Below are positions 1 to 35,393 of a stretch of DNA of 35,393 bases, one piece after another (within the stretch, counting starts at the first letter, position 1; every line of letters begins with the position of its first letter). The DNA is from a virus. The notes under the pieces are model-generated. The model did no database searches. It was not told where the DNA came from and saw only the letters and a program-made list of their open reading frames with translations. The DNA is taken from the IMG/VR virus record IMGVR_UViG_3300034062_007600, positions 1-35,393 of that record, one strand, 5' to 3'. A program made the position numbers and the translations under genes.

Positions 1-127
1 CTCGGAGTCGCCGCGACCGTCACGGCCGCGCGAATGCTCCGCGCGTGGCTTCCCGTCCTCCTCCCCTTCGCCAAGGTGGCTCTGGCTATCGGCGCGATCG
101 TCCTCGTGATGGACGATCTCATCACCC
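1..127. repeat. Left copy of 127-bp terminal direct repeat
   Basis: These 127 bases are identical to 35267-35393. Joining the two copies restores one uninterrupted tape-measure reading frame, so the molecule or contig is circular or circularly permuted. A repeat of exactly 127 bases lying inside a gene is typical of assembler k-mer overlap at circle closure. A true phage terminal repeat is possible but less likely. Confidence 0.95.
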
Positions 128-789
128 TGTTCAACGGCGGTGATTCTGCCATTGGCCGCTTCCTAGACTCGACCTTCGGACTGGGCACTTCGCAAGCTCT
201 CGTGACGGAGCTCAAACTGGCCTTCGAGGGCCTCCAGCTCGTGATCGGAGAGAGCGTGACCGGCGTGCGAGACCTCGCCCGCGAGGTCAACGAATTCGCA
301 AGCGGATCGCTCGCGGGCCTGCGCGCGATGCGCGATGAATTCGTCGACGTTTGGGAGTCGGGAGCGGCGGCTTTCGATACCTACGTTGGGCCCATCCTCT
401 CGCGCCTCCAGCGCGTGGCGGACGCCGTCCGCGCCGTGGTCGGCGGAGAGGTGACGGTGGGCGCGGAGGCCGCGCCCGGGACCGTCGCGGCCGTGCGTCC
501 TCCTCCCGCGACTCCAGCGGCGCAAGAGGGATTTTTCGAGGGGATTGCGGCTGAATACCGCAACGTCTTCGGCGGTCAAAACGCAGCGATGGCCCCGGAG
601 CGCGTGGTGTCCGTGTCGACTCCGGCGACGCGCACCGTCGCGACCACGTCGCGCACAACGGTCAACGCCCCCATCACGATCAATGGCTCCGGCGACCCGG
701 AGGCCACCGCGCGTGCGGCCGCGAGGCAGCTCCGAGAGAGGGAGCGCGCGGCGCATGACGCCGCGCATCCCGTGAGGGAGGAGGACTGA
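1..789 (+). CDS. Tail tape measure protein, C-terminal part (continues from 34472)
   Basis: Base 1 is the first base of a codon in a frame that runs across the circle junction from a GTG at 34472. The whole protein is 527 residues: 276 before the ATG at base 34, then 251 from it. This part holds a hydrophobic segment (about residues 5-25 counted from that ATG, rich in L, V, A and I), a helical region, and an Ala/Pro/Thr-rich tail ending in a basic and acidic stretch. Tape measures set tail length and thread through the tail tube, and hydrophobic segments near the middle are usual. The product is short for the family and predicts a short contractile tail. The baseplate genes follow directly, with the next GTG one base after the stop. 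The call rests on position, length and the N-terminal half rather than on a motif in this half. Confidence 0.8.
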   Translation, partial: LGVAATVTAARMLRAWLPVLLPFAKVALAIGAIVLVMDDLITLFNGGDSAIGRFLDSTFGLGTSQALVTELKLAFEGLQLVIGESVTGVRDLAREVNEFASGSLAGLRAMRDEFVDVWESGAAAFDTYVGPILSRLQRVADAVRAVVGGEVTVGAEAAPGTVAAVRPPPATPAAQEGFFEGIAAEYRNVFGGQNAAMAPERVVSVSTPATRTVATTSRTTVNAPITINGSGDPEATARAAARQLRERERAAHDAAHPVREED

Positions 790-790
790 C

Positions 791-1414
791 GTGGCGACCA
801 CTCTCACCTGGGAGACCGGCGGACGGATCGTGGCGGTCACGCTGGATGCGTGCACGACGCAAGCGCACGAAATAACCGCGGAGCCGACGGAGCACGCGGT
901 CGAGCGCGGCGCGGCCATCTCGGACCACGTGCGCCCGGGTCACGACAGCTTCACCCTCGAGGGCGTCGTGTCGCAGACGCCGGTCACGGATGACGGCTTC
1001 GCTCCCTCGAGGGCGTCGACGCGATCCGTCCCGCTGCGCAATGGCGCGAGCGCTTCGGTGTGGGGCTGGGAGACCCCGTGGGAGCGGGTGCGGGCGGTGG
1101 ACGAGCTGCTTCGGGAGCTCGTGGTGAGCGGGGCGCTTGTGACGCTGTCGACGGGCCTGCGGCCGGACGTCTCGGACGTGGTCGTGACCCGCTATCGCGC
1201 CGATCGGTCGGTCACGATTGGCGACGCCGTGAGCGTCACCCTCGAGCTGCGACGCGTGCGCCTGGTCTCCGTGCGCCGGGTCGAAGTGCCAGCGCCCGCG
1301 CAGCGGAGAGGCCAGCGACAGGCACAGCGCGGGGCGCAGCCCGGCGGACAGACCGCCGACCGCCGATCCGCACTCGCACGAGCGCTGGACGGCGCGAGGA
1401 GCCTCCTCCCGTGA
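791..1414 (+). CDS. Dit-like baseplate hub protein
   Basis: The 207-residue product starts at GTG 791, just after the tape-measure stop, with GGAG-type purines upstream. Residues about 25-60 carry the pattern seen in Dit-like N-terminal domains of contractile-tail phages: HEITAEPTEHAVERGAAISDH, then V-P--F-LEG-V. This region forms the baseplate ring that joins tube to hub. The middle contains a conserved-looking segment on VDELLRELV and SVTLELRRVRLV. The last 45 residues are Arg/Gln/Pro-rich and probably disordered. It is followed by plug, hub and spike genes in the usual order for small contractile phages, which supports the assignment. Confidence 0.75.
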   Translation: MATTLTWETGGRIVAVTLDACTTQAHEITAEPTEHAVERGAAISDHVRPGHDSFTLEGVVSQTPVTDDGFAPSRASTRSVPLRNGASASVWGWETPWERVRAVDELLRELVVSGALVTLSTGLRPDVSDVVVTRYRADRSVTIGDAVSVTLELRRVRLVSVRRVEVPAPAQRRGQRQAQRGAQPGGQTADRRSALARALDGARSLLP

Positions 1415-1740
1415 TCGAAATCCCCTGCAGCCCCTCCGGCGAGTCCGATTGGACGCAACGCACTGCCCTCGCGGGCGCGGACTACTTGCTCCGCTTCCGC
1501 TGGTCACAGCGCGCGGGCACGTGGTCCCTCACGCTCTCCGATGCGGACGGAGCGCCGATCGTGTCGGGCCTCGCGCTCGTGTGCGGCGTCCTCCTCCTCG
1601 AGCGCGTGGCCGACCCGCGGCGACCGCCGGGAGACCTCCTCGCGCTGGACGTGTCCGGCCTCAACGACTCCGATCCCGCGTGGCCGGACCTCGGAGCGCG
1701 CTTCGCGCTGGTGTACCTCGAGCCGTCGGAGCTCTCGTGA
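1411..1740 (+). CDS. Baseplate plug protein (Pam3 gp18-like family)
   Basis: The start is GTG 1411, overlapping the previous stop as GTGA; the 109-residue product follows. It has the family pattern YLLRFRW followed by W-LTLSDADG-PIVSGL-LV, then PPGDLLALDVSG and DLGARFALVYL. I recall this arrangement from small baseplate plug proteins such as the one in cyanophage Pam3, which sit at the tube-baseplate junction. The position between the Dit-like gene and the hub gene is the expected one. Its own stop overlaps the next GTG, so translation is probably coupled. Confidence 0.72.
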   Translation: MIEIPCSPSGESDWTQRTALAGADYLLRFRWSQRAGTWSLTLSDADGAPIVSGLALVCGVLLLERVADPRRPPGDLLALDVSGLNDSDPAWPDLGARFALVYLEPSELS

Positions 1741-2525
1741 TCTTCGGCCGTCGCTGGCGCGTCCAGGTGGGCGACCTCGAGGTCTCGGACCTTGACCTGA
1801 CTTTCACGCTCAAGCGCACGCTCCGCACGCGGCCGGGCGAGGCCGTGATCAAGCTCTACAATCTCGGGACGCCTCACCGCACGAGACTCCTCTCCGAGCG
1901 TCGGCCGATTGTGCAGCTCTCCGCGGGCTACGATCCGCCTCCGCTGCTCTTTCGCGGCGACGCGCGGAAAATCGAGGTCTCGAGAGACGGCAGCGATTGG
2001 ATCACGACGATCACCGCAGGCGACGGCGAGCACGCGATCCGCACCGCCCGCGTCGCAACGGCCTTCGCTCCGGGCACCCTCCTGGCGGACGCTGTGAGGT
2101 CTCTCGCGGCCTCAATCGGCCTCGGCCTCGCGGGCGCGGCCGCACTCACCTCCGCGCGCCTCGAGGAGGGCGCGGTCGTGCGCGGCCAGGCCGCCACGGA
2201 GCTCACCCGTCTGTGCGCTTCCGCGGGCCTGTCCTGGTCTGTGCAGGACGGCACGTTGCAGCTCCTCGCCGTCGGCCGCGGACTCTCGCGCGTCGCACTC
2301 GAGCTCTCGCCCGACACGGGCCTAGTCGAAAGCCCGACGAAGGCGAAGGGCGCGACCGTCAAAGCGAAGGCCCTCCTCCTCCCGGACCTCGTGCCCGGCC
2401 GTCTCGTGTCCCTGCGATCGGAGACCGTCACCGGCACGTACCGAATCGAAGAGGTGGAGGCAACCGGCGACACGCGCGGCGACGATTGGTACGCGGATCT
2501 AACCCTTCGACCTCCTCGAGCGTGA
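1737..2525 (+). CDS. Baseplate hub protein (gp27/gpD-type)
   Basis: The product is 262 residues from GTG 1737 (GTGA overlap). Residues 1-90 read as the first hub beta-barrel: RRWRVQVGDLEVSDLDLTF, then EAVIKLYNL, IVQLSAGY and LLFRGDARKIE. A helical insertion follows with GTLLADAVRSLAASIGL and AATELTRLCASAGLSWSVQDG. The last third has SPTKAKG, LLPDLVPGRLVSL and TYRIEEVEATGDTRGDDWYADL, the typical end of late-control-D and phage hub proteins. It should trimerise around the spike made by the next gene and close the tube above the membrane-piercing tip. Confidence 0.8.
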   Translation: MIFGRRWRVQVGDLEVSDLDLTFTLKRTLRTRPGEAVIKLYNLGTPHRTRLLSERRPIVQLSAGYDPPPLLFRGDARKIEVSRDGSDWITTITAGDGEHAIRTARVATAFAPGTLLADAVRSLAASIGLGLAGAAALTSARLEEGAVVRGQAATELTRLCASAGLSWSVQDGTLQLLAVGRGLSRVALELSPDTGLVESPTKAKGATVKAKALLLPDLVPGRLVSLRSETVTGTYRIEEVEATGDTRGDDWYADLTLRPPRA

Positions 2526-2526
2526 C

Positions 2527-3279
2527 GTGAGCGAAAGACCCGTAGATCCCGACTTGGTGGACGTGCTCGACGCACGGCAGGAGGCCCTCCTCCTCGAGCT
2601 GGACGTCGCGATCCCGGCGCGAGTGCAGGCCTACGACGCCGCGCTGCAGACCGCGGACGTCGTCCCGCTCCTCCGTCGCCCGGTGCCGCGGCCCGGTGGC
2701 GATTTTGAGTTTGACGCGGACCCGGTGGTTCCCTCCGTGGCGGTGCTGTGGCCGCGCGTCGGCGCGTGGGGCCTCTCGCTCGCGCTCGCTCCCGGCGACA
2801 CCGGGCTCCTCGTGTGCTGCGACGGAGACGTGGCGACGTGGCGCGCAGGCGATGGGGGCGTTGTCGAGCCGCTGAACCTCCAGCGACACCACCTCTCACA
2901 CGCGGTCTTCCTGCCGGGCCTGCACCGGCGCGCCGCTCCCCTCGAGGCCGCGGCCTCCGGCTCCGCTGCGGCCGTGCTCGGCAGCTCCTCGAGCACCGGG
3001 CCGCGCGTCGTGATCCGCTCCGGCGGCGACGTCGAAATAACCGTTGGAGGGTCCGTGCGGGTGCGCGTCGCGGCCGACGGCACCGTGCACCTCGGAGACT
3101 CCACTGCGGCGTCGCTGGTGGCCCTCGCGACGCTGGTGGAGGCCCGCCTGGAGGCGATCGTGGCGGCCTTCAACGCCCACACGCACGTGGCCCCTCCCGG
3201 CGGCGGAGCGACCGCGGTCCCGGTCCCGCTGATCACCGGCTCCAACGCCGTCGGCGCGGCGCGCGTTCGGGCGACGTGA
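2527..3279 (+). CDS. Central spike protein with gp138-type N-terminal domain
   Basis: The 250-residue product starts at GTG 2527, one base after the hub stop. Residues about 30-140 match the gp138 N-terminal OB-like fold: RVQAYDAALQTADVVPLLRR, PSVAVLWPRVGAWGLSLAL, PGDTGLLVCCDGD, and the closing SHAVFLPGL. The C-terminal part is a beta-helical needle (VRVRVAADGTVHLGD) with FNAHTHVAPPGGG near the end. In P2 gpV-type spikes an HTH triplet binds the iron at the tip, and NAHTH is the likely equivalent here. It would sit at the baseplate centre and puncture the outer membrane. The gene ends inside a four-fold 11-bp repeat. Confidence 0.85.
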   Translation: MSERPVDPDLVDVLDARQEALLLELDVAIPARVQAYDAALQTADVVPLLRRPVPRPGGDFEFDADPVVPSVAVLWPRVGAWGLSLALAPGDTGLLVCCDGDVATWRAGDGGVVEPLNLQRHHLSHAVFLPGLHRRAAPLEAAASGSAAAVLGSSSSTGPRVVIRSGGDVEITVGGSVRVRVAADGTVHLGDSTAASLVALATLVEARLEAIVAAFNAHTHVAPPGGGATAVPVPLITGSNAVGAARVRAT

Positions 3280-3322
3280 GGTCGAAGCGAGGTCGAAGCG
3301 AGGTCGAAGCGAGGTCGAAGCG
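3279..3322. repeat. Four tandem copies of an 11-bp repeat
   Basis: The unit AGGTCGAAGCG occurs four times head to tail at 3279, 3290, 3301 and 3312 without a mismatch. The first copy begins on the last base of the spike stop codon. The array is non-coding and lies 12 bases before a conserved promoter-like element. An 11-bp period puts each copy on one face of the helix, as for a cooperatively binding protein. Replication slippage with no function is the plain alternative. Confidence 0.9.
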
Positions 3323-3333
3323 GCGTGGCAAGG

Positions 3334-3390
3334 TTGCGTGGCAGTACCCTCTTGCGCCCGGCCCGCGCCGCCGCGCACCCTCGCCCCGTG
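3334..3390 (+). promoter_or_regulatory. Conserved late promoter-like element, copy A
   Basis: This stretch matches 27125-27183 almost base for base outside any shared protein. Both copies contain TTGCGT, then 18 bases later TTGCGC, then an 18-base spacer, then CACCCT, then a GTG start 6 (here) or 8 bases downstream. Here the parts are TTGCGT 3334-3339, TTGCGC 3352-3357, CACCCT 3376-3381 and GTG 3388. There is no Shine-Dalgarno sequence before the GTG, which fits a leaderless transcript beginning at or near the start codon. A promoter read by a host alternative sigma or with a phage activator is an inference. An RNA processing or protein-binding site is also possible. Confidence 0.55.
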
Positions 3391-3762
3391 CGTGACCTCG
3401 CTCTGGACTCCGACGGCGATCTTGAGCTCTCCGCCGGGCGCGCGCGGCTGACGGCGGAGGAGGACGGCGAGAACGTCTCGCAGCGACTCCGCGTCAGGCT
3501 GCGACTGTGGCGCGGCGACTTCGCGCTGGACACCCGCGTCGGCGTCCCCTTCCGCCGGTGGCTTGGTGTGAAGGGCGAGGCCAGCGTGGCGCTGGCGGAG
3601 GCCGTCCTCCGGCGCGCCGTTGCGACGTGCCCCGGCGTCGGGCGCGTCGACGCTTTTGCGTTCGCGTTGGACCGCGCGACACGAGCCGCGAGCGTGACAT
3701 TCTCCGTCACCACGAACACGGGCGTCCCGGTCTCCGACCGCGTCTTCCTCGAGGGCGCATGA
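3388..3762 (+). CDS. Baseplate wedge protein, GPW/gp25 family
   Basis: The product is 124 residues. The chosen start is GTG 3388 because the family begins with RDLALDSDGDLELS. An upstream in-frame GTG at 3325 would add 21 Arg/Ala/Pro-rich residues encoded by the conserved non-coding element. Family features are GRARLTAEEDGENVSQRLRVRL, WRGDFALDTRVGVPF and a C-terminal beta strand pair ending in GVPVSDRVF. gp25-type proteins join the central hub to the wedges and trigger sheath contraction. The stop overlaps the baseplate J start as ATGA. Confidence 0.85.
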   Translation: MRDLALDSDGDLELSAGRARLTAEEDGENVSQRLRVRLRLWRGDFALDTRVGVPFRRWLGVKGEASVALAEAVLRRAVATCPGVGRVDAFAFALDRATRAASVTFSVTTNTGVPVSDRVFLEGA

Positions 3763-4934
3763 GCGGCCTCGAGGCAACGGGCTGGGTCGCGAAGAGCGCG
3801 GACGAATTCGCGGCCGACATGGTCGCAGCGCTTCGCGCGTCGCCCGCCTTCGGGCCGGACGTTGACACGTCCGGAGAGAGCGTGATCGGACAGCTCCTCG
3901 CCGTCTTCGCCTCGCAGCTTGCGTCGACGCACGAGGCCGCGGGCCTCGTGTACGCCTCGCGCGACCCTCGAGGCGCGACGCTTGCGGGGCTCGACGTAGT
4001 GGCCAGCCTCACCGGCACGACACGCCGCGCGGCGACCAAAGGCACCGTCACGCTCTCCGTGACGCTCGCCGCTGGCGTGACCCTCCCGTCGGGATCGATC
4101 GCGCACGTCACGGGAGACCCCACCAATCGCTGGGTCACGCTCGCCGCGGCCACGAACTCGAGCGGATCGACCGCGGTGATCACCGTCAACGCGGTGGCCG
4201 AGACCGCCGGTGTCTATGCCGCCAACGCCGCGACAATCATTGCGATTGCGACGCCTTACACGGGCTGGACGGCGGTCACGAACGCGGCCGACGCGGCACC
4301 GGGCTCCGCCGCGGAGAGTGACGTCCAGCTCCGCGCCCGCCGGGAGCGAGAGCTCCGCGCCCTCGCGTCCTCGAGCCTCAACGGCATTCGCGCGGCCCTC
4401 GCCGCGGTGACCGGAGTCTCCTCCGTCTCCCTCGAGGAGAACGCCACGCCAGCCTTCGACGCGGTGCGCGTGCTCCCGCCGAACACGCTCCGCGCGACTG
4501 TGCAGGGAGGCACGGATGCGGACGTGGCCGCGGCCCTCTTCGCCTCGCGACCGGCCGGAATTGCGACCGCGGGCTCCGTGTCCGTGGTCGTGACAGACGC
4601 CGGAGGATTTTCGCGCACGACGCGCTTCTCTCGGCCGACCACCGTCAACGCGTACGCGCTCGTGCGCGTGGTGGTGGACGCGGCCACCTATCCCGGCGAC
4701 ACCGCCCTCGCGGCCGCAATCGCCAACGTCACCACGGGCCAGCTCGCCGGGCAGCCGATCCGAATCTCGAGCCTCATCACCGCGGCCCTTGCCGTGACCG
4801 GCGTGGTCGACTGTCTCGAGGCCCGCGCGGGCCGCTCCGGCACCGCGCAGTATCCGAGCAACCTCACCGCGGCACCGCAAGAGGTTTTGAAGTTGGCCAC
4901 GGCGCGAGTGACCGTCGTGCGGGTGGCCGCGTGA
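3759..4934 (+). CDS. Baseplate J-like protein
   Basis: The product is 391 residues from ATG 3759, overlapping the wedge stop. It has the usual baseplate J layout: an N-terminal helical part with SVIGQLLAVFASQLASTHEA, a TKGTVTLSVTLAAGVTLPSGS beta domain, VYAANAATI and TGWTAVTNAADAAPGSAAESDVQLRARRE. The last is the hallmark 'G-A-ESD-LRARR' segment near residue 190. The C-terminal third is the strand-rich arm ending at VEARAG-like and KLATARVTVVRVAA. In contractile tails it forms the outer wedge arms with gp25 and the following protein. Length and order are typical. Confidence 0.88.
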   Translation: MSGLEATGWVAKSADEFAADMVAALRASPAFGPDVDTSGESVIGQLLAVFASQLASTHEAAGLVYASRDPRGATLAGLDVVASLTGTTRRAATKGTVTLSVTLAAGVTLPSGSIAHVTGDPTNRWVTLAAATNSSGSTAVITVNAVAETAGVYAANAATIIAIATPYTGWTAVTNAADAAPGSAAESDVQLRARRERELRALASSSLNGIRAALAAVTGVSSVSLEENATPAFDAVRVLPPNTLRATVQGGTDADVAAALFASRPAGIATAGSVSVVVTDAGGFSRTTRFSRPTTVNAYALVRVVVDAATYPGDTALAAAIANVTTGQLAGQPIRISSLITAALAVTGVVDCLEARAGRSGTAQYPSNLTAAPQEVLKLATARVTVVRVAA

Positions 4935-5548
4935 CGGAGCCCGATCGGATCACGTCCCACGAGCTCGTGGCGACGCACGTGGAGGATGGCCTCGCCCTCT
5001 TCGCGAGGCAGTTCGCGACGCAACCGCGGCTCGAGGCCCTCCTCCGCGCGGCCCTGGCGTCTGTGCAGACGGTCGAAACGGACACGTGGGCCCTCTATGC
5101 TCTCGGGATCGCGGAGAGCTCTGGCGCGGCGCTAGACCAGATCGGGAGCCTCCTCCTCCTCGCCCGCCCCGCGAGTCTCTCCGACGCGGCCTATCGCACG
5201 GCGCTCACGGCGATCGTGCGGGCGCACCGCTCGAGCGGGACAGCGGTCGACCTCCTCGCGGTCGCGCGGATCATCGTCGGGAGCTACGCCCTCACGCTCT
5301 CCGAGCCCTCGCCCGCGACGGTGATCGTGGAGCCCGTTGCGACTCCGCCGGTGTCCGCGGAGCTCTGCGCTGCCATCCTCGCGCGCGGCGCGCCCGCGGG
5401 CGTGGCCCTGCAGGTGGTGGACGTGCCCGCGACGACTTTGTTCACGTTTTCGGCGGACGCGGAGCTTGCGTCCTCCTCCTCCACTCTCGGATTCAGCGAT
5501 ACCGCCGGGAGCACCGGCGGGGCCCTCGTGGGCGTGGTGATGGCATGA
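4931..5548 (+). CDS. Baseplate/fibre-connector protein, DUF2612-like
   Basis: The 205-residue product starts at GTG 4931 (GTGA overlap with baseplate J). It contains ALDQIGSLLLLARPASLSDAAYRTALTAIVRAHRSSGT, a pattern I know from DUF2612 and P2 gpI-like proteins that follow baseplate J. The C-terminal STLGFSDTAGSTGGALVGVV resembles the 'GFGFSD--GG-GG' tail of DUF2612. Such proteins form the baseplate rim and hold the tail fibre, which agrees with the fibre gene starting in the next overlap. Confidence 0.78.
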   Translation: MTEPDRITSHELVATHVEDGLALFARQFATQPRLEALLRAALASVQTVETDTWALYALGIAESSGAALDQIGSLLLLARPASLSDAAYRTALTAIVRAHRSSGTAVDLLAVARIIVGSYALTLSEPSPATVIVEPVATPPVSAELCAAILARGAPAGVALQVVDVPATTLFTFSADAELASSSSTLGFSDTAGSTGGALVGVVMA

Positions 5549-7356
5549 GCTTTCGACGACCCGCGGCCGTGCCGCGATGGGCCTGGGGTGCGGGCGCGAC
5601 GCTCGTGCAACCTCCGAGCGGGAGCGCGGAGGCGGGATTCACTACGTCGCAGCGCCCGCCCGCGCAGTGGTTCAACTGGCAACTGAACGCCCTCGGCGCG
5701 TGGGTCGATTTCCTCCGCGGGCCGGACGTGGAGCGGTGGACGCGGAGCGAGTGGGGCGCGGCCATCACGGGAGCGACCGCGATCCCGCTGGCCTTCGAAT
5801 CTGCCACGAGCGACGCCGGGCAGACGGCCAGTGCGTATCGCTTCGCGGTCGTCGGAAAGCCCACCGGGTTCGCGGCGCGCATCTATGCGTCGCAGACCGG
5901 GACGGCATGGGTCCAGCGCACGAACCTGCCCGCTTCGATCACAGACCCCTTCGCCCTCGCCACCTTCGGCGGGTGGTGGATGCTCGGCGCGTTGACCGGC
6001 GCGGGAGTGGCGCAGATCTATCGCACCGCGGCCGACGACGGGACCGGCGTCGGCGCGATTGGCTCCGCTGGAGGCTCTTGGACCGCGTCGACGATGCCCG
6101 CGACCCCGACGGAGGTGAAGGCCTTCGCACGTCTCGGGAGCGGCAACATCGTGGCCGCTTGTGCGACGCGCGCGGTCTATTCGACCGATCTCGGAGCGAC
6201 GTGGGCCGACGCGGCCTTCGCCACCACACCGACCGGCAACGGCCGTGACGTGGCCGCGACCGGATCGAAGCTCGTTTGGGTCTCGCAGGATGGGGAGATC
6301 TTCACAAGCGGCGACGGCGCGTCCTTCACGCAGACCACATCGCTCGCGCCCGGCGCGGGCACGTGGCAGCTCACTGCGGGCGACGCCGCCACCGGCACTG
6401 GCGAAGTCGTCGCGTGGCGCAGCGGGCAGAGCACCTCCGTCGACATCTTTCGCAGCACGGACGGAGGCACGAGCTTTTCGGCCATCGCGCAGACCTCCGC
6501 GCCGTCGCGGATCACCTCGCTCCGATGGGCGGAGGGCGTTTGGATCGCGACCTCCACGCGCGCTCCGTGGGCGTGGGTTTCCAACGACCTCACGAGCTGG
6601 CGCGCGATCACCGTCCCGGTCGACACGAGCACGCTCGGAGCCGCGCTCTACGGGGCCGTTTGGGACGGCGGAGCGTGGCACCTCGCGGGCAACGGGTTTG
6701 GCCTCTCCAGCGGCCGCGCGTCCGACCCCGCTGGCGGTGCCTATGTTGCGCTCGACTCGCCCGCCACGCTGGCAGACGCGGGCAGCTTCCGCGGTCGACT
6801 TCTCGCGACGACGGCCCCGACAAACGGCCAAGTCTACGCGTGGAACAGCAGCACCTCGCGATGGGAGCCCACGGCCGCGGGCTCCGTCTCGCCTCTCACC
6901 ACCAACGGCGATTTGTACACGCGCGCGGGCGGTGTCGACGCGCGGCTAGGGATCGGGTCGACGGGACAGGTGCTCTCCGTCTCCGGCGGAGCTCCGGTGT
7001 GGTCGTCGCTCCCGTGGGCCACGCACACGAGCACTGGCACGACGACGACGAATGCGACAACGACCACGTGCGGGTCATACTCTGTCGCGACGAATTCAGC
7101 CGTGAGCATCAAGCTCCTCGTGACCGCGATCACGTCGACCTATGCCGCTTCGTGCGGGTGGGAGCTCCTCGCGACGGCGCGCAACGCCGCGGGCACCGTC
7201 ACGCTCGAGGGCGGTGGCGCGATCGTGACCGGGCCCACGGACGGAGCGACCGCCTGGACGGTCGCGGTCGACGTGTCCGGCACGAGCGTCCGGCTCCGCG
7301 TCACTGGCGCGGCCGCGACCACGATTGACTGGACCGCACGATGGATTGTCGGGTGA
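5545..7356 (+). CDS. Tail fibre with Asp-box (BNR) beta-propeller repeats
   Basis: The 603-residue product starts at ATG 5545 (ATGA overlap). The N-terminal 60 residues include QPPSGSAEAGFTTSQRPPAQWFNW, a conserved baseplate-attachment segment of phage fibres. The middle carries Asp-box repeats of sialidase-type propellers: YSTDLGATW, FTSGDGASF and FRSTDGGTSF, with related SSGRASDPAGG. After about residue 430 comes GDLYTRAGGVDARLGIGSTGQVLSVSGG, a common fibre shaft motif, then a beta-rich C-terminal domain. It probably binds a host surface glycan. No catalytic triad of a sialidase is evident, so binding is more likely than cleavage. Confidence 0.8.
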   Translation: MSFRRPAAVPRWAWGAGATLVQPPSGSAEAGFTTSQRPPAQWFNWQLNALGAWVDFLRGPDVERWTRSEWGAAITGATAIPLAFESATSDAGQTASAYRFAVVGKPTGFAARIYASQTGTAWVQRTNLPASITDPFALATFGGWWMLGALTGAGVAQIYRTAADDGTGVGAIGSAGGSWTASTMPATPTEVKAFARLGSGNIVAACATRAVYSTDLGATWADAAFATTPTGNGRDVAATGSKLVWVSQDGEIFTSGDGASFTQTTSLAPGAGTWQLTAGDAATGTGEVVAWRSGQSTSVDIFRSTDGGTSFSAIAQTSAPSRITSLRWAEGVWIATSTRAPWAWVSNDLTSWRAITVPVDTSTLGAALYGAVWDGGAWHLAGNGFGLSSGRASDPAGGAYVALDSPATLADAGSFRGRLLATTAPTNGQVYAWNSSTSRWEPTAAGSVSPLTTNGDLYTRAGGVDARLGIGSTGQVLSVSGGAPVWSSLPWATHTSTGTTTTNATTTTCGSYSVATNSAVSIKLLVTAITSTYAASCGWELLATARNAAGTVTLEGGGAIVTGPTDGATAWTVAVDVSGTSVRLRVTGAAATTIDWTARWIVG

Positions 7357-7369
7357 GGAGGAGGAGGAC

Positions 7370-8227
7370 ATGAGCAATCGCTTCAATGTGTTGTCGAATC
7401 GAACCGTGGCCGGGCTCGACCTCTCCGCGGATCGCTCCGACGCGGACCTTCGCACGGCGATGGGCCTCGGCGGTGCGGCGCTCCTAAACGTGGGCGTCGG
7501 CGCGGGCAAGGTCGCCGCGGGCGACGACTCGCGCATTGTCGGAGCGGTTCAGACCTCGCGCACCTTCGGCGGGCTCGACCTCTCGGCGGATCGCAGCGTC
7601 GCTGCGGTGAACGCCTCGCTCAATGCGCGAAGCGAATTCACCCTCGACTCTGGCTGGACTGACGTAATCAGTTCGGGATCGATCTCTCGCGCGAGCGGGG
7701 TGACCACGCTTGGCGTCACGTCCGGCGGGCTCGTGCGGCAACACCGCGCGACGATCTGCACACCCGAAAGCCCCAACGTCGAAATCATTGGCCGTTTCGT
7801 GGTCACGAGCACGATCCCGCCGCCGACTGTGTGGCACACCGCGTTGATGTTGGCCGACGAGAACATCAATTACGGCTTCATGGTTTTGGTTTTCGACAAT
7901 GCGGGCGTCGGTCTCTACAAGGGCGATGGCGCTGGCCTGACGCTTCAAGCGGCGACTGGCGCAAACGCCGTTGTGTTTACGGGCTCTTCGTGGGTTCGAC
8001 TCGTGGTGACGCCGAGCTATGCCAGCGCGAGCTACGGAACGTCCGCCACGAGCACTCCGCCGACCTCCTGGACGGTCGCGGCCACCGCGGCGACCACGGT
8101 CGCGACTCTCGCCGGAGGGTGGCTGAATCGCATCCAGGTGCGGATGGGCAGAACCGCGGCAGGATCGGGTACCTACACCTGCGAATGGCGTAACGTTCAG
8201 GCCCGCATTCTGGGGAGCGCACCGTGA
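7370..8227 (+). CDS. Second tail fibre or receptor-binding protein
   Basis: The product is 285 residues from ATG 7370, preceded by one of the strongest ribosome sites in the genome (GAGGAGGAGGAC, 7358-7369), suggesting high or independent expression. The N-terminal 90 residues hold a near-perfect internal repeat: GLDLSADRS occurs twice (about residues 14-22 and 69-77). Between them is ALLNVGVGAGKVAAGDDSRIVGAV, a widespread fibre-shaft motif. The rest is a beta-rich domain ending in TYTCEWRNVQARILG, suggestive of a lectin-like jelly-roll. It lies directly after the propeller fibre and is probably the distal or accessory receptor-binding protein. The specific fold is a guess. Confidence 0.65.
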   Translation: MSNRFNVLSNRTVAGLDLSADRSDADLRTAMGLGGAALLNVGVGAGKVAAGDDSRIVGAVQTSRTFGGLDLSADRSVAAVNASLNARSEFTLDSGWTDVISSGSISRASGVTTLGVTSGGLVRQHRATICTPESPNVEIIGRFVVTSTIPPPTVWHTALMLADENINYGFMVLVFDNAGVGLYKGDGAGLTLQAATGANAVVFTGSSWVRLVVTPSYASASYGTSATSTPPTSWTVAATAATTVATLAGGWLNRIQVRMGRTAAGSGTYTCEWRNVQARILGSAP

Positions 8228-8442
8228 TCAAAATCGGAACGCACGTCGCTTACGCATTCGCCGTCGCGCCCACGATCCCGCGCCTCGCGATCGTGGCGGA
8301 GACTCGCGCGGAAAACCCTGATTTTCCCGACGACGAGACGGTTTCGCTCGTGGTGTGCAATCCCACGGACATTACGCACGTCACGCGCGTCCCGTGGAGC
8401 GCCACGCTCCAGCCCGGCCACTGGACGGAGCTCCTGCCGTGA
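8224..8442 (+). CDS. Small hypothetical protein after the fibre genes
   Basis: The 72-residue product starts at GTG 8224, overlapping the fibre stop (GTGA), with GGGGAG six bases upstream. It reads as a single small beta domain (VAYAFAVAP, RLAIVAETRA, ETVSLVVCNPTDITHV) without signal peptide or membrane helix. Its own stop overlaps the start of the receiver-domain gene. Position suggests a fibre chaperone or a minor tail component, but no family is recognised. Confidence 0.6.
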   Translation: MIKIGTHVAYAFAVAPTIPRLAIVAETRAENPDFPDDETVSLVVCNPTDITHVTRVPWSATLQPGHWTELLP

Positions 8443-9179
8443 GACTCCTCGTCATCGAAGACCAGGCGTCCATCCGCGTCGCCGCGGCCTCGCTCCTCCG
8501 TGCCCACGGCCATGACGTGCGCGAGGCCGGGACGGTCGCCGCGGCGCTTGCCGCGCTGGACGATTCGACGCCGGAGGCAGTGATCCTCGACCTCGCACTG
8601 GACGCGCCCTCCGCGGCCCTCCACGAGCGACTCCGCGAGTGCGGCGCTCCCGTGCTCGTGGTGTCGGGCGTGGAGGAGGAGCGTGCGCGTCAGGTCTCGG
8701 AGGCCTTCGGCTGGCAGCTTCTCGCCAAGCCATTTGAGCCCGACGACCTCGTGTCGCGCGTGGCGTCGCTCCTCCCCTCACGCCGACCCTCGAGGCCGCA
8801 CGTGCTCCCTCCTCCTCCTCCTCCAGCTCCAGCGGCCACCACGCCGGTCGCTCCGCCGACCGAACGCCCGCCGCTCGAGGCGCTCCCCTCGCTCGCTCTG
8901 CCGGGCGCTCCCGACCCGTGGCGCGATCGCATCCGCGTGGTGGCCGACAGGATCATCTACGCTGGCGCGCTCGTGGCCGTGGTCGTGCTCGCCCTCCGCG
9001 GCAAGCTGGACGTTGCGACCACCGGCGCGATCCTCCTCGTGGCGGGCGTCCGTCCCCACAACCTTTTCGAGGCCGCGACCGCCGCGCGCAACGGCGGCGG
9101 AAGTCCGCGCGCCGGAGTGGCGCTCCTCCTCGCGCCCGCGCTCGAGTCGCTCCGCCACGGGACATGGCTGGCCCGATGA
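8439..9179 (+). CDS. Receiver domain fused to holin-like membrane domain
   Basis: The 246-residue product starts at GTG 8439 (GTGA overlap). Residues 1-112 form a complete response-regulator receiver domain. It has LLVIEDQ (acidic E7, D8), AVILDLAL with phosphoacceptor D51, VLVVSG with S76, and LLAKPFEPDDL with K97 followed by the conserved Pro. All residues needed for Asp phosphorylation are present. Residues 113-160 are a Pro-rich linker. Residues about 171-187 (RIIYAGALVAVVVLAL) and 192-204 (VATTGAILLVAGV) form two membrane segments split by a short charged turn, and 225-235 is hydrophobic too. That C-terminal part looks like a small phage holin. The following genes are a lipoprotein and a candidate endolysin, so this sits exactly where a holin is expected. 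Phospho-regulated lysis is inference; a membrane-bound decoy for a host sensor kinase is the main alternative. Confidence 0.78.
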   Translation: MRLLVIEDQASIRVAAASLLRAHGHDVREAGTVAAALAALDDSTPEAVILDLALDAPSAALHERLRECGAPVLVVSGVEEERARQVSEAFGWQLLAKPFEPDDLVSRVASLLPSRRPSRPHVLPPPPPPAPAATTPVAPPTERPPLEALPSLALPGAPDPWRDRIRVVADRIIYAGALVAVVVLALRGKLDVATTGAILLVAGVRPHNLFEAATAARNGGGSPRAGVALLLAPALESLRHGTWLAR

Positions 9180-9376
9180 CCCGCGCCCTCGCCCTCCTCC
9201 TCGCCCTCGCCCTCCTCCTGCCCGGGTGCGGCGCGTCCGCTCTCCCGATCGCCCTCAAAGCCCTCGCGGGCGTGGCCGCGCTGGCGGAGGAGCTCGAGCG
9301 CACGAGCCGCGCGCCAGCGTGCGATTGCGGGTGCCCGACCTCACGCGACGCGTCCGCGGAGGCGGTGGACCCGTGA
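9176..9376 (+). CDS. Small lipoprotein in the lysis block (candidate o-spanin)
   Basis: The 66-residue product starts at ATG 9176 (ATGA overlap). It has a textbook lipoprotein signal: R at position 3, a Leu/Ala core, and lipobox LPGC with C18 as the lipidated residue. The mature part is about 49 residues with a short helix (ALKALAGVAALAEELERT) and a Cys cluster, ACDCGC. Small outer-membrane lipoproteins beside endolysin genes are usually Rz1-type spanins. No typical Rz partner with a long coiled coil is obvious; the protein at 10323 is the only candidate. The lipobox is clear and the spanin role is inferred from context. Confidence 0.7.
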   Translation: MTRALALLLALALLLPGCGASALPIALKALAGVAALAEELERTSRAPACDCGCPTSRDASAEAVDP

Positions 9377-10326
9377 GCAATCGCGTCGTCGCTCCCGGGG
9401 TCGGCTTCACCGTCTACGACCCTGGCCCGGGCTCGGACCTCCTCCCGCTCCTCGAGTCGCCGGAGGCGGCGGAGCTCCTCCGCGCGTCGGATCACGTCAC
9501 GCTCCACACGCACGCCGACGCCAGCGATGTGCGCGCGGCACAGCAGCTCCGCGCGCGCCATCCGCACCTCCGCGTGTGGCTCGCCTGCCCGGCCAACTAC
9601 CTGTCCCGCATGGACCTCGAGCGCGGCCGCGCGACCGTGCTCCTCGAGGTCTCGCGCGTCGCGCGGATCGCGGCGGACGCCGCCGTTGAAGTCCTCGAGT
9701 GGAACGGCGAGGGAGCCTCCAGCGGCACGGTCGCAGGCGACTGGACTTCGGCCGCGGGCGACTCCCGCGAGAGGGCCCGCCTCGCGACTTTGGGGACGGC
9801 CGTGCTCCAGGCGTCGCGGATGGGCTTCGCTGGCGCGCTCGCCTGGACCTCTCACGACGGCGTGAGGAGCTTCGCGGTCCCCCGCTCCGTGCTCGCACAC
9901 GTCGACCTTCACGCGCCGCAGCACTATCCCGCCGCGCCTGGACAGACGGCATCGCAACGCACGCTCGAGCGCCGCATCGCATGGTCCGCGGGCCAGTGGG
10001 ATGTACTCGTGCGCGAGGGCGCGTGCCCGCCCGGCACCGCCCCGTGGGGCGAGAGTTGGAGTCCCTATCTGCAGGGCCACGGCCACTCGCTCGGAGCCCT
10101 CGTGTGGGGCCTCTCCGTCGCGCGGACGGGCAGGCTTTGGGCCTTCCCCCGCTCTTGGGATCACGGCGTCGCCCGCGACGCCCTGCGGTTGGCGCGCGCG
10201 CTCCGCGCCCGCGTGGGCTTCGGCCCGTCCGCGGTGGAGGACTGGCAGGCCTCGCAGGGCCTCGAGCCGGACGGCGTGGTGGGTCCGCGCACGCTCCGCT
10301 CGCTCGAACTCGCGGCGAGCTCGTGA
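9373..10326 (+). CDS. Candidate endolysin: unassigned catalytic domain plus peptidoglycan-binding domain
   Basis: The 317-residue product starts at GTG 9373 (GTGA overlap). The last 37 residues form a PG_binding_1-type module, with AVEDWQASQGLEPDGVVGPRTL as its core, which targets cell-wall peptidoglycan. The first 250 residues fit no lysozyme or amidase that I recognise. Alternating strands and helices (VTLHTHADASDV, LRVWLACPANY, ATVLLEVSRVARIAADAAVEVLEWNGEG, GFAGALAWTSHDGV, HVDLHAPQHYP) suggest a TIM-barrel glycosidase. E in VLEWNGEG or D/H in HVDLHAPQHY could be catalytic. There is no signal peptide, so release would need the holin-like gene upstream. Confidence 0.65.
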   Translation: MSNRVVAPGVGFTVYDPGPGSDLLPLLESPEAAELLRASDHVTLHTHADASDVRAAQQLRARHPHLRVWLACPANYLSRMDLERGRATVLLEVSRVARIAADAAVEVLEWNGEGASSGTVAGDWTSAAGDSRERARLATLGTAVLQASRMGFAGALAWTSHDGVRSFAVPRSVLAHVDLHAPQHYPAAPGQTASQRTLERRIAWSAGQWDVLVREGACPPGTAPWGESWSPYLQGHGHSLGALVWGLSVARTGRLWAFPRSWDHGVARDALRLARALRARVGFGPSAVEDWQASQGLEPDGVVGPRTLRSLELAASS

Positions 10327-10799
10327 GTCGGCCGGAGCTGGCCTTCGCCCTCGCGCTCCTCGTGGTGGGCGTGGCCATCGTGCGGTGGGCCTCCGTGGCC
10401 CGCCGTCGGCCCTCCGCGCCCTCCTCCGCGCCGGGCCCTGGCGACCGCGAGGAGCCGCAGTGCCGCGCGCGGGGGTGCTCCTCCCCGGCGACCCGCGCCC
10501 TGCCGGAGCTCCGCCCCTGGAGGCCGCTGGCGGGCCTCCTCCCGCGATGGGAGACGGAGACGGACCCGGAGGGCGACCCCGCCCTCTGCCGGGCCCACCA
10601 CGGGGCGCTGGAGGCCGCTCTGGCGGCGCGTGCGGCCGACGAGAGGGCCGCGACAGAGTCGCACCTTGCGTCGCGGCACCGCGACCTTGTGGCATGGGTC
10701 TCGTCGCAGCTCTGCCGGGATCACGGGATCGCGCCTCCACCGGCGCGTCCGACTCCGCGGCCGTCCGCGGAGAGCGAGGCGGTGTCACTCGACGGGTGA
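10323..10799 (+). CDS. Membrane-anchored Cys/His protein at end of lysis block
   Basis: The product is 158 residues from GTG 10323 (GTGA overlap). One N-terminal membrane helix (about residues 5-23, LAFALALLVVGVAIV) is followed by RRR, predicting an N-out/C-in or signal-anchor topology. C47, C52, C89 and H92/H93 could form a zinc site. A helix rich in Ala, Glu and Arg follows (ALEAALAARAADERAATESHLASRHRDLVAWV). It could be the inner-membrane partner (i-spanin) of the lipoprotein at 9176, though its helix is short for that and the Cys site would be unusual. It is the last gene of the rightward block; its stop lies inside a strong hairpin. Confidence 0.6.
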   Translation: MSRPELAFALALLVVGVAIVRWASVARRRPSAPSSAPGPGDREEPQCRARGCSSPATRALPELRPWRPLAGLLPRWETETDPEGDPALCRAHHGALEAALAARAADERAATESHLASRHRDLVAWVSSQLCRDHGIAPPPARPTPRPSAESEAVSLDG

Positions 10800-10806
10800 C
10801 ACCGCC
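10778..10806 (+). terminator. 11-bp hairpin at the convergent gene junction
   Basis: Left arm GGCGGTGTCAC (10778-10788) and right arm GTGACACCGCC (10796-10806) pair perfectly around a 7-base loop. The hairpin spans the stop codon of the rightward gene and lies between converging operons. A second hairpin, CTCACC-GCGA-GGTGAG at 10815-10830, covers the stop of the leftward gene. Neither has a U-tract, so termination may be hairpin-only, as is frequent in high-GC bacteria. Confidence 0.65.
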
Positions 10807-10815
10807 CGGCAGACC

Positions 10816-11331
10816 TCACCGCGAGGTGAGCGTGTACGTCGCGACCTTCGGCCCGCACCACTCTCTCGCGAGGACGCGAATCCCGCATCGTCGCTGGCCC
10901 GTGGCCGTGAGGCGTCCGAGACGCGTGCCGAGACTTCGGAGCGTCGCCCCCGGATAGCCTGGCACCGCGACCACGAGCTCCGGAGCGGTCCCGCGCCACC
11001 GCGCGTCCGGCTGGAGCTCGAGCCACTCCGAGACCCTCCGACACCAATCGTCCAGGGTCTCCGCGTCCTCCTCCTCCGGCGCGTGCCGCGCCGCGTCCTC
11101 CTCGAGCGGCGGAGCCGTGGCGGTCGCCGGAGCGGGATCCGCCTCCGCGCCCCACCGGAGGAGCGGGAGGTCTCCCGGCAGGCCGGTCACGCGCGCCAGC
11201 GCGGCCTGTCGCACGATCCATCCGAGCGCCTCATCCTCGAGGAGCCCGATTCGCACGAGACGTCCGAGCGTCGCGTCGTCTGACACCTCGCGCGCCATCG
11301 CCTTCACGTATGCAATTGCCCGATCACTCAT
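10816..11331 (-). CDS. Hypothetical protein, last gene of the leftward operon
   Basis: The 171-residue product starts at ATG 11331 on the minus strand and overlaps the previous gene by 8 bases, with GGGAGG six bases upstream of the start. The N-terminal 55 residues are helical (AIAYVKAMAREVSDDATLGRLVRIGLL). An acidic/Pro-Ala linker follows (about 65-90), and then a C-terminal domain with W-C-RRVSEWLEL and VVAVPGYPGATLRSLGTRLGRL. The C-terminal segment might be an HTH, but I do not recognise the family. Confidence 0.7.
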   Translation of the reverse strand: MSDRAIAYVKAMAREVSDDATLGRLVRIGLLEDEALGWIVRQAALARVTGLPGDLPLLRWGAEADPAPATATAPPLEEDAARHAPEEEDAETLDDWCRRVSEWLELQPDARWRGTAPELVVAVPGYPGATLRSLGTRLGRLTATGQRRCGIRVLAREWCGPKVATYTLTSR

Positions 11332-11584
11332 TCTCGGCCTCCCTTTTCAGCCGTTCGATTTCGTCCAGCAAAAACGCCACGTCCTCGCGCACGTGCTCGA
11401 GGAATGCCGCATCCCTCTCCGCCTGGACGTTGTCCGCGCGACCGCCGTCCCGCCGCACGAGCACGACCCATCCGGCTCCGGCACTCTCCGCGTCCGCCAG
11501 GCCGAACTTCAAAAATCCGCCGCTGGCGCGGCGCACGCGGTTTGCGATCGCCACGATTCTCTCCGCTCTCTCCAACTCGTCCAT
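11324..11584 (-). CDS. Small helical hypothetical protein of the leftward operon
   Basis: The 86-residue product begins at ATG 11584, immediately after the previous stop, with GGAGG five bases upstream. The N-terminal and C-terminal helices (MDELERAERIVAIANRVRRA; AFLEHVREDVAFLLDEIERLKREAENE) flank a short beta segment, GWVVLVRRDGG. The C-terminal helix has a heptad-like pattern and could form a coiled coil. No family is recognised. Confidence 0.7.
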   Translation of the reverse strand: MDELERAERIVAIANRVRRASGGFLKFGLADAESAGAGWVVLVRRDGGRADNVQAERDAAFLEHVREDVAFLLDEIERLKREAENE

Positions 11585-11896
11585 TCAGTCCTCCATCGTT
11601 CCCAACGCGGAATCCGCGTCAATCTCCGTGCGATCCCGCCGTCGACGCATGACCTGCGCACACACGCGAAGCATCTCCGCGGTGCGTTCCGACGGGCGCT
11701 CTAGATGCTCGAGCGCGGCCTCCGCCAGACGCTTGCCCTCCGACCGCCACCATCGCGCGTCGTGCCGCGCCTCTCTCGCCTCCGCGCGGAGCTCCTCGAG
11801 GAGCTCGTGCGCGGGAGCGATCGCCACGGCCAACGCCTCCAGCGCGGGCGGAGGAGGAGGAACCCAAAGCTCGAGCTGGTGAGCGACGCGCCTCAC
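11585..11896 (-). CDS. Helical hypothetical protein of the leftward operon
   Basis: The product is 103 residues if it starts at GTG 11896, which overlaps the preceding stop as GTGA like most genes here. An ATG at 11935 in the same frame would give 116 residues. It is almost all helix: ALEALAVAIAPAHELLEELRAEAREARHDARWWRSEGKRLAEAALEHLERPSERTAEMLRVCAQVMRRRRD. A Pro-rich linker (VPPPPPAL) lies near the N terminus. It could be a coiled-coil structural or regulatory protein; function is unknown. Confidence 0.65.
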   Translation of the reverse strand: MRRVAHQLELWVPPPPPALEALAVAIAPAHELLEELRAEAREARHDARWWRSEGKRLAEAALEHLERPSERTAEMLRVCAQVMRRRRDRTEIDADSALGTMED

Positions 11897-12213
11897 CGCC
11901 TCCACCGCCGCGAAGGCCGGTTGGCGCGGAGCCATCGCGCCAGCGTGGTGGCCTCGCGCGAATCGCCCGCCCGCTCCTCCTCCACGCCCTCCTCGCGCGC
12001 CCGCCGGACCTCCCAGAGCGAGTCGACGGAGGCTCCGCCGACCTCCTCGAGCGTCTTCCGCGCGTCCTCCCGCACGAGACAGGGGCCGCACTCGCACGGG
12101 CACTCGTGCTCCCCGCATGCGGCCACATCGTCGGCGCACGCGTCGCAGAGCATCTCCGCGTCCTCGTGGCACCCGTCCTCCAAATAGCACACCCGACACC
12201 AGCGGAGGCTCAC
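11893..12213 (-). CDS. Cys-rich, zinc-finger-like early protein
   Basis: The 106-residue product starts at GTG 12213 (GTGA overlap on the minus strand). The first 45 residues hold twelve cysteines, including CRVC, CDAC and CECGPC, with His and Glu between them. That is a likely double zinc-binding domain. The second half is helical and charged (KTLEEVGGASVDSLWEVRRAREEGVEEERAGDSREATTLARWLRANRP). Such small zinc proteins in early operons often bind nucleic acid or a host protein; no family is recognised. Confidence 0.65.
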   Translation of the reverse strand: MSLRWCRVCYLEDGCHEDAEMLCDACADDVAACGEHECPCECGPCLVREDARKTLEEVGGASVDSLWEVRRAREEGVEEERAGDSREATTLARWLRANRPSRRWRR

Positions 12214-12392
12214 AGTCCGGCCTCCCGGCGCACGCGCGCCGTCCAGTCCGGTCGCGGGGCCCGCTCGAGGAGGTGCTCCGCCAGCTCCTCGCGGTCGAAG
12301 GCCCGCTCCCGACGCTCCGCGCCCACGTCCTCGAGGGCCGCGGCGAGGAGGCCGTAGGCCGCGACCCGCTCCCGGAATCCGCCGCGCGTCAC
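12210..12392 (-). CDS. Small helical early protein
   Basis: The 60-residue product starts at GTG 12392 (GTGA overlap) and its stop overlaps the next GTG. It reads as two helices, RERVAAYGLLAAALEDVGAERR and DREELAEHLLERAP, with a basic end. Its support is the clean overlap chain and the sensible amino-acid content in a frame between two Cys-rich genes. Function is unknown. Confidence 0.6.
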   Translation of the reverse strand: MTRGGFRERVAAYGLLAAALEDVGAERRERAFDREELAEHLLERAPRPDWTARVRREAGL

Positions 12393-12589
12393 AGCTCCAC
12401 CTCCACCGCCGGGACGTGCTGCGCCCGGGCGCGGAGGACGGCCCGCGCGGGCTCCTCCGCCGTCTCGTGCTCCAGCCTCCACGCGAGGTCGGCCGCGCGC
12501 CGCGCGTCCGCCCACTGACAGAGCTCCTCGTGCGTCTCCACGCACCCGTCGCACCCGCACCCATCCGCGTAGTCGTGTTGCAGTTCCAT
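12389..12589 (-). CDS. First gene of the leftward operon, small Cys protein
   Basis: The 66-residue product starts at ATG 12589, with AGGAG ten bases upstream inside a predicted 16-base leader. The N-terminal 25 residues contain CGCDGC and a further Cys (THEELCQW), a possible small metal site. The remainder is helical (ADARRAADLAWRLEHETAEEPARAVLRARAQ). It is the first product of the leftward promoter, so it should be made early. No family is recognised. Confidence 0.65.
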   Translation of the reverse strand: MELQHDYADGCGCDGCVETHEELCQWADARRAADLAWRLEHETAEEPARAVLRARAQHVPAVEVEL

Positions 12590-12611
12590 ATCCGTCGCTC
12601 TCCTGTCCCAA

Positions 12612-12640
12612 TTCCTAACCCCACACGAGCGCGACGTCAA
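12612..12640 (-). promoter_or_regulatory. Leftward early promoter
   Basis: Read on the minus strand, -35 TTGACG (12640-12635) and -10 TAGGAA (12617-12612) are separated by 17 bases. The predicted start near 12605 gives a 16-base leader that includes AGGAG before the ATG at 12589. The -35 and the TAGG core are shared with the rightward promoter and with the one at 24297. Confidence 0.65.
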
Positions 12641-12652
12641 CTGAAAAGTTGA
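12637..12652. promoter_or_regulatory. Candidate operator between divergent -35 boxes
   Basis: TCAACT and AGTTGA form a perfect 6-bp inverted repeat around GAAA. The site overlaps the leftward -35 and abuts the rightward one, so a bound repressor would affect both promoters. Confidence 0.5.
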
Positions 12653-12681
12653 TTGACGTTCCGGCCCCAATGGGTTAGGCA
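12653..12681 (+). promoter_or_regulatory. Rightward early promoter, leaderless
   Basis: TTGACG (12653-12658), a 17-base spacer and TAGGCA (12676-12681) place the transcript start about seven bases on, at 12688. That is the A of the regulator's ATG. No Shine-Dalgarno sequence precedes the gene, as expected for a leaderless message. Confidence 0.65.
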
Positions 12682-12687
12682 AGCGGC

Positions 12688-12918
12688 ATGACTCGAACGA
12701 AATCGGCATCCAAGCTCCACGCGTGGTGCGCGGCCGAACGCGGCCGCGCGGAATCGATCGCCCGCGCTCTCTCTGTCTCCGCAACGTCCGTCTGCAACTG
12801 GCGTCGGGGCGCGGCGCGCCCGCGCGCGACGCTCCGCCTCCGTCTCGAGGAGCTCACCGGCGGAGCCGTCGCCGCGGTCGGATGGGAGCGGGCTCCTAGG
12901 ATCGGAGGGTCGGCGTGA
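12688..12918 (+). CDS. Cro/YdaS-like HTH regulator
   Basis: The 76-residue product starts at ATG 12688. Residues 8-60 match the Cro/YdaS fold: LHAWCAAERGRAESIARAL, then SVSATSVCNWRRGAARP as the recognition helix-turn-helix, then RLRLEELTGGAV. Phage proteins of this type bind the operator of their own divergent promoter. It is read from a leaderless promoter at 12653 and followed without a gap by the Myb-like gene (GTG 12915 overlaps its last codon). With no integrase present it may control early gene timing rather than lysogeny. Confidence 0.8.
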   Translation: MTRTKSASKLHAWCAAERGRAESIARALSVSATSVCNWRRGAARPRATLRLRLEELTGGAVAAVGWERAPRIGGSA

Positions 12919-13658
12919 AGGCCCGCCGCTGGACGGAGGAGGAGGTCTCTCGCCTCCGCTCCCTCGCAATCTCCGGCCGGTGGGCGGTCACCTCACGGTC
13001 GGAGCTCCTCGCGGCCTTCCCGAACCGGACGCTGCAGTCCATCCGATGCCAGGCCGATCGCCTCCGGCCCGGGACTCGTCGGGGCGCGAGAGGATGGACG
13101 CGCGAGGACGAAAAGCTCCTCCGGGAGCTGTGGCCGTCGACCTCCGAGCGGACGCTGCGACAGCAGCTCCGGCGGACCTGGAACGCGATTCGAAAGAAGG
13201 CCGACTCACTCGGGATCGGTCACCTCCGCTGGCAAGGCTACGAATCGCCCGCGGCCGCGGCGCGGCGCGCAGGGTACTCCCGCGACCTCCTCCGGAGGAT
13301 TTTGACCGCGTGGAACGCCCATTATCAGGGGTTTGCTCTGGAGGAGCGCGCGGAGCTCCCCAATCCCTCGCTCCGTCCGGTGCGCACGCATTTCGGAGCG
13401 AACGCAGGAAAGAAGTACCCGCGGCGGGTGGAGTCGGGCACCGTCGACCTGGCGGTCGCGTGGTGGTGCGGGCTCGAGACTCTGGGCGAGGCGTGCGACC
13501 GACTCGGGATGCGCCACCTCCCGCCGGGAGGAGCGAGCGCCGCTGGCATCCGTCGGAATGACCGCCACACGCCGGAGGAGTGGGATCGCCTCCTCCTCGC
13601 CCTCCGCCGTCGCCCTGGGACTGTCGCCGCGCGGGCCCCGCGGGAGGTGGCAGCGTGA
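12915..13658 (+). CDS. Double Myb/SANT-like DNA-binding protein
   Basis: The 247-residue product starts at GTG 12915 (GTGA overlap). Two successive Trp-containing modules are visible. Residues 5-50 are RRWTEEEVSRLRSLA...FPNRTLQSIRCQADRL; residues about 60-100 are RGWTREDEKLLRELWP...RRTWNAIRKKADSLGI. Both fit the SANT/Myb three-helix pattern. A third region (PAAAARRAGYSRDLLRRILTAW) looks like another HTH. Such proteins occur in phage early regions as regulators or homing-endonuclease DNA-binding parts; no nuclease motif is seen here. Confidence 0.7.
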   Translation: MKARRWTEEEVSRLRSLAISGRWAVTSRSELLAAFPNRTLQSIRCQADRLRPGTRRGARGWTREDEKLLRELWPSTSERTLRQQLRRTWNAIRKKADSLGIGHLRWQGYESPAAAARRAGYSRDLLRRILTAWNAHYQGFALEERAELPNPSLRPVRTHFGANAGKKYPRRVESGTVDLAVAWWCGLETLGEACDRLGMRHLPPGGASAAGIRRNDRHTPEEWDRLLLALRRRPGTVAARAPREVAA

Positions 13659-14009
13659 CCGCGGAGGACGTCGCCGCAGTCCTCGAGGCGCTCCGGGACC
13701 GCCTCGCGGCGCGTCTCGCGGCCCCGCGACCGGCCGTGGCCGCGGGTCTGTCGGAGGAGGCCCTCCGTCGCGCGGAGGTGGCCCTCCTCCTCGAGCGCGT
13801 GGCCGTCGGCCGCGCCACCGCGGAGGAGCTCGAGACTGACCTCCTCCACCCTCACCTCGCCGGAGGCGCTCGAGCTCCTCGAGGCGGGCTGGACGCCATC
13901 GCGGCGCCGCGAGGGGACTTGGGACGATCCGACCGGAAAACACCGCGACTGCCCGCAGTGGCGGGCGCTGGCGATCGCGCGGAGGGACGCGCGGAGGGAC
14001 GACCGATGA
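13655..14009 (+). CDS. Hypothetical protein, apparent +1 frameshift inside
   Basis: The start is GTG 13655 (GTGA overlap). This frame looks coding to about 13830 (VAAVLEALRDRLAARLAA ... RATAEELET) and then loses the strong GC-third-position pattern. A frame one base ahead becomes coding from about 13836 and ends at TGA 14007-14009, overlapping the methyltransferase ATG. Its text is protein-like (SPEALELLEAGWTPSRR, TWDDPTGKHRDCPQWRALAIARR). That second part has no ATG, GTG or TTG; only a CTG at 13836, seven bases after GGAGGAG, could start it. Options are an indel in the sequence, a programmed +1 shift, or a separate CTG-started gene. The first frame stays open into the methyltransferase, so a fusion product is also possible. 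Function is unknown. Confidence 0.45.
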
Positions 14010-15148
14010 CTCTCATTAGCCTCGAAAAAACTCCGTGGCCGTGGTTCGGCGGCAAAGCCGACGCGGCCCCCGCCGTGTGGGCCGCGCTAGGCGACGTTGA
14101 CCACTACGTTGAGCCATTCGCGGGCTCGCTCGCGGTGCTGCTGCGTCGTCCGCACACCGCAAACCGCACCTATTTTTCGGAGACCGTCAACGACCTCGAC
14201 GGGCTGCTCTGCAACGCCTGGCGCGCCATCGCACGCGACCCCGATGCGGTCGCGGAGGCCGCCTCGTGGCCCGTGTGCGAGGCCGATCTTCACGCGCGAC
14301 ACCTCGCCCTCCTCGCGTGGCGCGCGGCGGGCAACGCGGAGCGGCTCATGGCCGATCCCGATTTCTTCGACGCGAAGATGGCGGGCTGGTGGGCGTGGGG
14401 GCAATCCTGCTGGATCGGCAGCGGATGGTGCAGCGGTGCCGGGCCGTGGATCGTCGGTGACGATGGGCGAATCACGAAGCGGTCGAAGAGCGGTGGTGTC
14501 CATCGCAAGCTCCCGCACCTCGGCAACAACGGCCGAGGTGTGAACCACGCCGGGACGCGCGAGGAGGGTGTCGCACGGCAGCTCCCGCACCTCGGCGACG
14601 ACGGCCGCGGCGTGAACCGTCCGCAGCTGCGAGAGGAGGGCGTGGGAGCGGAGTCGGAATTTCACCCGATGACGATGCCAGAGCTCACCCGTTGGCTGCG
14701 GTTCCTGTCCGCGCGGCTGCGACACGTCCGCGTGCTCAATGGGGACTGGACGCGCGCGTGTACCAGCGGCGCGTTGCAGACCCTGCCGGTGCGACAAGGC
14801 GGACACGCGGGCGTTTTCCTCGACCCGCCATATGCGGATGAGGTGCGTACGGGAGGTCTTTATGCGTCGGACAGCGGCACCATTGCCAGCGACGTGAGGC
14901 GGTGGTGCAAGGTCAACGGGGACAACCCCAAGCACCGCATCGTCCTCGCGGGCTACGACACGGAGCACGAGGAGCTCGAGGAGCTCGGATGGACCGCGGT
15001 CGAGTGGTACCGGGAAGGGTTCTTGAAAGGCGGCATGGCCCAACAGTCCGCGAGGGGCACACAGCAGCATCGGGAGCGACTGTGGCTATCACCGCACTGC
15101 CTTCGCCCATCGATCGCGCCGCGGCAGGGATCGCTTTTCGACCCCTAA
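14006..15148 (+). CDS. D12-class adenine-N6 DNA methyltransferase (Dam-like)
   Basis: The 380-residue product starts at ATG 14006, overlapping the previous stop. PWPWFGGK (10-17) is the D12 N-terminal SAM-binding motif and VEPFAGSLAVLL is motif I. LDPPYADE, with D273-P-P-Y276, is the catalytic DPPY. The C terminus (KHRIVLAGYDTEHEELEELGW; QHRERLWLSP) is also typical. The recognition region contains two tandem 24-residue units (168-215). It would methylate adenine in phage DNA, probably protecting it from restriction. No cognate endonuclease is seen. It ends before a 146-base non-coding gap. Confidence 0.88.
   Translation: MTLISLEKTPWPWFGGKADAAPAVWAALGDVDHYVEPFAGSLAVLLRRPHTANRTYFSETVNDLDGLLCNAWRAIARDPDAVAEAASWPVCEADLHARHLALLAWRAAGNAERLMADPDFFDAKMAGWWAWGQSCWIGSGWCSGAGPWIVGDDGRITKRSKSGGVHRKLPHLGNNGRGVNHAGTREEGVARQLPHLGDDGRGVNRPQLREEGVGAESEFHPMTMPELTRWLRFLSARLRHVRVLNGDWTRACTSGALQTLPVRQGGHAGVFLDPPYADEVRTGGLYASDSGTIASDVRRWCKVNGDNPKHRIVLAGYDTEHEELEELGWTAVEWYREGFLKGGMAQQSARGTQQHRERLWLSPHCLRPSIAPRQGSLFDP
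14507..14650 (+). repeat. Two tandem 72-bp units inside the methyltransferase gene
   Basis: Units 14507-14578 and 14579-14650 encode 24 residues each, sharing LPHLG--GRGVN----REEGV. Keeping the repeat in frame suggests expansion and contraction of the target-recognition region by recombination. Confidence 0.85.
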
Positions 15149-15256
15149 CCCTCCTCCTCCCGGGCCCTCGAGCGGTCGCCGGACGCGGACGCGCGGCGGA
15201 GTCCGAACCTCCCAGCGCCCCCGCCACCGGCGCCCCCTCGAGGGCCTCGCGGTTTT

Positions 15257-15272
15257 GCTGGACACGTCCAGC
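15257..15272. promoter_or_regulatory. Palindromic operator for the ribbon-helix-helix gene
   Basis: GCTGGAC-AC-GTCCAGC is a perfect 7-bp inverted repeat and includes the whole -35 box of the promoter. A dimer or dimer pair of the encoded ribbon-helix-helix protein is the likely ligand, giving autorepression. Confidence 0.65.
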
Positions 15273-15288
15273 GCAAGACCGATATAAC
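15259..15288 (+). promoter_or_regulatory. Sigma70-type promoter, leaderless
   Basis: TGGACA (15259-15264), an 18-base spacer and TATAAC (15283-15288) each match the sigma70 consensus at five of six positions. Six bases separate the -10 from the ATG at 15295, so the message should begin at the start codon. This is the same geometry as the promoter for the 12688 gene. Confidence 0.72.
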
Positions 15289-15294
15289 TGCGGC

Positions 15295-15453
15295 ATGAGA
15301 CCGACTCCGATCATGTTGGCAGACAGAGACCGCGTCCTCCTCGACGCGGAGGCGGAGCGCACTGGAACGTCGCGGGCTGCGATCGTCCGGAGGCTCGTCC
15401 GAGAGCACCTCTCAACCCCTCGCGCGCGCACGGCGGAGGAGTCTGCGCGGTGA
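15295..15453 (+). CDS. Ribbon-helix-helix regulator
   Basis: The 52-residue product starts at ATG 15295. It has the Arc/CopG layout: a short N-terminal strand (PTPIMLADRD), helix A (VLLDAEAERTG), a turn (TSRAAI) and helix B (VRRLVREHLS). Such proteins dimerise through the strand and read palindromes in the major groove. The palindrome in its own promoter makes autorepression likely. No toxin partner is evident; the next gene is the replication protein, overlapping by GTGA, so it may set replication gene dosage. Confidence 0.78.
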   Translation: MRPTPIMLADRDRVLLDAEAERTGTSRAAIVRRLVREHLSTPRARTAEESAR

Positions 15454-16394
15454 CGTGGACCAAACTGGACGACGGGATCTTCGACCATCCGCGGATGCTC
15501 GTGGCTGGTGAGGACGCGGCCAACCTGCACGTGCGCGCGCTCGTGTGGTGCAACCGACACCTCACCGACGGTCGTCTTCCGGCGGAGGCGCTTGCGGTCC
15601 TGACGCGCAAGCGCACGGCGGAGGAGTCCGCTTCGGCGCTCGTGCGCGTCGGCGCTTGGGAGACCCATCCGGAGGGTGGCTGGACGGTGCGCGGATTCCA
15701 CGAGCACAACCCGACCGCGGAGGAGGTCAAGGCGCGGCGCGCCGCGCTGCAGGAGAAGCGATCGGAGGCTGGACGGCTCGGCGGAATCAGGTCGGGTGAG
15801 ACGAGAGGCGCGAAGCAACGAAGCAAAGCGCAAGCAACGCACGAAGCAAAAGCCTCAAACGACGGGAAGCAAAGCGCAAGCACACTCGAAGCACGCGTCG
15901 AAGCCCCGTCCCGTCCCGTCCCGGAGGGAAAGGAGGAGGAGGCGGCACCGACGGCACCGACGGCACCGGCGGCACCTGCACTGCGGGACAACCCGCTCGA
16001 GGTTCTCGCCCGCGCCAGCGGAGGACGGGTGGGCCCCTTCGCGGCGGCGGCGGACCAGGTGGCCCTCGCGACCGCGCTGGCGGACCTTGGGATCGTCGGC
16101 GCGGAGCTAGAGGCCTTCGGTCGCGCCCTCGCGGGAGACGGCGCGGCGAGGCTGTGGCCGCGGTCCGAGCCCGCGAAGGGGCGGCGCTCGCTCACGGTGG
16201 GATTCTTTCTGGGCCGCGACTGTCGAGCGCGGATGTTAGTTGACGGCGTGACGCGCTGGCGCGAGAGTGCGGCCGTTTCGGCGGAGCCGCGGCGCGCGGC
16301 GCTGGCGAACGCGCCGGTGAGTCGCGAGGAGTCGGAGGCCGCGTTGGCCGCGGCACGAGCACGGAGAGCGGCGGAGAGGGCCGCGGAGAGGTGA
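15450..16394 (+). CDS. Replication initiation / replisome organiser protein
   Basis: The 314-residue product starts at GTG 15450 (GTGA overlap). The N-terminal 85 residues (TWTKLDDGIFDHPRMLVAGEDAANLHVRALVWCNRHLTDG ... AEALAVLTRKRT) match the N-terminal domain of phage replisome organisers. A low-complexity Lys/Gln/Ser linker (about 110-165) is encoded by the iteron-like repeats. The C-terminal domain (NPLEVLARASGGRVGPF ... RRSLTVGFFLGRD) may be a helicase-loading part, given the DnaB gene that follows. It would bind the origin within its own gene and load the helicase, as lambda O and P do. Confidence 0.72.
   Translation: MTWTKLDDGIFDHPRMLVAGEDAANLHVRALVWCNRHLTDGRLPAEALAVLTRKRTAEESASALVRVGAWETHPEGGWTVRGFHEHNPTAEEVKARRAALQEKRSEAGRLGGIRSGETRGAKQRSKAQATHEAKASNDGKQSASTLEARVEAPSRPVPEGKEEEAAPTAPTAPAAPALRDNPLEVLARASGGRVGPFAAAADQVALATALADLGIVGAELEAFGRALAGDGAARLWPRSEPAKGRRSLTVGFFLGRDCRARMLVDGVTRWRESAAVSAEPRRAALANAPVSREESEAALAAARARRAAERAAER
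15812..15904. repeat. Iteron-like repeats, candidate replication origin
   Basis: GAAGC(A) occurs at 15812, 15820, 15843, 15866, 15888 and 15900; four of these are spaced 23, 23 and 22 bases. A 17-base unit, GAAGCAAAGCGCAAGCA, is exact at 15820 and 15866. The stretch is markedly A-rich for this genome and lies in the linker of the replication gene, as the lambda origin lies within O. Confidence 0.65.
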
Positions 16395-17779
16395 GAGCGA
16401 TGGGAGAGCACGAGCACGAGCACGAGACGGCCGCGGGGCCCTGCGATGCCGCGGCGGAGAGGGGAGTCCTCGCGGCCCTCCTCCTAGACGGAGGCGGAGC
16501 CGGAGGCCTCGCGCACCGCCTCGCGGCGGACCTCCGGCCGGGGCACTTCGGCGACCCGGTGCGAGCGGAGATTTTCAGCGCGGCCGCGGCCGTCCTCGCG
16601 CGGGGCCCGCTGGACGTGGTGCTCCTCGCCGCAGAGCTCCGGTCGCGGGGGCGACTCAACACGATCGGCGGGCCGCAGGCCCTCGGAGAGCTCACGGATG
16701 ACGTGGTGTCGCTCTCCGCGGCGGAGGCATGGGGCGCAATCGTGCGCCGGGACGCGCGGGCGCGGGCCGTGATCGCGGCCGCGACCCGGTGCGCCGCGCG
16801 GGCGCGGACGCCGGGAGAGGAGGATCTTGCGGGCCTCGCGCGGGCCGTGGTCGACGCGGCCGCGGAGGACAGCACCACGGAGCTCGAGTCGCTGGCCTCC
16901 GCCGTGGAGGAGGAGGAGGCGCGGCTTTTCGGAGACGCGCCCTCGGACGTGGTCGGGACGGGTCTCCGAGACCTCGACCGGGCCCTCGCGGGAGGTCTGT
17001 GGCCGGGCCAGCTCGTCGTGCTCGGCGCAAGGCCGTCCGTTGGCAAAAGCGCCCTCGCCCTCCTCCTCGCCCTCGAGGCCGCGCGCCGGTGCGAGGGCAC
17101 CGGCGGGTGCGTGTTGTATCTCTCCCTCGAGATGCCGCGCCGTGACCTCGCGGCCCGCGCGGGAGTGCTCCTCGGGAGCGACGGCTCCGCGCCTCCGCTC
17201 TCCCTTCAGCGCGTGCGAGACCGCGCCCTCCGCGACGCGGAGGTGCATCGCTACGGACGCGCGTTGGGAGCCGTCGCGCGGCTCCCGCTCCTCGTGGTGG
17301 ACCGCCGCGACCTCCGCCCTTCCGCCGTCCGCGGCCTCGCCCTCCGCGCCGCGGCGCAGCACGGCCGGGTCTCGCTCGTGGTGGTGGACTACCTGCAGCT
17401 CCTCCGGGCAGAGGTGCGGTCGGACTCGAGGGAGCGCGAGGTCGCGGAGGTCTCCCGGGCGCTCCAGGCCCTCGCGGGAGAGCTCGGGTGCCCGGTGCTC
17501 GCCCTCTCGCAGCTGAATCGCAAAGCCGCCGAAAAAGAACGTCGCCCGACGATGGCCGATCTCCGGGAGTCCGGCGCGATTGAGCAGGACGCGGACGTGA
17601 TCCTCCTCCTCCACCGGGAGGAGGGAGACCGCGCGCGGCCGGTGCTCCTGGTCGAAAAGCAGCGCAACGGCTTGGCACCGCAGGAGCTCCCGCTTGGGTG
17701 GATCGCGGAGGCCGCGCGCTTTGCGGACGCCGGAGCGATGGGCGGAATTGACGTTGCGGAGGACGCATGGTCCGCGTGA
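16391..17779 (+). CDS. dnaB: DnaB-type replicative helicase
   Basis: The product is 462 residues from GTG 16391 (GTGA overlap); an in-frame ATG at 16400 has a better-spaced ribosome site and may be the true start. The N-terminal domain (AAERGVLAALLLDG, LRPGHFGDPVRAEIF) is the DnaB primase-contact domain. The RecA core has Walker A GARPSVGKS (212-220), LSLEM, Walker B LVVVDYLQLL, LSQLNR and RESGAIEQDADVILLL, all diagnostic. It unwinds DNA ahead of the host replisome. It starts with a His/Glu run (EHEHEHE). Confidence 0.93.
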   Translation: MRAMGEHEHEHETAAGPCDAAAERGVLAALLLDGGGAGGLAHRLAADLRPGHFGDPVRAEIFSAAAAVLARGPLDVVLLAAELRSRGRLNTIGGPQALGELTDDVVSLSAAEAWGAIVRRDARARAVIAAATRCAARARTPGEEDLAGLARAVVDAAAEDSTTELESLASAVEEEEARLFGDAPSDVVGTGLRDLDRALAGGLWPGQLVVLGARPSVGKSALALLLALEAARRCEGTGGCVLYLSLEMPRRDLAARAGVLLGSDGSAPPLSLQRVRDRALRDAEVHRYGRALGAVARLPLLVVDRRDLRPSAVRGLALRAAAQHGRVSLVVVDYLQLLRAEVRSDSREREVAEVSRALQALAGELGCPVLALSQLNRKAAEKERRPTMADLRESGAIEQDADVILLLHREEGDRARPVLLVEKQRNGLAPQELPLGWIAEAARFADAGAMGGIDVAEDAWSA

Positions 17780-18291
17780 AGGACGCCATCTCCGGCCTCA
17801 CCGCGCGCCAGCGCGAGGCCCTCGCCGCGAGGCAGACGGACCCTCGCTCCGCCGCAGCTCTCCGCGCTCCAGCGGGCCCGCGCGCGCGCTCCTCGAGGAG
17901 CCCGACCGTGCACGGGACCGCCCGATGGGAGGGCGGAGCAATCGCGGTCGACCTCCCGGGCCTCGCCCTCCTCCTCTCGCCCAACGCCCGATTCCACCGC
18001 CTCGCCGCGGCCGTGATGCGCGCGAAGGAGCGCGAGGTCGTCGCCCGTGCGCTCGCGGCGCTCGAGGGGTGCCCGATCCCTCCGCGCCCGCCATGGCACG
18101 TCGAAATCGTGCGCGTCGGCCCGCGCACGCTGGACGATGACAACGCCACCGCCTCCGCCAAGGGAGTGCGGGACGCCGTCGCGGCATGGCTAGAGGTCGA
18201 CGATGGAGCCGTTGACCTCGTGCGGTGGACCGTGCGCCAATCGCGAGGCCACTTCGGGGTCACCATCCGGATCGGAGGACATAAACCGTGA
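17767..18291 (+). CDS. RusA-like Holliday junction resolvase
   Basis: The 174-residue product starts at ATG 17767, preceded by GGAGGA; a GTG at 17776 would give a GTGA overlap. The C-terminal half has the RusA core: VRVGPRTLDDDNATASAKGVRDAVAAWLEVDDGAVDL, with the D-DN acidic triad and a second acidic pair. The first 45 residues are a basic Ala/Arg extension unusual for RusA. The enzyme would resolve branched DNA before packaging. Confidence 0.82.
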   Translation: MVRVKDAISGLTARQREALAARQTDPRSAAALRAPAGPRARSSRSPTVHGTARWEGGAIAVDLPGLALLLSPNARFHRLAAAVMRAKEREVVARALAALEGCPIPPRPPWHVEIVRVGPRTLDDDNATASAKGVRDAVAAWLEVDDGAVDLVRWTVRQSRGHFGVTIRIGGHKP

Positions 18292-18563
18292 GCCCGCAAC
18301 TCTGCGTCTTCTGCGGCGCGTTGCCCGCCGCGCGCCGCGGCGCGTGTTGGACGTGTCGGAAGAAGCTCGACTCGGGAGAGCTCCTCCCGCCAGCGCGGCC
18401 CGGGCCCGCTCCAGCTCCTCCCGCGGACCACGTCGCGGCCTTCGCCCGCGCCCTCACGCCCGATGCTCGGGAGCGGCTCCTCGCGGCGCTCCTCGCGCCT
18501 CCTCCTCCCGCTCCCTCGCCCGCGCCGTCGGGCCCCTCGAGGACGGTGCGACGTGACGGCTGA
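18288..18563 (+). CDS. Small zinc-ribbon protein
   Basis: The 91-residue product starts at GTG 18288 (GTGA overlap). CVFCG and CWTC, 12 residues apart, form a four-Cys zinc ribbon near the N terminus. A Pro-rich linker and a helix (VAAFARALTPDARERLLAALL) follow, then a Pro/Ala tail. It may be a nucleic-acid-binding accessory protein of replication. No family is recognised. Confidence 0.65.
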   Translation: MSPQLCVFCGALPAARRGACWTCRKKLDSGELLPPARPGPAPAPPADHVAAFARALTPDARERLLAALLAPPPPAPSPAPSGPSRTVRRDG

Positions 18564-18596
18564 CTCCCTTCCCTCCTCCTCCTCCGGAGACCTCCA

Positions 18597-18887
18597 GTGA
18601 CCCATCGCCTCTCCACCCTCGAAGTTCAGCTTGCGGCGCTCCGCGCGGAGGTCGACGGCCTCCGAGACTCGCTCGCTCGCCTGCAGTCCGACCATCACGG
18701 CCTCGCGACCCGCGTCCGCCTGGAGGCAGACCTCGCCGCGGAGTGGCGCGCCGCCCGCCTCCGCTCCTCGGAGGGATGGGCGTGGGCGGAGGCCGCGCTG
18801 GAATGGGAGGCCCGCGCCCGCTCCGCCTCGCCGGAGGTCGCCCCGCCAGAGTCCCCCGCGGAGGAGGTGGACCGTGACCGCGCGTGA
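18597..18887 (+). CDS. Coiled-coil hypothetical protein upstream of terminase
   Basis: The 96-residue product starts at GTG 18597. Residues 1-35 show leucine heptads (LSTLEVQLAALRAEVDGLRDSLARLQ), and the protein stays helical to about residue 75. The acidic end overlaps the small terminase gene by 14 bases. It could be a scaffold or packaging accessory; the evidence is context only. Confidence 0.62.
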   Translation: MTHRLSTLEVQLAALRAEVDGLRDSLARLQSDHHGLATRVRLEADLAAEWRAARLRSSEGWAWAEAALEWEARARSASPEVAPPESPAEEVDRDRA

Positions 18888-19413
18888 TCACACCTCAAAC
18901 CCGCGAAAGCACGGCGGAAACGAGCGCAAGCCTGCGTCTGCGACCGGGAGTGTGACATCACGGGTCACCACGCCGGATCACGCTCGCCGCGCCGGGGAGG
19001 GCGGTCGACTGGAGGCCGCGCGACTGCACTCGGAGGGCCTAACCGTCTCGGACATCGCACGGCGTCTCGGCGTCGCCCGGGAGACTGTCTCGCGATGGGT
19101 CCATCACAAGGCCGTGGAGGCCGTGGCAGCGGAGCGGGCCGCGCGCGCCGCGGAGCACCGGGACGCCGTCGCCGCCGCTCGCGAGACTCTCCGCGCCGCA
19201 GCGGAGCGGGCCGCGGCCGTGCTCGTGGCGCAGCTCGAGGACTCGGACCCGGCCGTGGCCTCCGCCGCCGCGCGCACCCTCCTGGACCGGGTGGGCGTCC
19301 CGCGCGCGGAGGTAGTGCAGACTGCGCCCTCCCCGCTAGACCTCTCCGGCCTCTCCGCGGCGGAGCTGGATTCCCTCGAGGGGCTCCTGTCGCGCGTGGG
19401 AGGTGGGCAGTGA
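18874..19413 (+). CDS. terS: Small terminase subunit (HTH)
   Basis: The 179-residue product starts at GTG 18874, with GGAGGAGG just upstream. A helix-turn-helix lies at about residues 52-78 (LHSEGLTVSDIARRLGVARETVSRWV). A long helix follows (AAERAARAAEHRDAVAAARETLRAAAERAAAVLVAQL), the oligomerisation part of TerS. The C-terminal SPLDLSGLSAAELDSLEGLL may contact the large subunit. The first 40 residues come from unusually A-rich DNA, where a packaging site might lie. One gene separates it from the large subunit. Confidence 0.75.
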   Translation: MTARDHTSNPRKHGGNERKPASATGSVTSRVTTPDHARRAGEGGRLEAARLHSEGLTVSDIARRLGVARETVSRWVHHKAVEAVAAERAARAAEHRDAVAAARETLRAAAERAAAVLVAQLEDSDPAVASAAARTLLDRVGVPRAEVVQTAPSPLDLSGLSAAELDSLEGLLSRVGGGQ

Positions 19414-20090
19414 CCGTCACGATCCCTCGCCCCGGAGCCGGACTCCTCGGGATGGCGCGCCGGATTGCGCCGCCGGGCCCTCCTCCGCCTCCTCCTCCCC
19501 CGCGCCCACCGCCGGTGCGCATCCCTCCTCCTCCTCCGCCTCCTCCTCCGGCGGAGGAGCCCGTGCGGCCCGCGGCCGCTCCGCTGCGGTCCATCCCGCC
19601 GGTGCGATCGGAGCTCCGGCCGCGTCGGCGCGGATCGATCCCGGGACGCGCCTCGCGCGAGGAGGAGGCAGAGCTCCTCGGCGTGGCGTCGGAGCGAGAG
19701 GCCGTGCTCCTCGGCGTGTGGTTTCTCGCGCGGCGCGAGGGGAGCACCGGGCCCCACGCGCTCGAGGAGGTCGCGGAGCTCCTCGCGCGGCACAATCGCG
19801 CGCCGGAGCGACACGTCATCTCCGCCCGCGTGTCGGCCCTCGTGACCGCGGGCTATTTGGAGCGCACGGGCTTCGGCACCGGCACCGTCCGCATCACCGC
19901 GGCCGGGATCACCCGCGCGAGGACGGCGCGGACGGTGGCGGACCTGGCCGCGGACGCGCGCCGCGCGACGACTCGGGTCGCCCGCGCCCTCGAGCGCGCG
20001 GCGGAGGGAGACTCGGCGCGGGTGCGGCGAGTCCGCGCCGCCGCGGAGGCCCTCGCCCGCGCGCTGGCGGACTTGGAGGCCATCGCGTGA
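19410..20090 (+). CDS. Polyproline plus winged-helix protein between terminase genes
   Basis: The 226-residue product starts at GTG 19410 (GTGA overlap). Residues 20-50 are almost pure proline, with two runs of eight or more. Residues about 90-165 look like a winged helix (SEREAVLLGVWFLARRE, HVISARVSALVTAGYLERTGFGTGTVRITAAG). The rest is a basic helix (ARRATTRVARALERAAEG ... VRRVRAAAEALARALADLEAIA). No such protein is standard between TerS and TerL. It may aid packaging-site binding or regulate late genes. Confidence 0.65.
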   Translation: MTVTIPRPGAGLLGMARRIAPPGPPPPPPPPRPPPVRIPPPPPPPPPAEEPVRPAAAPLRSIPPVRSELRPRRRGSIPGRASREEEAELLGVASEREAVLLGVWFLARREGSTGPHALEEVAELLARHNRAPERHVISARVSALVTAGYLERTGFGTGTVRITAAGITRARTARTVADLAADARRATTRVARALERAAEGDSARVRRVRAAAEALARALADLEAIA

Positions 20091-21604
20091 GCGCCCCCGT
20101 CGCGCCGGAGCGAGTCCGCGCTGCGGTCGACGTGGAGCGCGTGCGCCGCGGCGGTTTCGCGGAGTTCGTGCGGCGCGCGTGGCCGCTCGTGGAGTCCGCA
20201 CCCCTCTCGTGGGGATGGCACCTGGACGCGGTGGCAGAGCACCTCGAGGCCGTCGCGCGGCGTGAGATTCGCGACCTCGTGATCAACGTCCCGCCCGGCA
20301 CGAGCAAAACGCTCCTCGCGTCCGTGCTCTGGCCCGCGTGGCTTTGGACGCTGGACCCGACGCACCGCCTGATTACGGCGTCATTCAATGAGCGGGTCAT
20401 CCTCCACAATGCGCGGCGCACGCGCGCGTTGATCGATTCGCCGTGGTGGGCCGCGAGGTGGCCGGAGGTCGCGATCCCGCGCGGCGCGTCCGCGTCGAAA
20501 GCGGTGGATTTCTACGCGCTCAATTCTGGCGGGTGGCGCTATTCCGTCACGGTCCGCGGGGCCGTGCTCGGGATGCACGCGGACTCGCACGTGGTCGATG
20601 ACCCGATTGACCCGCAGGGCGCGGCGATGGCCTCCGGCCTCGAGCTGGAGGCCGTGCTGCGGTGGCATCACGAGACAATGGCAACCCGGTTCCGCGATCA
20701 GAGTCGCTCGGCGCGTGTGCTCGTGATGCAGCGGCTCCACGAACGCGACCTTGCGGCGGAGATGGAGCGAGCGGGCGCCACCGTGCTCTGCCTCCCGATG
20801 CGCCACGAGCGGCACCATCCTCGCCGCTACGCGCGCGACCCGCGCACGGAGGAGGGGGAGCTCCTCGTGCCCGGGCGATACCCGGAGGATGTGGTCGCCC
20901 GGCTCGAGTCGAGTCTGGGCCCCTTCGGCACCGCGGCGCAGCTCCAACAGCGCCCCGCGCCCGCGGGCGGAGGCATCTTTCGCGCGGAGTGGCTTCGCCG
21001 CTTCTGGGTGGAGCTCCCGCGCGAGGCCTCCTGGACGCTCTCCGTCGACGCGGCTTTCAAGGGCGGTGACGGATCGGACTTCGTTTCGATTCAGGTGTGG
21101 TGTCACGCGGGCCCCGACCACTGGCTTGTGGATCGCGACACCCGCCGGATGAGCTTCACGGAGACGTGCGCCGCAATCGAAGCCATGAGCGCGCGATGGC
21201 CGCGGGCCGTCACGAAGCTCATTGAGGCGAAGGCCAACGGCCCGGCGATCATCGATGCCTTGACCGGCCGTCTCTCGGGGCTCACGCCCGTCGAGCCGCA
21301 GGGAGGAAAAGAAAGCCGGGCGCACGCCGTCGCTCCCCTCTTCGCGTCGGGAAACGTCCTCCTCCCGCACCCGGAGCGGGCCCAATACCCCGACGGCCGT
21401 CGGGGCGCTCCGTGGCTCCGCGGCGGCGTGGTCGACCTCTCGCGCGATGCCGCGGAGGGGAGCTTCGAGGCCTCGCTAATCGGCTTCCCACGCGCTCGAC
21501 ACGACGATGACGTTGACGCCGCGACGCAAGCACTCAATCATCGCGCGGGGAGCTTCGTTTCCCGCCTCCGCGCGGCCTTCGGGCCGCAGAAAGACCGCCC
21601 GTGA
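20087..21604 (+). CDS. terL: Terminase large subunit
   Basis: The 505-residue product starts at GTG 20087 (GTGA overlap). ATPase motifs: NVPPGTSKT (67-75, Walker A variant) and VVDDP (about 169-173, Walker B). The nuclease domain has SVDAAFKGGDGSDF, IEAKANG and the late acidic RHDDDVDA. It cuts concatemers and pumps DNA into the prohead. Order TerL, portal, minor head is standard. Confidence 0.94.
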   Translation: MSAPVAPERVRAAVDVERVRRGGFAEFVRRAWPLVESAPLSWGWHLDAVAEHLEAVARREIRDLVINVPPGTSKTLLASVLWPAWLWTLDPTHRLITASFNERVILHNARRTRALIDSPWWAARWPEVAIPRGASASKAVDFYALNSGGWRYSVTVRGAVLGMHADSHVVDDPIDPQGAAMASGLELEAVLRWHHETMATRFRDQSRSARVLVMQRLHERDLAAEMERAGATVLCLPMRHERHHPRRYARDPRTEEGELLVPGRYPEDVVARLESSLGPFGTAAQLQQRPAPAGGGIFRAEWLRRFWVELPREASWTLSVDAAFKGGDGSDFVSIQVWCHAGPDHWLVDRDTRRMSFTETCAAIEAMSARWPRAVTKLIEAKANGPAIIDALTGRLSGLTPVEPQGGKESRAHAVAPLFASGNVLLPHPERAQYPDGRRGAPWLRGGVVDLSRDAAEGSFEASLIGFPRARHDDDVDAATQALNHRAGSFVSRLRAAFGPQKDRP

Positions 21605-23349
21605 GCAACGATTCCGACACCTCCTCCTCCACCTTCGGAGCCCTCCTCCGCCGCGCGGTGGCGCGTGTCGACGGATGGGCCAACGCTTTCACCGGCGTCG
21701 GCGCAGTCGCCGGGCAGACCCGCCACCGCTCGCGCTTCGCCTTTCAGGGGAGTGAGAGGCAAGGGCGCGCCGCGCTGGAGTTTCTCTACCACGAGGACGC
21801 CTTCGCGAGACGCATCGCGGATGCTCTCCCTGCGGCCGGGATGCGCCCGGGCTTTCGCGTGCGCGTGGGGGACGAAGCCGCGGAGACGGCGCTCCAGGGA
21901 GCACTGGACGACCTCCTCCTTGCGCGGCGCGCGCGCGAGGCCTGGACCTGGTCGCGGGTGCACGGCGGCGGGGCCCTCCTCCTCGGATGCGACGATGGGC
22001 GTCGGCCGGAGGAGGAGCTGGACGTGACCGCGCTGCGCGCGGTGCGGTGGATCGCGAGCGTCACGGCGCTCGAGCTCGTGCCGCACGCGTGGGACACGAG
22101 CCCCACGAGCGCGCGTTTCGGTGAGCCGATTGTCTATCGGCTCCAGCGCACGTCCAGCGGAGGAGGCTCGGACAACTCCCTCGTGCACTGGACGCGCGTC
22201 GTGCGGTTCGAGGGGCTCACCACCACGCGGACGCGCCGCGCGCAACTCGACGGGTGGGGCGAATCCGTCCTGCAAAACCTTTTCGATGTGCTCCAGGAGT
22301 GGAATGGGGCGCACGCGTCGGTGACGGAGCTCCTCTCGCAGAGCTCCGTGTCCGTCTTCAAGATGAGGGACTTGATGGCCCTCTTGGGATCGGACCCGCA
22401 GGGCCTCCTCCGCGCGCGGCTCGAGGCGATGGACCTCTCTCGGAGCGTCGCAAGGTCCATCCTCCTGGACGCGGACGGCGAGTCCTTCGAACGCACGGAG
22501 GTGGGAGCTCTGTCGGGCTTCCCGGAGCTCCTCGACCGCTACTCTCTCCGCGTCGCGGGCGCGGCCGGGATGCCGGTCGCGGTGCTCCTCGGGAGGTCTC
22601 CAGCGGGCCTCAACGCGACCGGCGATGCGGACACTCGCGGGTGGGATGACGTGGTGGACGCGGAACGCCGCACCGTCCTCCTCCCGGCGCTCGAGCGGGT
22701 CGCCCGTCTCGTGCTCCTCTCGCGCGAGGGGCCCACGGCGGGCGCGGAGCCGGAGGGGTGGAGCGTCGTGTTGCCGCCGCTCCGCACGAGCACACCCGCG
22801 GAGGAGGCCTCGCTCCGCAAGGCAGTTGCGGACACGGACGTTGCCTACGTTCAAGCGGGCGTGCTCACGCCGGAGGAGGTGGCGCGATCCCGCTTCCGCC
22901 CGGAGGGGTGGAGCGCCGAGACCACCGTCGACCTCGAGGCCCGCGAGGAGCCCGACGCCACGGCCGACGCGGAGCCCGACGCGGCCACGGCCGACGGCGA
23001 TTGGCGGAGCGACGCCCTCGAGGACGTCGACCTCACGCCGACGGAGGAAATGGCCGATGCCGCGCGCCGCGCGCTGGAGGCCCGCGCGGAGGCTCCGCCG
23101 TCGCGGCGCGGGATGACCTCCGTCGGCCTCGCGCGGGCCCGCGACCTGCTCAATGGCCGCGCGCTTTCGCCGGAGACTGTCAGGAGGATGAAGGCCTATT
23201 TCGACCGCCATGAGGTCGACAAGGCCGGAGCGACATGGGGCGATCGTGGGCCCGGCTGGCAAGCGTGGCACGGGTGGGGCGGCGACGCGGGGCGGGCGTG
23301 GGCAGAGCGAAAGGTCCAAGAGCTGGACCGCGCGGCGGAGCGAGAGTGA
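21601..23349 (+). CDS. Portal protein, DUF1073 family, with extra C-terminal domain
   Basis: The 582-residue product starts at GTG 21601 (GTGA overlap). Residues about 40-430 are portal-like: FQGSERQGRAALEFLYHEDAFARRI, SRVHGGGALLLG, SLVHWTRVVRFEGL, AGAAGMPVAVLLGRSPAGLNATGDAD. The last 90 residues (ARRALEARAEAPPSRRGMTSVGLARARDLLNGR ... MKAYFDRHEVDK ... WHGWGGDAGRAWA) form a separate conserved domain I have seen attached to phage portals and head proteases. An acidic linker joins the two. The portal forms the dodecameric gate for DNA. Confidence 0.88.
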   Translation: MSNDSDTSSSTFGALLRRAVARVDGWANAFTGVGAVAGQTRHRSRFAFQGSERQGRAALEFLYHEDAFARRIADALPAAGMRPGFRVRVGDEAAETALQGALDDLLLARRAREAWTWSRVHGGGALLLGCDDGRRPEEELDVTALRAVRWIASVTALELVPHAWDTSPTSARFGEPIVYRLQRTSSGGGSDNSLVHWTRVVRFEGLTTTRTRRAQLDGWGESVLQNLFDVLQEWNGAHASVTELLSQSSVSVFKMRDLMALLGSDPQGLLRARLEAMDLSRSVARSILLDADGESFERTEVGALSGFPELLDRYSLRVAGAAGMPVAVLLGRSPAGLNATGDADTRGWDDVVDAERRTVLLPALERVARLVLLSREGPTAGAEPEGWSVVLPPLRTSTPAEEASLRKAVADTDVAYVQAGVLTPEEVARSRFRPEGWSAETTVDLEAREEPDATADAEPDAATADGDWRSDALEDVDLTPTEEMADAARRALEARAEAPPSRRGMTSVGLARARDLLNGRALSPETVRRMKAYFDRHEVDKAGATWGDRGPGWQAWHGWGGDAGRAWAERKVQELDRAAERE

Positions 23350-24239
23350 TCGCGGCCGCAGTCGCACGCGCGGACGCGCCGCGGCTCCCGCTGGCGCGCG
23401 TGCTCGGTCGGAGGCCTCGCGCGGCGCGCCCGTCGGGCGTGAGGGGTGTCCCGCCGTCGGGAGCGATGGCCACCATGACCGCGGCCCTCCTCGAGCTGGA
23501 CCGCGCGCTAACGCGATCGATCGCAGCGGAGGTGCGCGCGGCCGCGCCGGAGCTCCTCGAGGAGCCGCGCGCGGACGCGGATGGCCCGGTGACGGGGCCC
23601 GCTGGAGGAGTCGCTCTCCCGGAAGGCGCTGTCCGCCTCCTCCTCCGCCGTCTCCGCTCCCTCCTCGGAGGAGTCTCCCTCCTCGCGCGGCGCGCGGCGC
23701 GCGTCCTCGAGCGGGTCTTCGCTTCCGTCGCGCGGCACTCGGAGCACGAATGGACGCGCCAGCTCGCGGCCCTCGGCATCCCGCTGGACGATGTGGCCGC
23801 GCCCAATCTCGCGTTCCTGCGCACCCTCTGGCGGCGGCGCAACCTCGACCTCATCAAGCGACTCTGCGAGAGCAAGATCGCGCGGGTGGAGCGCACGCTC
23901 TTGGCGAATCGCGGCGCGCGCGTGCAGACCCTCGCGCGCCGCATTCAGGCCGCAACGGGCACCGGTGCGGGACACGCGCGGCTCCTCGCGCGGGATCAAA
24001 CGCTGAAGCTCTATGGGCAGGTGCAGCAAGCGCGGCATCAATCGGCGGGTGTGACTGAATACGTCTGGCGCTCGAGTCGCGACGAACGCGTGCGGCTCAC
24101 GCACAAGGCACTCGACGGCACGCGCCACCGCTACGCGGACCCGCCCGTGGTCGACCCGCGCACGGGCCGTCGTGCGCACCCGGGCGACGACTATCAGTGC
24201 CGGTGCACCGCAGACCCGGTGCTCCCCGGAATCGACTAG
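23346..24239 (+). CDS. Minor head protein (Mu gpF / SPP1 gp7-like)
   Basis: The product is 297 residues from GTG 23346 (GTGA overlap). The C-terminal 90 residues carry the family signature: GHARLLARDQTLKLYGQVQQARHQSAGVTEYVWRSSRDERVRLTHKALDG and HPGDDYQCRC. The N-terminal half is basic and helical. It binds the portal and is thought to enter or line the prohead. It is the last gene before a 132-base gap and the accessory cassette. Confidence 0.88.
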   Translation: MIAAAVARADAPRLPLARVLGRRPRAARPSGVRGVPPSGAMATMTAALLELDRALTRSIAAEVRAAAPELLEEPRADADGPVTGPAGGVALPEGAVRLLLRRLRSLLGGVSLLARRAARVLERVFASVARHSEHEWTRQLAALGIPLDDVAAPNLAFLRTLWRRRNLDLIKRLCESKIARVERTLLANRGARVQTLARRIQAATGTGAGHARLLARDQTLKLYGQVQQARHQSAGVTEYVWRSSRDERVRLTHKALDGTRHRYADPPVVDPRTGRRAHPGDDYQCRCTADPVLPGID

Positions 24240-24296
24240 ATATCCAGCGGTTTCGCGCGAATCGACGCGGCGCGAGAGATAATCGTCCGAAAGGTG

Positions 24297-24325
24297 TTGA
24301 CGGCACGTCTAGACGGGTTTAGGTT
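24297..24325 (+). promoter_or_regulatory. Accessory-cassette promoter
   Basis: TTGACG (24297-24302), a 17-base spacer and TAGGTT (24320-24325) repeat the architecture of the early switch promoters. The predicted start near 24332 leaves about 40 bases of leader with GGGAGAGAG before ATG 24372. Confidence 0.68.
24306..24315. promoter_or_regulatory. Palindrome inside the cassette promoter spacer
   Basis: CGTCTAGACG is a perfect 10-bp palindrome between the -35 and -10, a common operator position. It may control the cassette; the binding protein is unknown. Confidence 0.4.
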
Positions 24326-24371
24326 CCGTGGTGTCAGGGCGATGGAGCCCCGACGAAACGGGAGAGAGACC

Positions 24372-25280
24372 ATGAGCGACACGAACATCACCGCCGAGAC
24401 CGCCGAGACCGCCGAGACCTCCATCGCGATCATCTATCCGACGGAGTGCCTGCACGACCGCCGCCCCGGCGAGCATCGCCCCCAGCCCGTCGTGCTCGAG
24501 CTGGACCCGGAGGAGCGGACCCTCACCGTGCGCGTCGACCACAACGACCGCAACACGCGCTCTTTCGCGGTCTACCACGGCCGTGTGGCTCACTGGGAAG
24601 TCCCGGCGCTCACGCGGTCGGCCGCGGAGGAGCTCCTCGAGGACGTGCGCCCGCTGGCGGAGCGTGCGGTCGCGGGCTACTCCATCCGATGGGACGGCCA
24701 CAACCGCGTCGGTGAGTACCGCGGCGACGGCGCGGACGCGATGGACGAAATCTCGGAGCTCCTCGAGGGCCGCGATTGGCAGGAGTGCGACACGGTCCAG
24801 GTGTGGGATGCCGCCGACTACTTGCAGCCGATCCGCCGCGAGGCCGCGGAGTTGCTCGGGATCACCGCGGAGAGCACGGACGCGGACCTCGAGCGCGTGG
24901 AGGAGGAGCTCTGCGCGGAGGCGCGGCCCGCGCTCCTCGAGGGCGTCATGGAGGCGCTGGAGGCGATCCGGGAGCGCCTGCAGGATGAGGCGGCGGAGGC
25001 CGCGGAGGCCGCGGAGGAGGAGGCCCGCACGATCGCGGAGGCGATGGCCGCGGCCGACCTCGAGTGCGCCGATGACACCGACGCACTCGCCCGCAAGGTG
25101 GTGGTCGACACGGACAACACCTCCGGCGTGCTGTCGTGCGAGTGGGAATTGCAGACCATCATGCACGAGCACGGATGCACGGAGGCGGTGGCGATCCGCG
25201 CGGTGGCCCTCTACGGAAACGCCCTCCTCCGACTCTCGGAGGAGCACGTCGAGTCGCTGGACGCCGCGGAGGTCGCGTGA
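24372..25280 (+). CDS. Strongly acidic hypothetical protein of the accessory cassette
   Basis: The 302-residue product starts at ATG 24372. By hand count it has about 70 Asp/Glu against 26 Lys/Arg, unlike its basic neighbours. The N terminus repeats AET (TAETAETAET). Residues about 60-130 have W, Y and D/E-rich segments (VYHGRVAHWEVPALTRSAAEELLEDV, YSIRWDGHNRVGEYRGDGADAMDEISELLEG). Residues about 170-240 are an Ala/Glu helix, and the end returns to a mixed fold. Very acidic phage proteins with their own promoter are often DNA mimics that block restriction or other host DNA-binding proteins, but no known family motif is seen. Confidence 0.7.
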   Translation: MSDTNITAETAETAETSIAIIYPTECLHDRRPGEHRPQPVVLELDPEERTLTVRVDHNDRNTRSFAVYHGRVAHWEVPALTRSAAEELLEDVRPLAERAVAGYSIRWDGHNRVGEYRGDGADAMDEISELLEGRDWQECDTVQVWDAADYLQPIRREAAELLGITAESTDADLERVEEELCAEARPALLEGVMEALEAIRERLQDEAAEAAEAAEEEARTIAEAMAAADLECADDTDALARKVVVDTDNTSGVLSCEWELQTIMHEHGCTEAVAIRAVALYGNALLRLSEEHVESLDAAEVA

Positions 25281-25444
25281 TGGCCGCGGAGCTCTCCCTC
25301 GCCCTCCAGGCCCTCCGCGTGCTCCGCGCCGCGCTCCTCGAGCGGGTGGCGGACCCGGAGGCCCGGGCCCTCGTGTCCCGATCGCTGGACGCCGCGGTGG
25401 AGCACGTGCGCGCGGCGGCGCTTGCCGCAGGGGTGCGCCCGTGA
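25280..25444 (+). CDS. Small helical protein
   Basis: The 54-residue product starts at ATG 25280, seven bases after GGAGG; GTG 25277 just before it is also possible. It is a helical hairpin (LSLALQALRVLRAALLERVADPEARALVSRSLDAAVEHVRAAALAAG). Function is unknown. Confidence 0.55.
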   Translation: MAAELSLALQALRVLRAALLERVADPEARALVSRSLDAAVEHVRAAALAAGVRP

Positions 25445-25638
25445 GCCGCCGCTTCGACCCTCTCGCCCTCGCGCCCATCGCGACCTCCCTCGCCTCCGCC
25501 GCGGTGGAGCTCGCGGCGGTCGCGGAGCTGGCGCGCGGACAGTCCGACGCCGCGACGTGGATTCTGGCCGTCGCGGGGTGGGCGGGCCTCGCGTGCTCCG
25601 CTCTGGCGGGACTCGCACTAGCGGAGCGCCGACCGTGA
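25441..25638 (+). CDS. Small membrane protein
   Basis: The 65-residue product starts at GTG 25441 (GTGA overlap). Two hydrophobic stretches are seen: LAPIATSLASAAVELAAVAEL, and the stronger WILAVAGWAGLACSALAGLALA. It is probably an inner-membrane protein with one or two helices. Superinfection exclusion is a typical role of such cassette genes but is not shown by the sequence. Confidence 0.55.
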   Translation: MSRRFDPLALAPIATSLASAAVELAAVAELARGQSDAATWILAVAGWAGLACSALAGLALAERRP

Positions 25639-25910
25639 CCGCCCGCGGCCCGGGCCGTCGGCCCCTCAATCTCACGACGCTCGCGGCGGAGCTCCACCGG
25701 CTCCTCGCCGGTGTTCCTCCCGCATGGGTGCGCCCGCGGACGCTCCAGAGCCTCCAGCGGGCGCGGGAGCTCCTCCAGCGTGACCTCCGCGCGGCGCAGT
25801 CCTCCTCCTCCTCCCTGGAGGCGTTGGCGGGCACGCTGGAGGTCTCTCCGACCACGGCCGACGGCCTCGTGCGCGCGGGCCTCCTCGAGCGCCGGAGGGA
25901 GGCGCCGTGA
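25635..25910 (+). CDS. Small hypothetical protein with HTH-like end
   Basis: The 91-residue product starts at GTG 25635 (GTGA overlap). A basic start leads into helices LTTLAAELHRLLAG and TLQSLQRARELLQRDLRAA. After a serine run comes ALAGTLEVSPTTADGLVRAGLLERR, which resembles a helix-turn-helix. It may regulate the cassette. No family is recognised. Confidence 0.55.
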   Translation: MTARGPGRRPLNLTTLAAELHRLLAGVPPAWVRPRTLQSLQRARELLQRDLRAAQSSSSSLEALAGTLEVSPTTADGLVRAGLLERRREAP

Positions 25911-26809
25911 GCATCGATCCATTCCGCCTCGCGGCACCCGCCGTGGTCAATGTCTCGGGCGGGCGGACCTCCGCCCTCCTCCTCCGGCGAGTGATGGACG
26001 CGCACGGCGGTCGACTCCCGCCGGGCGTTTTCGCGGTGTTCGCGAACACCGGAGACGAGCATTCGCGCACGTTGGAGTTCCTCTCGGAGATTGCAGTCGC
26101 ATGGGGCGTCGACCTGCGATGGATCGAACGCGACCGGTCGCTCGAACACGGCTTCGCGGAGGTCACCTTCGAAACCGCGTCGCGGCGCGGAGAGCCCTTC
26201 GCAGACCTGATTCGACAGAGACGATTCCTCCCGAACGCCACCGCGCGATTCTGCACGGTGGAACTGAAAATCGAAGCCATGCGTGCGTTTATGCGGGCGC
26301 AGGGATTCGACCACTGGACGTCCGCCGTGGGCCTGCGCTTCGATGAGGCGCGGCGCGTGGCGCAGCACCGGGAGCGCCAGCGGGAGGAGGAGGACTTCGA
26401 CAGTGTCTATCCGCTCCACCGCGCGCGGGTCACGCGCGAGGACGTGGAGGCATTCTGGCGGGGACAGCCCTTCGACCTCGGACTCCCGCCGTGGGCAAGC
26501 AATTGCCGCGGGTGCTTCCTGAAAAGCCGCTCCATCCTCGAGCGCACGGAGCGCGATGCGCCGGGAGCTCTCTCGTGGTGGGCGCAGCGGGAGGCGGAGG
26601 TCGGCGGGACGTTCGTTCGCGGGCGGCGCTATCTGGACGTGATCGCGGACGCCGCGCGCCCGATGCTTCCGATGGCGCTGGACGGCGAGGAAGTATCCCC
26701 TGCGTGCTCGTGCACGGATCGCCGTCGCCCGCGCCGGTGCTCATGCCGCCGGAGGCGCGGAGAGGGCCACGCCCTCACGTGCTCCACCGTGCTCGGAGGC
26801 GCGTCGTGA
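25907..26809 (+). CDS. PP-loop ATPase, PAPS-reductase-like
   Basis: The 300-residue product starts at GTG 25907 (GTGA overlap). SGGRTS (17-22) is the PP-loop that binds ATP, in the variant form of phage PAPS-reductase-like proteins. FANTGDEHSRTLEFLSEIA is the next conserved segment. FCTVELKIEAM and CRGCFLKS (C200, C203) match the substrate and Cys motifs of the family, and ACSC/RCSC near the end add more cysteines. Members activate substrates with ATP for sulphur transfer, for example in DNA phosphorothioation (DndC) or tRNA thiolation. The phage role is unknown. It lies beside a methyltransferase remnant, hinting at nucleic-acid modification. Confidence 0.75.
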   Translation: MSIDPFRLAAPAVVNVSGGRTSALLLRRVMDAHGGRLPPGVFAVFANTGDEHSRTLEFLSEIAVAWGVDLRWIERDRSLEHGFAEVTFETASRRGEPFADLIRQRRFLPNATARFCTVELKIEAMRAFMRAQGFDHWTSAVGLRFDEARRVAQHRERQREEEDFDSVYPLHRARVTREDVEAFWRGQPFDLGLPPWASNCRGCFLKSRSILERTERDAPGALSWWAQREAEVGGTFVRGRRYLDVIADAARPMLPMALDGEEVSPACSCTDRRRPRRCSCRRRRGEGHALTCSTVLGGAS

Positions 26810-26953
26810 GGCTCCGCGTCACGATCGGATCGCTCTTCGCCGGGATCGGCGGGCTAGAGCTGGGACTCGAAAGTGCCTTGCGTGAGGGAGGTTTTGATGC
26901 CGAAACGACATGGCAGTGCGAGCGTGACGAATGGTGCCGTCGAGTCCTCGCGC
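26806..26953 (+). pseudogene. Truncated cytosine-C5 DNA methyltransferase
   Basis: From GTG 26806 (GTGA overlap) the first 49 residues match the N terminus of Dcm-type enzymes. Motif I is GSLFAGIGGLELGLE and the next conserved block is WQCERDEWCRRVLA. After about 26953 homology stops and the frame runs into Ser/Arg/Pro-rich sequence. The catalytic PC motif and the recognition domain are missing, so it cannot methylate DNA. The frame remains open into the DUF2213 gene. It is the last coding piece before the terminator hairpin, so a deletion joined it to the head genes. Confidence 0.8.
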
Positions 26954-27180
26954 CCCGCTCCGCGCGTGCCCGACCGGCCTCCTCCTCCTCCTCCTCGCGA
27001 TTGACCCGCGCTCGTCGGCGTGCGACAGTCCCCCCGCTAGTCGCTCTCTCCCCCCTCCCGACAGCATCGCAACGCCCGCGCGCTCCCCGGCCGCGGGCGT
27101 TGTGGTTTCGAGCGCGTGGAGGGATTGCGTGCCACAACCCCCTTGCGCCGCGCACCCGCCGCCGCGCACCCTCGCGCACC
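26954..27180. other. Non-coding stretch with terminator and late element
   Basis: After the methyltransferase remnant there is a CTCCTC run and a C-rich stretch. A strong hairpin (27070-27102) follows, then the second copy of the late promoter-like element. No credible gene is seen, although one reading frame stays open. Confidence 0.65.
27070..27102 (+). terminator. 11-bp terminator hairpin at the end of the accessory cassette
   Basis: CAACGCCCGCG (27070-27080) and CGCGGGCGTTG (27092-27102) pair perfectly around an 11-base loop, followed by TGGTTTCG. It separates cassette transcription from the head operon. Confidence 0.7.
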
Positions 27181-27183
27181 GTG
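27125..27183 (+). promoter_or_regulatory. Conserved late promoter-like element, copy B
   Basis: Second copy of the element at 3334. TTGCGT is at 27125-27130, TTGCGC at 27143-27148, and CACCCT at 27167-27172 after the same 18-base spacer; the GTG at 27181 follows eight bases later. It comes just after a terminator, exactly where a new promoter is needed. No ribosome site precedes the GTG. Confidence 0.6.
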
Positions 27184-28314
27184 CCTCGAGTGCAGCGCAC
27201 AGACCTCTCCGCCGGAGCCCGTCCGGCAGTCACCCGCCTCGAGTCCGGCGCGATCCGTCTAGACGCGGCCGTGACGCGCGTCGGCGTGCTGCAGTACTCG
27301 GACGGCGAGACCACATGGGGAGAGCTCAAGCTCCCGGAGGAAGTTTTCTCGCCGGACTCTCTCGCGACCCTGCCGGGCGTCGCGGTGACCGTCGGCCATC
27401 CCGCGGAGCTGGTGACGCCCGATACGTGGGCCGCGGTCGCAAAGGGCCACGTCGCAGACGGCGTGCGGCCGGAGCGCGGGACCGGGCTCGTGGTCGCTCC
27501 CGTGGTAGTGGCGGACGGCGCCACGATCGCGGCCGTGGAGCGTGGTGACCTCCTCGAGGTGAGCGCGGGGTACACGTGCGACCTCGAGGCGTCGGAGGGC
27601 GTCTACGACGGCGTGCGCTACCGAGCGGTTCAGCGCGCCATTCGATACAACCACGCGGCGCTCGGCCCACAAGGTTGGGGCCGCGCAGGCGCGGACGTGC
27701 GTCTTCGCCTCAATGGGGCCGCCGTCGAAGTCTCACACCAGGAAGCACCAATGCCGAAAGACCCGAAAGACAAGCCGATGATGGACGCTCCGCCGGAGGC
27801 CGCTCCCGCCTCGCCGGAGGCTCCCGCCTCGCCGGAGGCCGCTCGCATCGCGGCGCTCGAGGCTGCCCTCGCAGACGCGATGCGGTCCAACGCGATGCTC
27901 AAGGCACAGCTCGAGGCGATGAAGCCCGCGGCGCCGGAGCTCGAGGTGGAGCTCGAGGACTCCCTCCCGCCCGCCGTCCAGGATTCGATCGCCAGCAAGC
28001 GCCTCGCGCTCCTCGCGGGCGTCCGCGCCGTGTGCGGGAGCGACACCCGCACGGACGGCGTGTCGTCGGCCGACCTGCGCCGCGCCGTGGTCTGCCGGGC
28101 CTTCCCCAGCGTCAAGCTCGACGGGCTGGACAACAAGGCCGTCGCCGCGCTGGCGGACGCCGCGCTGGACGCCGCGTCCTCCTCCTCCCGCACCCTCGCC
28201 CTCGCCTCCGCGCATCCCGGCGCGCCGCGCGCGGACAGCCTCTCCGACACTGACCCCGCGGACGCTCTCCGGCGCCGCACCTCCAGCGCGTGGGCCGCGC
28301 GGAAGGACTCCTGA
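27181..28314 (+). CDS. DUF2213-type prohead protease/scaffold protein
   Basis: The product is 377 residues from GTG 27181. The upstream in-frame sequence is remnant and regulatory DNA, and the family begins near here. Residues 15-185 match DUF2213: RLDAAVTRVGVLQYSDG, ELKLPEEVFSPDSLATLPGVAVTVGHP, GDLLEVSAGYTCDLE, YRAVQRAIRYNHAALGPQGWGRAG. The conserved His and Ser residues suit a prohead protease. The rest is Pro/Ala-rich followed by a coiled coil (ARIAALEAALADAMRSNAMLKAQLEAM), as in scaffolds. An internal ATG at 27751 may start a separate scaffold. Confidence 0.85.
   Translation: MPRVQRTDLSAGARPAVTRLESGAIRLDAAVTRVGVLQYSDGETTWGELKLPEEVFSPDSLATLPGVAVTVGHPAELVTPDTWAAVAKGHVADGVRPERGTGLVVAPVVVADGATIAAVERGDLLEVSAGYTCDLEASEGVYDGVRYRAVQRAIRYNHAALGPQGWGRAGADVRLRLNGAAVEVSHQEAPMPKDPKDKPMMDAPPEAAPASPEAPASPEAARIAALEAALADAMRSNAMLKAQLEAMKPAAPELEVELEDSLPPAVQDSIASKRLALLAGVRAVCGSDTRTDGVSSADLRRAVVCRAFPSVKLDGLDNKAVAALADAALDAASSSSRTLALASAHPGAPRADSLSDTDPADALRRRTSSAWAARKDS
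27751..28314 (+). CDS. Possible nested scaffold from internal start
   Basis: ATG 27751 is in frame within the DUF2213 gene, with AGGA seven bases upstream. It would give a 187-residue protein holding only the linker and coiled-coil scaffold part. Lambda Nu3 arises in the same way inside gene C. ATG codons with good ribosome sites are rare here, which supports use, but it could be chance. Confidence 0.4.
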   Translation: MPKDPKDKPMMDAPPEAAPASPEAPASPEAARIAALEAALADAMRSNAMLKAQLEAMKPAAPELEVELEDSLPPAVQDSIASKRLALLAGVRAVCGSDTRTDGVSSADLRRAVVCRAFPSVKLDGLDNKAVAALADAALDAASSSSRTLALASAHPGAPRADSLSDTDPADALRRRTSSAWAARKDS

Positions 28315-28316
28315 CC

Positions 28317-29129
28317 ATGTCCGTTCAATCCAGCGTCTCCACGCAGGCACAGCTTGCCGTCGCCGGGCAGGTGGACAGCTCGTTCACGCCGCTCAACATC
28401 GTGAGCCGCATTGCGGCCACGGCCGTCTCGCCCGGCCTCCTCGCGTGCTTCACCGCAGGCGCGAGCACGATCCGCCACCTCGCGGCCGACGCCGCGGACG
28501 TCGATGCCTTCAAGACCAACCTCGCCTCTAGCGCGAGCGCGCAGACGATTTCCGGCGCTGGCCTCAACGGCGTGGTCGGCACGGGCATCATGCGCCAGGC
28601 CCGCAACGTCACCATCACGCTCTCGAGCTCGGCCGACTGGGACGCCACGGAGGTGACCGTCTTCGGGCTGGACGCCTTCGGGAGCCCGACCGCCGATACC
28701 CTCGAGATCCCCAACGGCGGCAACGCCACGGTCGCGGGCCTCGCGCTGTTTTCCGCGATCACCTCGGTGCAGGTTCCGGCGCAGTCGGGCACCGGCGGGA
28801 CCGGCACGATCGGCTTCGGTGACCTCCTCGGCCCGCTGGACGGTGCGGCCGCCGGGATCGTGGCCTTCGACTCCTCGCGCTCCGCTCTCGCCTTCGCGGC
28901 CGCGGAGGCCGTGCCCGTCGTTCGCGGCGGCCGCGTGTGGGTCTCGAGCGAGACCGCCGCCGCGATCGGCGGCGTGGTCTTCGTGCGCCAGGTCGCTGGC
29001 GCGGGCGAGTCTGTCGGCGCGATCCGCGCGACCCCCGACGCCAACGACTGCGCGCTCCTGCCGGGCGCGCGCTTCGCCTCCTCCACCGCCTCCGCGGGCT
29101 TGGCGCTCGTGGAGCTCAACCTGCCGTGA
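28317..29129 (+). CDS. Capsid cement/decoration protein with inserted domain
   Basis: The 270-residue product starts at ATG 28317. The C-terminal third (EAVPVVRGGRVWVSSETAAAIGGVVFVRQVAGAGESVGAIRA ... GLALVELNLP) fits gp24-like structural cement proteins. Residues 76-166 form a separate domain (QTISGAGLNGVVG ... IPAQSGT-like) that aligns without gaps to residues 153-243 of the tail sheath, 44 of 91 identical. Its position before the major capsid gene is right for a decoration protein. Confidence 0.75.
   Translation: MSVQSSVSTQAQLAVAGQVDSSFTPLNIVSRIAATAVSPGLLACFTAGASTIRHLAADAADVDAFKTNLASSASAQTISGAGLNGVVGTGIMRQARNVTITLSSSADWDATEVTVFGLDAFGSPTADTLEIPNGGNATVAGLALFSAITSVQVPAQSGTGGTGTIGFGDLLGPLDGAAAGIVAFDSSRSALAFAAAEAVPVVRGGRVWVSSETAAAIGGVVFVRQVAGAGESVGAIRATPDANDCALLPGARFASSTASAGLALVELNLP
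28542..28814 (+). other. Shared 91-residue domain, capsid copy
   Basis: Encodes cement residues 76-166. Compare 32249-32521 in the sheath gene: same length, no gaps, 44 of 91 residues identical including WDAT, IPN and PAQSGT. Confidence 0.85.
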
Positions 29130-30154
29130 GCACCACCACCATGAGCACCACCGATCTCTCCCTCTCCCTCGGCGCGCCCTCCGGCGTTCCCCACGGCCAC
29201 GGCCGCGCCGCGCGCGTCGATGCCTTCCACTCGAGCGTGGCCGACCTCAACCGCCGCCTGCACTGGCGCGCGGACGCGACGGGCGTGCTCCACCTCGCGC
29301 GCCAGCTCGAGGACCTGGACGCCAAGCTTTACGAGACCCTCTTCCCCGGAGCCAAGGCCGCGGCGCTCATCCCGATGAAGTCGGACATCGATCCCGGCGC
29401 GGAGACGCACACTTTCCAGTTCGGTGACATCGCGGGCCGTCCGCGCCCGACGAATGCCGCGATGGGCCGCGACTTCCCGGTGATCGAAATCACCGGCGGG
29501 AGCGCGACCGTCACGCTCGGGAGCTGGACGTGTGGCTACCGCTACAGTGTCCAGGAGCTCCGGCGCGGCGCGATGAGTGGCCTCCAGATTGACGCGTCGA
29601 AGGCCAACGCCGCGCGCAAGGTGATGAGCCTCAACTTCGAGCTCGTGATGGCCTCCGGCTCGAGCGACTACGGATTCAAGGGCCTCGCGAACAACGCAGC
29701 CGTCTCGCTCGTGACCCCCATCACCGGCACGTGGTCTTCGGCCACCGCGCTCCAGATGATCGGGGACGTCGCCAAGGGGATCCGCGCGATCAAGGTCGAC
29801 TCGAAGGGCGCGCACGTCTGCAACCTTGTGGTGCTCCCGCCGTCGCTCATGGCGCTCCTCGAGGTCACGCTCGTGGCCTCCACCGCCGTCACCGCCATCG
29901 AACACCTGCGAAGGACGTATCCGAGCATCGCTTTCGAGGAGTGGACGTTGCTCGAGGACGCGGGCGCTTCGAGCGTCGCGCGGATCGTGTTCGCGGAGCG
30001 GTCGCCCGACAACTACAGCGGCCTTTCGGTGGTGGAGTTCGAGGCCCTCGCGCCGCAGCTCGAGGGCATGGACTACGTGGTGCCCTGTCACCAGCGGCTC
30101 GGCGGCGTGATGGTGCGCTACCCCCTCTCGCTCCGCTACATGGACGGGTGCTGA
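29126..30154 (+). CDS. Major capsid protein, DUF2184-like
   Basis: The 342-residue product starts at GTG 29126 (GTGA overlap, GGAG upstream); ATG 29141 is possible. It has the features of DUF2184 encapsulin-like capsid proteins: LARQLEDLDAKLYETLFPGAKAAALIPMKSDIDPGAETHTFQFGDIAGRPRPTN, GYRYSVQELRRGAMSG, and the C-terminal YVVPCHQRLGGVMVRYPLSLRYMDG. It should fold as HK97 and form the icosahedral shell. The preceding cement and protease genes fit. Confidence 0.88.
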   Translation: MSTTTMSTTDLSLSLGAPSGVPHGHGRAARVDAFHSSVADLNRRLHWRADATGVLHLARQLEDLDAKLYETLFPGAKAAALIPMKSDIDPGAETHTFQFGDIAGRPRPTNAAMGRDFPVIEITGGSATVTLGSWTCGYRYSVQELRRGAMSGLQIDASKANAARKVMSLNFELVMASGSSDYGFKGLANNAAVSLVTPITGTWSSATALQMIGDVAKGIRAIKVDSKGAHVCNLVVLPPSLMALLEVTLVASTAVTAIEHLRRTYPSIAFEEWTLLEDAGASSVARIVFAERSPDNYSGLSVVEFEALAPQLEGMDYVVPCHQRLGGVMVRYPLSLRYMDGC

Positions 30155-30158
30155 CGCC

Positions 30159-30401
30159 GTGCGCGTGGTCAATCGCCACTCGGCTCCTGTCGACCACCTC
30201 GCGCCGGGCGCGGAGGGAGACCTCCCGGACTCTCCCGCCGTCCGCGCGCTCGTGGTCGCGGGGCTCCTCGAGGTGTGCGAGGTCGACCACGCGCCCGCGT
30301 CACCGGTGGAGGTGGAGGACACTCTCCCGCCTCCTCCGCCGGTGCCGTCTCTCCCCTCGCCTCCTCCTCCTCCTCCGCGCGCGAAGGCCCGCAAGCGGTG
30401 A
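30159..30401 (+). CDS. Small Pro-rich protein after the capsid gene
   Basis: The 80-residue product starts at GTG 30159. The first 45 residues hold HLAPGAEGDLPDSPAVRALVVAGLLEV, a common motif in small proteins between capsid and connector genes. The end is proline runs and a basic tail (RAKARKR). It may be a head accessory protein. Confidence 0.6.
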   Translation: MRVVNRHSAPVDHLAPGAEGDLPDSPAVRALVVAGLLEVCEVDHAPASPVEVEDTLPPPPPVPSLPSPPPPPPRAKARKR

Positions 30402-30736
30402 CTGTCACGGCCGCGAGTCTCAAAGCGCGCTTCGTGGAGTTCGCTCCGGTGGCGGACGCCGTGGTGACGGCCAACATCACCGCGGCCACGCTTCGCACGA
30501 GCGCGGCCGTGTTCACCACGCCGGAGGTGTTCGACGAAGCCGTGCTCCTCCGCGCGGCACACCAGCTTGCCTCCTCTCCCGGCGGCATGGCCGCTCGCCT
30601 CGAGGGCGTGGCCCTCGCGGCTCCCTCGAGCGTGGCCGCGGACCTCGGGCGCACGACCTATGGCGCGTCGCTCCTGGCGCTCCTCCGGGAGCGCGCGGGC
30701 GGGCCACACCAGATCGGGTGCGGGCCGCTCGCATGA
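30398..30736 (+). CDS. Head-tail connector protein, DUF4054-like
   Basis: The 112-residue product starts at GTG 30398 (GTGA overlap). It matches DUF4054: LKARFVEFAPVADAVVTANI, EAVLLRAAHQLASSPGGMA and RTTYGASLLALLRERAGG. These proteins form the ring below the portal. The position after the capsid gene is standard. Confidence 0.78.
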   Translation: MTVTAASLKARFVEFAPVADAVVTANITAATLRTSAAVFTTPEVFDEAVLLRAAHQLASSPGGMAARLEGVALAAPSSVAADLGRTTYGASLLALLRERAGGPHQIGCGPLA

Positions 30737-31206
30737 CCGCGCGCGTCACCGTGACCGATCGCGGAGCCGACGGGCTCCTCTCGCGGCTCCGCCGCGCCGC
30801 GGGCGCGCGCGTGCGCGTCGGCGTGCTCGAGGAGGCCACGAAGGCCACGCGGGAGGAGGAGGGGTCTCCCCTCACGCTCCTCGAGGTCGCCGCCATCCAC
30901 GAGTTCGGCGCGCCCGCCGCAGGCATCCCGCAGCGGTCGTTTATCCGCGCGGGAGTCGACGCGCAGCTCCCGGAGATTCAGCGGGTGCAGCGTGCACTCG
31001 CGGGGCAGACGATTCGCGGAGCGACCACGCTGGACGTGGCGCTGGACCGGCTCGGAGCCAAGGTCGCGGCCCTCCTCCAAAACCGCATTTCGGCCGGAAT
31101 CGATCCGCCGAACTCCGCCGCGACCATCGCGCGCAAGGGGAGCTCCAAGCCGCTTGTGGACACGGGCCAGCTCAAAGCGGCGATCACTTGGCGGGTGATC
31201 TCGTGA
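30733..31206 (+). CDS. Neck/virion morphogenesis protein, HK97 gp10-like
   Basis: The 157-residue product starts at ATG 30733 (ATGA overlap). It has RVRVGVLEEATK, LLEVAAIHEFGAPAAGIPQRSFIRAGVD, IDPPNSAATIARKGSSKPLVDTGQLKAAITWRV, the gp10-like signature of head closure and tail completion proteins. Confidence 0.8.
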   Translation: MTARVTVTDRGADGLLSRLRRAAGARVRVGVLEEATKATREEEGSPLTLLEVAAIHEFGAPAAGIPQRSFIRAGVDAQLPEIQRVQRALAGQTIRGATTLDVALDRLGAKVAALLQNRISAGIDPPNSAATIARKGSSKPLVDTGQLKAAITWRVIS

Positions 31207-31796
31207 CGCTCTCTCGCGCCACCGCGGAGCCCGCGATGGTCTCGTGGGCCGCGCTCGTGACGGGCGCGGACGCGGCCGTGTGCGCGTGGGAAAACTCTCC
31301 GCGCCCGGTGCACACCGGGACGCTCGTGCTCCTCTCGGAAGTCTCGCTCGCCGCGCGCGGCGCAGACGGCGCGGAGTGGTCTTTCGCCTCCGCCGCGGAC
31401 CCGCTCGCGGAGTTCACGCCGACCGCCTCCGGGTCGCGCGTGTGGACCGTCCAGGTGGGCGTTGAAGTGCATGACCAGCGCGCGGCCACGAGCGCCCGAC
31501 ACGTCGCACAGCGGGCCGTCACGCGGGCGCTGTGGCCCCGCGCGCGGGCGCTCCTCTCGCCCGCTGGTCTCGCGCTCGCCTCCGTCGGCGCTGTGACCCG
31601 CGCCGACTATCGCGTCGACGGCCGCGTCATCTCGCGCGCTGTCTTCGAAGTCGCGCTCAACACGATCGCGCTCGAGGCGGACCTCGCCGGTCGGACCTCG
31701 CGCATCGCCACCGTTTCCGCCACCGCGTCCGTGCGTGACCCGGGCGGCGTCCTCCTCCCCTCCGTGCTCCAACCGCAAGGGACCATTGGCCCATGA
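31203..31796 (+). CDS. Phage neck terminator protein (gp12-like)
   Basis: The 197-residue product starts at GTG 31203 (GTGA overlap) and overlaps the sheath ATG. The pattern VSWAALVTGADAAVCAWENSPRPV, WTVQVGVEVHDQRAATSARHVAQRAV, YRVDGRVISRAVFEVALNTIA fits neck terminator/tail terminator proteins placed before DUF3383-type sheaths. Assignment depends on weak motifs and position. Confidence 0.65.
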   Translation: MTLSRATAEPAMVSWAALVTGADAAVCAWENSPRPVHTGTLVLLSEVSLAARGADGAEWSFASAADPLAEFTPTASGSRVWTVQVGVEVHDQRAATSARHVAQRAVTRALWPRARALLSPAGLALASVGAVTRADYRVDGRVISRAVFEVALNTIALEADLAGRTSRIATVSATASVRDPGGVLLPSVLQPQGTIGP

Positions 31797-33445
31797 GCTT
31801 CGCAGACGACATCGCCTCCGTCACGATCACGCGCGCCAACGTCACGCCCTCGCGTGCCGGGTTCGGCACGCCGATGATCCTGGCCTATCACACGCTCAAC
31901 GCCGACCGCGTGCGGAGCTACTCGAGCCTTTCGGCCATGAGCGCCGACGGCTTCCGCTCGCACGATCCGGCCTACCGCGCGGCCGCTGCGGCCTTCTCGC
32001 AGACCCCGCGCCCGCGTCGGGTGAAGGTCGGCCGACGCGCCCTCGCCCCGACCCAGGTTATCCGCCTCACGCCCGTCGCTCCCTCGGCGGGCGAGGTCTA
32101 CTCGCTGAAGGTCGACGGCCTCGCGGTGTCCTTCACCGCCGACGGCACGCCGACGGTGGCGGAGGTCTGCACCGGCCTCCACGCTGCGATCGGGGCGCTC
32201 GCGGTCGCCAACGCGATCGTGGCGACCGGAGCCTCGAGCGCGTCGTCGCAGACCATCACTGGCGCGTCGCTGGACGGCACCGTGGGCTGGCGGACGATGG
32301 CCACCGCGCGGCACATCACGCTCACTCTGTCCGCGGATGCGCATTGGGACGCCACCACCGCAACGCTCAACGGGCGCGACGTTGACGGCAACGCGATTTC
32401 GGAGTCGCTTTCGATCCCCAACAACGGAGGCGTGACGCTCACCTCCACGAAGCGTTTTCGCACCGTCACGTCGCTCGTGATCCCCGCGCAGAGCGGCACG
32501 AACGGGACGTTCACCGTGGGCGTCGCGGCCCCTCTCACGAGCGCGGACAACACCACGCACGTCACGCTCACCTCCACCGCGGGCGACTTCACGAGCATTG
32601 AGCTCGTGTCGAAGAGCGTCGCGTCGACGGGCGTTTTCAACCTGTCCATCTTGGACGTGTCGACCGACCCCGGCATCGCCACGGACCTCGCCGCGATTCA
32701 TGCGGCCGACCCCGACTACTACGCCATCCTCATCCCGGAGGGAGCCTCCTCCGCCGTGGCCGCGGCCGCGGCCGGATGGGTGGAGACGGTGCGCCGCATC
32801 CTCGTGCTCCAGACGGCCGACGCCCTCGCGTGGGACAACTCGAGCGTGGCGGACATCGCCTTCGTGCTGAAGGCCACTGGCTACACGCGCACGAGCGTGT
32901 GGGCCTACCCGCACTTGGGTCTCGCGACGGGCCAGCTCGCGGCGGCGCTCCTCGGACGGTGTCTCCCGCTGGACCCCGGATCGATCACCTTCGCGCACAA
33001 AGAGTTGGCGGGCGTGACGGTGGTGAGCCTCACGGAGACGCAACAGGCCGCGCTCGAGGGGAAGAACGCGAACCACTACACAGAGATCGGCGACGGCGGA
33101 AACACCTTCCCCGGCAAGGTCGCGGAGGGCGAGTGGATCGATGTTATCCGGGACATTGATCGGAGCTTCGATCGGATGCAAAGCGCCGTGCTCTCCGTGC
33201 TCCGCTCGAGCAACAAGGTCCCTTTCACCGATGACGGCATCGATACGGTTGGCAACGCTCTCCGCGGCGCTCTTCGCGCGGACGCGACCGACGGGATCTA
33301 TTCGACCTTCGCGGTCACCACGCCCGCGGCCTCCGCGGTCTCGTCGGCCGACAAGGCCGCTCGGAGCCTCACCGGCGTCACCTTCACCGCGACCCTCGCG
33401 GGCGCGATCCACCTCACCACCATCACCGGCACCGTGAGCGTCTGA
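31793..33445 (+). CDS. Contractile tail sheath protein, DUF3383-like
   Basis: The 550-residue product starts at ATG 31793 (ATGA overlap). The N terminus (ITRANVTPSRAGFGTPMILAYH) and the C-terminal half (YYAILIPEG, VADIAFVLKATGYTRTSVWAYPHLG, NANHYTEIGDGGNTFPGKVAEGEWIDVIRDIDRS) match DUF3383 sheaths. Residues 153-243 form the domain shared with the cement protein, probably exposed on the sheath surface. Sheath contraction drives the tube through the envelope. Confidence 0.88.
   Translation: MSFADDIASVTITRANVTPSRAGFGTPMILAYHTLNADRVRSYSSLSAMSADGFRSHDPAYRAAAAAFSQTPRPRRVKVGRRALAPTQVIRLTPVAPSAGEVYSLKVDGLAVSFTADGTPTVAEVCTGLHAAIGALAVANAIVATGASSASSQTITGASLDGTVGWRTMATARHITLTLSADAHWDATTATLNGRDVDGNAISESLSIPNNGGVTLTSTKRFRTVTSLVIPAQSGTNGTFTVGVAAPLTSADNTTHVTLTSTAGDFTSIELVSKSVASTGVFNLSILDVSTDPGIATDLAAIHAADPDYYAILIPEGASSAVAAAAAGWVETVRRILVLQTADALAWDNSSVADIAFVLKATGYTRTSVWAYPHLGLATGQLAAALLGRCLPLDPGSITFAHKELAGVTVVSLTETQQAALEGKNANHYTEIGDGGNTFPGKVAEGEWIDVIRDIDRSFDRMQSAVLSVLRSSNKVPFTDDGIDTVGNALRGALRADATDGIYSTFAVTTPAASAVSSADKAARSLTGVTFTATLAGAIHLTTITGTVSV
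32249..32521 (+). other. Shared 91-residue domain, tail sheath copy
   Basis: Encodes sheath residues 153-243, matching cement residues 76-166 without gaps (44 of 91 identical). Confidence 0.85.
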
Positions 33446-33446
33446 C

Positions 33447-33884
33447 ATGACCCTGCGAAACTACGACAGCAACGAGTTTTCCGTGTCGCTTGGGAGCGTC
33501 ACCATCAACTCCGGCCGCGGCGCGGCGGTGTTCTTCAGCCTCGAGCCGCTGGCGGAGGACTTCACGACCCAGCGCGGAGCGGACGGCGAGGTGACTCGCT
33601 CGCGGAGCAACAACCGCGGGGCCGTGGTCAAGCTCACGGTCATGCAGACCTCGCAAGCGCACCGCGACCTCCACGCGCTCCGCGCGCTCGACCTCGCCGC
33701 GCCCAACGGCGCGGGCGTCGCAGCCTTCCAGGCCCGCGACCGCCTCAACGGGCTCCGCTTCGAAGCCGAAAAGGCTTGGATTCGCAAGGCCCCGAATGAG
33801 GGCTTCGGCCGCGAGGCCGCGGAGCGCGAGTGGGAGCTCGAGCTGGGCGAGTTCACGGTCATCGATGAGGTCGCGGGCGCGTGA
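33447..33884 (+). CDS. Tail tube protein, DUF3277-like
   Basis: The 145-residue product starts at ATG 33447, one base after the sheath stop. YDSNEFSVSLGSVTINSGRG, FTTQRGADGEVTRSRSNNRGAVVKLTVMQTSQAH and the closing EWELELGEFTVIDEVAG fit DUF3277 tail tube proteins. It polymerises into the inner tube. Confidence 0.85.
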   Translation: MTLRNYDSNEFSVSLGSVTINSGRGAAVFFSLEPLAEDFTTQRGADGEVTRSRSNNRGAVVKLTVMQTSQAHRDLHALRALDLAAPNGAGVAAFQARDRLNGLRFEAEKAWIRKAPNEGFGREAAEREWELELGEFTVIDEVAGA

Positions 33885-34294
33885 GAGAGCCGCAGCGCAC
33901 ACAGGTCGGCGCATGGGTCTACTCCGTGCGCCCGCTCCCCGCGGGCGCGGGCCTCGCGCTCATGGCGCGACTCGCTCGCATGGCGGGGCCCGGCGTGGCC
34001 GGGCTCCTCGAGGGCGGAGGAGGAGGAGCGATCGGGCGTGCCCTCGCGGGGCTCCTCGAGCGCGTGTCGCCGGACGAAATCGTGGAGGTCGCGCGACAGC
34101 TTGCGGCCACCACGGAGGTCTCGCAGCCCGGCGGGCGCGCGCCCGCGTCGCTGGCGGAAGTCTTCGACGTGCACTTCGCGGGTGACTACCTGGCGCTTGT
34201 GGATTGGCTCCGCTTCGCCCTCGAGGTCAACTACGGCCCTTTCGTCGTCGCGCTGGCGGCGCGTCTCGGCCGCGCCGCCCCTCCCGCGGCGTGA
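33881..34294 (+). CDS. Tail assembly chaperone-like protein
   Basis: The 137-residue product starts at GTG 33881 (GTGA overlap). Features are GAWVYSVRPLPAGAGLALMARLARM, a Gly-rich run, RVSPDEIVEVARQLAATTEV, DVHFAGDYLALVDWLRFALEVNYGPF. The order tube, this gene, a short frame-offset gene, tape measure is that of tail assembly chaperones (lambda G/GT, T4-type TAC). Confidence 0.72.
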   Translation: MREPQRTQVGAWVYSVRPLPAGAGLALMARLARMAGPGVAGLLEGGGGGAIGRALAGLLERVSPDEIVEVARQLAATTEVSQPGGRAPASLAEVFDVHFAGDYLALVDWLRFALEVNYGPFVVALAARLGRAAPPAA

Positions 34295-34479
34295 CCGTGC
34301 GCATCCCGGCGCACGTCCCTTGGCTAGTCCACCGCGTCGCGGTCTCGAGGCGCTACTCGGACCCGCTCGCGACGATCCTAGACCAGTGGTCGATTGACGA
34401 CGTCGTGACCGCCAACGAGGTGCTGGACGCGCTCGAGGAGGCGGAGGAGCGAGCAATGCGCGAGGTGAATCGTGGCTGA
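34291..34479 (+). CDS. Second tail assembly protein, offset by -1 frame
   Basis: The 62-residue product starts at GTG 34291 (GTGA overlap) in the -1 frame of the previous gene, and that frame is open upstream to at least 34204. HVPWLVHRVAVSRRYSDPLATILDQWSIDDVVTANEVLDALEEAEERAM is a typical small TAC partner. A -1 frameshift fusion is possible but no standard slippery heptamer is seen; reinitiation is simpler. Confidence 0.7.
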   Translation: MTVRIPAHVPWLVHRVAVSRRYSDPLATILDQWSIDDVVTANEVLDALEEAEERAMREVNRG

Positions 34480-35393
34480 CGCGCTGCGCGAAGTCTTCGC
34501 GGAATTCGGGATCGAATTCGACGATGCGCAGCTCCAGAAAGGCGCGCAATCCGTCCAGGGCGTGATCGCTGGCGTCCGGCAACTCGCGCAGGTGATCGCG
34601 GGCAACGCAATCGTCGGCGCGATCCGCGAATTCGCCAACGCCTTCGAAGAGCAGGCCGGGAGACTCGAGGACACCGCCGGTGCCCTTGGAACAACGACGC
34701 GTGCGCTCCAGGAAATGCGCTTCGCGGCGGTAAGCGCGGGCCTCTCCACGGAGCAAGCGGACGGGGCGCTACAGCGATTCCAACAGACGGTGGCCGACGC
34801 CGCGGCGACGGGCGGACGGCAAGCGGAGACCCTCCGCGCGATCGGAGTCCAGGCGCGCGGCGCGGATGGCCAGGTCCGCCCGCTTTCGGAACTCTTCGAC
34901 GCGGTCGCGGCGGGGCTCGGTTCCGTCGAAGACCCCGCGCGGAGGAGCCAGATTGCCGTTGACCTCTTCGGCCGCTCCGGAGCCCGCCTCGCGAACGTTC
35001 TCCACGAGGGCGAGGGTGGTGTGGCCGCGCTCCGCGCGGAGCTGGACACACTCGGCGGAGGGATGCTCCCGGAGGCCATCGCGGCGGCGGGAGAATACGG
35101 CGCGGCCACCGACCGCAACGCCGTTGCGCTGGACGCTCTCCGCTCCGTCCTCGCGACCGCGCTCTTGCCGATGCTCACGGCCTTCGTGACGCGCGTGACG
35201 GAGGTCTCCGTGGCGCTCGTGCGACTCGCGCGCGGGACGCACGTGGTAGAGCTGGCGCTCTCCGCGCTCGGAGTCGCCGCGACCGTCACGGCCGCGCGAA
35301 TGCTCCGCGCGTGGCTTCCCGTCCTCCTCCCCTTCGCCAAGGTGGCTCTGGCTATCGGCGCGATCGTCCTCGTGATGGACGATCTCATCACCC
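34472..35393 (+). CDS. Tail tape measure protein, N-terminal part (continues at base 1)
   Basis: Starts at GTG 34472, overlapping the previous gene by eight bases, and runs off the end in frame. It has ADALREVFAEFGIEFDDAQL, a helical amphipathic start, then EDTAGALGTTTRALQEMRFAAVSAGLSTEQADGALQRFQQTVADAAATG and VDLFGRSGARLANVLHEGEGGV. These are conserved tape-measure segments of contractile phages. With 1-789 the protein is 527 residues. Only the joining of the two ends shows this. Confidence 0.88.
   Translation, partial: MADALREVFAEFGIEFDDAQLQKGAQSVQGVIAGVRQLAQVIAGNAIVGAIREFANAFEEQAGRLEDTAGALGTTTRALQEMRFAAVSAGLSTEQADGALQRFQQTVADAAATGGRQAETLRAIGVQARGADGQVRPLSELFDAVAAGLGSVEDPARRSQIAVDLFGRSGARLANVLHEGEGGVAALRAELDTLGGGMLPEAIAAAGEYGAATDRNAVALDALRSVLATALLPMLTAFVTRVTEVSVALVRLARGTHVVELALSALGVAATVTAARMLRAWLPVLLPFAKVALAIGAIVLVMDDLIT
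35267..35393. repeat. Right copy of 127-bp terminal direct repeat
   Basis: Identical to 1-127; see the left copy. Remove one copy when closing the circle. Confidence 0.95.

Follow-up and report, generated by a model that had tools for sequence, protein, structure and literature searches.

A response-regulator receiver joined to a membrane part in the lysis cassette of three uncultured phages: a possible holin with two-component input

How holins keep time, and whether they sense the condition of the host, has long been an open question, and it is raised by a single gene at 8439-9179 of the viral record examined here: does this gene encode a holin whose hole formation is controlled by a response-regulator receiver on the same polypeptide? 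The gene sits between the tail-fiber end of the tail module and the genes for a lipoprotein, a candidate endolysin, and a 158-aa protein (Table 1). The window, that is, the whole 35,393-nucleotide stretch of DNA analyzed, begins and ends with the same 127 bp in direct orientation (1-127 and 35267-35393). This exact repeat makes it very probable that the assembly is complete and circularly closed, at ~35.27 kb. The phage has a contractile tail; its recognized gene products are the baseplate hub, baseplate J, tail sheath, portal, terminase, major capsid protein, and DnaB helicase. A phosphoadenosine phosphosulfate reductase-like gene is inserted in the head module at 25907-26809 (phrog_424, E 4e-44), and a fragmentary C5-cytosine methylase match was found at ~26800-26950 within the frame 26491-28314, in the same frame upstream of the head protease; this fragment may be a separate small gene.

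Table 1. Features of the lysis region and other holin candidates in the window
Feature	Coordinates	Strand	Basis
72-aa gene in the interval between tail fiber and receiver gene	8224..8442	+	phrog_2293, E 3.2e-5, family of unknown function
Receiver-membrane fusion protein	8439..9179	+	Open frame, GTG start, 246 aa
Receiver domain, residues 1-112	8439..8774	+	Pfam PF00072, AlphaFold2, Foldseek PDB
Pro/Ala-rich linker, residues 113-158	8775..8912	+	Sequence; pLDDT <50
First membrane segment, residues 167-185	8937..8993	+	Kyte-Doolittle (KD) 2.16 over 19 residues
Second, weak membrane segment, residues ~192-204	9012..9050	+	Hydropathy 1.22, marginal
Small lipoprotein, 66 aa, outer-membrane-spanin-like	9176..9376	+	Signal peptide and lipobox LLPGC
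Candidate endolysin, 317 aa	9373..10326	+	C-terminal peptidoglycan-binding domain, PF01471 (PG_binding_1), E 6e-6
158-aa protein, possible holin or regulator	10323..10799	+	One N-terminal segment, KD 2.22 at residues 7-25
65-aa protein, rival holin candidate, head region	25441..25638	+	Two hydrophobic stretches; gene call and hydropathy

The 8439-9179 frame overlaps each flanking gene by 4 nt, and its product is composed, from N to C terminus, of a receiver, a Pro-rich linker, and a membrane segment. Comparison of the window with a 90%-identical relative, L003, gave a dN/dS of 0.053 for this gene, versus 0.19 for the endolysin and 0.17 for baseplate J in the same pair, indicating that it is not a chance frame; the fusion gene is under purifying selection. 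When the parts of the gene were compared in this pair, dN/dS was 0.039 for the receiver and 0.052 for the membrane part. The idea that an internal start yields a short holin-only product was rejected: in-frame GTGs precede the membrane part, and none has a convincing ribosome-binding site.

The receiver was assigned by both family and fold. Residues 4-108 matched Response_reg (PF00072) with an E value of 2.9e-10 and 40.7 bits against a curated cut-off of 30.2. Structure prediction of residues 1-112 by AlphaFold2 gave an alternating beta-alpha receiver fold (pLDDT ~83), and response-regulator receivers were the top Foldseek matches in the PDB, so that a five-fold beta-alpha receiver fold is indicated by the two methods together. 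The original prediction had listed all the phosphorylation residues of a receiver, and E7/D8, D51, S76, and K97 were indeed found at these positions, with 8589-8591 as the acceptor codon of Asp51. The window protein therefore agrees with PF00072 receivers such as Spo0F, PhoB, and NtrX in sequence family, in fold, and in phosphorylation residues; however, these are DNA-binding, enzymatic, or stand-alone proteins, whereas it belongs to a phage lysis cassette and has a membrane hairpin as its output. Family profile searches detected neither a DNA-binding nor an enzymatic output domain on the fusion protein. PHROG_731 scored better than Pfam on the window receiver, yet it spans only residues 1-118 and is thus uninformative about the fusion. 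Assignment to the divergent phage "cREC" receivers tied to NAD systems was rejected, as the window protein instead matches the ordinary receiver family.

Relatives of the gene were found in IMG/VR. Three near copies of the window were recovered: G002 is identical to it over 18.9 kb, L003 encodes a protein with 96% identity, and L004 is truncated. Two distant homologues were also obtained, P0006 from G001 (36.3 kb) and P0010 from G004 (14.2 kb), and the window, G001, and G004 were taken as three distinct uncultured phages. G001 likewise carries 127-bp terminal repeats, and its contig is probably complete and circularly closed; IMG/VR classifies both this record and the window record as linear despite the repeats. 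P0006 and P0010 each consist of a receiver, a Pro-rich linker, and a membrane part, and their genes lie directly before a lipoprotein gene, which is followed by the candidate endolysin in the window and G001 and by an unclassified hydrolase-like gene, different from that endolysin, in G004. Full-length identity between the groups is ~40%, with the second acidic residue, acceptor Asp, Ser, and Lys all invariant (D8, D51, S76, and K97 across four aligned sequences). The PF00072 score was 38.3 bits for P0010; for P0006 it was 30.1 bits in protein mode, just under the cut-off, and the genome search gave 32.3, which exceeds it.

The window and G001 have in common the endolysin (59%) and the receiver gene, and their DnaB and replication-initiation genes are weakly similar; nothing in common was detectable between their heads and tails, and their terminase, portal, and capsid proteins fall into different PHROG families. 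G004 is a mosaic of window-like tail genes (40-50% protein identity) and G001-like early genes (79% DNA identity). From this mosaic gene content it follows that the receiver gene keeps its lysis position while its surroundings change. Outside these records, no usable match came from tblastn of an annotated-phage collection with the window protein, its receiver alone, P0006, or the membrane hairpin, while a control search of this collection with a portal query returned 1904 records. Plasmids gave no match. Bacterial genomes searched with the endolysin, and likewise 297 genomes of one phylum, contained no relative, and hence neither a prophage nor a host was found. In a helicase scan, generic bacterial DnaB genes were the only matches. 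The high G+C content and Cys-rich lipoprotein of G001 give an impression reminiscent of Myxococcota.

A Pro-rich linker followed by two closely spaced membrane segments had been predicted behind the receiver. The linker was confirmed at residues 113-158, and the first segment was supported by its KD value of 2.16 and by a low-confidence helix at 160-186 in the AlphaFold2 model of the window protein. The second segment, which follows the turn RGKLD and appears as a short helix in the model, is marginal in the window copy (1.22) but is clear from hydropathy in the G001 and G004 homologues, which have three to four hydrophobic segments. In the window copy, therefore, only the first segment of the C-terminal part is strongly predicted to insert into the membrane. 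The C-terminal part was unreliable in both AlphaFold2 models, and the second model, with P0010 first, had low confidence. When G001 is compared with G004, identity reaches 80% in the hairpin (residues 146-196) against 50% in the receiver (permutation p 1e-4), with dS of 0.52 and 0.69, respectively. That the hairpin is the best-conserved part is unlike the expectation for a passive anchor; nevertheless, the membrane part is strongly diverged between the window and G001/G004, which weakens this conservation argument for the window copy.

The lysis context agreed with the original prediction, in that the next genes encode a lipoprotein, with the lipobox LLPGC, and then a candidate endolysin, with a peptidoglycan-binding domain (E 6e-6). 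Lipobox genes occur at the equivalent position in G001 and G004. PHROGs and other profile searches gave no spanin family match for 9176-9376, and the inner-membrane spanin partner was not identified. The N-terminal 270 residues of the candidate endolysin matched neither a family nor a solved structure. In G001, a metallopeptidase-like gene (L007:1244-1915) with an HEWCH motif and a weak DUF6782 match lies between the lipoprotein and endolysin genes. The protein encoded directly after the window endolysin (10323-10799) contains Cys/His pairs reminiscent of a zinc-binding motif and had no family match in Pfam, PHROGs, or other profile searches, and the 25441-25638 product is small-holin-like by size.

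In phage lysis, an endolysin without an export signal is expected to be served by a hole-forming holin. As the endolysin at 9373-10326 has no signal or membrane segment at a KD value of at least 1.3, a holin is expected here. The fusion protein is located in the lysis cassette, has at least one membrane segment, and is the sole integral membrane protein with a counterpart of common descent in each of the three cassettes. The prediction of a receiver fused to a holin-like membrane domain in a lysis cassette thus held in three phages as regards the fusion and the cassette, whereas Pfam, PHROGs, and NCBIfam gave no holin family match for the fusion protein. Many holins are orphans by sequence, so the missing match lowers holin membership by sequence only. 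We tentatively read the 8439-9179 product as a membrane protein of the lysis cassette and most likely as the holin, with hole formation controlled by the N-terminal cytoplasmic receiver; both the holin function and the phospho-control are what we infer from these data.

No histidine-kinase ATPase domain was detected in the five viral records, and the phosphate would thus be supplied by the host or by small phosphodonors. In the proposed mechanism, a histidine kinase of the host, or else a small phosphodonor, would phosphorylate D51 and thereby alter receiver-receiver contacts. These contacts may promote or block clustering of the attached membrane hairpins, acting as a trigger or a brake, and clustering would determine the moment of membrane opening, upon which the signal-less endolysin would reach the wall. 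A broader proposal, which we hold with still more reserve, is that otherwise unrelated phages have a class of holins that carry their own two-component receiver, through which host kinase signaling would set lysis timing directly at the protein level.

Alternatively, though we consider it unlikely, the fusion protein could be a lysis regulator, a membrane-bound receiver that restrains or releases a separate small holin, as RI and RIII act on T4 holin T. On this account, and with the same low probability, the separate holin would be the 10323-10799 product in the window and a 54- or 62-aa protein in the other two phages. Small membrane proteins do follow the hydrolase in all three cassettes, those of G004 (62 aa, L020:7900-8088) and G001 (54 aa, L007:2921-3085) being 52% identical to each other and belonging to no known family. 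A distant relative, L034, also has a two-segment membrane protein after its endolysin, in line with this alternative; as this phage has, in addition, a one-segment protein before the endolysin, position alone cannot tell which protein is the holin. However, the G001 and G004 proteins are not homologous to window proteins, including the small one after its endolysin, whereas the receiver protein is common to all three phages. As to a conventional holin elsewhere in the genome, which would count against the fusion protein being the holin, the small membrane proteins at 10323-10799 and 25441-25638 could be one, yet none is homologous across all three cassettes.

Somewhat less probable is that the fusion protein, anchored in the membrane, drains a two-component pathway of the host as a phosphate sink or decoy and is unrelated to hole formation. 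Such a role would accord with the intact set of phosphorylation residues and the lack of a DNA-binding or enzymatic output domain; nevertheless, a hairpin more conserved than the receiver in G001/G004 is not predicted for a passive anchor, and the receiver gene keeps its lysis position amid changing surroundings. That the receiver is an interaction or oligomerization module working without phosphorylation in another lysis or envelope protein, for example in superinfection exclusion, is improbable, because homologues with ~40% overall identity all retain the acidic residue, the acceptor Asp, the Ser, and the Lys, although receivers are generally known to be capable of functioning unphosphorylated and lysis genes often have membrane proteins of unknown role as neighbors.

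The original prediction knew of no described phage holin with a receiver domain, and the literature, with incomplete coverage, likewise yielded no receiver-bearing holin or lysis-cassette membrane protein. The T4 holin T with its antiholins RI and RIII resembles the window protein in principle only, in that a soluble domain reads a signal for holin timing; in T4, separate antiholins without a receiver domain sense superinfection (PMC11413866). For the N4 pinholin gp63, a cytoplasmic holin region is proposed to take a regulatory signal, as in our reading of the window protein (PMC12642591). The "Receiver domain" of gp63 was rejected as a precedent, as the term merely names a conserved stretch near the membrane segment and not a response-regulator receiver (PMC12642591). 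PhoB-like RoeA of Yersinia entomophaga is similar in being a two-component-type regulator linked to a holin/endolysin cassette; however, it is a separate protein acting on transcription, while the window receiver is fused to a membrane protein (PMC10101115).

If confirmed, the protein would be a new variant of holin or holin regulator with two-component input. With a phospho-acceptor domain on a lysis protein, the timing input would become explicit and could be tested with single-residue mutants, and phage lysis would be tied to two-component signaling via protein activity rather than transcription. Such a protein would also show phages keeping a receiver control module while swapping neighboring genes. 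The intact receiver on a lysis-cassette membrane protein in three phages suggests that a host signal could help to set the time of lysis.
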